From Frankia casuarinae (GTDB lineage Bacteria; Actinomycetota; Actinomycetes; Frankiales; Frankiaceae): a DNA stretch of 64,000 bases. The stretch spans positions 4,402,001 through 4,466,000 of the forward strand of contig NC_007777.1 of the NCBI RefSeq assembly GCF_000013345.1. The letters are read 5' to 3'. The notes under the pieces are model-generated. The model saw only the letters and a program-made list of their open reading frames with translations. It had not been told where the DNA came from and ran no database searches. The first letter of the stretch is position 1. Each line of letters begins with the position of its first letter. This document shows, piece by piece, positions 1 to 64,000 of this stretch. The translations under genes were made by a program, and so were the position numbers.

Positions 1-1788
1 CGTCGAGCGGGTGGTACCGAGGCTGCTCCGCCCCGGGGCCACCCCCTGGCCGTCGCCAGCTTCCACGGGCACGACGCGTTCCACCCGGTAGGAGACCGGG
101 CCCCCGACCGAGGGCGAAGCGCGCCACCACAGCTGCACCGAACCGTCGGGGCCCGGCACCGCGGTCAGGTCGGACGGCGGGGAGAGCGGCAGAGCCGCCA
201 TCGCCGCGAGCGCCTCCCGGTTGTCCGCCGCCGTCGCGAGGACCGCGGCGAGGGCGGCCTCCTGGTCCTCGGGTGGTAGCGCGCGCGCCGCCTCGACCCG
301 CCGGCGGATCACCGCCTGGGCGGCAATGAGCTCGGCCAGCACCTCGGCCGGTTTCCGGCCGTCGGGGCCGGGGACGTCGGCGGCCTGTGCCGCGAGCCAC
401 CGGGCATCGGCAAGCGCCGCATCCGCCCGGCACGCCGCGCGGGCCTCGGTGAGTGCCCGCCAACCGGCGTCCGCGGCGCCCAGCGCGGCGGAGACCCGGG
501 CTCCCAGTTCCTCCGCCGTCCCGGCGACCGGTCCACCGACGGCGGCCAGCACCGGATGGGCGGTCGTGAGGATCTCGCCGGCCTGGCGGGGATGACCGCC
601 CTCCAGGGCGCGACGCACCGCGACGAGCGCATCGGCCGCCTCCCTGGCCTGGCGCAGGCTGTGCCCGCAGTGCCGGCAGACGACCGCCGCCGCCTCGGTC
701 ATCGATCCGCAGGACGGGCAGGTGGTGTAGAGGTCGGTGTCGCAGTACCGGCAGTGCCGCACGGACCCGGCCGCCTCCGGCCGGCCGCATCCCGGGCATA
801 CCACGTAGTCGACGACCCCGCCGACGTTCACCGCGGCGCCGAGCTCCCGAGCCGCCTCCAGGACGACGGACTTCGCCTGAGCCGCGGTCAGTCCGCGCCC
901 GGTCGCGAGCGCCGCCCGGACGAGACCCTCGAAGGCGACCGCGGTGAGCTCGCCGTCGAGCACGACGTGTTCCTCGACCGCGGGCCGCAGCTCGTCCACG
1001 GCGTCCGCCATCAGCCCAACGGTGTACGCGGCGGGGTCGCCCTCGATCAACCGGGCGGAGACGAGGGCGAGCAGGTCCGCGGTGACCGTCTTCTCCCGGT
1101 CATGGGGACGGTGGTGGTTGCCCGCCACCATCGCGGCGTACGCGGCCCGCAGCCGCTCCGGTGAGGCGTCCGGGGCCAGCCCCAGGAAGGCCCACAGCGA
1201 CGCCGTCGAGACCCGGTCCCCGCCGCGCAGGGCGCGCAGCTCGCCGAGCCGTTCGGAGATCTGCCGGCGGACCTCGGCCGGCAGCGGTTCGACGCCCCCG
1301 CCGACGGCGTCGATGATGATCTGCTCCCGGCTCAGGCGGGCGTCGAACTCCTCGACCGTCACCCCCGCGGCGACGGCGAGGCGGCGCAGGCCGTCCACCC
1401 GGGATGCCGGGATGCCGCCGAAACGCTCCCGGACGGTGGCGAGATAGCCGTCGACCTTGGCGAGACGCTCGGCGTCACCGCTACGCCGGGCTGCCAGCAC
1501 CCGGGCGCGGACCCGTTCCCGGGAGTCCGCGTCCCGCAGCGGCTCCTCCCATTCCGCCCGCCGACGGACAAGCTCGGCGGCGAGGGTCGCGTACTTCGCC
1601 GAGTTGCGTTCCCGCTGCAGGAAGGCGAGCACCCGCACCAGGTGCGCCCCGACGTCGGAGTCGGTGTACGCCACCGTCGGATCGAGACCCGCGAGGAGGA
1701 ACGGGTCGGCGGTGTCCAGGGAGGCGCGGGCCCGCAGCGGCGCCAGCACCCGCTGGCGATAGCCGCTGCCGTCGAACGCCGCGCTCAC
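1..1788 (-). CDS. Zinc-ribbon protein with J-like region and FN3-like C-terminus (partial)
   Basis: No named family recognised. The reading frame opens at a GTG at 1788 and runs open off the left edge (596 residues visible). Roughly residues 197-245 resemble a J domain (LWAFLGLAPDASPERLRAAY), but the HPD tripeptide is absent; the loop reads NHHRPHDREKT. Residues about 329-376 hold four CxxC pairs (VCPGC, CRYC, CPSC, CRHC), two zinc ribbons. Residues 536 onward look like a fibronectin type III strand set ending at the window edge. It lies downstream of an Hsp70 and a GrpE-like gene on the same strand, so a co-chaperone or client-adaptor role is a reasonable inference but is not shown. The stop codon is not in the window. 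Confidence 0.75.
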   Translation of the reverse strand, partial: MSAAFDGSGYRQRVLAPLRARASLDTADPFLLAGLDPTVAYTDSDVGAHLVRVLAFLQRERNSAKYATLAAELVRRRAEWEEPLRDADSRERVRARVLAARRSGDAERLAKVDGYLATVRERFGGIPASRVDGLRRLAVAAGVTVEEFDARLSREQIIIDAVGGGVEPLPAEVRRQISERLGELRALRGGDRVSTASLWAFLGLAPDASPERLRAAYAAMVAGNHHRPHDREKTVTADLLALVSARLIEGDPAAYTVGLMADAVDELRPAVEEHVVLDGELTAVAFEGLVRAALATGRGLTAAQAKSVVLEAARELGAAVNVGGVVDYVVCPGCGRPEAAGSVRHCRYCDTDLYTTCPSCGSMTEAAAVVCRHCGHSLRQAREAADALVAVRRALEGGHPRQAGEILTTAHPVLAAVGGPVAGTAEELGARVSAALGAADAGWRALTEARAACRADAALADARWLAAQAADVPGPDGRKPAEVLAELIAAQAVIRRRVEAARALPPEDQEAALAAVLATAADNREALAAMAALPLSPPSDLTAVPGPDGSVQLWWRASPSVGGPVSYRVERVVPVEAGDGQGVAPGRSSLGTTRST

Positions 1789-2195
1789 CGATCCACCTTC
1801 GTCCCACGTGCCCACCGTGCCCACCGTGCCCGCCATGCCCGCCGGGAACCGGCCGGCGGCCCGTCGTCAGGCGCCGATCGTGGAGCGGCCGTCGACCACT
1901 CCACACCTGAGAGTACGAAGCCGCGCCTCGGCGCGGGCCGCGGACGCCAGGTTGGCGCCGCCCGCACGCACTGCGCGCACCCACGTCCCCGCGAGGCCTG
2001 GAGGGTGCTCCACCGGACGCGGTGCCTGGTCAGGCTGAACCCTATCCACTCCGGCGTCGGCCGCCGCGGGCCGGAACACTCGTGCGGGAACACTCGTGGG
2101 GGAGGCCGAATGGCCCGGCACCGGCATCGATCCACGGCGAGGTCCGATCCGCCGCGGGGTCCGATCCGCCGCGGGGTCCGATCCGCCGCGGGGTC
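1789..2195. other. Gene-free spacer with two short tandem repeats
   Basis: 407 bp between the zinc-ribbon gene and the dnaK-like stop. It holds 9-bp near-repeats around 1803-1840 and three copies of a 17-bp unit at 2142-2192 that begin a few bases beyond the dnaK-like stop codon. I see no convincing gene, RNA or terminator. Confidence 0.6.
2142..2192. repeat. 17-bp tandem repeat, 3 copies
   Basis: Three head-to-tail copies of a 17-bp unit containing TCCGATCCGCCGCGG, with unit starts at 2142, 2159 and 2176. The array sits immediately 3' of the dnaK-like stop (2196-2198). The period is not a multiple of three, as expected outside a coding region. Confidence 0.9.
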
Positions 2196-3866
2196 TCAGT
2201 CCCGCTGCTTGAGCAGGCTGACCTTCGCCGACTCGACGGCCCGCATCTCCTCCGAGCCGACCCCGGCGCGCACCTCGAGCACCAAGGGGGTGGCCGCGCC
2301 CTCGTGCGAGGCGGTGACCTGGATCGTCTGGTCCCCGCCCATCGTGAAGGTCACCTCAACGGGGGTGCCCAACGGGTGGCCAGGCGGAATCCCGCTGATG
2401 GAGCCGGCGACGATCACCTTGTTGTCGTCGATCGCCGTGGACTCGGCGGTGGTGCCCTGCTCGAAGACCCGGATGTCCACCTCGGCCTGATCGTCGACGA
2501 CGGTGTAGAAGGTCCGGGTGACGGCGATAGGCAGCGGGTCGTTCTGGTGGGCGAGGAAGGCCGCGACCGGTGTGCCCCGGTCCTCGGCGAAGATCCCGAA
2601 GCCACGTGACGTGACGTTCGTCACTTTCGTGCGGACGAGATCGACCACGGAGGCGGTCGAGAGTCCCGCCTCCTCGGCGCTGGCTGCGGCCGCCTTCTCC
2701 ACGTCCACGGCGTCGGCTGCGGCGAGTTCCTGGTCGGGACGTAGATGCCCGCTGGCGACCAGGTCCGCGTGGACCTCGCGCTCCAGTGCCTTCTTCTGCC
2801 CGTACACCGCGGCGCCCTTGGCGACGGCGAGATCGGGATCGGCAAGCCGAGAGGTGAGCCCGAAGGACTCCTGCAGCCGGCGGGCCACCGCCGGTGTCTT
2901 GCTCATGCCCCCCACCAGCAGGCACAAGTCGATCTTCTCGACACCCTTCTCCCGGGCTCGCGCCAGCACCGAGCCGGTCAGGTCGATGGTGCGCCGCAGC
3001 AGCGGGCCGGTGATCTCCTCGAAGACGGTCCGGGTCACCGGCACGCTTGTGCGCCTGCCGTTGTGCACGACCAGCACGTCGACGCTGTCCCGGCCGGACA
3101 ACGCCAGCTTCGCGTCCTCGGCCGCGGCCAGCAGCTCCTGCTCGTCGTAGACGTCGTCGAGCGGGTCGCCCGCGTCGGGCTGCGCCTCGGTGAACTTCTG
3201 CGCCAGGTAGCGGACGAGTTCGTTGTCCCAGTCCGCACCGCCCAGCTCGTGGTCGCCATCCGTGGCGACCACGGTGATCGCGCCCTCGCTCAGCCTGATG
3301 ACCGTGGTGTCGAATGTGCCACCGCCGAGGTCGTAGACCAGCACGGTCGACTCCTCGGCCCCGTCCTGGCCGAATCCGTAGGCGAAGGCGGCGGCGGTCG
3401 GCTCGTTGATGATGTCGACCACGTTGAGGCCGGCGAGCTCGCCGGCCAGCTTCGTCGCCTTGCGCTCCTCGTCACCGAAGTACGCGGGCACGGTGATCAC
3501 TACATCGGTGACCGGGACACTGGTCGCGCGTTCGGCGTCCGCAGCGAGCGCCTTGAGCACCAGGCTCGACACCGCGGCGGCGCTGTACTCCTCGTCATGC
3601 GCCACGAACCGCCAGTCCGACGCGCCCATGTGCCGCTTGACCAGCCGGGCGACATCGTCGGGACGGATGCGAGCCTGGCGCTTGGCCTGGGTTCCCACCA
3701 CGAAAGAGGTTGGGCCCTCCGCCCCAGTGTCGAACAGGACGACCGAAGGCGTCGTCGGCTGGGACTCGATGTTGCGGATCACTTCCGGTCGGCCGTACTC
3801 GTCGACCTGGGCAATGCAGGAGTAGGTCGTGCCCAGGTCGATCCCGAACACCTTGGTGCCTGCCAC
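2196..3866 (-). CDS. Hsp70-family chaperone (DnaK-like) lacking the C-terminal lid
   Basis: ATP-dependent Hsp70 chaperone, cytosolic. The 556-residue product carries all actin-fold ATPase signatures: GIDLGTTYS at the N-terminus, INEPTAAAFAYG, VYDLGGGTFD, and LVGGMSKTPAVARRL. A beta-type substrate-binding region follows, but the protein stops after one short helix (SEEMRAVESAKVSLLKQRD). Classical DnaK is about 610-640 residues and has a helical lid plus a disordered tail; both are missing here. It is transcribed after the GrpE-like gene (40-bp gap) and before the J-like zinc-ribbon gene. It is therefore more likely a dedicated paralogue serving this cluster than the housekeeping dnaK, which usually sits in a dnaK-grpE-dnaJ-hspR operon. 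Confidence 0.9.
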   Translation of the reverse strand: MAGTKVFGIDLGTTYSCIAQVDEYGRPEVIRNIESQPTTPSVVLFDTGAEGPTSFVVGTQAKRQARIRPDDVARLVKRHMGASDWRFVAHDEEYSAAAVSSLVLKALAADAERATSVPVTDVVITVPAYFGDEERKATKLAGELAGLNVVDIINEPTAAAFAYGFGQDGAEESTVLVYDLGGGTFDTTVIRLSEGAITVVATDGDHELGGADWDNELVRYLAQKFTEAQPDAGDPLDDVYDEQELLAAAEDAKLALSGRDSVDVLVVHNGRRTSVPVTRTVFEEITGPLLRRTIDLTGSVLARAREKGVEKIDLCLLVGGMSKTPAVARRLQESFGLTSRLADPDLAVAKGAAVYGQKKALEREVHADLVASGHLRPDQELAAADAVDVEKAAAASAEEAGLSTASVVDLVRTKVTNVTSRGFGIFAEDRGTPVAAFLAHQNDPLPIAVTRTFYTVVDDQAEVDIRVFEQGTTAESTAIDDNKVIVAGSISGIPPGHPLGTPVEVTFTMGGDQTIQVTASHEGAATPLVLEVRAGVGSEEMRAVESAKVSLLKQRD

Positions 3867-3906
3867 CGTCTAATTCTTCCCTTCACAAGCCTCGTACCTC
3901 CGCGGC

Positions 3907-5334
3907 TCAGCGCGATCGGTAGACCTCGGTCTCCGCCGGTCGGACGACCGTGGTCTCGCCGCGGACGAAACCCGGACGAACGGTACGAGCGATCGTCCCG
4001 TCCCGTCCCGGGTCGTCCGTCGGCACCCGACGCACCCCCAGGTGCCGCGCCGGGTCGAAGGTCCCGCCCGGCACCGCCGTGTACGGGCGGACGTCCACAG
4101 CGACATCGAGCACCTGGAGCAGCTGCTTACGCAGGATGCCGGCGACACTCTGCGGATCGTCGGCCCCCAGGCTACCCATTTGATCATGAAGTCGAATCAA
4201 CCCCCGCAGAAGGGGGGCCATGGCTTCGGTAAGCTCACCACTACGTAGCCGGGCATTCTCGGCATGCAATCGGTCCACGAGTTGGGTATCGTGACGCCGT
4301 AGCCGGGCCAGCTCGTCAACGCGGCTCGCGAGGCGTTCCAGCGCCACCGCCTGGACAGCACCGATCGAACCCACCAGATCCGTCCCGCCGCCGTCAGGGC
4401 CCGGACGGTCCACGGGGCAGTCCTGATCCGCCGAACCGTCCTGAGGAACCTGATCATCCTGAGCCGCGGTGCCGCCATGGTCGACCGGGCCGCGCTCCGC
4501 ATCCCGTTGATCCGGGCCCGTCGGAGACCGTGTCGGCGTCGCCGGTCCGGCGTGCTCGGCGCGCTCGGATGCCACGGCCGACTCCGGCTCGTCGGGCCGG
4601 ACCTCGTCGGGCCGGACCTCGTCGGGCCGGACCTCGTCGGGCCGGACCTCGTCGGGCCGGACCTCATCAGGCCAGACCTCATCAGGCCGGACCTCATCAG
4701 GCCGGACCTCATCAGGCCGGACCTCATCAGGCCGGACCTCATCAGGCCGGATGTCCTCAGGGCCACCCGCCCCGCGGTCCCCGGCCTCGGGACCGGTCTC
4801 GCGCCACTCAGCCTCCGGCAGGTCATCGGCCTCGCGCGGATCGGTCGCCTCGTACGCGGGCGCGCCCCGAGAGCCCGCGACGGAGCGGTGCTCCTCCCGC
4901 GCCCCATACCCCGATCCGGCATGGTCCCCGTAGCCACTCGACCCGCCGTGGCTTGGCTGCGAGGGGGACCATGCCGGGGCGTTCCGTCCCGGGAACCGGT
5001 CCTCTCTCGGCGGATGGGCGTCCACCGGAACCTGCCCTCTCCGGCCCTGTTCCCAGCCGGCCGCCCGCGAAGGACCGGCGTACGCCGGGTCGGCCTGGCC
5101 CGGATCGGCGCCGGTCACCGGCCCGCCGCGATCATCGGCGGAGTATCGTCCGGGCCGCTCCCGGCCTCGCCCGGAAGCCGGGTCACGATCAGGATGAGAT
5201 CGGTGCCCGGGGTGGGCCCGCTGGTCGCAGCTCGCACGGTCGGCGCGCGCCTGCTCGGGCGAGGGCTCGCGACGTGGCTGGAACATCGAGTATCGATCCT
5301 CCTCGCCGACGGGCGGCGGGACCGGATGGCTCAT
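3907..5334 (-). CDS. GrpE-like nucleotide exchange factor with expanded (RPDEV)n region
   Basis: 475 residues. The C-terminal ~170 residues resemble GrpE: a coiled-coil stretch (LASRVDELARLRRHDTQLV) and then a small beta domain with DVRPYTAVPGGTFDPARHLG and GETTVVRPAEVEVYRS-like strands. The first ~300 residues are low-complexity, acidic and proline-rich. They include eleven 5-residue repeats (RPDEV/RPDEVW) encoded by 15-bp DNA repeats at 4591-4755. It likely exchanges nucleotide on the adjacent Hsp70. Start chosen at 5334; an internal ATG (MFQPRREPSPEQ) is an alternative. Ordinary GrpE is about 180-250 residues, so the disordered N-terminus is unusual. Confidence 0.75.
   Translation of the reverse strand: MSHPVPPPVGEEDRYSMFQPRREPSPEQARADRASCDQRAHPGHRSHPDRDPASGRGRERPGRYSADDRGGPVTGADPGQADPAYAGPSRAAGWEQGRRGQVPVDAHPPREDRFPGRNAPAWSPSQPSHGGSSGYGDHAGSGYGAREEHRSVAGSRGAPAYEATDPREADDLPEAEWRETGPEAGDRGAGGPEDIRPDEVRPDEVRPDEVRPDEVRPDEVWPDEVRPDEVRPDEVRPDEVRPDEVRPDEPESAVASERAEHAGPATPTRSPTGPDQRDAERGPVDHGGTAAQDDQVPQDGSADQDCPVDRPGPDGGGTDLVGSIGAVQAVALERLASRVDELARLRRHDTQLVDRLHAENARLRSGELTEAMAPLLRGLIRLHDQMGSLGADDPQSVAGILRKQLLQVLDVAVDVRPYTAVPGGTFDPARHLGVRRVPTDDPGRDGTIARTVRPGFVRGETTVVRPAETEVYRSR
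4591..4755. repeat. 15-bp tandem repeat (11 copies) inside the GrpE-like gene
   Basis: Five identical copies of GTCGGGCCGGACCTC (4591-4665) are followed by five copies of the ATCAGGCC variant (4666-4740; one has a GCCAGACC change giving Trp) and one degenerate copy (4741-4755). The two variants are blocked rather than interspersed, which points to recent slippage or unequal exchange. The period is five codons, so expansion keeps the frame. Confidence 0.95.
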
Positions 5335-5349
5335 CGCGGACTACCGGCG

Positions 5350-6027
5350 TCACTTGCGGCCGGCAGTCCAGTTCAGGCCCCAGCCGTAGGCCTCGTCGAG
5401 CTCGCGGTGACCGCTGACGTAGCGGACCTCCCGGCTGACCTTGAAGTCGTTGCCGGTGTTGGTCAGCAGGGCGATGGCGCACATCCGGGCGCCACCGGCC
5501 TGCTCGTCCAGCCGGACCTCGATCGGGGCACCCTGCGCCGGAGTCAGGGTGACCACCGCGTCGGCCTGGTCGAACGAGGCCACCCCCTCGTAGATGAAGG
5601 CGAACACGAGGATGCGGCGGATCTGGGAGATGGCGGCGAGGTTCACGTACAGGTTCTCGCCACCGACCGCGGCGCCCGTGCGGTCGTCCGCGTCGAGGTT
5701 GATGAAGGGGGGATCCGTGAAGGAGCCGAACGCATCACCCAAGGCCTGGACCACACCCGCACGGCCGTCGGAGAGCTCGAACAACGCGGCGAGGTCGAGA
5801 TCAATGCCGCCGCCCGCGGCGCCCAGCACCCGCTTGAGGAAGCCGCCCTTCTGCTGGCCGCCGCCCGGCTGCTGGTTCCAGTTGAGGTTCACGTGCAGCC
5901 GCCCGCCACCACCCTGCTTGCTCAGCGAGACGGTCGGCGCGGATTTCGTCAGTGTCACCTTGCTCAGCGAGACCGGGCCGGAACCGGCCGCCGGTGTGGC
6001 GGGACGTTTGCTGTAGTCGATGCCCAT
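5350..6027 (-). CDS. TerD-family stress protein
   Basis: 225 residues with a TerD (calcium-binding tellurium-resistance) domain. The N-terminus is GIDYSKRP, followed by two SLSK-type strands (VSLSKVTLTK, VSLSKQGGGG). Then come VNLNWNQ, the acidic FINLDADDRTG and IDLDLAALFEL, and the C-terminal GWGLNWTAGRK. TerD-fold proteins bind calcium and are associated with membrane-linked stress responses; the biochemical role is not settled. The start has GGGAGCGG-type purines just upstream. It sits 15 bp before the GrpE-like gene and is probably co-transcribed with it. The inserted glycine/glutamine-rich stretch (residues about 50-60) is atypical of short TerD. Confidence 0.88.
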   Translation of the reverse strand: MGIDYSKRPATPAAGSGPVSLSKVTLTKSAPTVSLSKQGGGGRLHVNLNWNQQPGGGQQKGGFLKRVLGAAGGGIDLDLAALFELSDGRAGVVQALGDAFGSFTDPPFINLDADDRTGAAVGGENLYVNLAAISQIRRILVFAFIYEGVASFDQADAVVTLTPAQGAPIEVRLDEQAGGARMCAIALLTNTGNDFKVSREVRYVSGHRELDEAYGWGLNWTAGRK

Positions 6028-6191
6028 GATCCGCTCCCTCGCGGTAGCTGGGTGTCATCCATGATCAGGTGATCATCGCCTGGCAGGATCGGACGCCAGT
6101 ACCCGACGATGTCACATCCGCGGCGGCGCTCTCCAGACCGGCCACCCAGGCCCGGTGCGCCGGCCGGCTGTCGCCGCCCGGCGCACGGCCG

Positions 6192-7364
6192 CTACATCGG
6201 GGCGCCGACGGCCTCTCGTGGCTGCCCCGGGCCGCCCTCGTCCTCGCCCGGGACGGACCCGGCACCCGCCAAACCGCGCTCGGCGGACCGGTGGCGGATG
6301 GAGGACAGCAGCGACAGACCGATGAAGGCCACCCCGATGAGACCGGTGACGATCTCCGGAACCTCGGTCTCGATCGAGATGGCCAGGATGATGGCCAGCG
6401 CCCCGATCGCATAGTGGGCACCGTGCTCGAGGTAGATGTACTCGCCGAGAGTGCCCCGCCGGACCAGGTAGACGGTCAGGGACCGGATGTACATCGCGCC
6501 GATCCCGAGACCGGCCGCGATGACGAAGATGTTCTGGGAGATCGCGAAGGCGCCGACGACTCCGTCGAACGAGAACGACGCGTCGATGACCTCGAGGTAG
6601 AGGAAGAGGAACGCGGCGGCCTTGCCGGTGGCGAGCACCAACTTCGGCGGGCCGCCGGTACCGTTCGACCGGACCGGGGCCAAGCCTGCCGACTCGGCGA
6701 CGGAATCGTCGTCATCGTCCTCGGCGCCCACACCGCGGGCCTCGAAGAACTCGCCGAGTCCCCGCACGCCCAGATAGGTCGCGAGCCCCGCCACCCCGGA
6801 GAGCAGCACCTGCTGCTGGTGGTCGCCGGCGAAGGCCTGGCCGACCACCAGCAGGGCGATGAGCCCAAGCACGATCGGAACCACATCGAGCTGGCCCGCC
6901 CTGCGCAGCGGCTCCTCCAGCTTCTTGATCCACTGGATCTCCCGTTCGGGGTCGAACAGGAAGTCCAGGAACAGCATGAACAGGAAGATCCCGCCGAACG
7001 CGGCGATGGCCGGATGCGCGTCACCCAGTTTCTCCGCGTACCGGGCACCGTCGTTCAGCGCCAGGTCGAAGACCTCGAGCGGACCGAGATGCGCGGTCAG
7101 CGCCACGATGGCGATCGGGAAGATCAGACGCATGCCAAACACCGCGATCAGGATGCCGAGCGTCAGGAAGATCCTCTGCCAGAACTGGCTCATCCGGCCG
7201 AGGATCGTCGCGTTGATGACGGCGTTGTCGAAGGACAAACTGATCTCGAGCACCGCGAGGATCGCGACGAGCGCCGCGTTCCTGGGGCCACCGATCACCC
7301 CCGCCGCGGCCACCCCGATAACGGTGATCGCCAAGGACCATCCGAAGATTCGCAAGGCGTGCAC
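6192..7364 (-). CDS. DUF475 / TerC-like integral membrane protein
   Basis: Multi-pass membrane protein of about 390 residues. Family signatures include LEISLSFDNAVINATIL, FFGMRL-type helix (AVFGMRLIFPIAIVALTA) and EVIDASFSFDGVVGAFAIS; the paired FDN/FDG acidic membrane motifs match the TerC/DUF475 fold, thought to handle metal ions. The open frame extends to 7445, but homologues begin near LRIFGWSL. I therefore favour a GTG around 7364, with GGGAGG about 12 nt upstream; the residues before it are polar and unlike the family. A short acidic loop (AEDDDDDSVAES) divides the two membrane halves. Flanked by two TerD genes on the same strand. Confidence 0.88.
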   Translation of the reverse strand: MHALRIFGWSLAITVIGVAAAGVIGGPRNAALVAILAVLEISLSFDNAVINATILGRMSQFWQRIFLTLGILIAVFGMRLIFPIAIVALTAHLGPLEVFDLALNDGARYAEKLGDAHPAIAAFGGIFLFMLFLDFLFDPEREIQWIKKLEEPLRRAGQLDVVPIVLGLIALLVVGQAFAGDHQQQVLLSGVAGLATYLGVRGLGEFFEARGVGAEDDDDDSVAESAGLAPVRSNGTGGPPKLVLATGKAAAFLFLYLEVIDASFSFDGVVGAFAISQNIFVIAAGLGIGAMYIRSLTVYLVRRGTLGEYIYLEHGAHYAIGALAIILAISIETEVPEIVTGLIGVAFIGLSLLSSIRHRSAERGLAGAGSVPGEDEGGPGQPREAVGAPM

Positions 7365-7766
7365 GCCTACCAACACCCTCCCGGACCGGTCGCCAGACCC
7401 CGGCCGCGCCGCGCGGGCGGATCCGCGGTCCGTCGGATCCCGCATCGCTCAAGCATCGCCGGAGACCGCGTCGTCCCGCGGCCTGCTGGCCCGGTGCGGC
7501 GGTCGTCGGCATCGTAACTGCTCGTCTGGTGGGCACGACCTGACAAAAGTGCTACACCCGATGTGTATCGCTCTACCTGTACATGTCACCCACACACGAC
7601 CGGACCCATAGCATCTGGTCATTACCGCGCCGGCCGGCGCGGTCGGACCCAGTGACCCGGTCGGACCCGGTCGGACCCAGTGACCCGGTCAGACCCAGTG
7701 ACCCGGTCGGACCCGGTCGCCTGACCGAGCCCGACTGCGCATCCGGGGTTCAGACGTATCCGGGGT
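7365..7766. other. Intergenic region with GACCC-type tandem repeats
   Basis: About 400 bp between the DUF475 gene and the terD stop. A mosaic of 10-bp and 18-bp repeats built on CCGGTCGGAC and CCAGTGAC spans about 7645-7722. A 17-bp duplication begins at 7742. I see no gene. Simple repeats dominate the 3' flank of terD. Confidence 0.6.
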
Positions 7767-7775
7767 TCAGACGTT
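7742..7775. repeat. 17-bp duplication containing the terD stop codon
   Basis: Two copies of TCCGGGGTTCAGACGT(A/T), 7742-7758 and 7759-7775. The minus-strand stop of terD (7767-7769) lies in the second copy, so an identical TGA recurs 17 bp downstream, out of frame. Confidence 0.92.
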
Positions 7776-8342
7776 GACGCCGAAGTCGCGCGCGATCCCG
7801 GCCAGACCCGAGGCGTAGCCCTGTCCGACGGCTCGGAACTTCCAGTCCGCGCCGTGCCGGTAGACCTCGCCGAACACCATGGCCGTCTCGGTGGAGGCGT
7901 CCTCGGTGAGGTCATAGCGGGCGATCTCGCTGCCGCCGGCGCCGTTGACGATCCGGATGAAGGCGTTGCGGACCTGGCCGAAGTTCTGCTGCCGCGAGTC
8001 CGCGTCATAGATCGAAACCGGGAAGACGATCTTGTCAATCTCCGCCGGCAGGGATGTGAGGTTCACCGTGATGGCCTCGTCGTCGCCCTCACCCTCGCCG
8101 GTCAGGTTGTCGCCCTGGTGCTCGATCGCACCGTCGGGGCTCTTGAGGTTGTTGAAGAAGACGAAGTGCCCGTCCGACACGACCTTGCCGTCGGCCCGGC
8201 ACGCGATGGCGCTCGCGTCCAGGTCGAAGTCCGCGCCGGTTGTGCTCCGAACGTCCCAGCCGAGCCCGACCAGGATGTTGGTGAGTCCGGGCGCCTCCTT
8301 GGTCAGCGACACGTTGCCGCCCTTGCTGAGGCTGACTCCCAC
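7767..8342 (-). CDS. terD: TerD-family tellurium-resistance/stress protein
   Basis: 191 residues, the usual TerD length, full-domain. It begins [19 protein letters not shown] and contains [19 protein letters not shown], the calcium-binding acidic segment [27 protein letters not shown], and the C-terminal [17 protein letters not shown]. Start ATG at 8342 is preceded by GCAGGAGGAGCA, a clear ribosome site. Known family role: calcium-binding proteins of the Ter stress/tellurite systems. It is the first gene of the minus-strand stress cluster, so the region 8343-8450 probably holds the cluster promoter. Confidence 0.93.
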
Positions 8343-8372
8343 TGCTCCTCCTGCTGTGCGTTGTTCGAAAGG

Positions 8373-8423
8373 GCTGCCGTTCAGATGTTGCTGCCGTTCA
8401 GATGTTGCTGCCGTTCAGATGTT
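8373..8423. repeat. 17-bp tandem repeat in the terD leader, 3 copies
   Basis: Three exact copies of GCTGCCGTTCAGATGTT at 8373-8389, 8390-8406 and 8407-8423. They lie 31-81 bp upstream of the terD start, within the likely 5' untranslated region. Confidence 0.93.
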
Positions 8424-8425
8424 TC

Positions 8426-8447
8426 GGGGGCCGCTCGAGCGGCCCCC
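8426..8447. promoter_or_regulatory. 22-bp perfect palindrome upstream of terD
   Basis: GGGGGCCGCTCGAGCGGCCCCC-type perfect palindrome (11-bp arms, no loop), directly beside the 17-bp repeats. A dyad this exact could be a dimeric operator or, as RNA, a stem with no T-tract. It is placed where a regulator of the Ter cluster could bind. Function not shown. Confidence 0.45.
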
Positions 8448-9050
8448 GCGGAAGCCGGCGACCCGGGGCGAGGTGCGCCCCGGGTGTCCCCGGGTGTCCC
8501 CGGGCGCCGGCAGCCTACTGCGCGGCGTGAACGCCACAGTGACTCTCCGCCCACGAAGGCCACGTGGCCGGAGTACTGTGCCCTGCGGGACGAACGAGTG
8601 GGCCACGAGGTTCCCGCAGCCGGTGCCACACCGCCCCGTAGCCGCGCCGGCTGCGCCCGAATCGTCCCGGTGCCGCCCGCCCGCCACGATCGGGCCACCC
8701 CTTTACGCGCCGGCAACCGCGGCGGAACACCACCCGAGCCACCCCGACCCCATCACACAACATCACCACAATGATTCCGGAATGCGCCGGGCGTCCGCCG
8801 CCGGGACCCCGGTGACGCTCCGACCTCGACCCCGCACCCGGAGCACCGCAACAGAGGAGGTTCGGACGTTCGACAGGGCCGCAACTGGGGAACATTGCCT
8901 TCAGCGCGGGCCATCCGGGCGGGACGGACCGACCCATCCCAACGACAACAATCGCCCATGCGATGGTCGCGGGCAGTTCACACAGAGGTGTCGCCAATCG
9001 CCACGTACAGGGCGGACCATTGAGGTGTGGTTCGTCTGGATAAGGTCGTC
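8448..9050. other. Divergent intergenic region between terD and glgE
   Basis: About 600 bp separating the minus-strand Ter cluster from the plus-strand glucan operon. It contains a short 10-bp repeat (around 8479-8505). It should contain promoters for both directions, but I could not pick a convincing -35/-10 pair. No gene is supported. Confidence 0.5.
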
Positions 9051-11069
9051 ATGATGATCGGACGTTCAGTAGGCCGGGTTGTCGTCTCCGATGTGACACC
9101 GACCGTCTCGTGTGGCCAGTGGCCGGCGCGGGCGGTCGCGGGCGAAATTCTCACCGTCGGTGCAACGGTGTTCCGCGAGGGTCATGACCTCATCGGCGCG
9201 AACGTCGTGCTGTCAGGTCCCGACGGGCAGGGAACTCCGTTCATCCGGATGCGCTCCGCCGGCCCCGGTACCGACCGTTATGAGGCGGAGATCACCGCCG
9301 GGACCGAAGGCCTGTGGGGATATCGGGTCGAGGCGTGGGCCGATCCGGTCGCCACCTGGCGGCACGGTATTGCCCTCAAGGTCGGCGCGGGCCAGAGCAC
9401 GGACGAACTCGCGGTGGACTTCGAGGACGGTGCGCGCCTGCTGCTGCGGGCCCTGCCCGCAGTCCCCGAACCGCGCCGGGCGGAGATCGCTCTCGCCGTG
9501 GCCGCGCTGCGCGACGACGACTGCACCGACCCCCGCGACCGGATCGCCGCGGCCCTCGATCCCCAGCTGGTGAGCCTGCTGGACGCCTGTCCGCTGCGCG
9601 AACTGGTGACCCGCTCACCGCTGTACCGGCTGTGGGTGGATCGTCGGCGCGCCCTCTACGGCAGCTGGTACGAGATGTTCCCGCGCTCGGAGGGCGCGAG
9701 CCTCGACCCGCCCCGGTCCGGGACCTTCCTCACCGCGGCCGAACGCCTGCCCGCGGTCGCGGCGATGGGCTTCGACGTGGTGTACCTGCCGCCGATCCAT
9801 CCGATCGGCGAGGTCAACCGCAAGGGTCCCAACAACACCCTCACCCCCGGTCCGACGGACCCCGGCTCGCCGTGGGCCATCGGCAGCGAACACGGCGGCC
9901 ACGACGCCGTGCATCCCGACCTCGGCACGATCGACGACTTCGACCTGTTCGTCGCCCGGGCACGCTCGCTGGGCATGGAGATCGCGCTGGACCTCGCCCT
10001 GCAGTGCGCGCCGGACCATCCATGGGCGAAGCATCACCCGGAGTGGTTCGTCGTGCGTAGTGACGGCTCCATCGCCTACGCGGAGAATCCGCCGAAGAAG
10101 TACCAGGACATCTATCCGCTGAACTTCGACGCCGACCCGACCGGGCTCTATCAGGAGATCCTGCGCGTCGTCCGGTACTGGACTGCACACGGAGTACGAA
10201 TCTTCCGTGTCGATAATCCGCATACAAAGCCCGTCGAGTTCTGGGAATGGCTCATCGCCCAGGTGAAGTCGACCGAACCAGATGTGCTCTTCCTCGCGGA
10301 GGCATTCACCCGGCCGGCGATGATGCACACGCTCGCCAAGGTCGGTTTCACCCAGTCATATACCTATTTCACCTGGCGCAACACGAAGTGGGAGCTCGAG
10401 AAGTACGCGCGCGAACTGGTGTCGGCCGCGCACTACATGCGGCCGAACTTCTTCGTCAACACCCCGGACATCCTGCCGGAGTACCTGCAGCACGGCGGCC
10501 CGGCGGCGTTCCGGATCCGGGCGGTGCTCGCTGCGACGCTGTCACCGACCTGGGGCGTCTACTCCGGGTACGAGTTGCGCGAGAACACCCCGGTCCGACC
10601 GGGCAGCGAGGAGTACCTGGACTCCGAGAAGTACCAGTACCGGCCACGCGACTGGGCCGCGGCGGAGCGTGCGGGCCAGTCGCTCGCGCCGTACCTGACC
10701 AGACTCAACCAGATCCGCCGTGCCCACCCCGCCCTGCAGTGGTTGCGCAACCTGCACTTCCACCATGCCGACGGGGACGAGATCATGGTCTTCTCCAAGC
10801 GGGTGGACTCCCTGCGGGCGGACGGCACGGATCCCGGGGACACGGCCGCCGCCGACACCGTGCTCATCGTCGTCAACCTCGACCCGCACGCTCCCCGGGA
10901 GACCACCGTGCGGCTCGACATGCCGGCCCTCGGCCTCGGCTGGGAAGACTCCTTCGAGGTCACCGATGAGATCACTGGTGCCACCTACGCGTGGGGCAAG
11001 CAGAACTACGTGCGGCTGGACCCGGCGGTCGAGCCCGCGCACGTCTTCGCTGTGCGGGCCCGGTCGTGA
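9051..11069 (+). CDS. glgE: Alpha-1,4-glucan:maltose-1-phosphate maltosyltransferase
   Basis: GlgE (EC 2.4.99.16) transfers maltose from maltose-1-phosphate to the non-reducing end of alpha-glucan. About 670 residues, the family length. An N-terminal beta domain ([16 protein letters not shown]) precedes the GH13 barrel. Visible motifs are [20 protein letters not shown], the nucleophile Asp in [16 protein letters not shown], and the acid Glu in [11 protein letters not shown] place the start at ATG 9051, with AAGG six bases upstream; a GTG at 9027 is in frame but its only purine run abuts the codon. The stop overlaps the treS start (TGATG), so the two genes are translationally coupled. Confidence 0.95.
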
Positions 11070-12793
11070 TGGATTCTGAGCCTCTCAGCGAACCGATCGG
11101 CGACCACACCCCCGGCCCGGCCCCCGCCATGCCGGTCGGGGGGACTTTACGCGACCCACACTGGTTCAAGCGAGCCGTGTTCTACGAGGTGCTCATCCGC
11201 GGCTTCGCGGACTCCAACGGCGACGGCACGGGGGACATTCGCGGCCTGATCTCCAGGCTCGACTACCTGGAGTGGCTCGGTGTCGACTGTCTGTGGCTGC
11301 TACCGATCTACTCCTCGCCGTTGCGTGACGGCGGCTACGACATCAGTGACTACTTTCAGATCCTGCCGGAATTCGGTGACCTCGGCGACTTCGTTAGCCT
11401 GGTTGACGAGGCCCACCGCCGGGGCATCCGGATCATCGCGGATCTGGTGATGAACCACACCTCGGACGCCCATCCCTGGTTCCAGGCGTCCCGCTCCGAC
11501 CCCGACGGGCCGTTCGGGGACTTCTACGTCTGGTCCGACAGCGACGAGCTGTACCCGGACGCCCGGATCATCTTCGTGGACACCGAGAAGTCGAACTGGT
11601 CGTGGGATCCGGTCCGCGGTCAGTACTACTGGCACCGTTTCTTCTCCCACCAGCCCGACCTGAACTATGACAACCCCGAGGTCCAGGAGGCGATGCTGGA
11701 GGTTCTGCGCTTCTGGCTCGATCTCGGCATCGACGGGTTCCGGCTCGACGCGGTCCCCTACCTCTATGTCCGGGAGAACACCAACGGCGAGAACCTGCCG
11801 GAGACCCACGAGTACCTCAAGCGGGTCCGCAAGGAGGTCGACGCCAAGTACGCCGACCGGGTGCTGCTCGCCGAGGCAAACCAGTGGCCCTCCGACGTCG
11901 TCGAGTACTTCGGCAACGACGACGAGTGCCACATGGCGTTCCACTTCCCGTTGATGCCGCGCATCTTCATGGCGGTCCGGCGGGAGTCCCGCTACCCAAT
12001 CTCGGAAATTCTTGCTCAGACACCCCAGATCCCGCCGAACTGCCAGTGGGGCATCTTCCTGCGCAACCACGACGAGCTGACGCTCGAAATGGTGACCGAC
12101 GAGGAACGGGACTACATGTGGGCCGAATACGCGAAAGATCCGCGTATGAAAGCCAACATCGGCATTCGTCGCCGGCTGGCGCCGCTGCTGGACAACAGCC
12201 GTGACCAGATGGAGCTGTTCACCGCGCTCCTGCTCTCGCTGCCCGGCTCGCCAGTGCTGTACTACGGCGACGAGATCGGGATGGGCGACAACATCTACCT
12301 GGGCGACCGGGACAGCGTCCGGACTCCGATGCAGTGGTCACCGGATCGTAACGCCGGTTTCTCCACCGCGGACCCGGCCCGACTGTACCTTCCCCTGATC
12401 ATGGATCCGGTCTACGGTTATCAGGCCCTGAACGTCGAGGCCGGACAGCGCATGCCGACCTCGTTCCTGGCCTGGACCAAGCGGATGATCGAGGTACGCA
12501 AGCGTCATCCGGTCTTCGGGCTCGGCGACTACACCGAGCTCGGCGCGTCCAATCCCTCGATCTTCGCCTTCGTCCGCGAGTTCGGCGACGACCGGGTCCT
12601 GTGCGTCGCGAATCTGTCCCGCTTCGCCCAGCCGGTGGAGCTCGATCTGCGTCGTTTCGAGGGAATGGTTCCGGTGGAGCTGCTCGGCCGGGTGCACTTC
12701 CCGCCGATCGGCGAGCTTCCCTACCTGCTGACACTGCCAGGTCACGGACATTACTGGTTCGCGGTGACCAGACCGGGGGAATTCACCCCCTAG
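11069..12793 (+). CDS. treS: Trehalose synthase (maltose alpha-D-glucosyltransferase)
   Basis: TreS (EC 5.4.99.16) interconverts trehalose and maltose. 574 residues, standard length. GH13 motifs visible: [15 protein letters not shown], nucleophile Asp in [15 protein letters not shown], catalytic Glu in [10 protein letters not shown], and [14 protein letters not shown] 11069 overlaps the glgE stop by one base. An in-frame GTG at 10991 also exists but lies entirely inside glgE. The N-terminal ~25 residues (to [18 protein letters not shown]) are variable in the family. Supplies maltose to the maltokinase downstream. Confidence 0.96.
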
Positions 12794-12928
12794 CCGCGTT
12801 GGGCGGACCGGGGCAACGGAGGCCGTCGGGGCGGTCGGGCAAGGAACAGCCAAGGAGCACTGGAACCGCCTGAACGACGTGCGGCCCGGCCCGGGTCGGG
12901 CAAAAGGCTGCTATGGAGGCAGTGGACG

Positions 12929-12947
12929 TTAGGTTAGCTGGCATAAT
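12929..12947 (+). promoter_or_regulatory. Iron-box-like half site upstream of the maltokinase gene
   Basis: TTAGGTTAG matches the left half of the DtxR/IdeR iron-box consensus exactly; the right half (CTGGCATAA) matches 6 of 9 only if the central spacing is one base shorter. CATAAT in the same stretch could be a -10 element. Weak and possibly fortuitous. Confidence 0.2.
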
Positions 12948-12979
12948 GATCGTTGAGGACGGGCACCGGGAGGTCGATG

Positions 12980-14350
12980 ATGGGTGACCACCACGCGGAA
13001 CTGACCGGCCTGTTGCGCGAGTGGCTCCCCCGGCAGCGCTGGTTCGCCGGGAAGGGCAGATCCGGGGGCGGCCTGCGGATCCGTCACGACGTCATGGTCT
13101 TCGAACCGCTACGGCTGCTCGTCGTTGACGTCGACTACGACCACGGTCCGTCGGACCATTACCAGGTTCCGGTGGTCATCCGCTCGGACGCGCCCTTCGG
13201 CCACGAGGGCTTCCTGATCGGCGAGAGTGCCGGCGGCCTGGTCTACGACGGCCTGCACGACCCCGATGGCAGCTCGGCCCTGCTGAGTTTCCTCCGCCGG
13301 TCGACACACCGCGACGGCCTCGTCGCCGAGGCGCTGGAACCACTGGACATCCTGCCCGCCCACGCCGTCGGCGCCGAGCAGTCCAACACCTCGATCGTCT
13401 ACGGCGACGCCTACATCCTCAAGGTGTTCCGGCGGCTCTGGCCGGGCGTCAACCCCGATCTGGAGGTGACCCGGGCGCTGGCGGAGGCGGGCAGCACACA
13501 CGTGGCCCGCCCCGTCGCCTGGTACTCCGGCCGTGTCGACGGGACACCGACCACCTTCGGATTCCTCCAGGAGTACCTGCGCAGCGGTACCGAGGGCTGG
13601 CGACTGGCGCTGGCCAGCGTGCGCGACCTGTACGCCGAGGCCGACCTGCACGCCGACGAGGTCGGCGGCGACTTCGCCGCGGAGGCCGAGCGGCTGGGTA
13701 CCGCCACCGCCGAGGTGCACGCCGACCTCGCCCGGACGCTGCCGACGAGGCCCGCGACCGCCGATGCCCTGCGCTCCCTGGTGACCTACCTGCATGGCCG
13801 GCTGGATGCGGCGGTCGAGGCCGTCGCCGAGCTGCGTCCCTTCGAGGCGGCGATCCGCAAGAGCTACGACGAGGTGACGGGGGCGTCGGCGCAGGCCGTC
13901 CATCCCCGGCCCTTCCAACGGCTACACGGCGATCTGCACCTGGGTCAGGTCCTGCGGGTCGACTCGGGCTGGGTGCTGTTCGACTTCGAGGGGGAGCCAG
14001 TCCGCCCGGTCGCCGACCGTGTGGGGCTGGAATCGCCGCTGCGCGACGTCGCCGGGATGCTGCGCTCGTTCGACTACGCGGCCCGGTCGATGCTGCTCGA
14101 ACGCGGTGACGAGCCGTCGTTGGCCTACCGCGCCCAGGAGTGGGCAGATCGCAACCGGGAGGCGTTCTGCCGGGGCTACGGTGCCGCGGCCGGCCGCGAT
14201 CCTCGTGCGGATGCCGTGGTGCTGCGTGCGTTCGAGCTCGACAAGGCCGTGTACGAGATCCTGTACGAGGCCCGCCACCGACCGGGGTGGATCGGGATCC
14301 CGCTGTCCTCGGTGGAACGACTGACCCGGTCCAGCCCGTCGGCGGGGTAA
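12980..14350 (+). CDS. mak: Maltokinase
   Basis: Pep2/Mak maltokinase (EC 2.7.1.175) phosphorylates maltose to maltose-1-phosphate for GlgE. About 456 residues, normal for the family. Visible: LREWLPRQRWFAGKGR near the N-terminus, NTSIVYGDAYILKVFRRL (lysine of the N lobe), and the aminoglycoside-kinase-like catalytic loop LHGDLHLGQVLRVDSGW followed by LFDFEGEP. I favour ATG 12980, six bases after GGAGG (12969-12973); ATG 12977 and GTG/ATG codons upstream are less well placed. Separated from treS by about 186 bp, so it may have its own promoter. Confidence 0.95.
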   Translation: MGDHHAELTGLLREWLPRQRWFAGKGRSGGGLRIRHDVMVFEPLRLLVVDVDYDHGPSDHYQVPVVIRSDAPFGHEGFLIGESAGGLVYDGLHDPDGSSALLSFLRRSTHRDGLVAEALEPLDILPAHAVGAEQSNTSIVYGDAYILKVFRRLWPGVNPDLEVTRALAEAGSTHVARPVAWYSGRVDGTPTTFGFLQEYLRSGTEGWRLALASVRDLYAEADLHADEVGGDFAAEAERLGTATAEVHADLARTLPTRPATADALRSLVTYLHGRLDAAVEAVAELRPFEAAIRKSYDEVTGASAQAVHPRPFQRLHGDLHLGQVLRVDSGWVLFDFEGEPVRPVADRVGLESPLRDVAGMLRSFDYAARSMLLERGDEPSLAYRAQEWADRNREAFCRGYGAAAGRDPRADAVVLRAFELDKAVYEILYEARHRPGWIGIPLSSVERLTRSSPSAG

Positions 14351-14473
14351 GCCACGGCCCGGCCCGGGCCGTGGCGGCCGCCCGGCAGCGGTGCCGGCAC
14401 CCGGACGCGGATCAGCCAGAAGACCCGACAGAAGACCCGAAAAATCACCGCGCAGAGAGGCAGGGGTGTCCCA

Positions 14474-16912
<2,439 letters not shown>

Positions 16913-16917
16913 TGCCT

Positions 16918-17215
16918 TCCCCCGCACGGCGGCTTCGCCGCAGTGCGGGGACCCCTGGCCCAGGGCGCCGTACGGGGCCTCCGTCAGCTCGCCTTCGGCG
17001 ACCCTCCTGGGATAGCCTCCTGGGATAGCCATCGGGGCTTCGCCGCAGTGCGGGGACCCCTGGCCCAGGGCGCCGTACGGGGCCTCCGTCAGCTCGCCTT
17101 CGGCGACCCTCCTGGGATAGCCTCCTGGGATAGCCATCGGGGCTTCGCCGCAGTGCGGGGACCCCTGGCCCAGGGCGCCGTACGGGGCCTCCGTCAGCTC
17201 GCCTTCAGCCGGTGA
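16918..17215. repeat. 105-bp tandem repeat array 3' of glgB (3 copies)
   Basis: A repeat with a period of exactly 105 bp (anchor GGCTTCGCCGCAGTGCGGGG at 16931, 17036 and 17141). Each unit contains the short palindromes CCCTGGCCCAGGG and TCGCCTTCGGCGA, plus a duplicated CCTCCTGGGATAG. The last copy is partial. A minus-strand frame stays open across all copies because 105 is 35 codons. A related array lies at 52171-52486. No unique spacers, so not CRISPR. Confidence 0.93.
16920..16950 (+). terminator. Stem-loop immediately after the glgB stop
   Basis: CCCCGCAC (16920-16927) pairs with GTGCGGGG (16943-16950). An inner GCGG/CCGC stem closes CTTCG after one G-A mismatch. It begins 8 nt after the TAG. 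There is no U-tract, so it is a putative Rho-type or 3'-end-stabilising structure. An equivalent hairpin with a compensated base pair follows rho. Confidence 0.6.
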
Positions 17216-17287
17216 ATGTGGGGATCTGAGCACGGTCCGCGGTCCCTGGACCGTGCACTGGCTCCCCACAACTCGACTGCCGCGTCC

Positions 17288-18277
17288 TCAGAAGAGAGCG
17301 GCTGCCAGGGAGCGTCGAGCCGGGGCCACCGCGGGCTCCTCGTCACCCAACGCCTGGAACAGCCCGACGAGGTGCGCTCGGACCCTTTCCCGCTCCGGTC
17401 CCGCCGTCCGGCGGACGACCTCGACGAGACCAGCGAGGGCCCCGGCCACGTCTCCCTGCGCGATGCCCAGGTCGGCCGCGGCAACCGCGGCCTCGACGTC
17501 GTCCGGATTCGCCACCAGCCGGTTGCGGACGTCCACCGGATCGTACCCATGCACCCGGCGCAGCAGTTCGGCCCGCGCGAGCCCGGTCAGGGCCTCGGGA
17601 TCCGCGGGCGCCTCGGTGAGCCGGATGCGGTAGGACTCGACCGCGGTGTCGAAGTCGCCACGGGCAAGCGCCGCCTCGGCCGCCGCCACATGTGGGTCAC
17701 GGGCGGGGCCGCCCGCGGCTGCCGCGCCCGGGACTGCGCCCATCGCCTCGCCGACCAGGGAGAGCAGCTGATCGAGCCAGCTCCGCACCTCCCGTTCGGG
17801 CACGGCGCCGGTGAACTCTCCGATGATCCGCCCGCCGATCACCGCCTTCACCGCGGGGATGCCCTGCACGTCGGCGGCCTGCGCGAGGCCCGGGTTCGCG
17901 TCGACGTCGATCTTGGCGAGGATCCACCGGCCGCCGTCCGCCGCGGCGAGCTTCTCCAGGATCGGGCTGAGCTGCTTGCACGGGCCGCACCAGGAGGCCC
18001 AGAAGTCCAGCACTACGGGAACCTGCATCGACCGGCTGACCACGTCGGTGGCGAAGCTCGCCTCGGTGACGTCGATGACCACGGGCCCGGCTGGCGCGCC
18101 GGGACGGGCGTCCGGCGCGGCCGTGGCGGCGCTGCTGGCGGGGGGAGGCGGGGTCGCCGGCTTGGGGTCGAGCGGGACGGCGCCGGCGAGGCGCAGACCG
18201 CCGAGGCTTTCGGGCAGACGTCCCGCGCCTCCCGCACCGCGCGGCGATCTGGATGGGACTGGTGGCCTACGTTGCAT
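17288..18277 (-). CDS. Thioredoxin-TPR protein (CnoX/YbbN-like)
   Basis: Chaperedoxin-type protein: a thioredoxin domain with an intact WCGPC active site (LDFWASWCGPCKQLSPILEKL), then KIDVDANPGLAQAADVQGIPAV, then C-terminal TPR-like helices (AAAEAALARGDFDTAVESYRIRL). About 329 residues. In this family the thioredoxin fold is linked to client holding and delivery to chaperones. Start taken at ATG 18277 (MQRRPPVPS); GGAGG lies directly before it with very short spacing. A longer frame to 18367 adds only polar sequence. The ~75 residues before the thioredoxin fold are Pro/Ala-rich and probably disordered. Confidence 0.88.
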   Translation of the reverse strand: MQRRPPVPSRSPRGAGGAGRLPESLGGLRLAGAVPLDPKPATPPPPASSAATAAPDARPGAPAGPVVIDVTEASFATDVVSRSMQVPVVLDFWASWCGPCKQLSPILEKLAAADGGRWILAKIDVDANPGLAQAADVQGIPAVKAVIGGRIIGEFTGAVPEREVRSWLDQLLSLVGEAMGAVPGAAAAGGPARDPHVAAAEAALARGDFDTAVESYRIRLTEAPADPEALTGLARAELLRRVHGYDPVDVRNRLVANPDDVEAAVAAADLGIAQGDVAGALAGLVEVVRRTAGPERERVRAHLVGLFQALGDEEPAVAPARRSLAAALF

Positions 18278-18425
18278 GCCTCCATCGTGGCATCTGGTCG
18301 CGGTCAGTGGGCTCGGCACCGGACGACTTTTCCGGTCCTCATGTCCGCCTCGCCCGGGGTCGGACACAGACGCCCAATCCGGGCCGGCGGGCCGCGGGCC
18401 GCGTGCCGTTGCCCGCCGGCCGCGG

Positions 18426-18749
18426 TCAACGATCAGTGGCGTCCGCGCCGGTCTCGCCCCCGGCCAGCAACCGGTCGATCGCGGCGACCTTCGTGTGCAG
18501 AGCGTCGGTGACTCCCGGGCGAAGATCGGCCTTCAGCACCAGACTCACCCGGCCAGCACGGGCCGAGACCGCCTCGGTGGCCCGGCGGACGACGTCCATC
18601 ACCTCGTCCCACTCGCCTTCGATCGTGGTGAACATGGCGGTCGTCTCATGGGGCAGCCCACTGGCCCGCACTATCCGGACCGCCTCGGCGACCAGATCCG
18701 CGACCCCCTCGCCCTGACCGATGGGCGTGACACTGAAGGCAACAAGCAT
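18426..18749 (-). CDS. Thiamine-binding protein (MTH1187/YkoF-type)
   Basis: 107 residues, matching the small Thiamine_BP (former DUF77) family: [23 protein letters not shown], then [21 protein letters not shown] and a closing [10 protein letters not shown] strand. These ferredoxin-like proteins bind thiamine or its precursors; the pathway role is not well defined. It lies upstream of the thioredoxin-TPR gene on the same strand with a gap of about 150 bp, and is divergent from the histidine kinase gene. Confidence 0.85.
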
Positions 18750-18976
18750 GCGGTCAGACTTATCACGACAGTCCGCTCACCGCGCATCGAACAACGCAGG
18801 GCCACTACCCTGCTACGCCGACGCACCGAGGTCGTCGGTAAGCTATTTGCATGTCACGAAACGTCGCCAGAAAACCGGCCGGCGATCCAGTTGAGCAAAC
18901 CCGGAACAACGGTCTCTGACGGTACGCCCTACCATTGCCCGCCGTGGGGTGGAAGAAGACGGATAATGAGGCGTAG

Positions 18977-20509
18977 GTGGGGTCACGCATCTTGCTCGAC
19001 GCGCTGACGGACCTGGCTGTGGTCGTCGGCACGGATGGTCGTGTCACCGACATGGGTGCCGCCGCCCGCGCCTTCCTCGGTGACCGGGTTCCCCGCGTCC
19101 CCCATCTGCGCGATCTTGTCGACGTCGTCGATCCCGCGTTCCGCCTCGCTCTCGGTGAGGCGGTGACGGCCGCGCTGGGGCGGACCGGGCAGTGGCGTGG
19201 CTCGGTGGGACTCGTCGACCTGGCCGGGGCCACCGTGCCCCATCACGTGACGGTCCGGGTCGACCCGGAGGGCGGGCTGGTCGTCGTCGCTCGGGACACC
19301 AGCGACCAGCGCGCCCGCGAGGTCGCCGAGAACGAGTCACGGGCCAAGGACGAACTGATCGCCCGGCTCGGCCACGAACTGCGGACCCCGCTGAACGCCA
19401 TGCTGGGCTTCGCGCAGCTGCTGGAACTCGAACCGCTCACCCCCGACCTCCACGACGACGTCGAGCGGATCATCACCGGTGGCCGCCACATGCAGGCGTT
19501 GATCGATGACGTGCTGGACCTGGCCAGGCTCCGCGCGGGCCGGGGGGACATCAACAAGGGGCCGGTCAACGTCCTCGACATCGTCCAGGGCGTGGTGGAG
19601 CTCGTCGAACCGCTCGCGGCGCAGCGCAGCATCCGGCGGGTGATCCATCCGGCGCTGCCGCTCGTCGCCGACGCGGACCGCCGCCGCCTGTGGCAGGTCC
19701 TGCTCAACCTTGTCGGTAACGCGCTGAAGTACGGCCGGGAGGGCGGCAGCGTGCGCGTCGGCATCGTGCCCATCACCGGCTCGCGGATCCGTATCGAGGT
19801 CGAGGACGACGGCGCGGGGCTCTCCCCCCGGGCGATCGACCGACTGTTCCGGCCCTTCGAGCGCCTCGGCGCCGAGCGCAGCGGAATCGAGGGCAGCGGG
19901 CTGGGCCTCGCGCTGTCCCACGCCCTGGTCACGGCGATGGGCGGGGTGCTTACCGTCGCCAGCCGGTACGGCGTGGGAAGCGTGTTCGCCGTCGTGCTCG
20001 ACGCGGTCGACCTGCGTTTCGAGGATCTCGATGATGACAGCGGGTTCGTGGGCAGTTACGGTGGCCTCCCAGGTCGCTCCGGCGAGTCCGGCACGGTCAC
20101 CCTCGGCCGTCCTCCCACACCCGGCGGCCTGCGGGTCGTGCACGTCAGTGGCGATCCCGCCCTGCGTTCCCTGGTCGCCGAGACCCTCACCGATTTCCTG
20201 GCTGCGGACACCGTGACCGTTCCCCGCGCCGGTCTCGCCCTCGACGCGGTGCGGGGGGCCCGGCCGGCGTTCATCCTGCTCGACCGGGACCTGCCCGACA
20301 CGACCGCGGCCGAGCTGCTCGCCCAGCTCGCGGCGGACCCGACCGCCGGCGTCATCCCGGCCCTGGTCCTCAGCGAGGACACCGACCCCCGCGAGCGGGC
20401 GTACCTGCGCCGAGCCGGCGCCGTGGACGTCCTGAAGATCCCGCTGGATCCCGGCGCCCTAGTCGCCGCGGCAGCCGCGCTCACCACCGCGATGACCGCC
20501 CCGAGCTGA
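18977..20509 (+). CDS. Hybrid sensor histidine kinase with C-terminal receiver
   Basis: 510 residues, no membrane segments, so a cytosolic sensor. Order: PAS-like domain (residues 1-110), HisKA with H-box ELIARLGHELRTPLNAML, HATPase with N-box LLNLVGNALKYG, G1 EDDGAGLS, F-box FRPFERL and G2 GSGLGLALSHAL, then a linker and a receiver (from about residue 385). The receiver has the phospho-acceptor Asp in FILLDRDLPD and a Lys in VDVLKIPLDP. Its first strand reads VVHVSGDPALR, without the usual acidic pair. GTG start at 18977. The 3' end overlaps the convergent cupin gene by about 50 bp. Confidence 0.9.
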   Translation: MGSRILLDALTDLAVVVGTDGRVTDMGAAARAFLGDRVPRVPHLRDLVDVVDPAFRLALGEAVTAALGRTGQWRGSVGLVDLAGATVPHHVTVRVDPEGGLVVVARDTSDQRAREVAENESRAKDELIARLGHELRTPLNAMLGFAQLLELEPLTPDLHDDVERIITGGRHMQALIDDVLDLARLRAGRGDINKGPVNVLDIVQGVVELVEPLAAQRSIRRVIHPALPLVADADRRRLWQVLLNLVGNALKYGREGGSVRVGIVPITGSRIRIEVEDDGAGLSPRAIDRLFRPFERLGAERSGIEGSGLGLALSHALVTAMGGVLTVASRYGVGSVFAVVLDAVDLRFEDLDDDSGFVGSYGGLPGRSGESGTVTLGRPPTPGGLRVVHVSGDPALRSLVAETLTDFLAADTVTVPRAGLALDAVRGARPAFILLDRDLPDTTAAELLAQLAADPTAGVIPALVLSEDTDPRERAYLRRAGAVDVLKIPLDPGALVAAAAALTTAMTAPS

Positions 20510-20989
20510 CCTGACCGGGCCGCCCCGAACGGCGCCTGATGCGGGGAAGAGCTCGAAGTCCAGAAAGTCGAAGCCAGGCGCCACCACGCAGCCGACCAGG
20601 ACGTGCTGTCCATCGCGCGGGACCGCGGTCTGCCATTCGCCGGCCGGCACGACGAGCTGCGGCGCTTGGCCCGCGGCCAGATCGGGCCCGAGGATCCGCC
20701 GGTCGGCGGCGACCGGCGCCCGGCCCGGCCCGCCGAGAGTGAGATCGAGGGCCCCGCCGCCCTGCCAGAGCCAGATCTCGGCCGAGGCCACCCGATGCCA
20801 GCCGGACACCTCTCCCGGACGCAGCAGGAACAGGATGGACGTCATGACGGGGCGCCTGCCGCCATGTGCGTCGATCTGGTCGGGACTGGCCCAGGTCCGG
20901 CGGTACCAGCCGCCCTCGGGATGTTCTTCGAGACCAAGCTCCCGCACCAGGTCGTCGGCCAGCGTCGCGGGGTCGTCGATGCGGGTCAT
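20459..20989 (-). CDS. Cupin-superfamily protein (DUF985)
   Basis: About 176 residues of the cupin_5/DUF985 family: LGLEEHPEGGWYRRTW, SILFLLRPGEVSGWHRV, SAEIWLWQGG, LVVPAGEWQTAVP and a closing LVGCVVAPGFDFLDFELF. Family members are small beta-barrel proteins, some acting on sugars, with no fixed function here. ATG 20989 is chosen because GGGGAGG lies eight bases upstream; a GTG 30 bases earlier is in frame. The last ~20 residues are Gly/Arg-rich and overlap the histidine kinase 3' end on the other strand. Confidence 0.82.
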   Translation of the reverse strand: MTRIDDPATLADDLVRELGLEEHPEGGWYRRTWASPDQIDAHGGRRPVMTSILFLLRPGEVSGWHRVASAEIWLWQGGGALDLTLGGPGRAPVAADRRILGPDLAAGQAPQLVVPAGEWQTAVPRDGQHVLVGCVVAPGFDFLDFELFPASGAVRGGPVRSARGGHRGGERGCRGD

Positions 20990-21015
20990 CGCGGGAGCCT
21001 CCCCGAGGCCTGCCG

Positions 21016-22200
21016 TCACGCCGGAACGCGCAGCACCAAGGCGTCTCCCTGGCCGCCGCCGCCGCAGAGACCGGCGGCCCCGATCCCGCCGCCGCGGCGC
21101 TTCAGCTCGTTGGCCAGGGTCAGGGCGATCCGGGCACCGGAGGCTCCGACGGGGTGACCGATCGCGATCGCGCCGCCGTTGACGTTGGTGATCTCCGGGC
21201 CGATCCCGAGGTCGCGCATGGACTGGATCGCGACCGCGGCGAAGGCCTCGTTGATCTCGACGAGGTCGAGATCGGCCGGGGTGAGCCGCTCCTTGGCCAG
21301 CGCCGCGAGGATGGCGCGCGAGGGCTGGGACTGCAGGGAGGTGTCCGGACCGGCCACGAAGCCGTGGTGACCGACCTCCGCGAGGATCGGCAGGCCGAGC
21401 TGTTCGGCCTTCGCCCGGCTCGCCACGATGACGGCGGCGGCGCCGTCGGAGATCGGCGACGACGAACCCGCGGTGATCGTGCCGTTGCCGTCGAAGGCCG
21501 GCCGCAGCTTCGCGAGCACCTCGACGGTGGTGTCGGGACGCACGCTCTCGTCCTGGTTGACGACCAGCGGCTCGCCGCGGCGCTGCGGCACCGCGACCGG
21601 GACGATCTCGTCGTCGAACAGCCCGTTCTTGGTGGCGGCGGCGGCCCGCTGATGCGACTGGGCGCCGAACTCGTCCTGCTCGGCCCGGCCGATGCCAAGC
21701 CCCGCGTTGTACCGCTCGGTGCTCGCCCCCATCGCGATCTGGTCGAAGGCGCAGAACAGCGCGTCGTGCTCGGTGGCGTCGAGCAGCTCGGCCCGGCCGT
21801 ACTTCACCCCGGAGCGCAGCGAGCGCAGCAGGTGCGGGCCGCCGGTCATGGACTCCATCCCACCGGCGACGACGAGGTCGAACTCCCCGCTGGAGATGTA
21901 CGTGTCGGCCAGGGCGATCGCGTCGAGGCCGGACAGGCAGACCTTGTTGATCGTGATGGCGGGCACCGACAGCGGGATGCCGGCGGCGACCGCCGCCTGC
22001 CGGGCGGTGATCTGACCCGCACCGGCCTGGATCACATGCCCCATGATCACATAATCGACCGCGTCGCCGGACAGGCCGGCCCGCGCGAGGGCACCCGAGA
22101 TCGCGATGCCACCGAGATCCGTCGCGGTGAAGCTCTTCAGCCCGCCCGACAGTTTCCCGAACGGTGTCCGCACTCCGGCCACGATCACGGAACCAGGCAT
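21016..22200 (-). CDS. Acetyl-CoA acetyltransferase (thiolase)
   Basis: Thiolase (EC 2.3.1.9 likely), condensing two acetyl-CoA to acetoacetyl-CoA. 394 residues, typical. Catalytic Cys in [21 protein letters not shown] motif ([13 protein letters not shown]), His in [13 protein letters not shown] and second Cys in [15 protein letters not shown] 22200 follows GGAGGCATCC; the longer frame to 22344 reads through low-complexity leader repeats. Together with the dehydrogenase and crotonyl-CoA carboxylase/reductase nearby it fits entry into the ethylmalonyl-CoA pathway or a hydroxybutyrate cycle (inference from neighbourhood). Confidence 0.93.
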
Positions 22201-22253
22201 GGATGCCTCCTCATCTCCAGGAAGATCTTCGGACCGGGACGGCGCCGGCACAC

Positions 22254-22281
22254 GGCATGCGGCATGCGGCATGCGGCATGC
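22254..22281. repeat. 7-bp GGCATGC tandem repeat, 4 copies
   Basis: Four exact copies of the near-palindromic heptamer GGCATGC, 54-81 bp upstream of the thiolase start, in its presumed leader. Each unit contains an SphI-type GCATGC palindrome. Confidence 0.95.
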
Positions 22282-22428
22282 GGTGACGTCGTCTCGTGGC
22301 GACGGCCTCGAGAACGGCCGTTGCTGATATAATAGCCTGGTCACGTCTGAGATTCCCGGCCGCGATTCTGGCCTCTCAGGGACAAGCGCACCCAGCCGGA
22401 CCGGCGGGACGGCCAGGAGAAGCGGACC

Positions 22429-22451
22429 GTCCTGACAGGGACCGTCAGGAC
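22429..22451 (-). terminator. Inverted repeat at the end of the anti-sigma-like gene
   Basis: GTCCTGAC (22429-22436) and GTCAGGAC (22444-22451) flank a 7-nt loop. The stop codon at 22445-22447 is inside the right arm. No T-run follows. Plausible weak terminator for the sigma/anti-sigma pair. Confidence 0.35.
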
Positions 22452-23437
22452 AGCTGGCCGCAGGCTGCCACGAACGGCGAGGTGGCCGGGTCCGCCGGCA
22501 GGCGTACCTGGTCGGACCGGCTGTCTTGGGCGGCCAGGCCCTCCGGGGTCAGCGCCAGGATGGTCGTGGCCACGGTGAACAGCGAACCGTCGGTCGAGGT
22601 CCCGCTGTTGATCCGCAGGGCCCGGTCCATGCAGCGGAACCCGGCGCCGACGTTGCCCTGAACTCCGGCGGCGAGGGTGAGCTGAGCCGGCAGGGAGACG
22701 GAGGCCAGCGTGTCGAGACTGGCGTAGCGCACCAGCGCGTAGTTGTCCATCCCGCTCCTCGACGTGGTCTGCACCAGGATCTCGCCGAACCCGTTGGCGT
22801 CGATGTCGACGACCGTGTAGTGCAGGGGCACCACGATCGCGCCCAGGTCGACCTGCCCGACAGTTCCGTCCCGGGAGAACACGACCTCGAGTTTGCTCCC
22901 GGTCGCCCGCACCTGGTCGGAACGGCCGTCGCCGTCGACGTCGCCCGCCACCGCCGGCTTCACGACGGCCGTCGGCAGCTGAGGGCTGTCCTGGGTCACC
23001 GTCGTCGGACTGGCTGACGAACCGGCCGTGACGGGCGGGGAGGACACGCTGGTGCTCGGGAGGGCGGTCGGCGGGGTAGTCGCCGACCAGGTCGCCGCTC
23101 CCCCTCCGGACCCACCGCCGGCCCTGGCAGAACGGCCGGTGCCGCCGGTCGAGGGCGCGACGGGTGTCCGGCTCGGCCCCGTCACGGGTGCGGTCACGAG
23201 CGGCGGGACGGCTGGCTCGACGAGCTCGTTGCTCGACGGAGGGGGCCGCAGCGCCACCACGGCGAGCCCGATGAGCGCGGCCATGACCATCCCGCCCGCC
23301 GTCATCAGCGGCAGACGCCACCGGCGCCGACGGTCGATCCCGGCACGGATCTGCCGGTAAGCGTCCGGCGAGGGCCGGATGGGCTCCACCGCCTCGGTGA
23401 GCAGGCGGGCGAGCTCCTCCGGTTCCAGACCACTCAC
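22445..23437 (-). CDS. Membrane anchored protein partner of SigE-family sigma factor
   Basis: 330 residues. A short N-terminal cytosolic part (residues 1-42, [19 protein letters not shown]) is followed by a single transmembrane helix ([20 protein letters not shown]), a Pro/Ser/Thr-rich linker (about 65-150), and an extracytoplasmic domain with an FG-GAP/VCBS-like [11 protein letters not shown] motif. The GTG start overlaps the sigma factor stop by 4 nt (GTGA), so it is probably its anti-sigma factor. There is no zinc-binding HxxxCxxC motif, so it is not a ZAS-type anti-sigma. Function of the outer domain is not recognised. Confidence 0.78.
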
Positions 23438-23991
23438 CGCAGGCCCTCCAGCTTGCCGCTCAACGCCGACAGCCCCCGGGAGGTGTACGCCTTGACGGAA
23501 CCGACACTGCAGCCCATCACCGCCGCGGCGTCCGCCTCGGACATGTCGGCGTAGTACCGCAGCACCACCGCCTCCCGCTGCCGGCGGGGCAGCTCGCGCA
23601 GCGCCTGGATGACCGCCGCCCGTTCGACGAGGGAGTAGGCGCCCTCCTCGGCGCTCGCGGCGTCGGGCATCGGCTTGGGAGCGTGTTTGAGAGCGACGAG
23701 TCGACGACGCAGTGTCGAACGTGCGAGGTTGACGACGGTCTGCCTGAGGTAGGCCAAGGCCTTGTCCCGGTCCTGGAGCCGCCCCCAGGCCGCGTGGACG
23801 CGGATGTAGGCGTCCTGCACAACCTCCTCGCAGAGGCCGAGATCGTCAAGTAGTAACGCTGCAAGACGAACCAATGACCGATAGTGTTCGGAATACAACG
23901 CGGTCAGGGCGGCATCGGCGTCCCGCGCGACATCGCTACGGGCGGCGTCGCTCCGTGCAGGCACGGGCCGCCACCCTTCCACGACAGTCAT
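23434..23991 (-). CDS. SigE-family ECF-type RNA polymerase sigma factor
   Basis: About 185 residues. Region 2: LTALYSEHYRSLVRLAALLL through CEEVVQDAYIRVHAAWGRL. Region 4: LRELPRRQREAVVLRYYADMSEADAAAVMGCSVGSVKAYTSRGL, a helix-turn-helix binding the -35 element. This matches the actinobacterial SigE-family ECF group. Start at 23991 (MTVVEGW); the frame opens four codons earlier at 24003. It is divergent from the crotonyl-CoA carboxylase/reductase gene with 172 bp between starts, and coupled to the membrane protein gene by a 4-nt overlap. Confidence 0.92.
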   Translation of the reverse strand: MTVVEGWRPVPARSDAARSDVARDADAALTALYSEHYRSLVRLAALLLDDLGLCEEVVQDAYIRVHAAWGRLQDRDKALAYLRQTVVNLARSTLRRRLVALKHAPKPMPDAASAEEGAYSLVERAAVIQALRELPRRQREAVVLRYYADMSEADAAAVMGCSVGSVKAYTSRGLSALSGKLEGLR

Positions 23992-24163
23992 GGGCGCGAT
24001 CACACCCAGTTGGACGCGTACCGAGCACTCGAAGTTGTCCCAAAAGTTCTATCGCGTCGCGCACGAAACAGACAGCCTCCACATCCCGCGACCCCGCCTC
24101 CCACCTATGGGTAACATCTGCCGTCTATCCGCCACCAGCACCAGCGTCCTACGGAGGCCGACC

Positions 24164-25513
24164 GTGAAGGACATTCTCGAAGCGATCATTGCCCAGAGCC
24201 CTCCGTCGCCCGCCCGGCGGGCGGAGTTCGCATCCCTCCCGGTCCCCGAGTCCTACCGCGCCGTGGTCGTGCGCCGGGACGAAATCGGGATGTTCGAGGG
24301 CATGCCGTCCCGGGACAAGGACCCCCGCCGCTCCCTGCACGTAGACGACGTGCCGACCCCCGAGCTCGGTCCCGGCGAAGCCCTCATCGCGGTCATGGCC
24401 TCCTCCGTGAACTACAACACGGTCTGGACGTCGATCTTCGAGCCGATCCACACCTTCAACTTCCTCGAGCGCTACGGCCGAACCTCTCCGCTTGCATCCC
24501 GTCACAACCAGCCTTACCACGTTGTCGGCTCGGATCTGGCCGGAGTTGTGCTACGGACAGGGCCTGGCGTACAGGCCTGGTCCCCCGGGGACGAGGTCGT
24601 CGCCCACTGTCTGTCCGTGGAACTTGAGCGTCCCGACGGCCACAACGACACGATGCTGGATCCCGAGCAACGAATCTGGGGATTTGAGACGAATTTTGGC
24701 GGACTCGCCGAGCTCGCCCTGGTCAAGACCAACCAGCTCATGCCGAAACCCGCGCACCTGACCTGGGAGGAGGCGGCCGCACCCGGTCTGGTCAACTCGA
24801 CCGCGTACCGCCAGCTGGTCTCGGTCAACGGCGCGAACATGAAGCAGGGCGACGTCGTTCTCGTCTGGGGCGCGTCCGGGGGCCTGGGCTCCTACGCCAC
24901 CCAACTCGTGCTACGCGGCGGGGCCATCCCGGTCTGCATCGTCTCCTCGCCGGAAAAAGCCGACATATGCCGCTCCCTCGGCGCAGAGCTGATCATCGAC
25001 CGCGCCGCCGAGGCCTATCAGTTCTGGAGTGACGAACACACCCAGAACCCCCGGGAATGGCAGCGGTTCGGCAAGCGCATCCGCGAGCTCACCGGCGGCG
25101 ACGACCCCGACATCGTCCTCGAACACCCGGGCCGGGAAACCTTCGGCGCCTCCGTCTATGTGACCCGCCGCGGCGGAACTATCGCCACCTGCGCCTCCAC
25201 CAGCGGTTTCCAGCACGAGTACGACAACCGGTACCTGTGGATGAATCTCAAGCGCATCGTCGGCTCGCACTTCGCCAACTACCGGGAGGCCTGGGAAGCC
25301 AACCGACTCATCATGCGCGGGATGATCCATCCGACCCTGTCCCGGGTCTACCCGCTTACCGAAACGGGGCAGGCCGCCTACGACGTGCACCGCAACCTCC
25401 ACCAAGGGAAGGTGGGCGTGCTGTGTCTCGCCCCGGCCGAGGGGCTGGGTGTCCGCGACGAGGCACTCCGCTCCCGCCACCTGACCGCAATCAACCGGTT
25501 CCGCGGCGTATAA
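24164..25513 (+). CDS. ccr: Crotonyl-CoA carboxylase/reductase
   Basis: CCR (EC 1.3.1.85) reductively carboxylates crotonyl-CoA to ethylmalonyl-CoA with NADPH. 449 residues, family length. Medium-chain dehydrogenase/reductase fold: N-terminal catalytic part (SSVNYNTVWTSIFEPIHTF, YHVVGSDLAGVV), nucleotide-binding GASGGLGSYATQL, and the CCR-typical segments NTVWTSIFEP and FGASVYVTRRGG. GTG 24164 is preceded by ACGGAGG at a six-base spacing, so I reject the longer frame starting at 23990. Supplies C4/C5 acyl-CoA units for acetate assimilation or polyketide extender units. Confidence 0.95.
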   Translation: MKDILEAIIAQSPPSPARRAEFASLPVPESYRAVVVRRDEIGMFEGMPSRDKDPRRSLHVDDVPTPELGPGEALIAVMASSVNYNTVWTSIFEPIHTFNFLERYGRTSPLASRHNQPYHVVGSDLAGVVLRTGPGVQAWSPGDEVVAHCLSVELERPDGHNDTMLDPEQRIWGFETNFGGLAELALVKTNQLMPKPAHLTWEEAAAPGLVNSTAYRQLVSVNGANMKQGDVVLVWGASGGLGSYATQLVLRGGAIPVCIVSSPEKADICRSLGAELIIDRAAEAYQFWSDEHTQNPREWQRFGKRIRELTGGDDPDIVLEHPGRETFGASVYVTRRGGTIATCASTSGFQHEYDNRYLWMNLKRIVGSHFANYREAWEANRLIMRGMIHPTLSRVYPLTETGQAAYDVHRNLHQGKVGVLCLAPAEGLGVRDEALRSRHLTAINRFRGV

Positions 25514-25585
25514 ACCCGGAAATCGGCCAGGTCGACAGCCGGCTCCCCTCACGCTCGCATTGACCGTCTGAGATGCTGAGGTCCT

Positions 25586-26302
25586 ATGACCGAACACACT
25601 GATCTCATCCCAATGGCCGGCGAGACCGACGGGCCCCCCGCCTTTGATCTGGTGCGCCGTGGCTACGACCCCAATCAGGTCACCCATCACGTGAACTGGC
25701 TCGTCGAGCAGCTACGCGAGGCCGAGGCGCACCGGGCGGCGGCGGAGGCGGCCGCGTCGGAGGCTGCGACCGAGGCGGCCCGGGTACGCGACGATCTGGC
25801 CGCCAACCGTCCCGCCTGGGAGGAGTTCGGTGGCCGCGTTACCCAGATCCTCCAGCTCGCCGAGGAGGAGGCGGCCACCGTTCGGGCTGAACGCACCCGG
25901 GAGGCCGATGCCCAACTCGAGGAGGCCCGCCGGATCGTCACCGAGGCCGAGCAGACCCGGGAGAAAACCCTGCGCGACGCCGACGAGCAGGCCGCGGCCA
26001 TCGTCTCGACGGCCCGCGCGGAGGCCGAACGGATCGTCGAGGTCGCTCGGGCCGCGGCCGCGCAGGCCGAGGACGACTCGAAGCGTCGGCTGGCCGACCT
26101 CGAACGCCAACGCGAACAGGTGACCTCGCAGCTTGCCACCCTGCGTGACCAGGTGACGGCCCAGCTGGGCGCGCTGCGCGACAAGCTGACCGCCGCCTCC
26201 GCGTCGATCGCCTCCATCGAGGCACCGCCGCCTGAGGAGCGTAAGGCGCTCGGCAGCGAGCCGAACGCGTTGCCCGCGTCGGCGGCCTCCCGCGGGGTCT
26301 AG
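25586..26302 (+). CDS. DivIVA-like coiled-coil protein
   Basis: 238 residues: an N-terminal DivIVA-like segment (FDLVRRGYDPNQVTHHVNWLVEQL, residues about 20-45), then almost continuous alanine/glutamate-rich coiled coil to about residue 210. Such actinobacterial proteins act in polar growth, cytoskeleton or filament formation (DivIVA, Scy and FilP relatives). No membrane segment or enzyme motif. It starts 72 bp after ccr on the same strand and may be co-transcribed. I cannot tell which DivIVA-like role it has. Confidence 0.72.
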   Translation: MTEHTDLIPMAGETDGPPAFDLVRRGYDPNQVTHHVNWLVEQLREAEAHRAAAEAAASEAATEAARVRDDLAANRPAWEEFGGRVTQILQLAEEEAATVRAERTREADAQLEEARRIVTEAEQTREKTLRDADEQAAAIVSTARAEAERIVEVARAAAAQAEDDSKRRLADLERQREQVTSQLATLRDQVTAQLGALRDKLTAASASIASIEAPPPEERKALGSEPNALPASAASRGV

Positions 26303-26331
26303 CCCGCACGGGAGACCGTCGTCTCGTGGGG

Positions 26332-26526
26332 TCAGCCGTCACGGACGCGCGGCCGGGCCGCTCGGCATCGGCGTTCCCAACACGGCCGGTGCCAGTGTCG
26401 ACGGTCCTCGATCCGCTCGGGCGGCCAGACCACCACGTGAGCGGCGCCCGGAGTGATCTCATAATCACAACCGGGACACCGGTAGACCTTGGTGGTCGCC
26501 GCGCCGCTCGTCGGTCGCACACCCAC
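26332..26526 (-). CDS. Small zinc-ribbon-like conserved protein
   Basis: 64 residues starting at a GTG. RPTSGAATTKVYRCPGCDYE near the N-terminus, then HVVVWPPERIEDRRHWHRPCWERR. One CxxC, a HWHxxCW cluster and a basic tail suggest a single metal site. This is the pattern of short actinobacterial proteins often labelled ATP/GTP-binding protein without evidence. Convergent with the coiled-coil gene and downstream of the YkvA-like gene. Confidence 0.62.
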   Translation of the reverse strand: MGVRPTSGAATTKVYRCPGCDYEITPGAAHVVVWPPERIEDRRHWHRPCWERRCRAARPRVRDG

Positions 26527-26629
26527 TCACCGTCCCGCAGGACGACGACCGGATCCGGCATCCACCAGCCGACCGGGTGCCCGCGCTGCGCATCCGACGG
26601 CCGGGCCCGGCGTCGGCGCGCCTTCCTCG

Positions 26630-27319
26630 TCACCGCCCGCGAGCGGGTCTGCCCGATGCCCGGAACCGATCCCGCCGGGTGCGGGAACCCGAACCCGGGG
26701 TATCGCCGGCCGGCGGGCCCGCGACCCACTCGCCCCGGTCCACCACCTCGCCGTCAACGATCCGAGGCCGGTCATCCGCCGCCGGTCCGGCCGAGGAGGC
26801 CGTCGTGCGCCCGCCCGTCCCCGCCCCGAACCTCTCGCCCGTCCACCGCACCCGCCCGCCGACCCGCTCGAAGCCGGCCATCACGAGCGAGCGGGCGAGC
26901 TTGGCCTTGCGCACGGCCCCCGCCGGACTCGCCAGGGCGGACGACGCACCGATGAGCAGCTGGAAGCCGCGATCGCTGCCACGCCAGTGCTCACGCAGGA
27001 TCGGCTCCCCGGCTCCGACGGCCAGCCGCCGGAAGGCGAACGCGATGACCGCGACGTCGTCGAGCTGACCCACCACCGGAATCGCGTTGGTCAGCCGGTT
27101 CTTCGGCGACACGAGGTACGCGAGCGCCGCGGCGGCCTCCACCTTCGCGGACTGCGGGACCCGCGGATCGGCGACGACCCGCCGCAGCAGCTGGACCAGA
27201 TCGGGAAGGAACATCGTGACTTCCCGACTGAACGCTCGCACGGCGTCCCTGTCGAGCACGACCATCGCCGCTCCAGCCTCCTCCCGCGCGAATCGGGATT
27301 TCCCGCCGACCGTCGACAT
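26630..27319 (-). CDS. YkvA/DUF1232-like protein
   Basis: About 229 residues. The DUF1232 core is AAALAYLVSPKNRLTNAIPVVGQLDDVAVIAFAFRRL, preceded by VTMFLPDLVQLLRRVVADPRVPQ. The C-terminal third is polar and low complexity. DUF1232 proteins are small membrane-associated helical proteins of unknown function. Start uncertain: ATG 27319 (MSTVGG) versus ATG 27265 (MVVLDRDAV), the latter having GGAGG about 11 bases upstream; the open frame runs up to 27565. I give the intermediate choice. Confidence 0.75.
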   Translation of the reverse strand: MSTVGGKSRFAREEAGAAMVVLDRDAVRAFSREVTMFLPDLVQLLRRVVADPRVPQSAKVEAAAALAYLVSPKNRLTNAIPVVGQLDDVAVIAFAFRRLAVGAGEPILREHWRGSDRGFQLLIGASSALASPAGAVRKAKLARSLVMAGFERVGGRVRWTGERFGAGTGGRTTASSAGPAADDRPRIVDGEVVDRGEWVAGPPAGDTPGSGSRTRRDRFRASGRPARGR

Positions 27320-27369
27320 CCTAGTCCGCGCGGACAGAAGCGATCTTGTTCTCGGCGTGACGGGTGGGC

Positions 27370-29244
27370 TCAGCGCGGCGGGTGGTCGAGGAACCCCCGG
27401 CCGGTCTTGCGTCCCAGGAACCCAGCCCGGACCAGCTGTTCGAGCAGGGGTGCCGGGGCGTAGCCGGGCTCGCGGAACTGCGCGTACAACGAGCGCGTGA
27501 TCGCGAGCGTGACATCGAGGCCGACGACGTCGGCGAGCGCGAAGGGGCCCAGCGGATGGCCGCAACCGACCGTCATCGCCGTGTCAACGTCCTCGATCGT
27601 CGCATAGTGCGCCTGGAGCATCTTCACTGCGTCGTTGAGATAGGGAAACAGCAGCGCGTTGACGATGAACCCCGCCCGGTCGGCGCAGAGCACCGGATGC
27701 CGCCCGGCCGCTCGGGACAGCGCCAGGACCGTGGCTGTCACGTCGTCGCCGGTGAGAACCGTGGGCACCACCTCGATCAGCTTCATCGCCGGGGCCGGGT
27801 TGAACCAGTGCATACCGATGACGTCCCGCGGCCGGCTGGTGGCCATGGCGCACTCGATGACCGGCAACGAGGACGTGGTGGTCGCCAGCACGGCGCCGGG
27901 CGCCGCGATCTTGTCCAGGTCGGCGAACAGCTCCCGCTTCACCGCCAGGTCCTCCACCACCGCCTCAAGCAGCAGCTCGCAGTGGCCGAGCTCACCCAGA
28001 TCGGTCGTGCCGCGCACCCGGGCCAGAGCCGCCAGCCGGTCGGCGTCGGACAGCCGCCCCCTGGCCACCGACGCCGCCAACGACGACTCGATCTTCGCGA
28101 GGGTGGCGGCGAGGGTGCGCTCGCTCCGGGCCCGCAGGAGGACGTCGTGCCCGGACCGGGCCAGCACCTCCGCGATGCCACCCGCCATCGTGCCGCTCCC
28201 CACGACGCCGACCGAGCGCACCGGGCGGCCCCGCCCCAGGCGGTCGGCGAGCGGATCGACCGCGTCGACCACCTCGGAGGAGTCCGGTGCCGCGTAGGTG
28301 TAGAAACCACGACCGGTCTTGCGGCCGAGCAGGCCCGCGCGCACGAGCTGGCTCAGCAGCGGTGCCGGAGCGTGCAGGTGGTCACGGGACTGCCGGTACA
28401 TCGAGTTGAGAATCTCGTGGGCGGCGTCCAGACCGATCAGATCGAGCAGGGCGAGCGGGCCCATCGGATGCCCGCACCCGAGCCGCATGGCCGCGTCAAT
28501 GTCCTCCCGGGCCGCATACCGGGCCTCGAGCATGCGCACGGCGTTGTTGAGATAACCGAACAGCAGCGCGTTGACGATGAAGCCCGCCCGGTCCTCCGCG
28601 ACGACCGCGGTCTTCCCCACGTCGTTGACCAGGCCGATCACCCCGGCCAGCACGGTCGGGTCGGTGACGACCGTGCGTACGACCTCCACCAGGCGCATCA
28701 CCGGCGCCGGATTGAACCAGTGGGTGCCGAGCACCCGTTCCGGGCGGGCGGTGCCCGCCGCGAGTTCCGTTACCGACAGGGAGCTGGTGTTCGTCAGGAA
28801 GACGGTGGCCGGGGGGCAGATCTCGTCGAGTCGGGCGAAAAGCGCCTGTTTGGCGCTCATTCGTTCGTCGATCGCCTCGATCACCAGCTCGCAGTCGGCG
28901 ACCGCCGCGAGCTCGGTGCCGAGACGCATGCGGGCCAGCACGGCCTCCCTGGTCGCGTCGTCGAGCTTGCCGTGGCGGCCCGCGCGGTCGAGGGAGTGCT
29001 CGACCCGGGCCCGGCTGCGGGCGAGCGCGTCGGCGTCACGCGCGATGCCGACGACCTCCAGACCGGCCTTCGCCAGCACCTCGGCGATGCCCGCGCCCAT
29101 GGTGCCGAGCCCCACCACCCCGACCCGGCGGTGTCTCACCGCCTCGTCCCGGCTGTTCTCCGGCTTCTTCTCCTGGTTCGCGTTCTCCTGGTTCGCGGCC
29201 GGCCCCGTTCCCGATGTGGTTCCCGATACGGGCCTCTCGATCAT
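27370..29244 (-). CDS. Tandem-duplicated 3-hydroxybutyryl-CoA dehydrogenase
   Basis: 624 residues made of two complete 3-hydroxyacyl-CoA dehydrogenase units in one polypeptide. Unit 1: VGVVGLGTMGAGIAEVLAKAG, THWFNPAPVMRLVEVV, GCGHPMGPLALLDLIGLD, then a RKTGRGFY end. Unit 2: VGVVGSGTMAGGIAEVLARSG, MHWFNPAPAMKLIEVV, GCGHPLGPFALADVVGLD, RKTGRGFLDH. Each keeps the NAD-binding glycine loop and the His of the catalytic pair, so both may be active. Usual bacterial enzymes are about 285 residues (one unit). Likely oxidises or forms 3-hydroxybutyryl-CoA, linking thiolase to CCR. About 40 residues of N-terminal extension are low complexity. Confidence 0.9.
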   Translation of the reverse strand: MIERPVSGTTSGTGPAANQENANQEKKPENSRDEAVRHRRVGVVGLGTMGAGIAEVLAKAGLEVVGIARDADALARSRARVEHSLDRAGRHGKLDDATREAVLARMRLGTELAAVADCELVIEAIDERMSAKQALFARLDEICPPATVFLTNTSSLSVTELAAGTARPERVLGTHWFNPAPVMRLVEVVRTVVTDPTVLAGVIGLVNDVGKTAVVAEDRAGFIVNALLFGYLNNAVRMLEARYAAREDIDAAMRLGCGHPMGPLALLDLIGLDAAHEILNSMYRQSRDHLHAPAPLLSQLVRAGLLGRKTGRGFYTYAAPDSSEVVDAVDPLADRLGRGRPVRSVGVVGSGTMAGGIAEVLARSGHDVLLRARSERTLAATLAKIESSLAASVARGRLSDADRLAALARVRGTTDLGELGHCELLLEAVVEDLAVKRELFADLDKIAAPGAVLATTTSSLPVIECAMATSRPRDVIGMHWFNPAPAMKLIEVVPTVLTGDDVTATVLALSRAAGRHPVLCADRAGFIVNALLFPYLNDAVKMLQAHYATIEDVDTAMTVGCGHPLGPFALADVVGLDVTLAITRSLYAQFREPGYAPAPLLEQLVRAGFLGRKTGRGFLDHPPR

Positions 29245-29456
29245 GCCCAGGCTCCTCTACTTCGGCGCACGGGCCCCGGGCGACGGGTGGGCGTCGCGGG
29301 CCGGGCGGTGTCAGACGGCGAACGCCGCGATCCTCCCATATTCTCGAGACGCCGGCCCATGATCGCACTACGGGAACGGACCGGCCGCCGGACGGGGAAG
29401 CCGGACGGGCGGCCGTCGCAGGTTCGGCGGACCGGGCAGGCTCGGCGGAATCGCTT

Positions 29457-30119
29457 TCAGAAAAGCGTCGGAATGGACGGTTCGAGGCCCCGCAGCTCGT
29501 CATAGTCGACGACGGCGCAGCCCAGCCCCCGGTCCGCCGCCAGCAGCCGCGCCTGCGGGGTGATGGACTGCGCCGCGAGGATGCCGCGCACGGGATGCGG
29601 CAACGCCGGGTCGGCCTCCAGGCGGACAAGGTAACGGGTCAGCTGCTCCACCCCGTCGATCTCACCCCTGCGTTTGATCTCGACGGCGACCGTCGAGCCG
29701 TCCGCGTCGCGGCACAGCAGGTCGACCGGCCCGATGCCGGTCTCGTACTCGCGGCGCACCAGGGTGAGTCCGGGCGCGATCGCGTCGGGCCGGTCGGCGA
29801 GCAGCACCTGCAGATGCGCCTCCACCCCGTCCTTGCGCAGACCCGGGTCGACGCCGAGGTCGTGCGTGGAATCGTGCAGCACCTGTTCGAGGGTGATGAC
29901 GAGCTGCTCGGCCGCGCGGTTGGTGACCCGCCAGACCCCGTCCGCCTCGGCGATGACGCACGGGGGACTCATCCAGTTGAGCGGCTTGTACGCTCGCCCG
30001 TCGGCGTGGATGGAGACGGATCCGTCCGCCTTGACGAGTACCAACCGGACGGCGCTCGGCAGATGTGCGGTGAGCCGACCGACGTAGTCCACGCTGCAGC
30101 GAGCGATGACGAGCCGCAT
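29457..30119 (-). CDS. nucS: Endonuclease NucS
   Basis: 220 residues. NucS acts on mismatched DNA in actinobacterial non-canonical mismatch repair. Visible: [20 protein letters not shown] at the N-terminal DNA-binding domain, nuclease motifs [35 protein letters not shown] (catalytic acidic residues and Lys), and the conserved C-terminal IPTLF, probably the sliding-clamp contact. Full length. Upstream of the dehydrogenase gene on the same strand with a ~210-bp gap. Confidence 0.95.
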
Positions 30120-30194
30120 GACGTCACGCTATCGCGGCCGTTTCCGGCGCCCGGCGGCGGTGGGACCGCCGCGCACCGGGCGATCGCCTGACGA

Positions 30195-30743
30195 TCACCC
30201 GACATCGCCGCCGCGAGCCGCCACGAGGTCGTCCAGAATCCGGCATCGATCCACGTACCGGGCCGACAACCGGGCGGCGTCCTCGGGCGGCAACCGCCTC
30301 AGCCTGGCCGGATCGGCGTTGTCCTGTATGTCGGCCCGTTTCACGACGACGGCAAGCGGATCGGCGGCCACCCGGGCGAGATAGTCGGGCACCGGCTCGC
30401 CCTCCCGATGGGACAGCGCGTCGACCGCCGCGACGACCGGGGCCGGATAGCCCGCGGCCACGAGATCCGCGAGGGTGGTCTCGCTGTCCTCGACGACGTC
30501 GTGCAACACCGCCGCGAGCTGGGCGGCGTGGGCGTCCACCCCGGCGGTGGGAGCCGTGCGCGCGACTGCCGCCATCACGCGCAGCGGATGGCCGATGTAC
30601 TCCTCACCGACCTTGTCCAGCTGACCGGCGTGCGCCCGGGTGGCCAGGGCGACGGCGTCGTGCAGGGTGGGCGTCGCGGCGCGGTGCGGACCGTCCGCCT
30701 CGCCATGACCGGGCCGCGCGTCGTCAATCCTGGTTGAGGGCAC
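30195..30743 (-). CDS. HD-domain protein (SpoT/MESH1-like)
   Basis: 182 residues with an HD hydrolase core: HDAVALATRAHAGQLDKVGEEYIGHPLRVMAAV, then AAVLHDVVEDSETTLADLVAAGY and VKRADIQDN. This arrangement resembles the (p)ppGpp hydrolase half of RelA/SpoT and small MESH1-type alarmone hydrolases; no synthetase domain is present. Substrate is an inference. Start GTG/ATG near 30743; upstream residues are polar. On the same strand as nucS. Confidence 0.8.
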   Translation of the reverse strand: MPSTRIDDARPGHGEADGPHRAATPTLHDAVALATRAHAGQLDKVGEEYIGHPLRVMAAVARTAPTAGVDAHAAQLAAVLHDVVEDSETTLADLVAAGYPAPVVAAVDALSHREGEPVPDYLARVAADPLAVVVKRADIQDNADPARLRRLPPEDAARLSARYVDRCRILDDLVAARGGDVG

Positions 30744-30811
30744 AGACCGACCGTACGACGTCGAGGGTGCCCCGGGCTGTCAAGGGTACCCCGGGCCCAT
30801 GGCGGTGCAGG

Positions 30812-31462
30812 TCACCCGGTGCAGGGCGGCGGGGAGACCTTCCACAGGGTGATCAGAGCGCTCGGAAGCACATCACAGGCCCGCGGGCCGTTGCGGACGA
30901 TCGTCCAGGGCCCGGCTCCGATCCGCCGCCACACGTGCGGGTCGACCGGCGGCGTGGCCGGCCCTTGGACCTCGATGCGACCGATCGCCCAGTACTCGTC
31001 GTGCGCCGCGTCAACGCCCTCGACGGCGCCGAAGTACATCCCGTTCACGATCGTCACCTGCCGGGCGGAGATGGTGGAAGCACCCCCGGCCGCCTTGATC
31101 GAGTCGGCGACCGTCCACGACAGCGCGAGCCGCAGGGCATCCGGATCAGGCTCGTCGAGGACCCGCATCTGATGGGCCGTGCCCGGTCGGCGGGCGCCCT
31201 CCCACGGGGCGGTCCGCAGCGCGGGGGTCAGCTCCGGGGCGGGCGAGGTGGCGGTCCGAGGCGCATGCACGGTGCCGGACTGCCGGTCCGCGGTCACGTA
31301 GCCGATGGCCACGCCGAGCAGGACCGCGACCACGAACGCCACCGGGACCAGGACCGACCGGTACTCGCGCACCCCGGCCAGCCCGGCGGATCGCGCGCTC
31401 CGATCGCCGACGGCATTCACCCGCGCGGGCACCTCCACGTCCTGCACGCCTCCGTCCGGCAT
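30812..31462 (-). CDS. Single-pass membrane protein, unknown function
   Basis: About 216 residues starting MPDGGVQDVEVPARVNA, with AGGG five bases before the start. One membrane helix near residues 35-57 (LVPVAFVVAVLLGVAIGYV), then an extracytoplasmic region with EYWAIGRIEVQGP and VWRRIGAGPWTIVRNGPRACD, ending in a cysteine pair region. The longer frame to 31588 adds Arg/His-rich residues and is unlikely. No family recognised. Confidence 0.6.
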   Translation of the reverse strand: MPDGGVQDVEVPARVNAVGDRSARSAGLAGVREYRSVLVPVAFVVAVLLGVAIGYVTADRQSGTVHAPRTATSPAPELTPALRTAPWEGARRPGTAHQMRVLDEPDPDALRLALSWTVADSIKAAGGASTISARQVTIVNGMYFGAVEGVDAAHDEYWAIGRIEVQGPATPPVDPHVWRRIGAGPWTIVRNGPRACDVLPSALITLWKVSPPPCTG

Positions 31463-31687
31463 CACACCCTGCCAAGAGCCGGGCCCGTCACCCGAAAGCA
31501 GTACCCGATCAGCAGGTACCCGGCAAGCATGCCGCATCGCGTGTCCGCCCGGCACACGGGCGCGCCTGACATGACGGTGCGCAGCCACCCTGGTTCGTTC
31601 CGCTCCGGGCTCCGTCCCGATCGGGACGGAGCCCCTCCTGGCGGGCCTAGGTGGTGGTCGAACGGATGAGCCGCCCGGGCAACCCGC

Positions 31688-32053
31688 TCAGGCGTGGCCG
31701 ACGTGCACCAGGTCGGCGGCCTCCTCGAACCGCAGCAACCCACCCAGCCGGTCCGCGACGAGCAGGCGTTCAAGCGGGCTCGGCACATCGACCAGCACCA
31801 TCGAGCGGCCAGCGGCACGGGCTCGGCGAGCGCCGCCAAGCAGCACCCCCAGCGCGGCATGATCGCCGAGCTCCAGGCCCGCGACGTCAACGCGCAGCGG
31901 CCCGCTCCCATTGTCGATCGCCGCGTGCAGCAGGCTGCGTAGTGTCCCCACCGTCCGCACATCCACCCGGCCAACCACGCGGGCCGTCTGCGCGCAGCCG
32001 GCCCGCGTGTCCCCGGAGCACTCCAGACTCAACACGTTCACGCCGATGTTCAT
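31688..32053 (-). CDS. STAS-domain protein
   Basis: 121 residues, a single STAS (anti-sigma-factor antagonist) domain: [64 protein letters not shown]. In canonical antagonists the regulated serine lies in a DSSG-type loop; here the loop reads GDHAALG, with no serine. So partner switching by phosphorylation may not apply, or it binds a partner constitutively. Start ATG 32053. Confidence 0.85.
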   Translation of the reverse strand: MNIGVNVLSLECSGDTRAGCAQTARVVGRVDVRTVGTLRSLLHAAIDNGSGPLRVDVAGLELGDHAALGVLLGGARRARAAGRSMVLVDVPSPLERLLVADRLGGLLRFEEAADLVHVGHA

Positions 32054-32369
32054 GTGATCTCCCGTCCCGGCCGTCCGGCGCCCCCGCTGTCGTGACGCCG
32101 TTGCTACCAGCTATCCGCGCCGATCGCGGGTAGCACTCAGGTGCGGCTCGCCCCGGGCGGACCGCGACGTACCCCCTCGTCTCCATCGAACTGTCGTCGT
32201 TCGGCCACAGAGAGGTCGGGCCGGTTACCTCAATGGTGGCAGCGGTTGACGGGCGATGTTTCCTCTGTCGGATTCCGTGGAGGTGTCGAGGCCCGGATCC
32301 AGGTCCGTCGCGAGGATGTCTGGGACGATGCAAGGTGGCGTCGAAGAGCGGCACGATCGGAGGTGCGGG
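32054..32369. other. Divergent intergenic region between STAS gene and membrane gene
   Basis: 316 bp between a minus-strand and a plus-strand start. It probably carries two promoters, but I could not identify -35/-10 elements with confidence. No repeat or hairpin stands out. Confidence 0.5.
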
Positions 32370-32756
32370 ATGCCCGCAACGGCCGGGGCACTTCTCCTCG
32401 AGCCGCTGATCGCGCTGCTGGCCGTCGGCCTGCTGATGGCGATCGGGCGCTGGGCCCATGCTCCGGCACGGCCGCGGCCGGCCGGTTCCGTCCCCGGCCA
32501 CGACTTCGGTCTGCTCGTCCCGGTGGCCACCGTGGACACCCCCGCCGAGATCACTCGGCTCCGCGCGGCGCTGTGGGCGCGGGGTATCCGCTCGACCTGG
32601 GCCACGGCACCGGCCGGTCCGATTCGCATCGACGCCGCCGGGAACATCATCGCCCGGCCGCGGGACCGCCGCCACGTGCTCGTGTTCGGCACGGACGCGA
32701 ACCGAGCCGCCCGTGCCCTCGTGAACCTGCTCGGCTCGCGCCAGTCGCCCACCTGA
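32370..32756 (+). CDS. Small membrane-anchored protein, unknown function
   Basis: 128 residues from ATG 32370, preceded by GGAGG with a six-base spacing. An N-terminal membrane helix (LLEPLIALLAVGLLMAIG) is followed by a soluble domain: LVPVATVDTPAEITRLRAAL, ARGIRSTWA, VLVFGTDANRAARALVNLLG. This may be a short ferredoxin-like fold. The frame is open from 32256, but that N-terminal part is charged and less plausible. The stop codon forms the first base pairs of the downstream hairpin. No family recognised. Confidence 0.65.
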   Translation: MPATAGALLLEPLIALLAVGLLMAIGRWAHAPARPRPAGSVPGHDFGLLVPVATVDTPAEITRLRAALWARGIRSTWATAPAGPIRIDAAGNIIARPRDRRHVLVFGTDANRAARALVNLLGSRQSPT

Positions 32757-32782
32757 CCCCGCCGGCCGGGCCGGCGGGGTCA
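32754..32782. terminator. Bidirectional stem-loop between convergent genes
   Basis: A 29-nt perfect inverted repeat: a 14-nt arm TGACCCCGCCGGCC, one central base, and the exact reverse complement. It starts with the stop codon of the upstream gene and ends 35 bp before the murA stop on the opposite strand. Ideal position for terminating both transcripts. No T-tract. Confidence 0.75.
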
Positions 32783-32816
32783 CGATGCCAGCGGGATCAG
32801 GCCGATGCCGGTGAAA

Positions 32817-34091
32817 TCAGGCTACGGCGCGGTCGGAGACCCGGCGGATGTCGGCGCCGAGGTCCGTCATGTTCTCGACAAACCGGGCGTATCCCCGGTC
32901 GATGTGGTGGACGTCGCTTACCTCGGTGACGCCGTCCGCAACCAGGCCGGCGAGCACGAGACCCGCGCCGGCCCGCACGTCGGAGGCCGTCACCCGGGTG
33001 CCGGACAGCCGCGCGGTGGGCCGGACGATGACGTGGTGGCCGTCCGTACGCAGGTCGGCGCCGAGTTTGTGCAGCTCGCGGCAGAAGGCGAACCGGCTGT
33101 CGAAGATGTTCTCGGTGATCAGGGAGGTACCCCGGCTAACCGACTCCAACGCGATGATCTGCGGCAGCAGATCAGTCGGAAAGCCGGGGTACGGCAGCGT
33201 CACCACGTCGATCGACCGGGGTTGTCCCCGTCCGACGACCCGGAATCCGTCGTCCCGGACGTCGACCTCGGCACCGGCCTGCACCAGCTTCTCTAGGACG
33301 ATGCTGAGGTGGGCGGCCTGACCGTGCCGGATCAGCACGTCGCCACCGGTCATCAGGGCGCCGATGGCGTACGTGCCGGCGACGATGCGGTCCGCCACCG
33401 TCCGGTGTTCCACCGAGGTGAGCTGGTCGACCCCGTCGATGATCAGTGTCGACGATCCCGCGCCGTCGATACGCCCGCCCATCGCCGTCAGCATCGCGCA
33501 CAGGTCGGCAATCTCGGGTTCCTGGGCGGCATTGTCGATCACCGTCGTCCCCTTGGCGAGAACCCCGGCCATCAACAGGTTCTCGGTGGCGCCCACGCTG
33601 GGGAAGTCGAGCCAGATCGAGGCTCCCTGCAGCCTGCCGGAGCAGCGCGCGACGAGGACTCCGGACTCGACGTCAACCAGCGCACCGAGTTTGGTCAGGC
33701 CGTTGACATGAATGTCGAGCGCGCGCGATCCGATCGCGTCCCCACCGGGCAGGGCGACCCGCGCCTCCCCACGGCGGGCGACCAGCGGACCGAGCACCGC
33801 CACCGACGCCCTGATCTGCCGCACCAGCTCACCATCGGCCGCGACGCCCGGAGCCTGGGGCACCTCAATGCTCAGCCGCCCGCCGGCGGCGTCCCGCTCG
33901 ACGGTCGCACCGAGCCCCGCCAGCACCTTGGACATCACCGACACGTCCAGGATGTCAGGAACGGCGGACAGCATCGTCCGGCCCGCGGCCAGCAGGCTCG
34001 CGGCCATCAGCTTCAATACCGAGTTCTTCGCGCCCGGGACGGCGACCTCGCCGGCCAGCCGGGTACCGCCTGTCACAACGAAGCGCTCCAC
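32817..34091 (-). CDS. murA: UDP-N-acetylglucosamine 1-carboxyvinyltransferase
   Basis: MurA (EC 2.5.1.7), first committed step of peptidoglycan synthesis, transferring enolpyruvate from PEP. 424 residues, full length: [62 protein letters not shown]. The catalytic Cys position (PGGCxIGxR in the classical enzyme) is Asp here (LPGGDAIG). This is the Asp form known from mycobacteria and chlamydiae that resists fosfomycin. ATG 34091. Confidence 0.96.
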
Positions 34092-34170
34092 GAACCTCGA
34101 TGCTAGGTCCTGGCCTGAAGATCTTCACCGCCACCCGCCGGACCGACCGGCGCAACCCTGCGCGGTCGCC

Positions 34171-34605
34171 TCATTCCGCTGCGTCGGACGGAAGGACGGA
34201 CACCCCGTCGTGGGTGCGGATAAACGGCTCGAGCCGTCCGGCCACCGCGTCCGCCACCCGGATTGCGAAAGCCGGCACAAACCGCGTACGGACCTCGTCG
34301 ATCGACAACCAGCTGACCTCCGTCGCCTCCGCGGTGTCGGAAGCGATGACGCCGGTCGGATGGTGGCAGAGAAACACCATGGCAACCACGCCTAGGGGCA
34401 TGTTGAGGTACACCCCGGTCAGGCGGACGGGTTCGACGACCGCACCCGTCTCCTCCTCGACCTCACGGCGCAGCCCGGTGTGCAGGGTCTCACCGCGTTC
34501 GAGCACCCCACCCGGGATCTGCCAGGCGCCGATGTCCCGGCGGCGGATGCATAGAATCAACCCTTTTTCGTTGAGTGTCACTCCGGCTACGCTCACCGAA
34601 TGCAT
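34171..34605 (-). CDS. Nudix hydrolase
   Basis: 144 residues. An intact Nudix box fits G-x5-E-x7-REUxEExGU (GGVLERGETLHTGL followed by RREVEEETGA), preceded by a beta strand GLILCIRRRDIGAWQIPGG. Hydrolyses a nucleoside-diphosphate-linked substrate; specificity cannot be read. Its start is only 35 bp from the divergent TPR-membrane gene, so the promoters must overlap. Confidence 0.9.
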   Translation of the reverse strand: MHSVSVAGVTLNEKGLILCIRRRDIGAWQIPGGVLERGETLHTGLRREVEEETGAVVEPVRLTGVYLNMPLGVVAMVFLCHHPTGVIASDTAEATEVSWLSIDEVRTRFVPAFAIRVADAVAGRLEPFIRTHDGVSVLPSDAAE

Positions 34606-34640
34606 ATGCGAAACGTACCAATTGCCACGCGGAAGTCCAA

Positions 34641-35627
34641 GTGAACGGCGGCCTTTCTCAGCGGCTGGCGGAACTGCCCCCAGAGACCGACCCGGGGTTC
34701 GGCTCGGCCGCGCGGGCGTTGTTGACCGGGCCCGACGCGACCGACGAGGCCCTCACCGCGGCAGTCGAGAACCCCAATCTAGCGGAGCAGACGCGCTTCA
34801 ACGCGTTCTACTGCCTGCAGGCTCGGGCCTGGCGCCGCAAGGACCATCGCCGCCATCGGGCCAACACCGATCGATACCAGGCCCGGTTCGGTCGGCATCC
34901 GATGTTCTTCTTCATGCAGGCCGAGTATTACGCCTCTCTCGACGGCGATCCGGCAAATCTCGACGCGGCGCTCACGTTCGCGCTCGAGGCGGTGGACCGG
35001 CTCGGCGGCGTGCCTGGCGTGCTGCATCTCGCCGCCGAGATTATCGCGGACCGCCACGAACGGGACCCCGACAACGATCCACGCCTACTGCTCGACGCTG
35101 AGCGGCACGTCCGGCAGGCCATCGCGCTCAGCGACGGGCATTATGCGCGCTATCATGCCACCCACGCGCGCATCGCGACCCTGCGAGGGGCGTTCGCGTC
35201 CGCGCGGGCCAGCATCGCCCGCGCGATCGAGGACGAGGACAGTACGGGCGCCGAATACGCGCTTCGCATCGGCGACTACCAGCTCATCCGGTCCAGGATC
35301 CAATACGCGCAGGAGGCTGAGCGGCTGAGCGCACGCCAAGAGGAGGCTTCCCGCGAGCTGCAGCAGATCCGGAGTCAGGTCCTGGAGATCATGGGGTTAC
35401 TCGCGGCAGTGATCGCCTTCATCACCACCGCCGCGAACGTCGCTGCGGGGCAGCCGGCCCGACCGGCCGCCGGCCTTCTCACGCTCGCTGGCGGCGTGAC
35501 GTTGCTCGTCTTCTGGGGCTTTCACGTCCTGCTCGTGGGGACCGAACCGGCCCGGCGTCGGGTCGTCGCGGCGGTCGTCGGGACGATACTCGTGGTGGCG
35601 GGGTTTCTCATGACGGAGTTCTCATGA
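34641..35627 (+). CDS. TPR-like protein with C-terminal membrane helices
   Basis: 328 residues from GTG 34641 (GGAAG six bases upstream). The N-terminal ~200 residues are helical-repeat-like (AFYCLQARAWRRKDHRRH, AALTFALEAVDRLGG, AERHVRQAIALSDGHY, GAFASARASIARAIEDED). A coiled stretch (ERLSARQEEASRELQQIRSQ) follows, then three membrane helices (MGLLAAVIAFITTAANVAAG, LLTLAGGVTLLVFWGFHVLL, VVAAVVGTILVVAGFLMTEF). No named family. Immediately upstream of a PP2C-like phosphatase gene (about 20 bp gap), so they are probably co-transcribed and co-functional (inference). Confidence 0.68.
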   Translation: MNGGLSQRLAELPPETDPGFGSAARALLTGPDATDEALTAAVENPNLAEQTRFNAFYCLQARAWRRKDHRRHRANTDRYQARFGRHPMFFFMQAEYYASLDGDPANLDAALTFALEAVDRLGGVPGVLHLAAEIIADRHERDPDNDPRLLLDAERHVRQAIALSDGHYARYHATHARIATLRGAFASARASIARAIEDEDSTGAEYALRIGDYQLIRSRIQYAQEAERLSARQEEASRELQQIRSQVLEIMGLLAAVIAFITTAANVAAGQPARPAAGLLTLAGGVTLLVFWGFHVLLVGTEPARRRVVAAVVGTILVVAGFLMTEFS

Positions 35628-35646
35628 CCACGGTGGGGGCCAACGG

Positions 35647-36471
35647 GTGCGTGTGCTGCGGTCCATCAGCCGGTCGGACAAGCTCCACAATGAGGATGCC
35701 GCCGGTTCCCGCGCCGATGGCCTGTGGGTGATCGACGGAGCGACGCCGCTGCACGACGATCCGACGATCAGCGGCCGGTCCTCGGCGGCCTGGCTGAGCG
35801 GCGCGGCCGACGCCTTCCTCGCCACGGTCCCCTGGCGGGATAGATCCCTGCCCGAGGTGGTGCGGGAGCTGATCGCACATGTCCGCGCCGAGGGACGGCG
35901 CCTGGGGCTCGCCGCGGGTCGGTTCCCGACCGCCACGATCGCCCTCGCCCGGCAACGGGGCCCGCTACTCGATCTGTACCTCCTCGGGGACAGCCCGGTG
36001 CTGCTCCGTCATCCCGGCGGGGAGGTGGTCAGTTTCACCGATCCCCAGTTCGATGGGGTCGAAGAGGCGCTGCTCGAACCGGTCCGCGCCGAGCTGGCAC
36101 GCGGCATCGATGTCGCGCAGGCCTACGGACGGGCACACACGATGACCCGCGAACGCCGCCGGCAGCGCAACACCGCGGCCGGGTCCTGGATCCTCGGTGA
36201 CGTCACCGCTGCCGCCGACCACGCGTTCGTCACCACCATGCCGGTGGAACCCGGCACGGAGCTGGTGGCGCTGTCCGACGGCTACGCCCGGGCCGTCCGT
36301 CCCTTCAGCCTGGTCGCCGACGACGCGGCCCTTGTCGACGTGCTCGCCCGCGGCGAACAGGCCATACTGCTGGAACGGCTGCGGGCGGCGGAACGGGCCG
36401 ACCCGGACTGCTCGCGGTTCCCCCGGTTCGGGATGAGCGACGACGCGACCGCGCTCTACGCCCGGATCTGA
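35647..36471 (+). CDS. PP2C-like protein phosphatase
   Basis: 274 residues with the PP2C fold motifs. NEDAAG and LWVIDGATPL (metal-binding Asp-Gly), FPTATIALARQRG, LYLLGDSPVLLRHPGG, LVALSDGYARAV and MSDDATALYARI carry the conserved aspartates. Likely metal-dependent serine/threonine phosphatase. GTG start at 35647, soon after the preceding gene. No membrane segment. Its partner kinase is not obvious here. Confidence 0.8.
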   Translation: MRVLRSISRSDKLHNEDAAGSRADGLWVIDGATPLHDDPTISGRSSAAWLSGAADAFLATVPWRDRSLPEVVRELIAHVRAEGRRLGLAAGRFPTATIALARQRGPLLDLYLLGDSPVLLRHPGGEVVSFTDPQFDGVEEALLEPVRAELARGIDVAQAYGRAHTMTRERRRQRNTAAGSWILGDVTAAADHAFVTTMPVEPGTELVALSDGYARAVRPFSLVADDAALVDVLARGEQAILLERLRAAERADPDCSRFPRFGMSDDATALYARI

Positions 36472-36512
36472 CAACCCGGCCGCGCGGTCAACGACTGCCT
36501 AGAGTGGTCCCC

Positions 36513-37085
36513 ATGGCAGTGCACCTGACTCGGATCTACACCCGCACCGGGGATGACGGTACGACGGCGCTGGGCGACATGTCGCGGGTGGCGAAGACCG
36601 ATCCGCGGCTGGCCGCCTATGCCGACGTGGATGAGGCGAACGCCGCGATCGGCGTGGCCCTCGCCCTCGGCGGGCTTCCCGACGAGCTGCGGGCGGTGCT
36701 CGGCCAGGTCCAGAACGACCTCTTCGACGTCGGCGCGGATCTGTGCACCCCGGTCGACCCGGCGCCGGCCTACCCACCCCTGCGGATCACCGAGGCCTAC
36801 GTGGAACGGCTCGAGGAGGCGTGTGACCGTTTCAACGCCGGCCTGCCGAAGCTGGCCTCCTTCATTCTTCCGGGAGGGACTGCCGGGGCGGCGCTGCTGC
36901 ATGTCGCCCGCACGGTCGCCCGCCGGGCGGAACGGTCCGTCTGGGCCCTCCTCGAGGCCGAGCCGGACCGCACCGGCCCGCTGCCGGCCCGCTATCTCAA
37001 CCGACTGTCGGACCTGCTGTTCATCCTCGCCCGGGTGGCGAACCCCGAGGGGGACGTGCTCTGGCGCCCGGGGGCGCACGCCTGA
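36513..37085 (+). CDS. Cob(I)alamin adenosyltransferase (PduO-type)
   Basis: 190 residues. Makes adenosylcobalamin from cob(I)alamin and ATP (EC 2.5.1.17). Visible: YTRTGDDGTTALGDMSRVAK (ATP-binding TGDxGxT), YADVDEANAAIGVALAL, VQNDLFDVGADLCTP, FILPGGTAGAALLHVARTVARRAER, and LNRLSDLLFILARVAN. ATG 36513 is chosen over an ATG three codons earlier on family alignment. Provides cofactor for methylmalonyl- or ethylmalonyl-CoA mutases, compatible with the CCR pathway in this window. Confidence 0.92.
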   Translation: MAVHLTRIYTRTGDDGTTALGDMSRVAKTDPRLAAYADVDEANAAIGVALALGGLPDELRAVLGQVQNDLFDVGADLCTPVDPAPAYPPLRITEAYVERLEEACDRFNAGLPKLASFILPGGTAGAALLHVARTVARRAERSVWALLEAEPDRTGPLPARYLNRLSDLLFILARVANPEGDVLWRPGAHA

Positions 37086-37143
37086 GACCCGCTCGATACC
37101 CGAGGGTCGCCAAGCCAGTCAACCGAATTGATGACTGACGATC

Positions 37144-37547
37144 ATGAGTACCACGGTGCGCGTGAGGTACAGGACGCGGCAACGGGTCGCGGCCATGGCC
37201 GCGACCACCGGCCAGCAGATGCAGACGATCATCGGCCAGGCCGGCGAGGCCTACGAGCGCGAGCTGTTCTGGCGCGGCTTCGAGGAGGGGTACGACCGCC
37301 TCGCGACCGACTCGCTCGCCTGGGACGAGCTCGGTGCCGAGCGCTCCGCCGAGGCGGGGGGCGCTGCGGGCTGCCCTCCCACGTCGAGCTCGCGCCCGGC
37401 GGCACCGGTCTGCGCGAGACAAGCTACGCGAAGGTCGAGGACGTGAAATCGGTGTCCCAGCAGCGCTTTGGTCGCCGGCTCGGCGTCGTGGGTCCCGATC
37501 ATCTGCTGCGGATGACCGAGGCCCTGCAGTTTCTGATGGGCCTGTAG
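37144..37547 (+). pseudogene. Decayed toxin-antitoxin module (MazE-like/MazF-like)
   Basis: Frame 1 from ATG 37144 encodes an antitoxin-like start (VRVRYRTRQRVAAMAATTGQ to WDELGAERSAEAGG). From about 37365 a second frame encodes a MazF/PemK-like C-terminus (LPSHVELAPGGTGLRETSYA, then KVEDVKSVSQQRFGRRLG) ending LQFLMGL at 37547. The antitoxin tail and the toxin N-terminus are both missing, so one deletion appears to have fused the two. Both activities are probably lost. Located between the adenosyltransferase and atpC genes. Confidence 0.6.
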
Positions 37548-37624
37548 GGCCCTGTCGCGACCTGTGACGTGACGCGAAAGACGCGTCCCCCGATGCGGAG
37601 AACGCGCCCTTGGCCGCGGGAAAC

Positions 37625-37881
37625 TCAGGTCAGCTTCGCGGTCTCGGCGAGGATGCTGACACCCTGGTGTGTCACCGAGATGAAGCCGCCGTCCACCGAG
37701 GCCGAGATCTCCCGGCCACCGGTCTTGACCCGGACCGTTCCGCCCGGCGCCAGCAGACCCAGCAGCGGCACATGGCCGGGCAGCACGCCGAGATCACCGT
37801 CGGTGGTCCGGGCGACGACCATGTCGGCGTCGCCGGACCACACCTCCTGCTCGGGCGAGACAATCGCCACCCGGATCGGCA

Positions 37882-37882
<1 letters not shown>
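37625..37882 (-). CDS. atpC: ATP synthase epsilon subunit, short form
   Basis: 85 residues: MPIRVAIVSPEQEVWSGDAD, GVLPGHVPLLGLLAPGG, SASVDGGFISVTHQGVSILAETAKLT. This is only the N-terminal beta-sandwich. Typical epsilon is about 120-135 residues and ends in two helices that inhibit ATPase activity; those are absent. ATG 37882 overlaps the last base of the atpD stop (TAATG), giving coupling. The longer frame at 37927 lies inside atpD. Not a frameshift that I can see: the stop follows directly. Confidence 0.93.
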
Positions 37883-39339
<1,457 letters not shown>

Positions 39340-39515
39340 TCAATGCCCGCCGCCGCAGCCTCGGGCTCGCGTTCGCTGGCACCTGGGACGGAACGGCCCG
39401 CGTCGCGCGCGCTCCGCCTTCGGCGTCGTCCTTCACGTTCTGTTGTCGTCGCTGTCCTCATCGGTTCCGGTCACACGAGTCCGGCCACACGAGTGTGAAC
39501 CGCCGCCCACCCATA

Positions 39516-40412
39516 TCAGGTTCCCGAAGCCAGAGCGTTGGCGCCACCGACGATCTCGGAGATCTCCTGAGTAATGGCGTCCTGTCGGGCCCGGTTGGCC
39601 TGCCGGGTGTATCTCTTGATGAGGTCCTCGGCGTTGTCCGTAGCCGACTTCATGGCCCGCTGTCGCGCCGCCGACTCCGACGCCGCCGACTCGAGCAGCG
39701 CCGCATAGAGCCGGCTTTCCACGTAGCGCGGCAGCAACGCGTCGAGCACCCCCTCGGCGGAGGGCTCGAACTCATACTGGGGCAGCGGACCGCCACGCGG
39801 CGGTTCGTCGGTCTCGGTGAGCACCATCGGCAGCAACCGGCGGGCGACCGGCGTCTGGGTGATGGCGCTGACGTACTCCGTGTGGACCACGTGGATCTCG
39901 TCCACCCCGCCGTTCTCGCTCGTGGCGATGAAGGCCGCGATGAGCGCGTCCGCGACCGACTTGGCGTCCGCGTACGACGGCTGTTCGGAGAAACCGGTGT
40001 ACTCGCCGCTCATCGCACGTCCCCGGAAGCGGTAGTAGCCCGTTCCCTTGCGGCCCACGACGTGCAGGTCGGTCTCCTTGCCCTCCGAATGCAGCAGCTC
40101 GATGAGCTCCCCGGTGCGCCGCAGCGCGTTCGAGCTGTACCCGCCGGCCAACCCCCGGTCGCTGGTGATCACCACGACCGCGGCCCGGGCCGCCCCGGGC
40201 CGCTCGGTGGTGAGCGGATGGTCGATCGTGGTCTGCGCCGCGACCGCCTCGATCACCCGGGTGATCTCCTCGGCATAGGGGCGGGCCGCGGCGACCCGCG
40301 CCCGCGCCTTGGCGATGCGGGAAGCCGCGATCAGCTCCATCGCTCGGGTGATCTTCTTCGTCGACTGCACCGACCGGATGCGCCGCCGGTACTCACGAAG
40401 CTGGCCCGCCAT
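39516..40412 (-). CDS. atpG: ATP synthase gamma subunit
   Basis: 298 residues, the rotor shaft subunit of F1. MAGQLREYRRRIRSVQSTKK near the N-terminus, ITSDRGLAGGYSSNALR, and a C-terminal helix SATDNAEDLIKRYTRQANRARQ. Normal length. Starts three bases after the atpA stop, so co-translated. Confidence 0.97.
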   Translation of the reverse strand: MAGQLREYRRRIRSVQSTKKITRAMELIAASRIAKARARVAAARPYAEEITRVIEAVAAQTTIDHPLTTERPGAARAAVVVITSDRGLAGGYSSNALRRTGELIELLHSEGKETDLHVVGRKGTGYYRFRGRAMSGEYTGFSEQPSYADAKSVADALIAAFIATSENGGVDEIHVVHTEYVSAITQTPVARRLLPMVLTETDEPPRGGPLPQYEFEPSAEGVLDALLPRYVESRLYAALLESAASESAARQRAMKSATDNAEDLIKRYTRQANRARQDAITQEISEIVGGANALASGT

Positions 40413-40415
40413 GGA

Positions 40416-42074
40416 TCAGCCCTCGTCGTCTTTGCGCGCCGCGGGCCGGTGCACCGGGATCGACTCCTGCCGCACCAGCCCCGGGTCGAGCGGGCTCGGC
40501 GCCGGCTCGTTGACCAACGGCTTGCCGTCGGACAGCGTGAACTGCTTCTTGAACTCCGCGACGGCCGACTCCAGCATGGCGATCGTGTCGTCGCTGAGCT
40601 TGCCGGTGGTCACGATCGCGTCGTACACCCCCGGGTAAGACCGGCCGACGAAGTCCAGGAACTCCGACTCGAAGCGACGGATGTCCGCCACGGGCACATC
40701 GTCGAGCTTGCCGGTGGTTCCGGCCCAGATCGACACGACCTGGCGCTCGACCGGGAAGGGCTGGCCCTGCGGCTGCTTGAGCAGCTCGACCAGGCGGGCG
40801 CCGCGCGCGAGCTGGTCCCGCGAGGCCTTGTCCAGGTCGGAACCGAAGGCCGAGAACGCCTCGAGCTCGCGGTACTGGGCGAGGTCCAGCCGCAGGCGGC
40901 CGGCGACCGACTTCATCGCCTTAACCTGCGCGCTACCGCCGACCCGGGACACCGAGGTGCCGACGTTGATGGCCGGGCGGACACCCTGGTTGAACAGGTC
41001 GGACTCCAGGAAGACCTGCCCGTCGGTGATCGAGATGACGTTCGTCGGGATGTAGGCCGAGATGTCGTTGGCCTTCGTCTCGATGATCGGCAGTCCGGTC
41101 AGCGAGCCGCCGCCGAGCTCGTCGGAGAGCTTGGCGCAGCGCTCCAGCAGGCGGGAGTGCAGGTAGAAGACGTCACCCGGGTAGGCCTCGCGGCCCGGCG
41201 GACGGCGCAGCAGCAGCGAGATCGCGCGGTAGGCCTCGGCCTGCTTGGTCAGGTCGTCAAAGACGATCAGCGCGTGCTGGCCGTTGTACATCCAGTGCTG
41301 GGCGATCGCCGAGCCGGTGTAGGGCGCGATGTACTTGAAGCCCGCCGGCTCGTCAGCCGGCGCCGCCACGATCGTGGTGTAGGCCAGCGCGCCGGCCTCC
41401 TCCAGAGAGTTCACCACCTCGCGGATTGTCGACTTCTTCTGGCCGATCGCCACGTAGACGCACTTGACCTGCTTCGACGGATCACCAGAGGTCCAGTTGT
41501 CCCGCTGGTTGATGATCGCGTCGATGGCCACCGTCGTCTTGCCGGTCTGCCGGTCGCCGATGATCAGCTGGCGCTGACCACGGCCGATGGCCGTCATCGC
41601 GTCGATCGCCTTGATACCGGTCTGCAGGGGTTCCTTCACCGGCTGGCGCTGGACGACCGTCGGCGCCTGCAGCTCCAGCTCCCGGGATCCCTCGGCCACG
41701 ATCTCCCCGAGGCCGTCGATCGGCCGCCCGAGCGGGTCGACGACCCGGCCGAGGAAGCCGTCACCGACGGGAGCGGAGAGGATCTGGCCGGTGCGGCGGA
41801 CCTCCTGCCCCTCCTCGATGTTCTCGGATTCACCCAGGATGACGGTTCCGATCTCGCCGACCTCGAGGTTCAGCGCGAGACCCAGCACACCGCCGTGGAA
41901 CTCCAGCAGCTCGTTGGTCATCGTGTGCGGGAGACCCTCGACCCGGGCGATGCCGTCACCGGTGACGACGACCCGGCCGACCTCCTCACGGCCGGCTGAG
42001 GTGGCCTGGAAAGAGTCGACGTACTCCCGCAGGGCGTCGCGGATCTCCTCCGGCCGGATGGAGAGCTCAGTCAT
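40416..42074 (-). CDS. atpA: ATP synthase alpha subunit
   Basis: 552 residues, non-catalytic nucleotide-binding subunit. [11 protein letters not shown], Walker [14 protein letters not shown], Walker B region [15 protein letters not shown], and the [18 protein letters not shown] signature (PAINVGxSVSRVG). It has an extended acidic C-terminus (PAARKDDEG), common in actinobacteria. Separated from atpH by about 115 bp. Confidence 0.98.
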
Positions 42075-42190
42075 CGCTTACGTCCTTCGTCCTTCATTGC
42101 GGGCAGGGCAGGTCGCCCCGGGTCGGGATGCGGGTCCGCGGTGGTCGCGGCGACGGGGACCGTCACGATCATCGTGGTCACGGTCGCCGC

Positions 42191-43021
42191 CTATCGGAGC
42201 AGGGCCCGGCGGGCGGCGACGAACCGGCGCAGCACGCTGCCGTCCACCACCTCGCCGCCGACCTGGACCACGACACCACCCAGGATGTCGGGGTCGAGAT
42301 CGACCTGCAGCTGGATCTGGCGGCCAAAGTACCGGCTGATCGCCGCACCCAGACGGGCGACGACTTCGCTACTCAGCGGAACCGCCGTACGGACGATCGC
42401 CACCACCCGACCCCGGCGGGCCGCGGCGATCCGGCTGAACTCGGCCAGCCGGCGCTCGACGTCGCCGTGGATCCGGTCGGCCGCCGCCTGCTGGACCAGG
42501 CGCACGGTGACCGGGTGCGCCCGGCCGGCGAGCAGCCGGGTGAGCAGCCTGTCCTTGACTGCCGCCGGCGCGGCCGGGTCGGTCAGCGCGAGCGCGAGCG
42601 GAGCGTTCTGGTCGAGGATCCGGCCGAACCGGAACAGCTCGTCCTCGACCTCCTCCAGCGCCCCGTCCCGCTCCGCCTCGACGAGCAGCGCCTCGACGCT
42701 CAGTTCGAGCAGCGCGTACTGCAGATCGAACGGCCGCGACCAGCGCGCCCCGACCGCCGTGTGCACGATCCGCAGGCTCGCCGGGGCGAGCTGAGTTCCG
42801 AACAGCCGGGTGACCAGCTCCGTGCGCGCGGCCACGGGTGCCCCCGGGTCGGTGAGGGCGCGGCGCACGGCCGGCTCCCGGGCGAGGAGCTCGGCGACGG
42901 CCCGGAGGTCCTCGGCGATCCGCCCGGCGTCCACCGGGCGGGGCGCGCCCGGTGCCGTCGCGGTTGCCTCGTCGAGCGTCGCCCGCGCGGCCGCCAAGCC
43001 GTGCCTGCTGGCTCCCTCCAC
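42191..43021 (-). CDS. atpH: ATP synthase delta subunit
   Basis: 276 residues, the stator delta subunit, of the longer actinobacterial (Streptomyces-like) type rather than the fused b-delta of mycobacteria. SLRIVHTAVGARWSRPF, LARLLAGRAHPVTVRLVQ, VDLDPDILGGVVVQVGGEVVDGS near the C-terminus. Two bases from atpF. Confidence 0.94.
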   Translation of the reverse strand: MEGASRHGLAAARATLDEATATAPGAPRPVDAGRIAEDLRAVAELLAREPAVRRALTDPGAPVAARTELVTRLFGTQLAPASLRIVHTAVGARWSRPFDLQYALLELSVEALLVEAERDGALEEVEDELFRFGRILDQNAPLALALTDPAAPAAVKDRLLTRLLAGRAHPVTVRLVQQAAADRIHGDVERRLAEFSRIAAARRGRVVAIVRTAVPLSSEVVARLGAAISRYFGRQIQLQVDLDPDILGGVVVQVGGEVVDGSVLRRFVAARRALLR

Positions 43022-43023
43022 CG

Positions 43024-43614
43024 TCAGCCTCCCGGCCTGACCGGTGCGGCCACGGTACCGACGCCCTCGGCCGAGTTGTCAAGCGCTGCGATGAAGTCGT
43101 CGATCAGCCGGTTCTGCGTGGCGCTGCTCTCCAGCTGGAATCCGACGATCTTCGAGGCCAGATCGACCGCGATCTCACCGACCTCCCGGCGGACCTGGGC
43201 GACGATCTGCGCCCGGTCGGCCGCGAGCTGGGCGTCCGCCCGGGCCTTGATCTCGGCGATCTCGCGCTGCGCCGCGGCGCGGAGTTCCTCGGTGATCTGC
43301 CGGCCCTCGCTGTGCGCCTCCTCGCGGATGCGCGCGGCCTCGGTCCGAGCCTCGGCCAGCTGGGCGCGGTACTGCTCCAGCAGGGCCTGCGCCTCGCGTT
43401 GCGCCGCCTCGGCGCGGGCGAGCCCGCCCTCGATCCGCTCGGTGCGCTGCGCGTAGGTCCTGGCGATCTGCGGCCTGATCTTCCAGAAGAAGAAGGCCAC
43501 GAGCAAGGCGAACGACAACGTTCCGATGAGCAGTTCACTCAGCGGCGGGATCAGAACGTTCTCGTCGGAGTGCCCGCTCTCGGCGGCGGCGATAAGGATG
43601 GATGTCGCGCTCAT
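43024..43614 (-). CDS. atpF: ATP synthase b subunit
   Basis: 196 residues. One N-terminal membrane helix (LLIGTLSFALLVAFFFWKI), then a long coiled coil (ARAEAAQREAQALLEQYRAQLAEART) forming the peripheral stalk. Slightly extended N-terminus before the helix. Starts just after atpE on the same strand. Confidence 0.95.
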   Translation of the reverse strand: MSATSILIAAAESGHSDENVLIPPLSELLIGTLSFALLVAFFFWKIRPQIARTYAQRTERIEGGLARAEAAQREAQALLEQYRAQLAEARTEAARIREEAHSEGRQITEELRAAAQREIAEIKARADAQLAADRAQIVAQVRREVGEIAVDLASKIVGFQLESSATQNRLIDDFIAALDNSAEGVGTVAAPVRPGG

Positions 43615-43629
43615 GATTGCCCCGCCGGT

Positions 43630-44801
<1,172 letters not shown>

Positions 44802-45466
44802 GATCGATTAGGTAGCGCGTTCACGGCCCGGCAAGGTTGCCGTGCTCGGCGGCAGATTGCCTCCACCCTACCGGGTTCGCACGACACGCTCACACCGAAG
44901 AACGACCCGTCGCCAACCGGGTACAGCGCTCCGAAGGACACCTCGACAAGCCCAGGCCCTGATGGGTGTCGGCAGGCCGACGTCCTGTTGCCCGCGATAC
45001 TATCCACACCGGCACCCCACAAGCACGGACTCGCTTCGACGTTCGCGCTGGTTCATCCGCGCGTTGTCTATGGGTTTCACTCCGTTGCTACCCATTCCAC
45101 ACAGCGCGACGAGTTGATGACACGCGGCTTCCAGCTGCACCCATCTCCCGCCGTCGGCTACGCCCAGTAGCGTCACAACGTCTGCCAGATGAGCACAATT
45201 CGGCTCTCCCTTCCCCGTCTCGGCGACCTGGGTCCACTCTGACCGGAATCGGTTGCGCCGTCGATGACCTTCGAGGTCATCGACGGCGAGGACCGGCCCG
45301 ATTCAATGGAACAGCCGGGGCGGTCGGTACAGCCAGGTCCAGCAGGACGGAACTACCAGGACAAGCGGGACAGAACGGTCAGGCCGAACGAACTGGGCGA
45401 ACAGGACCAACGGAGCGTATTTCGCCAAGACCGCCGAGCTGGCCGGAAGCCTGGCTATCCGCCCTC
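44802..45466. other. Long gap upstream of atpB with a strong hairpin
   Basis: 665 bp with no supported gene, unusual for this position, where the small membrane gene and atpB usually adjoin. It contains the perfect inverted repeat at 45256-45288. The atpB promoter should lie here; I could not place its elements. Confidence 0.55.
45256..45288. terminator. Perfect 15-bp inverted repeat between atpI-like gene and atpB
   Basis: CGCCGTCGATGACCT, a three-base loop TCG, and the exact complementary arm. Reads as a stem on both strands. No U-tract. Likely separates the wecA/AtpI-like transcript from the atp operon, or is a binding site. Confidence 0.55.
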
Positions 45467-45661
45467 TCACCGGGTAAGTCGATAGATCACGAGGTACATC
45501 GCGGCGGCGAGGCCGACGGTCAGTCCGATCGGCAGGAACAGCACGTGAAAGCCGAGAAGGCGATCCGCTCCAAAACCGACCAGTCCCCAGAAGAGCATTC
45601 CGGCGATCAACGTGCCGAAGACGTTCCACGCCTCGCCGGGACCGTTTCCCCCCGAGGTCAT
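45467..45661 (-). CDS. Small two-helix membrane protein (AtpI/AtpZ-like)
   Basis: 64 residues: MTSGGNGPGEAWNVFGTLIA, GMLFWGLVGFGADRLLGF, HVLFLPIGLTVGLAAAMYLV. Two membrane helices, glycine-rich between. Matches the short protein found in actinobacteria before atpB, thought to help assemble the c-ring. The start overlaps the stop of the preceding gene (TGATG). The frame to 45763 is a longer shadow start. Confidence 0.8.
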   Translation of the reverse strand: MTSGGNGPGEAWNVFGTLIAGMLFWGLVGFGADRLLGFHVLFLPIGLTVGLAAAMYLVIYRLTR

Positions 45662-46095
45662 CAGACCGGCGGACGGCGCGAGGCGTCCCACGCGCCGGGA
45701 CGCTCCGGGTCGTAGAAGGGCATCCGGGTGTGGGTCGCGACCCAGAGCTCGGCACCCATCCACCCGAAGACCCCGGCGAAAATCGACCAGGCGAAGGCCG
45801 GCAGGTCAAGGGCCTCCGTGTCCTGGATCACCACGAGCAGGACACCCAGCAGTGCTACCTTCGCCGCGTAGGTGCCGAGGGCCGCCGGCAGGAGCAGATG
45901 CGGCGCCCGGCGCGCGACGGCCCCGACCGCCACCTTGCTGATGCCGAAGAACGCCATGACGATCATCAGGCCGACCGCGGCGCTCAGGGCGCCCGTCCCG
46001 CCGCGCAGGACCGCCGCGAGCCCCACCGCCGGGACCGCCAGCACCCCGGTCAGCGCCGCTCCCAGCCGGATCACCCGGGCCGCCGGCACGATCAT
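45661..46095 (-). CDS. Four-helix membrane protein (Rv1303-like, AtpI region)
   Basis: 144 residues with about four hydrophobic segments (IRLGAALTGVLAVPAVGLAA, LSAAVGLMIVMAFFGISKV, LGTYAAKVALLGVLLVV, AFAWSIFAGVFGWMGAELWV), then a polar tail FYDPERPGAW. Same position and length as the ATP-synthase-associated protein in mycobacteria. Overlaps wecA by 4 nt, and the small membrane gene by 1-3 nt. Confidence 0.82.
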   Translation of the reverse strand: MIVPAARVIRLGAALTGVLAVPAVGLAAVLRGGTGALSAAVGLMIVMAFFGISKVAVGAVARRAPHLLLPAALGTYAAKVALLGVLLVVIQDTEALDLPAFAWSIFAGVFGWMGAELWVATHTRMPFYDPERPGAWDASRRPPV

Positions 46096-47201
46096 GCGCG
46101 CCGCGCCGATCGCTGGGTCCTGATCAGCAGCGCGATCAGGGCCGCGAGGCCCACTCCGACGGTGGCGACCAGGATCGGCAACGGGGAGTTGGAGAACGAC
46201 GCGGCGACACCTCCGAACCCGACCAGAGCCGCCCAGAAATACATGAAGAGAACCGCCCTCACGTGCGAATTACCGATTTCCAGCATGCGGTGGTGGAGAT
46301 GCATCTTGTCCGCCGCGAACGGCGAGCGCCCCGCCCTCGTCCGCCGGACGACCGCGAGCCCGAGATCGAGAAACGGAACGGCGAGCACGGCCAGGGGTAT
46401 CGCCAACGGGATCAGCGACGGGTACGACCGTGAGGGTCCAGCGTAACCCCCGTAGGCCACCTGACCGGTCACGGAGATCATCGATGCGGCCGACAGCAGG
46501 CCTATGAGCATCGAGCCCGAGTCCCCCATGAACAGCCGGGCCGGATTGAAATTGTGCGGCAGGAACCCGATGCAGACCCCGGCGGTCACGGCGGCCAGGA
46601 GCGCCGCCGGGGAGGCCCGGTAGAAGCCGTTGATCACTGCGATCTGATAGGCGAAGTAGAAGGTCGCGCCGGCGGCGATCGCCGCGACGCCCGCCGCGAG
46701 GCCGTCCAGGCCGTCGATGAAGTTCATCGCGTTGATAAGCACCACCGTGGCGAGGATGGACAGCGGGACCGCGGTCTCCGGTCCCAGGCTCAGCGTCGTC
46801 TCGCTGTCCCGATTGATCGCAAACGTCCATTGGACGCCGAGGAGCACCATGATGCCGGCCGTGGCGACCTGCCCGGCCAGTTTGGTCAGGGAGTCCAGTT
46901 CCCATCGGTCGTCGGCGACGCCGAGCAGGCAGATCAAGGTGCCGGCGACGAGCACCGCCCGGATCTCCGACCAGTCCTGGGAGACCACCGAGAGGAACGG
47001 CAGGCGGTCCGCCACCCCGAACCCGGCGTAGAGCCCGGCAAGCATGGCCAGGCCCCCCAGCCGGGGCGTCGGGGTGGAGTGGACGTCGCGGGCACGTACC
47101 CCGGCGACGGCACCGATGCGCATGGCGAAGACGCGTGCCACCGGCGTGGCGAGAAAGGTCACCGCCGCCGAGACCACGAAGACGAGCAGGTACTCGCGCA
47201 C
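46092..47201 (-). CDS. wecA: Undecaprenyl-phosphate N-acetylglucosaminyl-1-phosphate transferase
   Basis: 369 residues, polytopic MraY/WecA family. DVHSTPTPRLGGLAMLAGL, LLGVADDRWELDSLTKL, NAMNFIDGLDGLAAG, FMGDSGSMLIGLL, and the late cytosolic loop RTRAGRSPFAADKMHLHHRML. Transfers GlcNAc-1-P (or related) to a polyprenyl phosphate for arabinogalactan/linker or wall polymer synthesis. Precedes the atp operon as in other actinobacteria. Confidence 0.93.
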   Translation of the reverse strand: MREYLLVFVVSAAVTFLATPVARVFAMRIGAVAGVRARDVHSTPTPRLGGLAMLAGLYAGFGVADRLPFLSVVSQDWSEIRAVLVAGTLICLLGVADDRWELDSLTKLAGQVATAGIMVLLGVQWTFAINRDSETTLSLGPETAVPLSILATVVLINAMNFIDGLDGLAAGVAAIAAGATFYFAYQIAVINGFYRASPAALLAAVTAGVCIGFLPHNFNPARLFMGDSGSMLIGLLSAASMISVTGQVAYGGYAGPSRSYPSLIPLAIPLAVLAVPFLDLGLAVVRRTRAGRSPFAADKMHLHHRMLEIGNSHVRAVLFMYFWAALVGFGGVAASFSNSPLPILVATVGVGLAALIALLIRTQRSARRA

Positions 47202-47237
47202 CGTCGGGCATCTCCCGCCTGCCGGACCCGGATCCGG

Positions 47238-47267
47238 CTACTGCCGCCTACTGCCGCCTACTGCCGC
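47238..47267. repeat. 10-bp tandem repeat upstream of wecA, 3 copies
   Basis: Three copies of CTACTGCCGC in the 107-bp space between glyA and wecA. A related duplication of CCTACCGCGGAT follows at about 47290-47320, partly in the glyA 3' end. Confidence 0.85.
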
Positions 47268-47308
47268 GGCCGTGCGGAACCGCCTGATCCCCTACCGCGG
47301 ATCGACCC

Positions 47309-48565
47309 CTACCGCGGATAGGCCGGATGCCGGGCGACGAGCGCGGACACCGCCGCAGCGACGTCGGCGGCGGCTTCCGGCTCACGCACCGCGTGGGCGA
47401 TCAGCCCCGCGATCTCCTTCATCTCCCCCTCGCCCATCCCCTGGGTGGTGACCGCCGGGGTTCCCACCCGGATGCCGGAGGAGATCGCGGGCGGCTGCGG
47501 GTCATAGGGAATGGCGTTCTTGTTCAGGGTGATGCCGGCCGCGTCGCAACGCGCCTCGGCTTCCTTGCCGCTGACCCCGAGTTCCCGCAGGTCGAGCAGG
47601 GCGAGATGGGTGTCGGTGCCACCGGCGACGGGCCGGATGCCCTCGGCGGCAAGCTCGTCGGCGAGCCGCTGCGCGTTGGCCACCACCTGGCGAGCGTACT
47701 GCGCGTAAGCGGGCGAGGCCGCCTCCCGCAACGCGACGGCCTTCGCCGCGACCGCGTGCATCAGCGGGCCACCCTGGCTGAACGGGAACACGGCCTTGTC
47801 GATGCGGGAAGCCAGCTCCTCACGCGCGAGGATCATGCCCCCTCGCGGGCCGCGCAACACCTTGTGGGTGGTGAAGCTGACAACGTCGGCGTAGGGAACG
47901 GGGCTCGGGATCGCGCCCCCGGCGACCAGACCGATGAAGTGCGCCGCGTCCACCATCAGCCACGAACCGACCTCGTCGGCGATCGAGCGGAACGCGGCGA
48001 AGTCGATCAGACGTGGGTAGGCCGTCGCCCCACAGATGATCATCTTGGGCCGGTGCTGGCGGGCGAGCTCCCGCACCTGGTCGTAGTCGATCAGCTCGGT
48101 GTCCTCCCGCACGCCGTAGGCCACCACGTTGAACCACTTACCGGAGAAGCTCACCTTGCTGCCGTGGGTGAGGTGACCGCCATGCGGCAACGACATCGCC
48201 AGGACCGTGTCACCTGGCGTGAGTAGCGCCGCGTACACGGCGAAGTTCGCCGACGAGCCCGAATGCGGTTGCAGGTTGGCGTGCTCCGCGCCGAAGAGCT
48301 GCTTCGCCCGGGCGATGCCGATCTCCTCGGCCCGGTCGACCACCTGGCAACCGCCGTAGTAACGCCGACCCGGATACCCTTCGGCATACTTGTTCGACAA
48401 CGTCGAGCCCAGCGCCGCCAGCACCGCCGGGGACGTGAAGTTCTCGCTCGCGATGAGTTGCAGGCCGCCGCGCAGCCGGTCCAGCTCATCGAGGACCACC
48501 TCCGCGATCTGCGGATCCGTCGCGCTCAGCTGGTCGAAGTCCGGGCCCCAGAACGGGGTGCTCAT
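47309..48565 (-). CDS. glyA: Serine hydroxymethyltransferase
   Basis: About 418 residues, PLP enzyme converting serine and tetrahydrofolate to glycine and methylene-THF (EC 2.1.2.1). [49 protein letters not shown] and the PLP-lysine motif [19 protein letters not shown] are visible. Start at ATG 48565 ([10 protein letters not shown]) with GGAGG about 11 bases upstream; the frame to 48643 is a longer alternative. Normal length. Confidence 0.96.
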
Positions 48566-48917
48566 GACGTTTCTAACCTCCTGCGTTAGAACGGCGACCG
48601 CGCTGGAACGGCGACCGCGCCACAACCGGCAACCGCGCCACAACCGGCAGCCGATGACCGGTGCCGCCGCGCGGGCGACCCGGTCACCCCATGCTCCTCT
48701 GGCCCGGGAACACCATCCACCCGGATCTACCCGAAGCCACCCGCTGTGACCATCGCCCCGCGACCCGGTTCAGGATCGTACGGGACTCTCCCGCCGGGAC
48801 GATCAGCGGCGTCATGCCCACCCCACCCCGGCCCGGACCGTATCCCGGCCCGGACCGTCCGGACCGGCTCCGGCACGCGGGGTCGCCTGCGAGCTACGGG
48901 CTCATCGGTTCACGGGC
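48566..48917. other. Gap between glyA and tsaC with tandem duplications
   Basis: About 350 bp: an 18-bp duplication (ACCGCGCCACAACCGGCA at 48614 and 48632), a duplicated CGGCCCGGACCGT at about 48838-48870, and the 16-bp duplication spanning the tsaC stop. No gene. Confidence 0.6.
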
Positions 48918-48932
48918 TCATCGGTTCACGGG
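48901..48932. repeat. 16-bp duplication containing the tsaC stop codon
   Basis: CTCATCGGTTCACGGG at 48901-48916 and 48917-48932. The stop (48918-48920, minus) lies in the second copy, and a duplicate TGA recurs 16 bp downstream. Same arrangement as at terD. Confidence 0.93.
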
Positions 48933-49568
48933 CTCCCGGATCAGCGGCAGCACCGCACGCAGCGCGGTGAGGCCAATCGCGCCGCTGCGCAGTACAACGG
49001 GCACCTCCCCGGTGCAGTCGACGATGGTCGAGGGGACGGCGGCCGGGCACGGTCCCCCGTCGAGATAGACATCCGCGGCACCGCCGAGCTGGTGCAGCGC
49101 CTCGTCGATCGTCGTCGCCGGAGGCTGGCCACTGATGTTCGCGCTGGAGACGGCCATCGGCCCGGTCCGACCCAGCAGCTCGATCGCCACCGGGTGCAGG
49201 GGCATGCGCACCGCCACCGTGCCCCGGCTCTCCCCGAGATCCCAGCGCAGCGACGGGGTGTGCCGGGCCACCAGCGTCAGCCCGCCCGGCCAGAATGCGG
49301 TGATCAACTCCCGGACCTGGGGGGTCATCCGCTCGATCAGCCCGTCGAGGGTGCGCCAGGAGCCGACCAGGACCGGAACCGGCATGTTCCGGCCACGCCC
49401 CTTTGCCGCCAGCAGCGAGGCCACCGCGTCCCGATCGAAGGCGTCGGCGCCCAGCCCGTAGAGCGTGTCGGTGGGGAGCACAACCAGCCCGCCCCGGGCG
49501 ACGGTGCTGACCGCCGCGTCGAGACCGCGGGCCCGCTCCCGTTCGTCAGAGCAGTCGAAACGTTCCAT
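48918..49568 (-). CDS. tsaC: L-threonylcarbamoyladenylate synthase
   Basis: 216 residues of the Sua5/YciO/YrdC family (EC 2.7.7.87), making the precursor of t6A in tRNAs. Visible: GGLVVLPTDTLYGLGADAFD, KGRGRNMPVPVLVG, FWPGGLTLVARHTPSL, VAVRMPLHPVAIELL and AVSSANISGQPPATT. ATG 49568 is preceded by GAAGAGGACGGGCA; ATG 49586 six codons upstream is an alternative. Confidence 0.94.
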   Translation of the reverse strand: MERFDCSDERERARGLDAAVSTVARGGLVVLPTDTLYGLGADAFDRDAVASLLAAKGRGRNMPVPVLVGSWRTLDGLIERMTPQVRELITAFWPGGLTLVARHTPSLRWDLGESRGTVAVRMPLHPVAIELLGRTGPMAVSSANISGQPPATTIDEALHQLGGAADVYLDGGPCPAAVPSTIVDCTGEVPVVLRSGAIGLTALRAVLPLIREPVNR

Positions 49569-49602
49569 TGCCCGTCCTCTTCTCAAGGATCAGGGTTCGT
49601 CC

Positions 49603-50619
49603 TCAGGATCGGGGCTCACGGGACGCCCCGCGCCGGCCGGCGACGAACCGGTCCCGGCCGGCCAGGTCCCGATAATCCGCCACGTGCGACCAGCGACCGT
49701 CGGCGCGAAGCAGCTCGGGCGCCGACACCCCGTGGCCGTCGGCGTGTTCGATGACGAGGAGACCGCCTGGCCGCAGGAGCCGCGCAGCCACCCCGACAAC
49801 CGTACGCACCACGTCGAGCCCGTCGGGCCCCCCCCACAGGGCGCGGGCCGGATCATGCTCGCCCACCTCGGGCTCCACCGTGTGGCGGTCGGCGTCGGGG
49901 AGGTACGGCGGATTGCTGATGATCAGGTCGACCGTCCCGGCGAGTCGGGTGAGCGACTCGGGCAGCGCCGCGGCGATGTCGGCTGCGTGCGCCGTCACGG
50001 GAAGACCGGTGCCGGCGATGTTGCGTCGCAGCCAGACCACCGCCGCCGGGTCGACCTCCACGGCGTGCACCGTCGCGCCGGGCAGCTCCGCCGCCAGGGA
50101 CAGCGCGATCGCCCCCGAGCCCGCGCACAGATCGACGCACAACGGTCCCGGCCGCCGGGCCCCGGCGGAGCCGGTGAGCTCTGTAAGCGCCCATTCGACG
50201 ACGGACTCCGTCTCGGGCCTCGGGATGAAGACCCCGGGGCCGACGGTGAGATCGAGGTGGCGGAAGCCGGCGACACCGGTCAGGTGCTGCAGCGGCACCC
50301 GCTGCGCGCGCCTGGCCACAAGCTCGTCCAGCCGCCGCGCCGCCGCCGCCGTGACGTCGTCGAGCAGTGCCAGCCGGCCGCGGGGCACCGCGAGCACGAA
50401 GGCGGCGAGCTGCTCGGCGTCGGCGCGGGGGCTCGCCACCCCGGCCGCACGCAACCGGTCGGTCGCCGCCGCCAACCACGCGCCCAGCGGTGTCAGGTCG
50501 GCCGCGTGGCGCACCGGGCTCAGGGGATCCGTGGAGCCCGGATGCGGGGACGCACCCCGGCCCGGCTGCTCCTGCTCCGTGCCCCGTGAGCGCCCCTGCG
50601 CGGCCGGCGGGCCGGTCAT
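49603..50619 (-). CDS. prmC: Peptide chain release factor N5-glutamine methyltransferase
   Basis: 338 residues. Methylates the Gln of the GGQ motif in RF1/RF2. Motifs: [30 protein letters not shown] (SAM site), and the signature [13 protein letters not shown]-terminal ~40 residues are extra and low complexity. Start ATG 50619 overlaps the prfA stop (4 nt), so it is co-translated with its substrate's gene. Confidence 0.94.
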
Positions 50620-51689
50620 GACGCCTGAGCCGCCAGCCGCGCGTCGAGGTCCGCGGCGGCCAGCGCGTCGAGGACCTCGTCGAGCTCCCCGTCGAGCACC
50701 TGGTCGAGGTTGTGTGCCTTGTAGCCGACCCGATGGTCGCTGATCCGGTTCTCGGCGAAGTTGTAGGTCCGGACCCGCTCCGACCGGTCCACCGTGCGGA
50801 CCTGGCTGGCACGCGCCAGCGACGCCTCCGACTCGGCCTTCTCCCGGGCCGCCCCGAGCAGACGGGCCCGCAGGATCCGCAGCGCGGACTCCTTGTTCTG
50901 TAGCTGGCTCTTCTCGTTCTGACAGGAGACCACCACACCGGTCGGGATATGGGTGATCCGGACCGCGGAGTCCGTGGTGTTGACACTCTGCCCACCGGGG
51001 CCGGACGAGCGGAACACGTCGATGCGCAGGTCGTTCGGGTCGATCTCGACATCAACCTCCTCGGCCTCCGGAAGCACCAGGACCCCGGCCGCCGAGGTGT
51101 GGATACGTCCGGCGGACTCGGTGACGGGCACCCGCTGGACGCGGTGCACCCCGCCCTCGAAGCGCAGCCGGCCATAGACACCGTCCCCGGGGCCCGCGGG
51201 TCCCCGGGCCTTCACCGCCACGCTGACATCACGGTAACCGCCGAGGTCGGAGGGGTTGGCGTCGAGGATCTCGGTCTTCCAGCCGCGCCGTTCGGCATAG
51301 CGCAGATACATCCGGAGCAGGTCTCCGGCGAACAGCGCCGATTCTTCGCCACCGGCGCCGGCCTTGACCTCGAGGATGGCGTCCCGGGCGTCGTCGGGGT
51401 CGATCGGGACGAGGTAGGCCCGCAGTCGGTCGTTGAGCCGGGCCAGCTCCTCGCCGAGATCCTGGACCTCGTCCCGGAACGACGGGTCCAGCAGCGCGAG
51501 CTCGCGGGCGGCAGCGAGGTCTCCCTCCACCCGGTCGAGCTCGCGCGCAAGATCCACGACCGGGGCGAGCTGCGCGTAGCGACGGCTCAGGGCGCGCGCC
51601 TTCGCGGGGTCGTTGTGCACCGCCGGGTCGGCGAGCTGCCCCTCGATCTCGGCGTGCTCGGCGATCAGGCCGTCGAGCGGGGACGTCAT
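50616..51689 (-). CDS. prfA: Peptide chain release factor 1
   Basis: 357 residues. Catalytic GGQ in [17 protein letters not shown]1 domain 1 [18 protein letters not shown], and [11 protein letters not shown] near codon-recognition domain 2. Recognises UAA/UAG. Start chosen at ATG 51689 ([11 protein letters not shown]) with AAGGAACC upstream; the open frame to 51935 has no family similarity. Followed by prmC. Confidence 0.96.
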
Positions 51690-51817
51690 CGTGGTTCCTT
51701 CGCACGTCATGGTCCTGGAACGCGTCACGGTTCCGGGAGGGGGTCGGTGGGACGGGTATCGTCCGTCCCAGACGCGAACGGCGCCCGTCCGGAGTCCGGA
51801 CGGGCGCCGCGGCCGAG

Positions 51818-52054
51818 CTACTTCGCGCCGCCGACCTTCTCGCCGGGGCGCCGCCGGCCGAACCGGCGCTCGAACTTCTCGACCCGGCCGCCGACATCGA
51901 GGATCTTCTGCTTGCCGGTGTAGAACGGGTGGCACTGCGAGCAGACCTCGGCGTTGACGACGCCGTTCTCCTTGGTGCTGCGGGTGGTGAAGGTGTTCCC
52001 GCAGGTACAGGTGACCGTCGTCTCGTGGTAGGTCGGGTGGACGTCAGGCTTCAT
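51818..52054 (-). CDS. rpmE: Ribosomal protein L31 (zinc form)
   Basis: 78 residues: [40 protein letters not shown], then a basic tail. Cysteines at positions 16, 18, 38 and 41 form the zinc-type (C+) site; release of such L31 is often regulated by zinc. ATG 52054 is preceded by AAAGAGGGATC. Upstream is the 93-bp repeat array. Confidence 0.96.
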
Positions 52055-52170
52055 GATCCCTCTTTCAAAGTGGCCGCCGGGTCGTCGTCTCGCGTGGACG
52101 ACGTGAACCGGAGCCGGTCTGCTGCCAGTCTGCCAGAGGCCGGATGCACCGACCGCCAGCCGATGCAAGG
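52055..52170. other. Short spacer between rpmE and repeat array
   Basis: About 115 bp, no gene. The rpmE promoter must lie here or within the adjacent repeat array. Confidence 0.5.
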
Positions 52171-52486
52171 GTCCCCACACTGCGGCGAAGCCCCCCGACG
52201 ACCCCCCAGCAAGATCGCCGAAGGCGATCGCGCGGAAACCCCGAACGGCGCCCTGGGCCAGGGGCCCCCACACTGCGGCGAAGCCCCCCGACGACCCCCC
52301 AGCAAGATCGCCGAAGGCGATCGCGCGGAAACCCCGAACGGCGCCCTGGGCCAGGGGTCCCCACACTGCGGCGAAGCCCCCCGACGACCCCCCAGCAAGA
52401 TCGCCGAAGGCGATCGCGCGGAAACCCCGAACGGCGCCCTGGGCCAGGGGTCCCCACACTGCGGCGAAGCCGCCGTGTGGGGGAAG
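52171..52486. repeat. 93-bp tandem repeat array 3' of rho
   Basis: Period exactly 93 bp (anchor CACTGCGGCGAAGCC at 52178, 52271, 52364, 52457). The units, read in rho sense, share the 105-bp array's CTTCGCCGCAGTG(C/T)GGGG, CCCTGGCCCAGGG and TCGCCTTCGGCGA pieces. A plus-strand frame is open throughout because 93 = 31 codons. Located between the rpmE start and the rho stop. Confidence 0.93.
52452..52482 (-). terminator. Stem-loop immediately after the rho stop
   Basis: In rho sense, CCCCACAC pairs with GTGTGGGG around the same inner GCGG-CTTCG-CCGC loop as downstream of glgB. It begins 5 nt after the TAG (52488-52490). One base pair differs from the glgB hairpin in a compensated way (G-C becomes A-T), good evidence that the structure is selected. 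Confidence 0.65.
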
Positions 52487-52487
52487 G

Positions 52488-54812
52488 CTAATCCTGAGGC
52501 GGTGCGGTCTTGGCGATCTGCATCAGGAACTCGTAATTCGTCCTGGTCTGCTTGAGCCGATCGAGCAGGAGCTCGAGGGCCTGCTGGGTCTCCCTGGTAT
52601 GGAGCACGCGACGCAGCTTGTGCATGATCACGAGCTCGTCCGGGGCAAGCAGGATCTCCTCCTTGCGGGTACCGGAGGCGTCGACATCCACCGCGGGGAA
52701 GATCCGCTTGTCGGCAATCTTGCGATCGAGCTTGAGCTCGGCGTTGCCGGTTCCCTTGAACTCCTCAAAGATCACGGTGTCCATCGTCGAACCGGTCTCC
52801 ACCAGCGCCGTCGCAATGATCGTCAGAGACCCGCCGTTCTCGATGTTGCGGGCCGCGCCGAGGAACCGCTTCGGCGGGTAGAGCGCCGTCGAGTCGACAC
52901 CGCCGGACAGGATACGACCGGAGGCCGGGGCCGCCAGGTTGTAGGCACGGCCCAACCGGGTGATCGAGTCGAGCAGCACGACGACGTCGTGGCCCAACTC
53001 GACCAGACGCTTGGCCCGCTCGATGGACAGCTCGGCGACATTGGTGTGGTCGGCCGGTGGACGGTCGAAGGTGGACGCGATGACCTCGCCCTTGACCGAC
53101 CGCTGCATATCGGTGACCTCCTCCGGCCGCTCATCGATGAGCACGACCATGAGGTGGACTTCCGGGTTATTCGTCGTGATCGCGTTCGCGATGGACTGCA
53201 GCACCATCGTCTTACCCGCCTTGGGCGGGCTGACGATCAGGGCCCGCTGCCCCTTGCCGATCGGCATCACGAGGTCGATGACCCGCGTGGTCAGCATGTG
53301 GGGCTCGGTCTCCAGCCGCAGCCGCTCCTGGGGGTAGAGCGGAGTCAGCTTGGTGAACTCCGGCCGGCCGCGTGCCTCCTCGGGCTCCATCCCGTTGATG
53401 GTGTCGAGCCGGACCAGCGCGTTGTACTTGTCCCGGCGCTGCTCGCCCTCTTGCGGGGCGCGGACGACACCGGTGATGGCGTCACCGCGGCGCAGCCCGT
53501 TGCGACGCACCTGGGCGAGGCTGACATAGACGTCGGTCGGGCCGGTCAGGTACCCGCTGGTCCGCACGAAGGCGTAGTTATCCAGAACGTCGAGAATGCC
53601 GGCGACGGGGACCAGGACGTCGTCCTCGCGCAGGACCGGCTCGTTCTCGCTCGGGCCGGCCTGCCCGCCGCGACCGCGGTTACGACCGCGTTCCCGGAAG
53701 CGGCCCCGCCGGCCACGGGCGGCGAAGTCGTCCTCGCCTTGCCCCCCTTGCCCTCCCTGCCCGGGCCGGTCGCCGCCGGAACGCTCTGCCCCGGACCGGT
53801 CACCCTGCTGGGTGCGATCCACGCGGCTGGGACGATCAGCGGACTGACGGTCCGTACCGGAGCGACGGTCCGCGCCCTGGCGGTCCGCCGTGGCACGCTC
53901 GCCGCCGGCCTCACCGCCCTGACGGTCACTCGCGCTCACCCGGCCGTTGTCGGCGGAACGATCCCGGCGGTCCTCCCGACTCCGGGGACCGGCATCGGTC
54001 TGGCGGTGGGACGCGGCGGCCGGCGGAGCCGACGCGGGCGCCCCGGTCGGCTGGGCGGACACGGTCGGCTGGGCCGAAGCCACGGCGGAGGCGGCCGATC
54101 CGGCCCGGGCGTCCACAACCGATCCGGCCCGGGTCTCCACGACCGTGTCCCCAGCCGCCGTTTCGGGCAGGGTCGGCTGCTCGGCGGCGGGGCTCGCCGC
54201 CGCCCGAGAGGCTCCACGGCGGGAACGGGTGCGGGTAGCGGTGCCGTCCGAGCCGGCAGCCTGCCGGGACACCCGCGGCGCGGGGGATGTCTCGCTCGCG
54301 GCCGGAACCGGTCCGGCGGGCGAGGCCGGCCCCGACTCCGCCGGGGGCGGCGGTGCAAGGGCCGTGGAGGCCGTGGAGGCTGCGGAGGCCGAAGAAGTCG
54401 CTGGGGCCGCCGCGACGGGCGTCACGGCCGCGGACTCGTTGTTCTGCACGTTCTGGATCGCGGCGATGAGCTGGCCCTTGCGCAGCCGACCCACGCCCTG
54501 GATCCCCAGGGACGAGGCCATGGCCTGCAGCTCGGGGAGCAGCATCGCGGACAGACCGGTGCCCTGCCGGCGGCGTCGGGTCACGGCCGCACCTTCTCCG
54601 GCCGGAGAAGGTGCGGCGAGAGCGGTCCGGGTGATACGGCCTGCGCGCGAGTCACCGTTCCCGGTGGACTCAGCCGAGATGGCGTCTGCGGACGAGGTGC
54701 TCGCCGCCGGGTCACTCTCCCGGGGCGATGCAGGCGTCACGGGCGGCGCAGGCGTCACGGGCGGCGCAGACTCACGTGCGCTCTGCGGCAGCACGTTGGT
54801 GGTGTCGCTCAA
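52488..54812 (-). CDS. rho: Transcription termination factor Rho
   Basis: 774 residues from a TTG codon at 54812, preceded by GGAAGGAAAACC. A classical Rho core (~420 residues) follows a long N-terminal extension rich in Ala/Pro and then Arg/Gly/Asp ([18 protein letters not shown]). RNA-binding: [36 protein letters not shown]. Motor: [20 protein letters not shown] (Walker A), [17 protein letters not shown], and [16 protein letters not shown]. Such insertions are common in actinobacterial Rho. The frame up to 55010 precedes the start. Contains an 18-bp in-frame duplication at 54734-54769. Confidence 0.96.
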
Positions 54813-55246
54813 GGTTTTCCTTCCCTGAAGGAACTGGCTCCTGGTGAGCCGGGCGTTGCTTGTGGACCTTCTTCGCCTGCACACATGCCGGATGAAGGGG
54901 TATACAGCCCCGAATGGGCGAGCATCGCGCCCGTGTACGGCGCCAGCGGCCGACTGCCGCGAGCGAACTCGCCGATCCCGCCTGGGAGTGCCGGTGTGGA
55001 GCCGAGGCAACGACGACGAAGCTTATACACCGGAGTCCCGAACCATGTTCCACCTGGCGAGACCAGAGCGGCATGGCGGGAGCGAGCACGCGCCGCGGTG
55101 GCAGCGGGTGCAGTCACCAGACTATCCAGCGGCAGACGCCTCGGCAACAACCTTGAGACGTCAGGACTTCCCGATGTGACACACAACCGCGCATCGGGAG
55201 CTCACAGCGCCAGCCGTCGCAGCGGATCCCACCGCGGGCAACGGGG
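54813..55246. other. Leader region upstream of rho
   Basis: 434 bp between thrB and the TTG start of rho. No gene supported; it probably contains the rho promoter and a long leader. I see no repeat or named riboswitch. Confidence 0.5.
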
Positions 55247-56416
55247 TCATGGCGCTGCGGATCGACATCGGGTGACGCGTGCACCGTGTCTGTCCACCGG
55301 CAGCGGGGCGACGGAGAACCCGGCACCCGCCACGTCCACCGCCGCCGCGGCCTGTTCACCACCGACGGCGAGGGCGATGACGGATGGCCCCGAACCGGAC
55401 AGGGCCGCCGCGATCCCCCCGCCGCGCAGCCGACCGACGAGGTCCGCCGACGCCGGGACGCCGGGGAACCGGTAGGGCTGATGCACCAGATCCTCGGTGG
55501 CACGCAGGAGTGCCTCGGCACGTCGGGACGGCTGCCCGGCGGCCGGCTCGGCGGCCGACATCGTCAACGCCAGCAGCGCGGCCCGACCGAGGTTGCGGGC
55601 GGCGTCGGCGAACGGAACGCCGCTCGGCAGCGCCCCGCGCGACTGCTCGGTCGACTGCCGTATCGCGGGGATGAAGATCACGGGTCTCAGCTCGGCGAAG
55701 GGATCGACGCGCAGGGACCGGGCACCGTCGCCGTCCTGCCACGCAACGGTGAAGCCCCCGCTCAGCGCCGCGGCGACGTTGTCCGGGTGCCCCTCGATGG
55801 CGCTGGCGAGCCGCAGCATGCCCGCGGGCCCGAAGAAGCCGGCTCCGGACGCCGCTCTGGACACCGGGTCCGGCTCGGGTGCGTCATCGGACGCGGACAC
55901 GGAGTCCGCGCCGGCGTCAAAGGCGGTATCGGCGTCAAAGGCGGCATCGGCGTCAAAGGCGGCATCGGTCTCGAAGGCGGGCCCGAGGTCCGGCTGCGCG
56001 AGCGCGGCGGCGGCGACGACCCCGGCGACGATCGCCGCGGCCGATGATCCCAGCCCGCGGCCGTGCGGGATCCGGTTGACGCAGTGCAACGCGAGACCGG
56101 GCTGCGCCCGGCCGAGGGTGTCGAAGGTCGCCCGGATCGCCCGGACCACGAGGTGCGTCTCGTCCCGGGCGACGACGTCCGTGCCGACGACGTCAACGGT
56201 GAGACCGGATCGGGTCGTCTCGACATCGACCTCGTCGTACAGGCCCAATGCCAGGCCGAACGTGTCAAAGCCGGGGCCGAGATTCGCGCTGGTCGCCGGC
56301 ACCCGGACCCGGACCCGCCGCGACACGCCGTCGGCGGCGGTGACCGGCCCGGACCGGCCGACCCGCTCGGCGAAGGCCGCCGTCCCGCCTGGGCGCGGGG
56401 AGGACCGAGTGGTCAC
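55247..56416 (-). CDS. thrB: Homoserine kinase
   Basis: 389 residues, GHMP kinase (EC 2.7.1.39). [26 protein letters not shown] at the start of the fold, the phosphate loop [22 protein letters not shown], and [17 protein letters not shown] at the end. Typical length about 300-320; about 45 extra residues occur at 144-188 ([20 protein letters not shown] and a Ser/Asp/Pro tail), produced by an 18-bp tandem repeat at about 55913-55977. GTG start at 56416 overlaps the thrC stop (GTGA). Confidence 0.92.
55913..55977. repeat. 18-bp in-frame tandem repeat inside thrB
   Basis: Three copies of GGCGTCAAAGGCGG(T/C)ATC plus a diverged GGTCTCGAAGGCGG copy. Encodes the (AFDADx) insertion of the homoserine kinase; the period is six codons. 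Confidence 0.9.
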
Positions 56417-57546
56417 GAGCGCTGCAGCCCCAGCGCCTCGGCGGCGCCCGCGACGGTCGGGCGGATCGTTTCCGGCCGGGCCGCGCCGCTGATCGCCCAG
56501 TCGGGGTCCTTGAGCCCGTTGCCCGTGACGGTGCACACGACCTGCTCGCCGGGTTCAATCCGGCCGGCCGCCCGTGCCTTCAGCAGGCCCGCGACGCTGG
56601 CGGCGCTGGAAGGCTCCACGAAGACGCCCTCCCTGCGGGCCAGCAGGCGGTAGGCGGCGAGGATCTCCCGGTCGTTCACGGCGTCGATCAGACCACCGGA
56701 GGCCTCTCTCGCCTCGACAGCGAGATCCCACGACGCCGGGTTGCCGATGCGGATCGCCGTGGCGATCGTCTGCGGCGAGGTCACCACCTCGCCCCGCACG
56801 ATGGGCGCGGCACCCGCTGCCTGGAAACCGCACATCCGCGGGCGGCCGCTGGCGATCCGGTTGTTCTCCTCGAGGTAGCCCCGCCAGTAAGCGGTGATGT
56901 TGCCGGCGTTGCCGACCGGCAGGCAGTGGACGTCCGGGGCCCGGCCGAGCGCCTCCACGATCTCGAAGGACGCCGTCTTCTGCCCCTCGAGACGGAAGGG
57001 GTTCACCGAGTTGACCAGGGTCACCGGCGAGGTGTCGGCGAGTTCGCGCGCCACCCGCAGGCAGTCGTCGAAGGAGCCGTCGAGCTGCAGCAGCCGGGCC
57101 CCGTGGACAAGCGCCTGGGCGAGCTTGCCCAGGGCAATTTTTCCGCTGGGCACCAGCACCGCGCAGGTGATGCCGGCGCGGGCCGCGTAGGCGGCGGCCG
57201 ACGCCGAGGTGTTGCCGGTGGACGCGCAGATGACAGCCTGGGAACCGGCGCCGACAGCCCGGCTGATGGCCACCGTCATCCCGCGGTCCTTGAAGGAGCC
57301 AGTCGGATTCGCCCCTTCGATTTTGAGATGAACCTCACATTCGGTGAGGTCGGAGAGGTGTGCCGCGGGCAGCAGGGGCGTCCCACCCTCACGCAACGTG
57401 ATGACGGGCGTGTCGTGTGCGATCGGCAGACGGTCCCGGTACTCCTCGATGATTCCCTGCCACGGCCGGTGCGGCCGATCGGGCGCCGCGGACAGCACCG
57501 GCACGGCCGGCTCGTCCGCGAGCGGTGTGGATGACGTCGTGGTCAC
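56413..57546 (-). CDS. thrC: Threonine synthase
   Basis: 377 residues, PLP enzyme (EC 4.2.3.1) converting phosphohomoserine to threonine. [32 protein letters not shown]-lysine in [33 protein letters not shown], and [17 protein letters not shown]. Overlaps hom by 4 nt and thrB by 4 nt. Confidence 0.96.
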
Positions 57547-58826
57547 GGCTCACCTCCCTCAACCCGCATCACGCCGGACACCGCCCGGACACCGGCGAGG
57601 CCGCGGAGCTCCTCGACGGTGGCGGACAGTGCCGCGTCCGGGGCGGCATGCGTCACCAGGACGAGGCTCGCGTCGTCGCCGCGGCCGTCCTGACGAACGC
57701 TCCTGATAGACACATCGTGACGCGCGAACGCCCCAGCGACCGTCGCGAGCACGCCGGTCTTGTCGGTGACGTCGAGATTCACGTGATACCTCGTCACGGT
57801 ACGGCCCATCGGCAGCACAGGCAGCGCGGCGTAGGACGATTCACCAGGGCCGCGACGGCCAGCGATACGGTTGCGCGCGACCGCGACCACATCCCCGAGC
57901 ACCGCCGAGGCGGTCGGCGCCCCGCCGGCGCCCTGGCCGTAGAACATCAGCTGGCCCGCCGCCTCGGACTCGACGAACACCGCGTTGAAGGCCTCCCGCA
58001 CCCCGGCCAGCGGGTGGGTGCGCGGGATCATCGCCGGGTGGACCCGCACGCTGATCCCCTCGGTCTCGGCCGAGCGTTCCGCCACCACGAGCGCCTTCAC
58101 AGTGCAACCGAGCTCCCGGGCGCTGGCGATGTCGGCGGTGGTGACCTCACCGATGCCGACCCGGTAGACGTCGTCGATCGTTACCCGGGAGTGGAAGGCC
58201 AGCTGGGCCATGATGGCCGCCTTCGCGGCCGCGTCGAACCCATCGATGTCGGCGGAGGGATCGGCCTCGGCGTATCCGAGCGCCCCGGCCTCGGCGAGTG
58301 CCTCGGTGAACGACGCGCCGATCTCGTCCATCCGGGTCAGCACGAAGTTGGTCGTCCCGTTGACAATGCCGAGCACCCGGTGCACACGATCCCCGGCCAT
58401 GCTCTCACGCAGCGGGCGGATCAGCGGGATGGCCCCGGCCACGGCGGCCTCGTAGTAGAGATCGGTGCCGGCCGCGGCGGCCGCGTCGTGCAGCGTCGCG
58501 CCGTCCGAGGCCAACAGGGCCTTGTTCGCGGTGACCACCGACTTACCCCCCCGCAGGGCGGACAGCAGCCAGGAGCGGGCCGGCTCGATGCCGCCGACAA
58601 GCTCGATCACGATGTCGACGTCGTCCCGGGCGACGAGGCCCGCCGCATCCCCGGTGAACAGCGCCGGATCCACGTCGAGGGCGCGGGCGCGGCCCGGCCT
58701 GCGCACCGCGATCCCGGCGAGCTCCAGGGGAGCCCCGACCCGGGCGGCGAGATCGGCGGCGTTGGCCTGCAACAGCCGGACGGTCTCGCTGCCGACGACC
58801 CCACAGCCGAGCAACGCGATCCTCAC
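57543..58826 (-). CDS. hom: Homoserine dehydrogenase
   Basis: 427 residues (EC 1.1.1.3). NAD-binding [18 protein letters not shown], catalytic region [16 protein letters not shown] with [19 protein letters not shown], and a C-terminal ACT domain ([19 protein letters not shown]) for threonine feedback. Overlaps lysA and thrC by 4 nt each; the operon is translationally coupled. Confidence 0.96.
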
Positions 58827-60244
58827 CGCGCCACCTCCGGGGAGGCCGGGTCGGCGCCCGGCTCGACCTTCACGCCCGGATCGACCTTCACGCCCGGATC
58901 GACGTCCAGGCGCAGCAGGTCGTCCTCGGTCTCCCGCCGGACGATGATCCGGGCCGCGCCGTCGCGCACGGCGATCACCGGTGGCCGCGCCACGTGGTTG
59001 TAGTTGCTGGCCATCGACCGGTGGTAGGCGCCGCTGGCGGGAATGGCCAGCAGGTCACCGGGCCGGACGTCGTCGGGCAGCGGCACGTCGTGGGCGACGA
59101 CGTCCCCGGACTCGCAGTGCCGGCCGACGATCGTGACGACGTGCGTCGTGGCCAAACCGGTCCGGGAGACCAGCCGGGCGGTGTAGCGGGCGTCGTAGAG
59201 CGCCGTGCGGATGTTGTCGCTCATGCCGCCGTCCACGCTGACGAAGGTGCGCAGCCCGGGCAGCTCCTTGACAGTGCCGACCTCGTAGAGGGTCACCGTC
59301 GTCGATCCGACGATGGCCCGTCCCGGTTCCACCGCGAGGCGCGGGACGGTCAGGCCCGCGGCGGCGCACTCCTTGCCGACCACGGCGGTCAGCCGCTCGG
59401 CGACGTCGGTGACCTCCAGCGGGGCGTCCTCGCCGGTGTAGGCGATGCCGAGGCCACCGCCGAGGTCGAGCTCGGGCAGTTCGAGGTCGTGGGTGTCGCG
59501 GATGCGCGCGAGCAGGCCCACCAGGCGGTGCGCCGCCAGGCCGAACCCGGCCGTGTCGAAGATCTGCGAGCCGATGTGCGCGTGCAGGCCGACGAGTTCG
59601 AGGGAGCCGGCGGCCGCGAGCACGCGTTCCACCGCCTCGGCCGCCGACCCGCCGGCCAGCGAGAACCCGAACTTCTGGTCCTCCTGCCCGGTGGAGACGT
59701 AGTGATGTGTGTGCGCCTCCACGCCCGGGGTGACGCGGATCAGCACGCGCTGGCGCACGCCCGCCTCGGCGGCGACGGCTGCCAGGCGGGTGATCTCGGC
59801 GAAGGAGTCGACGACGATCCGCCCGACGCCATAGCCGACGGCTGCCCGCAGTTCCGCGACGGACTTGTTGTTGCCGTGGAAGAGCAGTCGATCCGCCGGG
59901 AAACCGACCGAGCGGGCCACCGCGAGCTCCCCGCCCGTACAGACGTCGAGATTCAGACCCCCCTCATCCACCCAGCGAGCGATCGTGCGGCACAAAAAGG
60001 CCTTGCCCGCGTAGTAGACGTCACATTCGGCGAACGCCCGCCGCCAAGCCGCGCACCGGGCCCGGAAGTCGGCCTCGTCGAGAACGAAGGCCGGCGTGCC
60101 GAACTCGGCGGCCAGCTCGTTAACCCGGATCCCACCGATTCGCAGCACACCGTCGGCGTCCAGCCGGGCCGTGGCCGGCCACAGATTCTCCTCCAACGGC
60201 TTCTCCTCCAACGGCACCACCGCCGGGCTGTCGATCTCGCTCAT
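58823..60244 (-). CDS. lysA: Diaminopimelate decarboxylase
   Basis: 473 residues (EC 4.1.1.20), last step of lysine synthesis. PLP-lysine in VYYAGKAFLCRTIARW, LLFHGNNKSVAEL, GLHAHIGSQIFD, LDLGGGLGIAY, CESGDVVAHDV (substrate Cys), and GAYHRSMASNYNHVARP. Start ATG 60244 (MSEIDSPAVV) with AGAGGCGAG; the frame opens to 60562 but overlaps the downstream-oriented ArgS-like gene region. N-terminal (EEKPLE) and C-terminal (DPGVKV) duplications come from 15-bp and 18-bp DNA repeats. Confidence 0.95.
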   Translation of the reverse strand: MSEIDSPAVVPLEEKPLEENLWPATARLDADGVLRIGGIRVNELAAEFGTPAFVLDEADFRARCAAWRRAFAECDVYYAGKAFLCRTIARWVDEGGLNLDVCTGGELAVARSVGFPADRLLFHGNNKSVAELRAAVGYGVGRIVVDSFAEITRLAAVAAEAGVRQRVLIRVTPGVEAHTHHYVSTGQEDQKFGFSLAGGSAAEAVERVLAAAGSLELVGLHAHIGSQIFDTAGFGLAAHRLVGLLARIRDTHDLELPELDLGGGLGIAYTGEDAPLEVTDVAERLTAVVGKECAAAGLTVPRLAVEPGRAIVGSTTVTLYEVGTVKELPGLRTFVSVDGGMSDNIRTALYDARYTARLVSRTGLATTHVVTIVGRHCESGDVVAHDVPLPDDVRPGDLLAIPASGAYHRSMASNYNHVARPPVIAVRDGAARIIVRRETEDDLLRLDVDPGVKVDPGVKVEPGADPASPEVAR

Positions 60245-60359
60245 CTCGCCTCTGCCTGCCTCATGCCGCCTGGCCTGCCTCATGCCGCCTGTTTCACGCT
60301 TTCCAACCGGCTCGTTCCCGAACCCGCCAGGATGCCCGGACGCCCGGACCGACCGCTCG

Positions 60360-61406
60360 TCACATCCGCTCGGGGGCGCTGACCCCGAGCAGTCCCAGGC
60401 CGTTCGCGAACACCACCCGGGTCGCTGCCACGAGCAGCAGCCGCGCGCCGGTGGCCGGACCGGGCTCGGCGTCGCCCTGCGGAAGCACCCGGCAGGAGTC
60501 GTAGAACCGGTAGTAGACCCCGGCAAGTTCCTCGAGATAGCGGGCGAGCCGATGGGGGCCACGCAGCCTCGCGGCGGACTCGATCACTCGGGGGAACTCG
60601 CCGAGCGCGCGCAGCAGCTCACCCTCCCGCGGCTGGGTCAGCAGGGCGACGTCGACCGGCTCGGTCGCGGCCGTGAGGCCCAGGGAGCCGGCGTCGCGCA
60701 GCAGCGAGCTGATCCGCGCGTGGGCATACTGCACGTAGAAGACCGGGTTGTCACTGGTCTGGCGGGCCATCAGGTCCAGATCCAGATCGAGCGCCGAATC
60801 CGGCGAAGACCGGACCAGCCAGTACCGCGCCGCGTCGGCCCCGACCGCGTCGACCAGGTCGTCCAGGGCCTGCTCGGACGCCCCGCGGTCGTAGTAGTAC
60901 TCCGTGCCCACGTGGTACTCCGTGCCCACCTCGAACCCGGCCGCGGGCAGGATGCGCCCCAGGGCGTCCCCGACGGCCGCCCGGCGCGCCGAGGCCAGCG
61001 TCACCGGGCCGGTCGGGTTCGCGCTGACGAACTCCAGGTTGACCCGGACACCTCGTGGCCTGACCGCCCGGCCGTACCGGTCACCGGCCGACACCACCGT
61101 GCGGGCGATCTCTCCGAGGGCGGCGTCGGCCAGCCGGAAGTTGAGGAACCCCGGGCCGGCGACGTCCACGGCGGCGAGCTCGCTGTCGGTAGCGAGCCGC
61201 CGGGCCAACGTCTCCGCGACGGCGCGCGGCGGACGACGGGCGGCCCTGGCAAGCTGGAGCGCGACCGGGGAGGCGTAGTCCCCGTGCTCGGGCGTCTTCG
61301 GCCGCTCCACCGTGACGGCGGTCGGCACAGTCACGTCCAAGTCGCCGTCCGCGACCGCGCGGCCGATGGCCGTCACGATGGCGTCAGCGAGATCGGCGGG
61401 GGTCAT
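60360..61406 (-). CDS. nrtL: ArgS-related anticodon-binding protein lacking catalytic motifs
   Basis: 348 residues. Residues 1-160 follow arginyl-tRNA synthetase through [19 protein letters not shown] and [20 protein letters not shown]; the HIGH-type motif (HVGH in ordinary ArgRS) is replaced by VTLAS. Then about 250 residues, including the KMSKS region, are absent. Residues 177-348 match the DALR anticodon-binding domain ([37 protein letters not shown], ending [10 protein letters not shown]). It cannot charge tRNA, so a true argS must exist elsewhere. RefSeq uses the name NrtL for such proteins; role unknown. Located at the normal argS site beside lysA and tRNA-Arg. Confidence 0.85.
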
Positions 61407-61430
61407 GACGGCGATGTTATCGGCGCCGGG

Positions 61431-61817
61431 TCAGACCGGCTGGCCGGCAGCCAGCCGCTGGACCACACCGATGAGTTCGTCCGGGTCGAACGGCTTGGTC
61501 AGGTAGTAGTCCACCCCGACCCGCATCCCACGCTTGACGTCGGCCTCCTGGGCCCGGGCGGTCAGCATAATCATTTTGATGGCGGCGGTGTCCGGCTCCT
61601 CCCGCAGCCGGGCGGCCACGTCCCAGCCGTTCATCCTCGGCATCATGATGTCCAACGTGATCACCTGTGGGGCGATCTCGCGCACCATCTCCAGGCAGTC
61701 CACGCCGTCTACGGCGGTATGGACCTCAAAGCCCTCCAACTCAAGGTTGACGACCACGAGCTGACGTATCACCGCGTCGTCGTCGACGACGAGGACTCGG
61801 GGGGTGGCAGGGTACAC
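61431..61817 (-). CDS. Single-domain response regulator
   Basis: 128 residues, receiver domain only. RVLVVDDDAVIRQLVVVNLE (acidic pair), phospho-acceptor Asp in VITLDIMMPRMNGWDVA, Thr in MIMLTARAQEAD, and Lys in YYLTKPFDPDEL. No output domain. It begins with a GTG and sits 24 bp from the ArgS-related gene. Partner kinase unknown; the hybrid kinase at 18977 is one possibility. Confidence 0.93.
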   Translation of the reverse strand: MYPATPRVLVVDDDAVIRQLVVVNLELEGFEVHTAVDGVDCLEMVREIAPQVITLDIMMPRMNGWDVAARLREEPDTAAIKMIMLTARAQEADVKRGMRVGVDYYLTKPFDPDELIGVVQRLAAGQPV

Positions 61818-61890
61818 ACCGGAAGCTTACGGCGACCCGGATTCCCGATCCGGCGTTCCGTCCTGGTAACGTATGCCGCGTTGACCCGGG

Positions 61891-61962
61891 GCCCCCGTAG
61901 CTCAGGGGATAGAGCACCGCCCTCCGGAGGCGGGTGCGCAGGTTCGAATCCTGCCGGGGGCA
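61891..61962 (+). tRNA. tRNA-Arg (CCG anticodon)
   Basis: 72-nt cloverleaf. Acceptor GCCCCCG pairs with CGGGGGC. D stem GCTC/GAGC. Anticodon stem CCGCC/GGCGG with loop CTCCGGA, anticodon CCG (reads CGG). T arm GCAGG-TTCGAAT-CCTGC. Discriminator A; no encoded CCA. Its neighbour is the ArgS-related protein gene. Confidence 0.96.
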
Positions 61963-62056
61963 CGTACAGCATCCACGCGGCGACGAGTTCGCGGGATCGC
62001 TGCACGTGGGGCAGCGCCGACTCGGCCCGGCCGATCTGACGGATGACCAGGATCGA

Positions 62057-62269
62057 TCACGCTGCCTCCTCATCCGATGTGTTGTCCGATGTGTCGCCAT
62101 CAGCTGCCCCTTCCCCGGCAGCCCAGATCAGAAGATCGTGGGTGGCGTCCGCCAACCCCACCCACGGCCCATATCCACCATCGGACAGCAACCCGAGGGT
62201 GAGGCCGTTGAGCTTGCAGGGGCCGTCCTCGGGGTCGAAGGCTGGGCGTCTAGGAGTTCTGTGTGGCAC
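62057..62269 (-). CDS. Short hypothetical protein (or remnant)
   Basis: 70 residues: PCKLNGLTLGLLSDGGYGPW and VGLADATHDLLIWAAGEGAA are not low complexity and could be a genuine domain fragment. The rest is short and polar. It overlaps the methyltransferase 3' end by 20 bp. Could be a truncated gene next to the tRNA. No family recognised. Confidence 0.35.
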   Translation of the reverse strand: MPHRTPRRPAFDPEDGPCKLNGLTLGLLSDGGYGPWVGLADATHDLLIWAAGEGAADGDTSDNTSDEEAA

Positions 62270-63158
62270 GCAGTGCGTATTGCACCGGGACGGGCTGGCC
62301 GGTGAGGATCAGCCGCCAGCGGCCGTCCTGCCCGCACCTCATCTGGTCTGAGCGTCCTTCCGGGCCGTCGGAGTCGAGGTATTCGGTAAGCGCGTCCACG
62401 TGCAGTCCAGCGGTAGCCGCCGCGGTCACGATCTCGCCCAGGCCGTGGGGATACTGCACGGTCTCCGTGGTCGTCAGCTGGGTGGCACTGCCCGCGTAGA
62501 AGCTGGCGGATCGGATGTGGTGAGCGGTGCTGCCCTGGTACGGAAAACCGAACCTGACAGGGTCGACGGTGTCGATCATCTGGGTGAGCGGGTGCCCGTC
62601 CACCAGCACCAGGACGCCGCCGGGACGCAGCGCCGTGGCCGCCGCGGTCATCCACGCCGTCACGTCGGCGATCCAGGGCAGCACACCGTAGGAGGCGAAC
62701 ACGACGTCGAACGCGCCGGCCAGGTCCGCCGGCAGCCGCTGGGCGTCCGCCTGGACGAACCGCGCGTCGATTCCCGCCGCGGTGGCCAGCGAGCGGGCTC
62801 GTTCCACCGCGACGGGGGAGAAGTCCAGGCCGGTGACCTGCGCGCCGAGCCGGGCCCACGACAGCGTCCCCAACCCGAAATGGCACTGCACATGTAGGAG
62901 ATCGAGGCCCGAGACGGACCCGACGGCCGCGACCATCTCCTCCCGCTCCCGCCCACTCAGCATGATCTGCCCGGCGAGAAAACCCTCGACGTCGTAGTAG
63001 TCGTCCTGCCCGTGCAGGCGCGCCAGCTCATCCCAGCGCGCCCGGTTCAACTCCGTCGCGTCATCCACGAAGCAGACAGCGTAGTGCGGCACATGCCATA
63101 CGTCCGGGATGCGGGCCCGTGCCGCCGCACCCGAGCCAGCGGGAACGGGCCGTGCCAC
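62250..63158 (-). CDS. Class I SAM-dependent methyltransferase
   Basis: 302 residues. SAM-binding motif I LDLLHVQCHFGLGTLSWARLG, motif II region VTGLDFSPVAVERARSLA, then VQADAQRLPADLAGAFDVVF and LRPGGVLVLVDGHPLTQM. A small-molecule methyltransferase of the Methyltransf_25/11 type; substrate unknown. The C-terminal 100 residues (FPYQGSTAHHIRSASFYAGS) may confer specificity. The translation start is uncertain because several codons are possible. Confidence 0.85.
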   Translation of the reverse strand: MARPVPAGSGAAARARIPDVWHVPHYAVCFVDDATELNRARWDELARLHGQDDYYDVEGFLAGQIMLSGREREEMVAAVGSVSGLDLLHVQCHFGLGTLSWARLGAQVTGLDFSPVAVERARSLATAAGIDARFVQADAQRLPADLAGAFDVVFASYGVLPWIADVTAWMTAAATALRPGGVLVLVDGHPLTQMIDTVDPVRFGFPYQGSTAHHIRSASFYAGSATQLTTTETVQYPHGLGEIVTAAATAGLHVDALTEYLDSDGPEGRSDQMRCGQDGRWRLILTGQPVPVQYALRATQNS

Positions 63159-63322
63159 GGAGTGTGACTACCGACTGCGATCACCCACATGCATCCGACC
63201 ATCGGGCACTGGCCGCAAGATCATGTCACTTTGACCCGGGAATGCTGTAGTGAGCACGCTCCGGATCACCGCATGCCCTAGGGTCGGGTGGCCCAGGGGA
63301 ATTGCACCCCTGGGCTCCAACA

Positions 63323-63356
63323 GAACGGAGCGTGACAGTCTCCCGTCACTCCGCTC
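63323..63356 (-). ncRNA. Group II intron domain V
   Basis: 34-nt hairpin: GAGCGGAG at the base, GAC/GTC in the upper stem, and a GAGA GNRA tetraloop. This is the catalytic core of a group II intron, 3' of the reverse transcriptase stop on the minus strand. Confidence 0.88.
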
Positions 63357-63365
63357 TTGTCATCC

Positions 63366-64000
63366 TCATCGCCAGGCGTTGGACGTCCATGCCCAGTGGG
63401 CGAAGAGCCCGGGGCGTTGGCGGGTGATGCGTTGCCAGCAGGCCAGGGCCTTATGGAACGGTCTCAGCCGTTTGTACTTCTTGCGGAGCCAACGCACCAG
63501 GTAGGCGTTGATGCGCTGTAGGAGGGGAAGCAGCGCGGAGCGGTAGAACGCCCCGTAGTACTGCGCCCAGCCGCGCACGATCGGGTTGATCTTTCGTGCC
63601 AGCTCGTCGAGGGTGTGGCCGGTCCGCAGGTGTAGCCGCCATCGGCGGACCTGCCCGCTGACCTTCTTCTGGGCTTCCTTGCTGATCGCGGGCAGGAAGT
63701 TCGTGAAGAACTTCCCGTGCCTGCTGCGTGCCTTGCGGGCGCGGAAGGTGTAGCCGAGGAACGTGAACGACGTGTGCTCATGGGAGCCGCGCCGGTTGCT
63801 GTCCTTGCAGTACACGATCCTGGTCTTGGTCGGGTGCGGTCGCAGTCCGACCTGTCCCATCCTGTCGTCGAGCGCGGCCAGCACGTGGCGAGCCCGACTC
63901 CTGCTGTCGCAGTGCACGATCGCGTCGTCGGCGTAGCGCTCGAACGCGACGCCCGGGTAGGTCCGGGCCAGCCACGCGTCGAACGCGTAGTGCATGAACA
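63366..64000 (-). CDS. ltrA: Group II intron reverse transcriptase/maturase (partial)
   Basis: C-terminal ~210 residues; the frame continues past the right edge. YADD catalytic motif in FERYADDAIVHCDSRSRARH, then HTSFTFLGYTFRARKARSRH, the maturase (X) domain GQVRRWRLHLRTGHTLDELA and NPIVRGWAQYYGAFYRSAL, ending GLFAHWAWTSNAWR. No HNH endonuclease domain is present at the end. Completeness upstream cannot be judged. Confidence 0.93.
   Translation of the reverse strand, partial: FMHYAFDAWLARTYPGVAFERYADDAIVHCDSRSRARHVLAALDDRMGQVGLRPHPTKTRIVYCKDSNRRGSHEHTSFTFLGYTFRARKARSRHGKFFTNFLPAISKEAQKKVSGQVRRWRLHLRTGHTLDELARKINPIVRGWAQYYGAFYRSALLPLLQRINAYLVRWLRKKYKRLRPFHKALACWQRITRQRPGLFAHWAWTSNAWR

Follow-up and report, generated by a model that had tools for sequence, protein, structure and literature searches.

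Bacterial phosphatases of the PPM/PP2C family, such as PstP, PppA and tPphA, share a fold and a set of conserved aspartates, and canonical members carry the motif DGMGG. TPR proteins are helical solenoids, and protein phosphatase 5 (PP5) joins a TPR part to a phosphatase. In type 2 BREX/Pgl systems (PglW, PglX, PglY, PglZ, BrxD, BrxHI), PglW is a kinase whose autophosphorylation has been shown and whose activity Pgl defence requires (PMC4365076); a phosphatase would naturally complement it. No dedicated PglW phosphatase was found described in the portions of the Pgl/BREX literature at hand, and a BREX survey from 2026 (PMC12839542) nowhere uses the terms PP2C, Nudix, TauD, TPR, transmembrane or dioxygenase in its main text. 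Actinobacterial GAP1-N2 conflict systems contain kinase, PP2C and vWA genes (available portions of PMC7159879).

Here we analyse a gene pair of Frankia casuarinae within a stretch of 64,000 nucleotides (the window). The product of the second gene has the fold and conserved aspartates of the bacterial PP2C enzymes but differs from them in its weak family score (Pfam, 25.6 bits), in having a separate membrane TPR partner and, in most sequences of its family, in a DGAT or DGAS loop after the DG motif. The first gene is predicted to encode a helical solenoid that may be of the TPR kind, and PP5 is its top profile match, at a non-significant E of 0.078. Unlike TPR proteins it scores below the Pfam TPR cut-off, its solenoid is carried on three predicted transmembrane (TM) helices, and its phosphatase neighbour is a PP2C on a chain of its own. 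Relatives of the pair in a second actinobacterial family (called f17 below) belong to a four-gene cassette. Three such cassettes are embedded in type 2 BREX loci or adjoin them, but the cassette does not belong to the BREX core. As in the GAP1-N2 systems a PP2C gene occurs in a presumed conflict operon, but the four cassette genes include none for a vWA protein, kinase or GTPase. Our literature searches brought up no description of cassette or pair, nor did the available portions of PMC7159879, PMC12839542, PMC4365076 and PMC12717121. At a probability of roughly 0.5, we propose that the pair is a single signalling unit retained in Frankia, in which the TPR-3TM protein would dock a cytoplasmic PP2C at the membrane.

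The gene pair and its predicted products

The features of the locus are as follows (window coordinates).

34171..34605, - strand: divergent Nudix hydrolase gene, possible third partner (144 aa; Pfam NUDIX, 65.9 bits)
34606..34640, no strand: divergent intergenic region common to the Nudix gene and the pair (35 bp; sequence)
34641..35627, + strand: gene 1, TPR-3TM protein (328 aa, GTG start; ORF, homologues, AlphaFold2 model)
34641..35231, + strand: predicted TPR-like helical solenoid of gene 1, residues 1-197 (model, VIA-align)
35247..35444, + strand: predicted 66-residue helix 203-268 of gene 1, running into TM1 (~247-268) (model, hydropathy)
35463..35534, + strand: predicted TM2 of gene 1, residues 275-298 (model at pLDDT ~50-60, hydropathy)
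35550..35621, + strand: predicted TM3 of gene 1, residues 304-327, preceded by an Arg-rich loop (model at pLDDT ~50-60, hydropathy)
35647..36471, + strand: gene 2, PP2C-family phosphatase (274 aa, GTG start; Pfam, alignment, fold matches)

The first-pass annotation of this DNA had described two adjacent genes on the + strand about 20 bp apart, and the ORFs bear this out with a gap of 19 bp. An in-frame GTG lies upstream of gene 1 at 34575, but homology begins only at 34641. In nine relatives the junction between the genes is an ORF overlap of 44-47 nt (six) or a gap of 6-11 nt (three); since the ORFs overlap or nearly touch, translational coupling is suggested. Bases similar to those of the 35-bp intergenic region are found just 5' of the gene 1 start in several Frankia relatives. 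On the upstream side the neighbours in the window are NucS, HD, STAS, MurA and Nudix genes (Pfam). On the other side lies a cobalamin adenosyltransferase gene, followed by genes that read as ATP synthase subunits, and in Frankiaceae the usual site of the pair and its divergent Nudix gene is the interval from murA to the cobalamin adenosyltransferase gene. Elsewhere in the window, Hsp70-like and TerD-like ORFs (2199-8342) read as a possible tellurium/stress cluster, and the ORF at 63369-63998, truncated where the window stops, has a reverse-transcriptase-like YADD motif.

The assignment of gene 2 to the PP2C family held. It exceeds the Pfam PP2C_2 cut-off (25.6 bits against 24), whereas the homologue from one f17 genome (G256) falls just under it at 23.8 bits. 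The PP2C invariant positions D17, D30-G31, D115, D211-G212 and D265-D266 are kept in 12 of 12 aligned sequences, which were chosen from both families with decayed copies left aside; we take the aspartates to correspond to the known PP2C metal ligands. PppA and PstP are the top Foldseek matches (PppA E 2.7e-05), and VIA gives tPphA at Z 11.8 (rmsd 4.6, 202 aligned) and PstP at Z 11.6 (rmsd 3.6, 190 aligned), all from a model with a mean pLDDT of 60.5. In a search with the family profile PstP is the best solved relative (E 2.3e-4). By sequence, then, gene 2 is a divergent PP2C (PPM) phosphatase that retains the metal-site aspartates and is predicted to be active.

Gene 1 had been called a helical-repeat protein with three C-terminal helices and no known family. 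The three helices are found by hydropathy and in the model alike, and hydropathy concurs in the five sequences of the TPR-3TM family that were profiled. The AlphaFold2 model (mean pLDDT 76.9) comprises about ten solenoid helices followed by the 66-residue helix with TM1, then TM2 and TM3; 10-residue blocks of residues 1-200 have pLDDT 70-95, and the membrane part is of low confidence at about 50-65. The models of both proteins were built on alignments of two (gene 1) and three sequences, because the contig scan confirmed only two of 48 candidate stretches. The modelled solenoid agrees with the helical-repeat reading. Many TPR proteins are among the 50 VIA-align rows listed, at Z 9.6-11.9, a level that may be generic for helical repeats, and the best Foldseek E is 0.042. 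Among Pfam TPR models none matches gene 1 even when E values as high as 1 are allowed, and TPR_2 reaches only 19.2 and 18.3 bits, against a cut-off of 27, in two f17 homologues. Gene 1 has no family at cut-off in Pfam or NCBIfam and no match in PADLOC or PHROGs.

In gene 1 there are three Arg between TM2 and TM3 but a single one between TM1 and TM2. By the positive-inside rule, the Arg-rich TM2-TM3 loop and the TPR part are thus probably cytoplasmic, on the same side as the soluble PP2C. The predicted combination of TPR-like domain, long helix, three TM helices and positive-inside topology fits membrane docking. We propose that the cytoplasmic TPR-like domain would serve as a docking platform for the soluble PP2C, which would then act on phosphorylated proteins at the membrane.

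Conservation and decay in Frankiaceae

The first-pass annotation staked its idea of a membrane-docked phosphatase complex on the pair being conserved in relatives, and it is, in eight of 35 Frankiaceae genomes and in seven of 297 f17 genomes. In the eight (sample G000-G034) the genes are adjacent, on the same strand, open and motif-complete. Gene 1 is 64-86% identical in nine relatives; Frankia sp. QA3 and AiPs1 are named relatives among the matches. A full-length open TPR-3TM gene is present in ten genomes (G000, G007, G009, G010, G012, G017, G025, G028, G031, G032), in two of which the PP2C gene is broken, being scrambled in the middle (G007) or mostly deleted (G031). Nine genomes have a long PP2C gene and no full-length TPR gene. 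In these the TPR gene has a frameshift near its start (G004), one stop (G030), or is reduced to fragments or by an internal deletion (G003, G005, G011, G022); from G013, G024 and G034 the homology search returned no match to it, and a long ORF that reads as methylmalonyl-CoA mutase occupies the expected TPR position in the last two. Several genomes with a broken TPR gene are draft assemblies, in which single-base lesions may be sequencing errors. The other 16 genomes hold fragments, a distant PP2C (G020) or nothing; a short match in G033 is probably a TPR remnant adjoining a PP2C remnant. Because intact, broken and missing copies are mixed across the 35 genomes, the pair was probably present early in Frankiaceae and then lost many times.

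A 423-aa open frame in Frankia sp. QA3, considered as a domain-swapped TPR gene, was rejected: a deletion (L052:5529-5990) fuses fragments of the Nudix and TPR-3TM genes, and the PP2C gene is still open. A separate stretch (L084:6045-8133), which we presume to be an integrative element from its appearance, carries a diverged PP2C-like gene beside a GntR-type regulator and a Nudix gene 56% identical to that of the window.

Estimates of dN/dS are 0.09-0.21 for gene 1 (NG86, 15 pairs, six genomes) and 0.24-0.48 for gene 2 (36 pairs, nine genomes); they are approximate, since NG86 was applied to divergent pairs and the sets include G004 with its frameshifted TPR gene and G007 with its scrambled PP2C gene. 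On these values both genes are under purifying selection and so are not chance ORFs, and the TPR gene is the more constrained.

This record bears on two other readings of the locus. The Frankia locus could be the decaying remnant of a cassette with little present function, as would accord with a full-length open TPR gene in only ten of 35 genomes, with its frameshifted, truncated or absent state elsewhere and with a Nudix gene whose matches are split or incomplete in several genomes; the constraint on the TPR gene speaks against this, and we regard it as distinctly improbable. Alternatively, the phosphatase works alone, the TPR-3TM protein is an independent neighbour and the gene order reflects only a shared promoter. 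Nine of 35 genomes with a long PP2C gene and no full-length TPR gene fit this idea, as does a PP2C dN/dS below 0.5 even with the TPR-deficient G003, G005 and G011 included, a value that may record older constraint. Yet the adjacency recurs in f17 at different sites, despite identities of only 31-36% (TPR) and 19-25% (PP2C), and we think a lone phosphatase unlikely. Strict mutual dependence is disfavoured, because a long PP2C gene persists in nine genomes without a full-length TPR gene, and in two others the TPR gene stands beside a broken PP2C gene.

A four-gene cassette in f17 and its type 2 BREX context

A profile search found TPR-3TM carriers in seven of 297 f17 genomes, from six genera; their gene 1 homologues were aligned in tblastn pieces. 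In all seven the gene order is TauD-like dioxygenase, TPR-3TM, PP2C, Nudix, with Pfam names checked on some carriers. The cassette is complete by homology in five (G256, G430, G579, G416, G418); a deletion joins TauD and TPR in G456, and TPR and PP2C in G591. The f17 Nudix protein is of another subfamily, only 26-31% identical to that of Frankia. TauD gave no match at the Frankia loci examined, nor, with one cassette protein as query, in the window's genome. Frankiaceae hold the pair plus the divergent Nudix gene. The Nudix and TauD partners and the defence-locus context of the relatives are additions to the first-pass annotation.

The GC content of the cassette is under that of both flanks in six of the seven carriers, and the flanks vary among genomes, save for some genes common to the surroundings of G418 and G456. 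Together with the scattered distribution, this points to horizontal transfer of a mobile cassette. Of 393 genomes searched at class level, 21 matched at E 0.01 and 19 at E 0.001, strongly only in Frankiaceae and G256; in a phylum sample of 296 genomes the window's own was the sole match. Because such wide searches follow up just a handful of first-look candidates in each genome, distant relatives could have escaped them. Weak matches in G019, G054, G183 and G367 and at a second G579 site (E 2.7e-4 to 6e-3) were judged to be chance and were not counted. The window protein had no homologue in the plasmid or phage collections, nor the G256 protein in the plasmid collection.

In three of the seven carriers (G416, G579, G591) a gap of 106-557 bp separates the cassette from a BREX core gene on the same strand. 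In G416 (L133) pglW and pglX precede the cassette, whose TauD gene starts 113 bp past pglX; then come ~3.7 kb of other genes, an AbiL-like piece among them, followed by pglY, pglZ, brxD and brxHI. In G579 (L132) the cassette is followed after 106 bp by pglY, pglZ, brxD and brxHI, pglW and pglX being outside the search. In G591 (L136) the damaged cassette is followed after 557 bp by pglW and, farther on, by pglX and pglY, and DrmA and PDC-S06 genes are near. PglY occurs in 75 of 297 f17 genomes (E 1e-50), and these three are the only carriers that have it. The chance of three adjacencies in seven was estimated at ~2e-8, a figure that assumes a 22-kb target and ignores the clustering of defence genes. 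Against PADLOC, one f17 cassette Nudix protein (L134:5324-5788) matched the candidate-defence model PDC-S07 at 56.8 bits; the TPR, PP2C and TauD proteins gave no defence match of note, only Cas56g at 18.3 bits.

It is conceivable that the cassette is a passenger with a role of its own, perhaps metabolic or in stress, that lands in islands, defence islands included, and has no functional link to BREX. PglY gave no match in four of the seven carriers, which thus show no BREX link, and the Frankia pair sits among housekeeping genes. The low GC also fits. One flanking protein from each of three carriers without a PglY match was compared with PADLOC: those of G256 and G456 matched nothing, and that of G418 gave only a weak mad2 hit (16.3 bits). 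The close, same-strand placement in every PglY-bearing carrier argues the other way, and on balance we find this reading somewhat unlikely.

In the window's genome, a single contig of 5,433,628 bp, PglY lies 0.94 Mb from the pair. The window pair is thus not in or beside a BREX-2 locus, and for it a defence role is something we can only infer. Long ORFs beside this PglY (L172 and L173, 3484000-3516000) resemble other BREX-2 core genes. PglY is found in 14 of 35 Frankiaceae genomes; its contig differs from that of the pair, except in single-contig G000 and G017, where it lies far from the pair. Its co-occurrence with the TPR gene in Frankiaceae (seven of ten against seven of 25) is not significant (Fisher p 0.053, genus-stratified p 0.14). 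With the frameshifted gene of G004 counted as full length it becomes eight of 11 against six of 24 (p 0.011, genus-stratified p 0.077), and counting the G030 TPR gene as intact lowers the p values. The test was made after the pattern had been noticed, and no conclusion was rested on it.

A proposed membrane-docked phosphatase and its possible link to bacterial immunity

Our preferred reading remains a signalling unit in which the PP2C would dock on a membrane-anchored TPR domain. In f17, the cassette that carries it would move between genomes and sometimes settle in or beside type 2 BREX (Pgl) loci, perhaps as a mobile signalling module linked to phage defence. A stronger version, which we hold to be doubtful, makes TauD/TPR-3TM/PP2C/Nudix an undescribed mobile defence module: the phosphatase would oppose or reset PglW, the Nudix hydrolase and dioxygenase would handle a small-molecule signal, and the reduced Frankia version would serve BREX-2 in trans. 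The link to PglW is a hypothesis, one made attractive by the dependence of Pgl defence on this kinase (PMC4365076).

The recurrence of a conserved, predicted membrane-anchored PP2C cassette in BREX-2 loci offers a testable candidate for a PglW phosphatase and hints that the pair is a new signalling partner for bacterial immunity. Even without a link to BREX, the TPR-3TM family is a conserved phosphatase partner that has no name in the family libraries searched (Pfam, NCBIfam, PADLOC and PHROGs).
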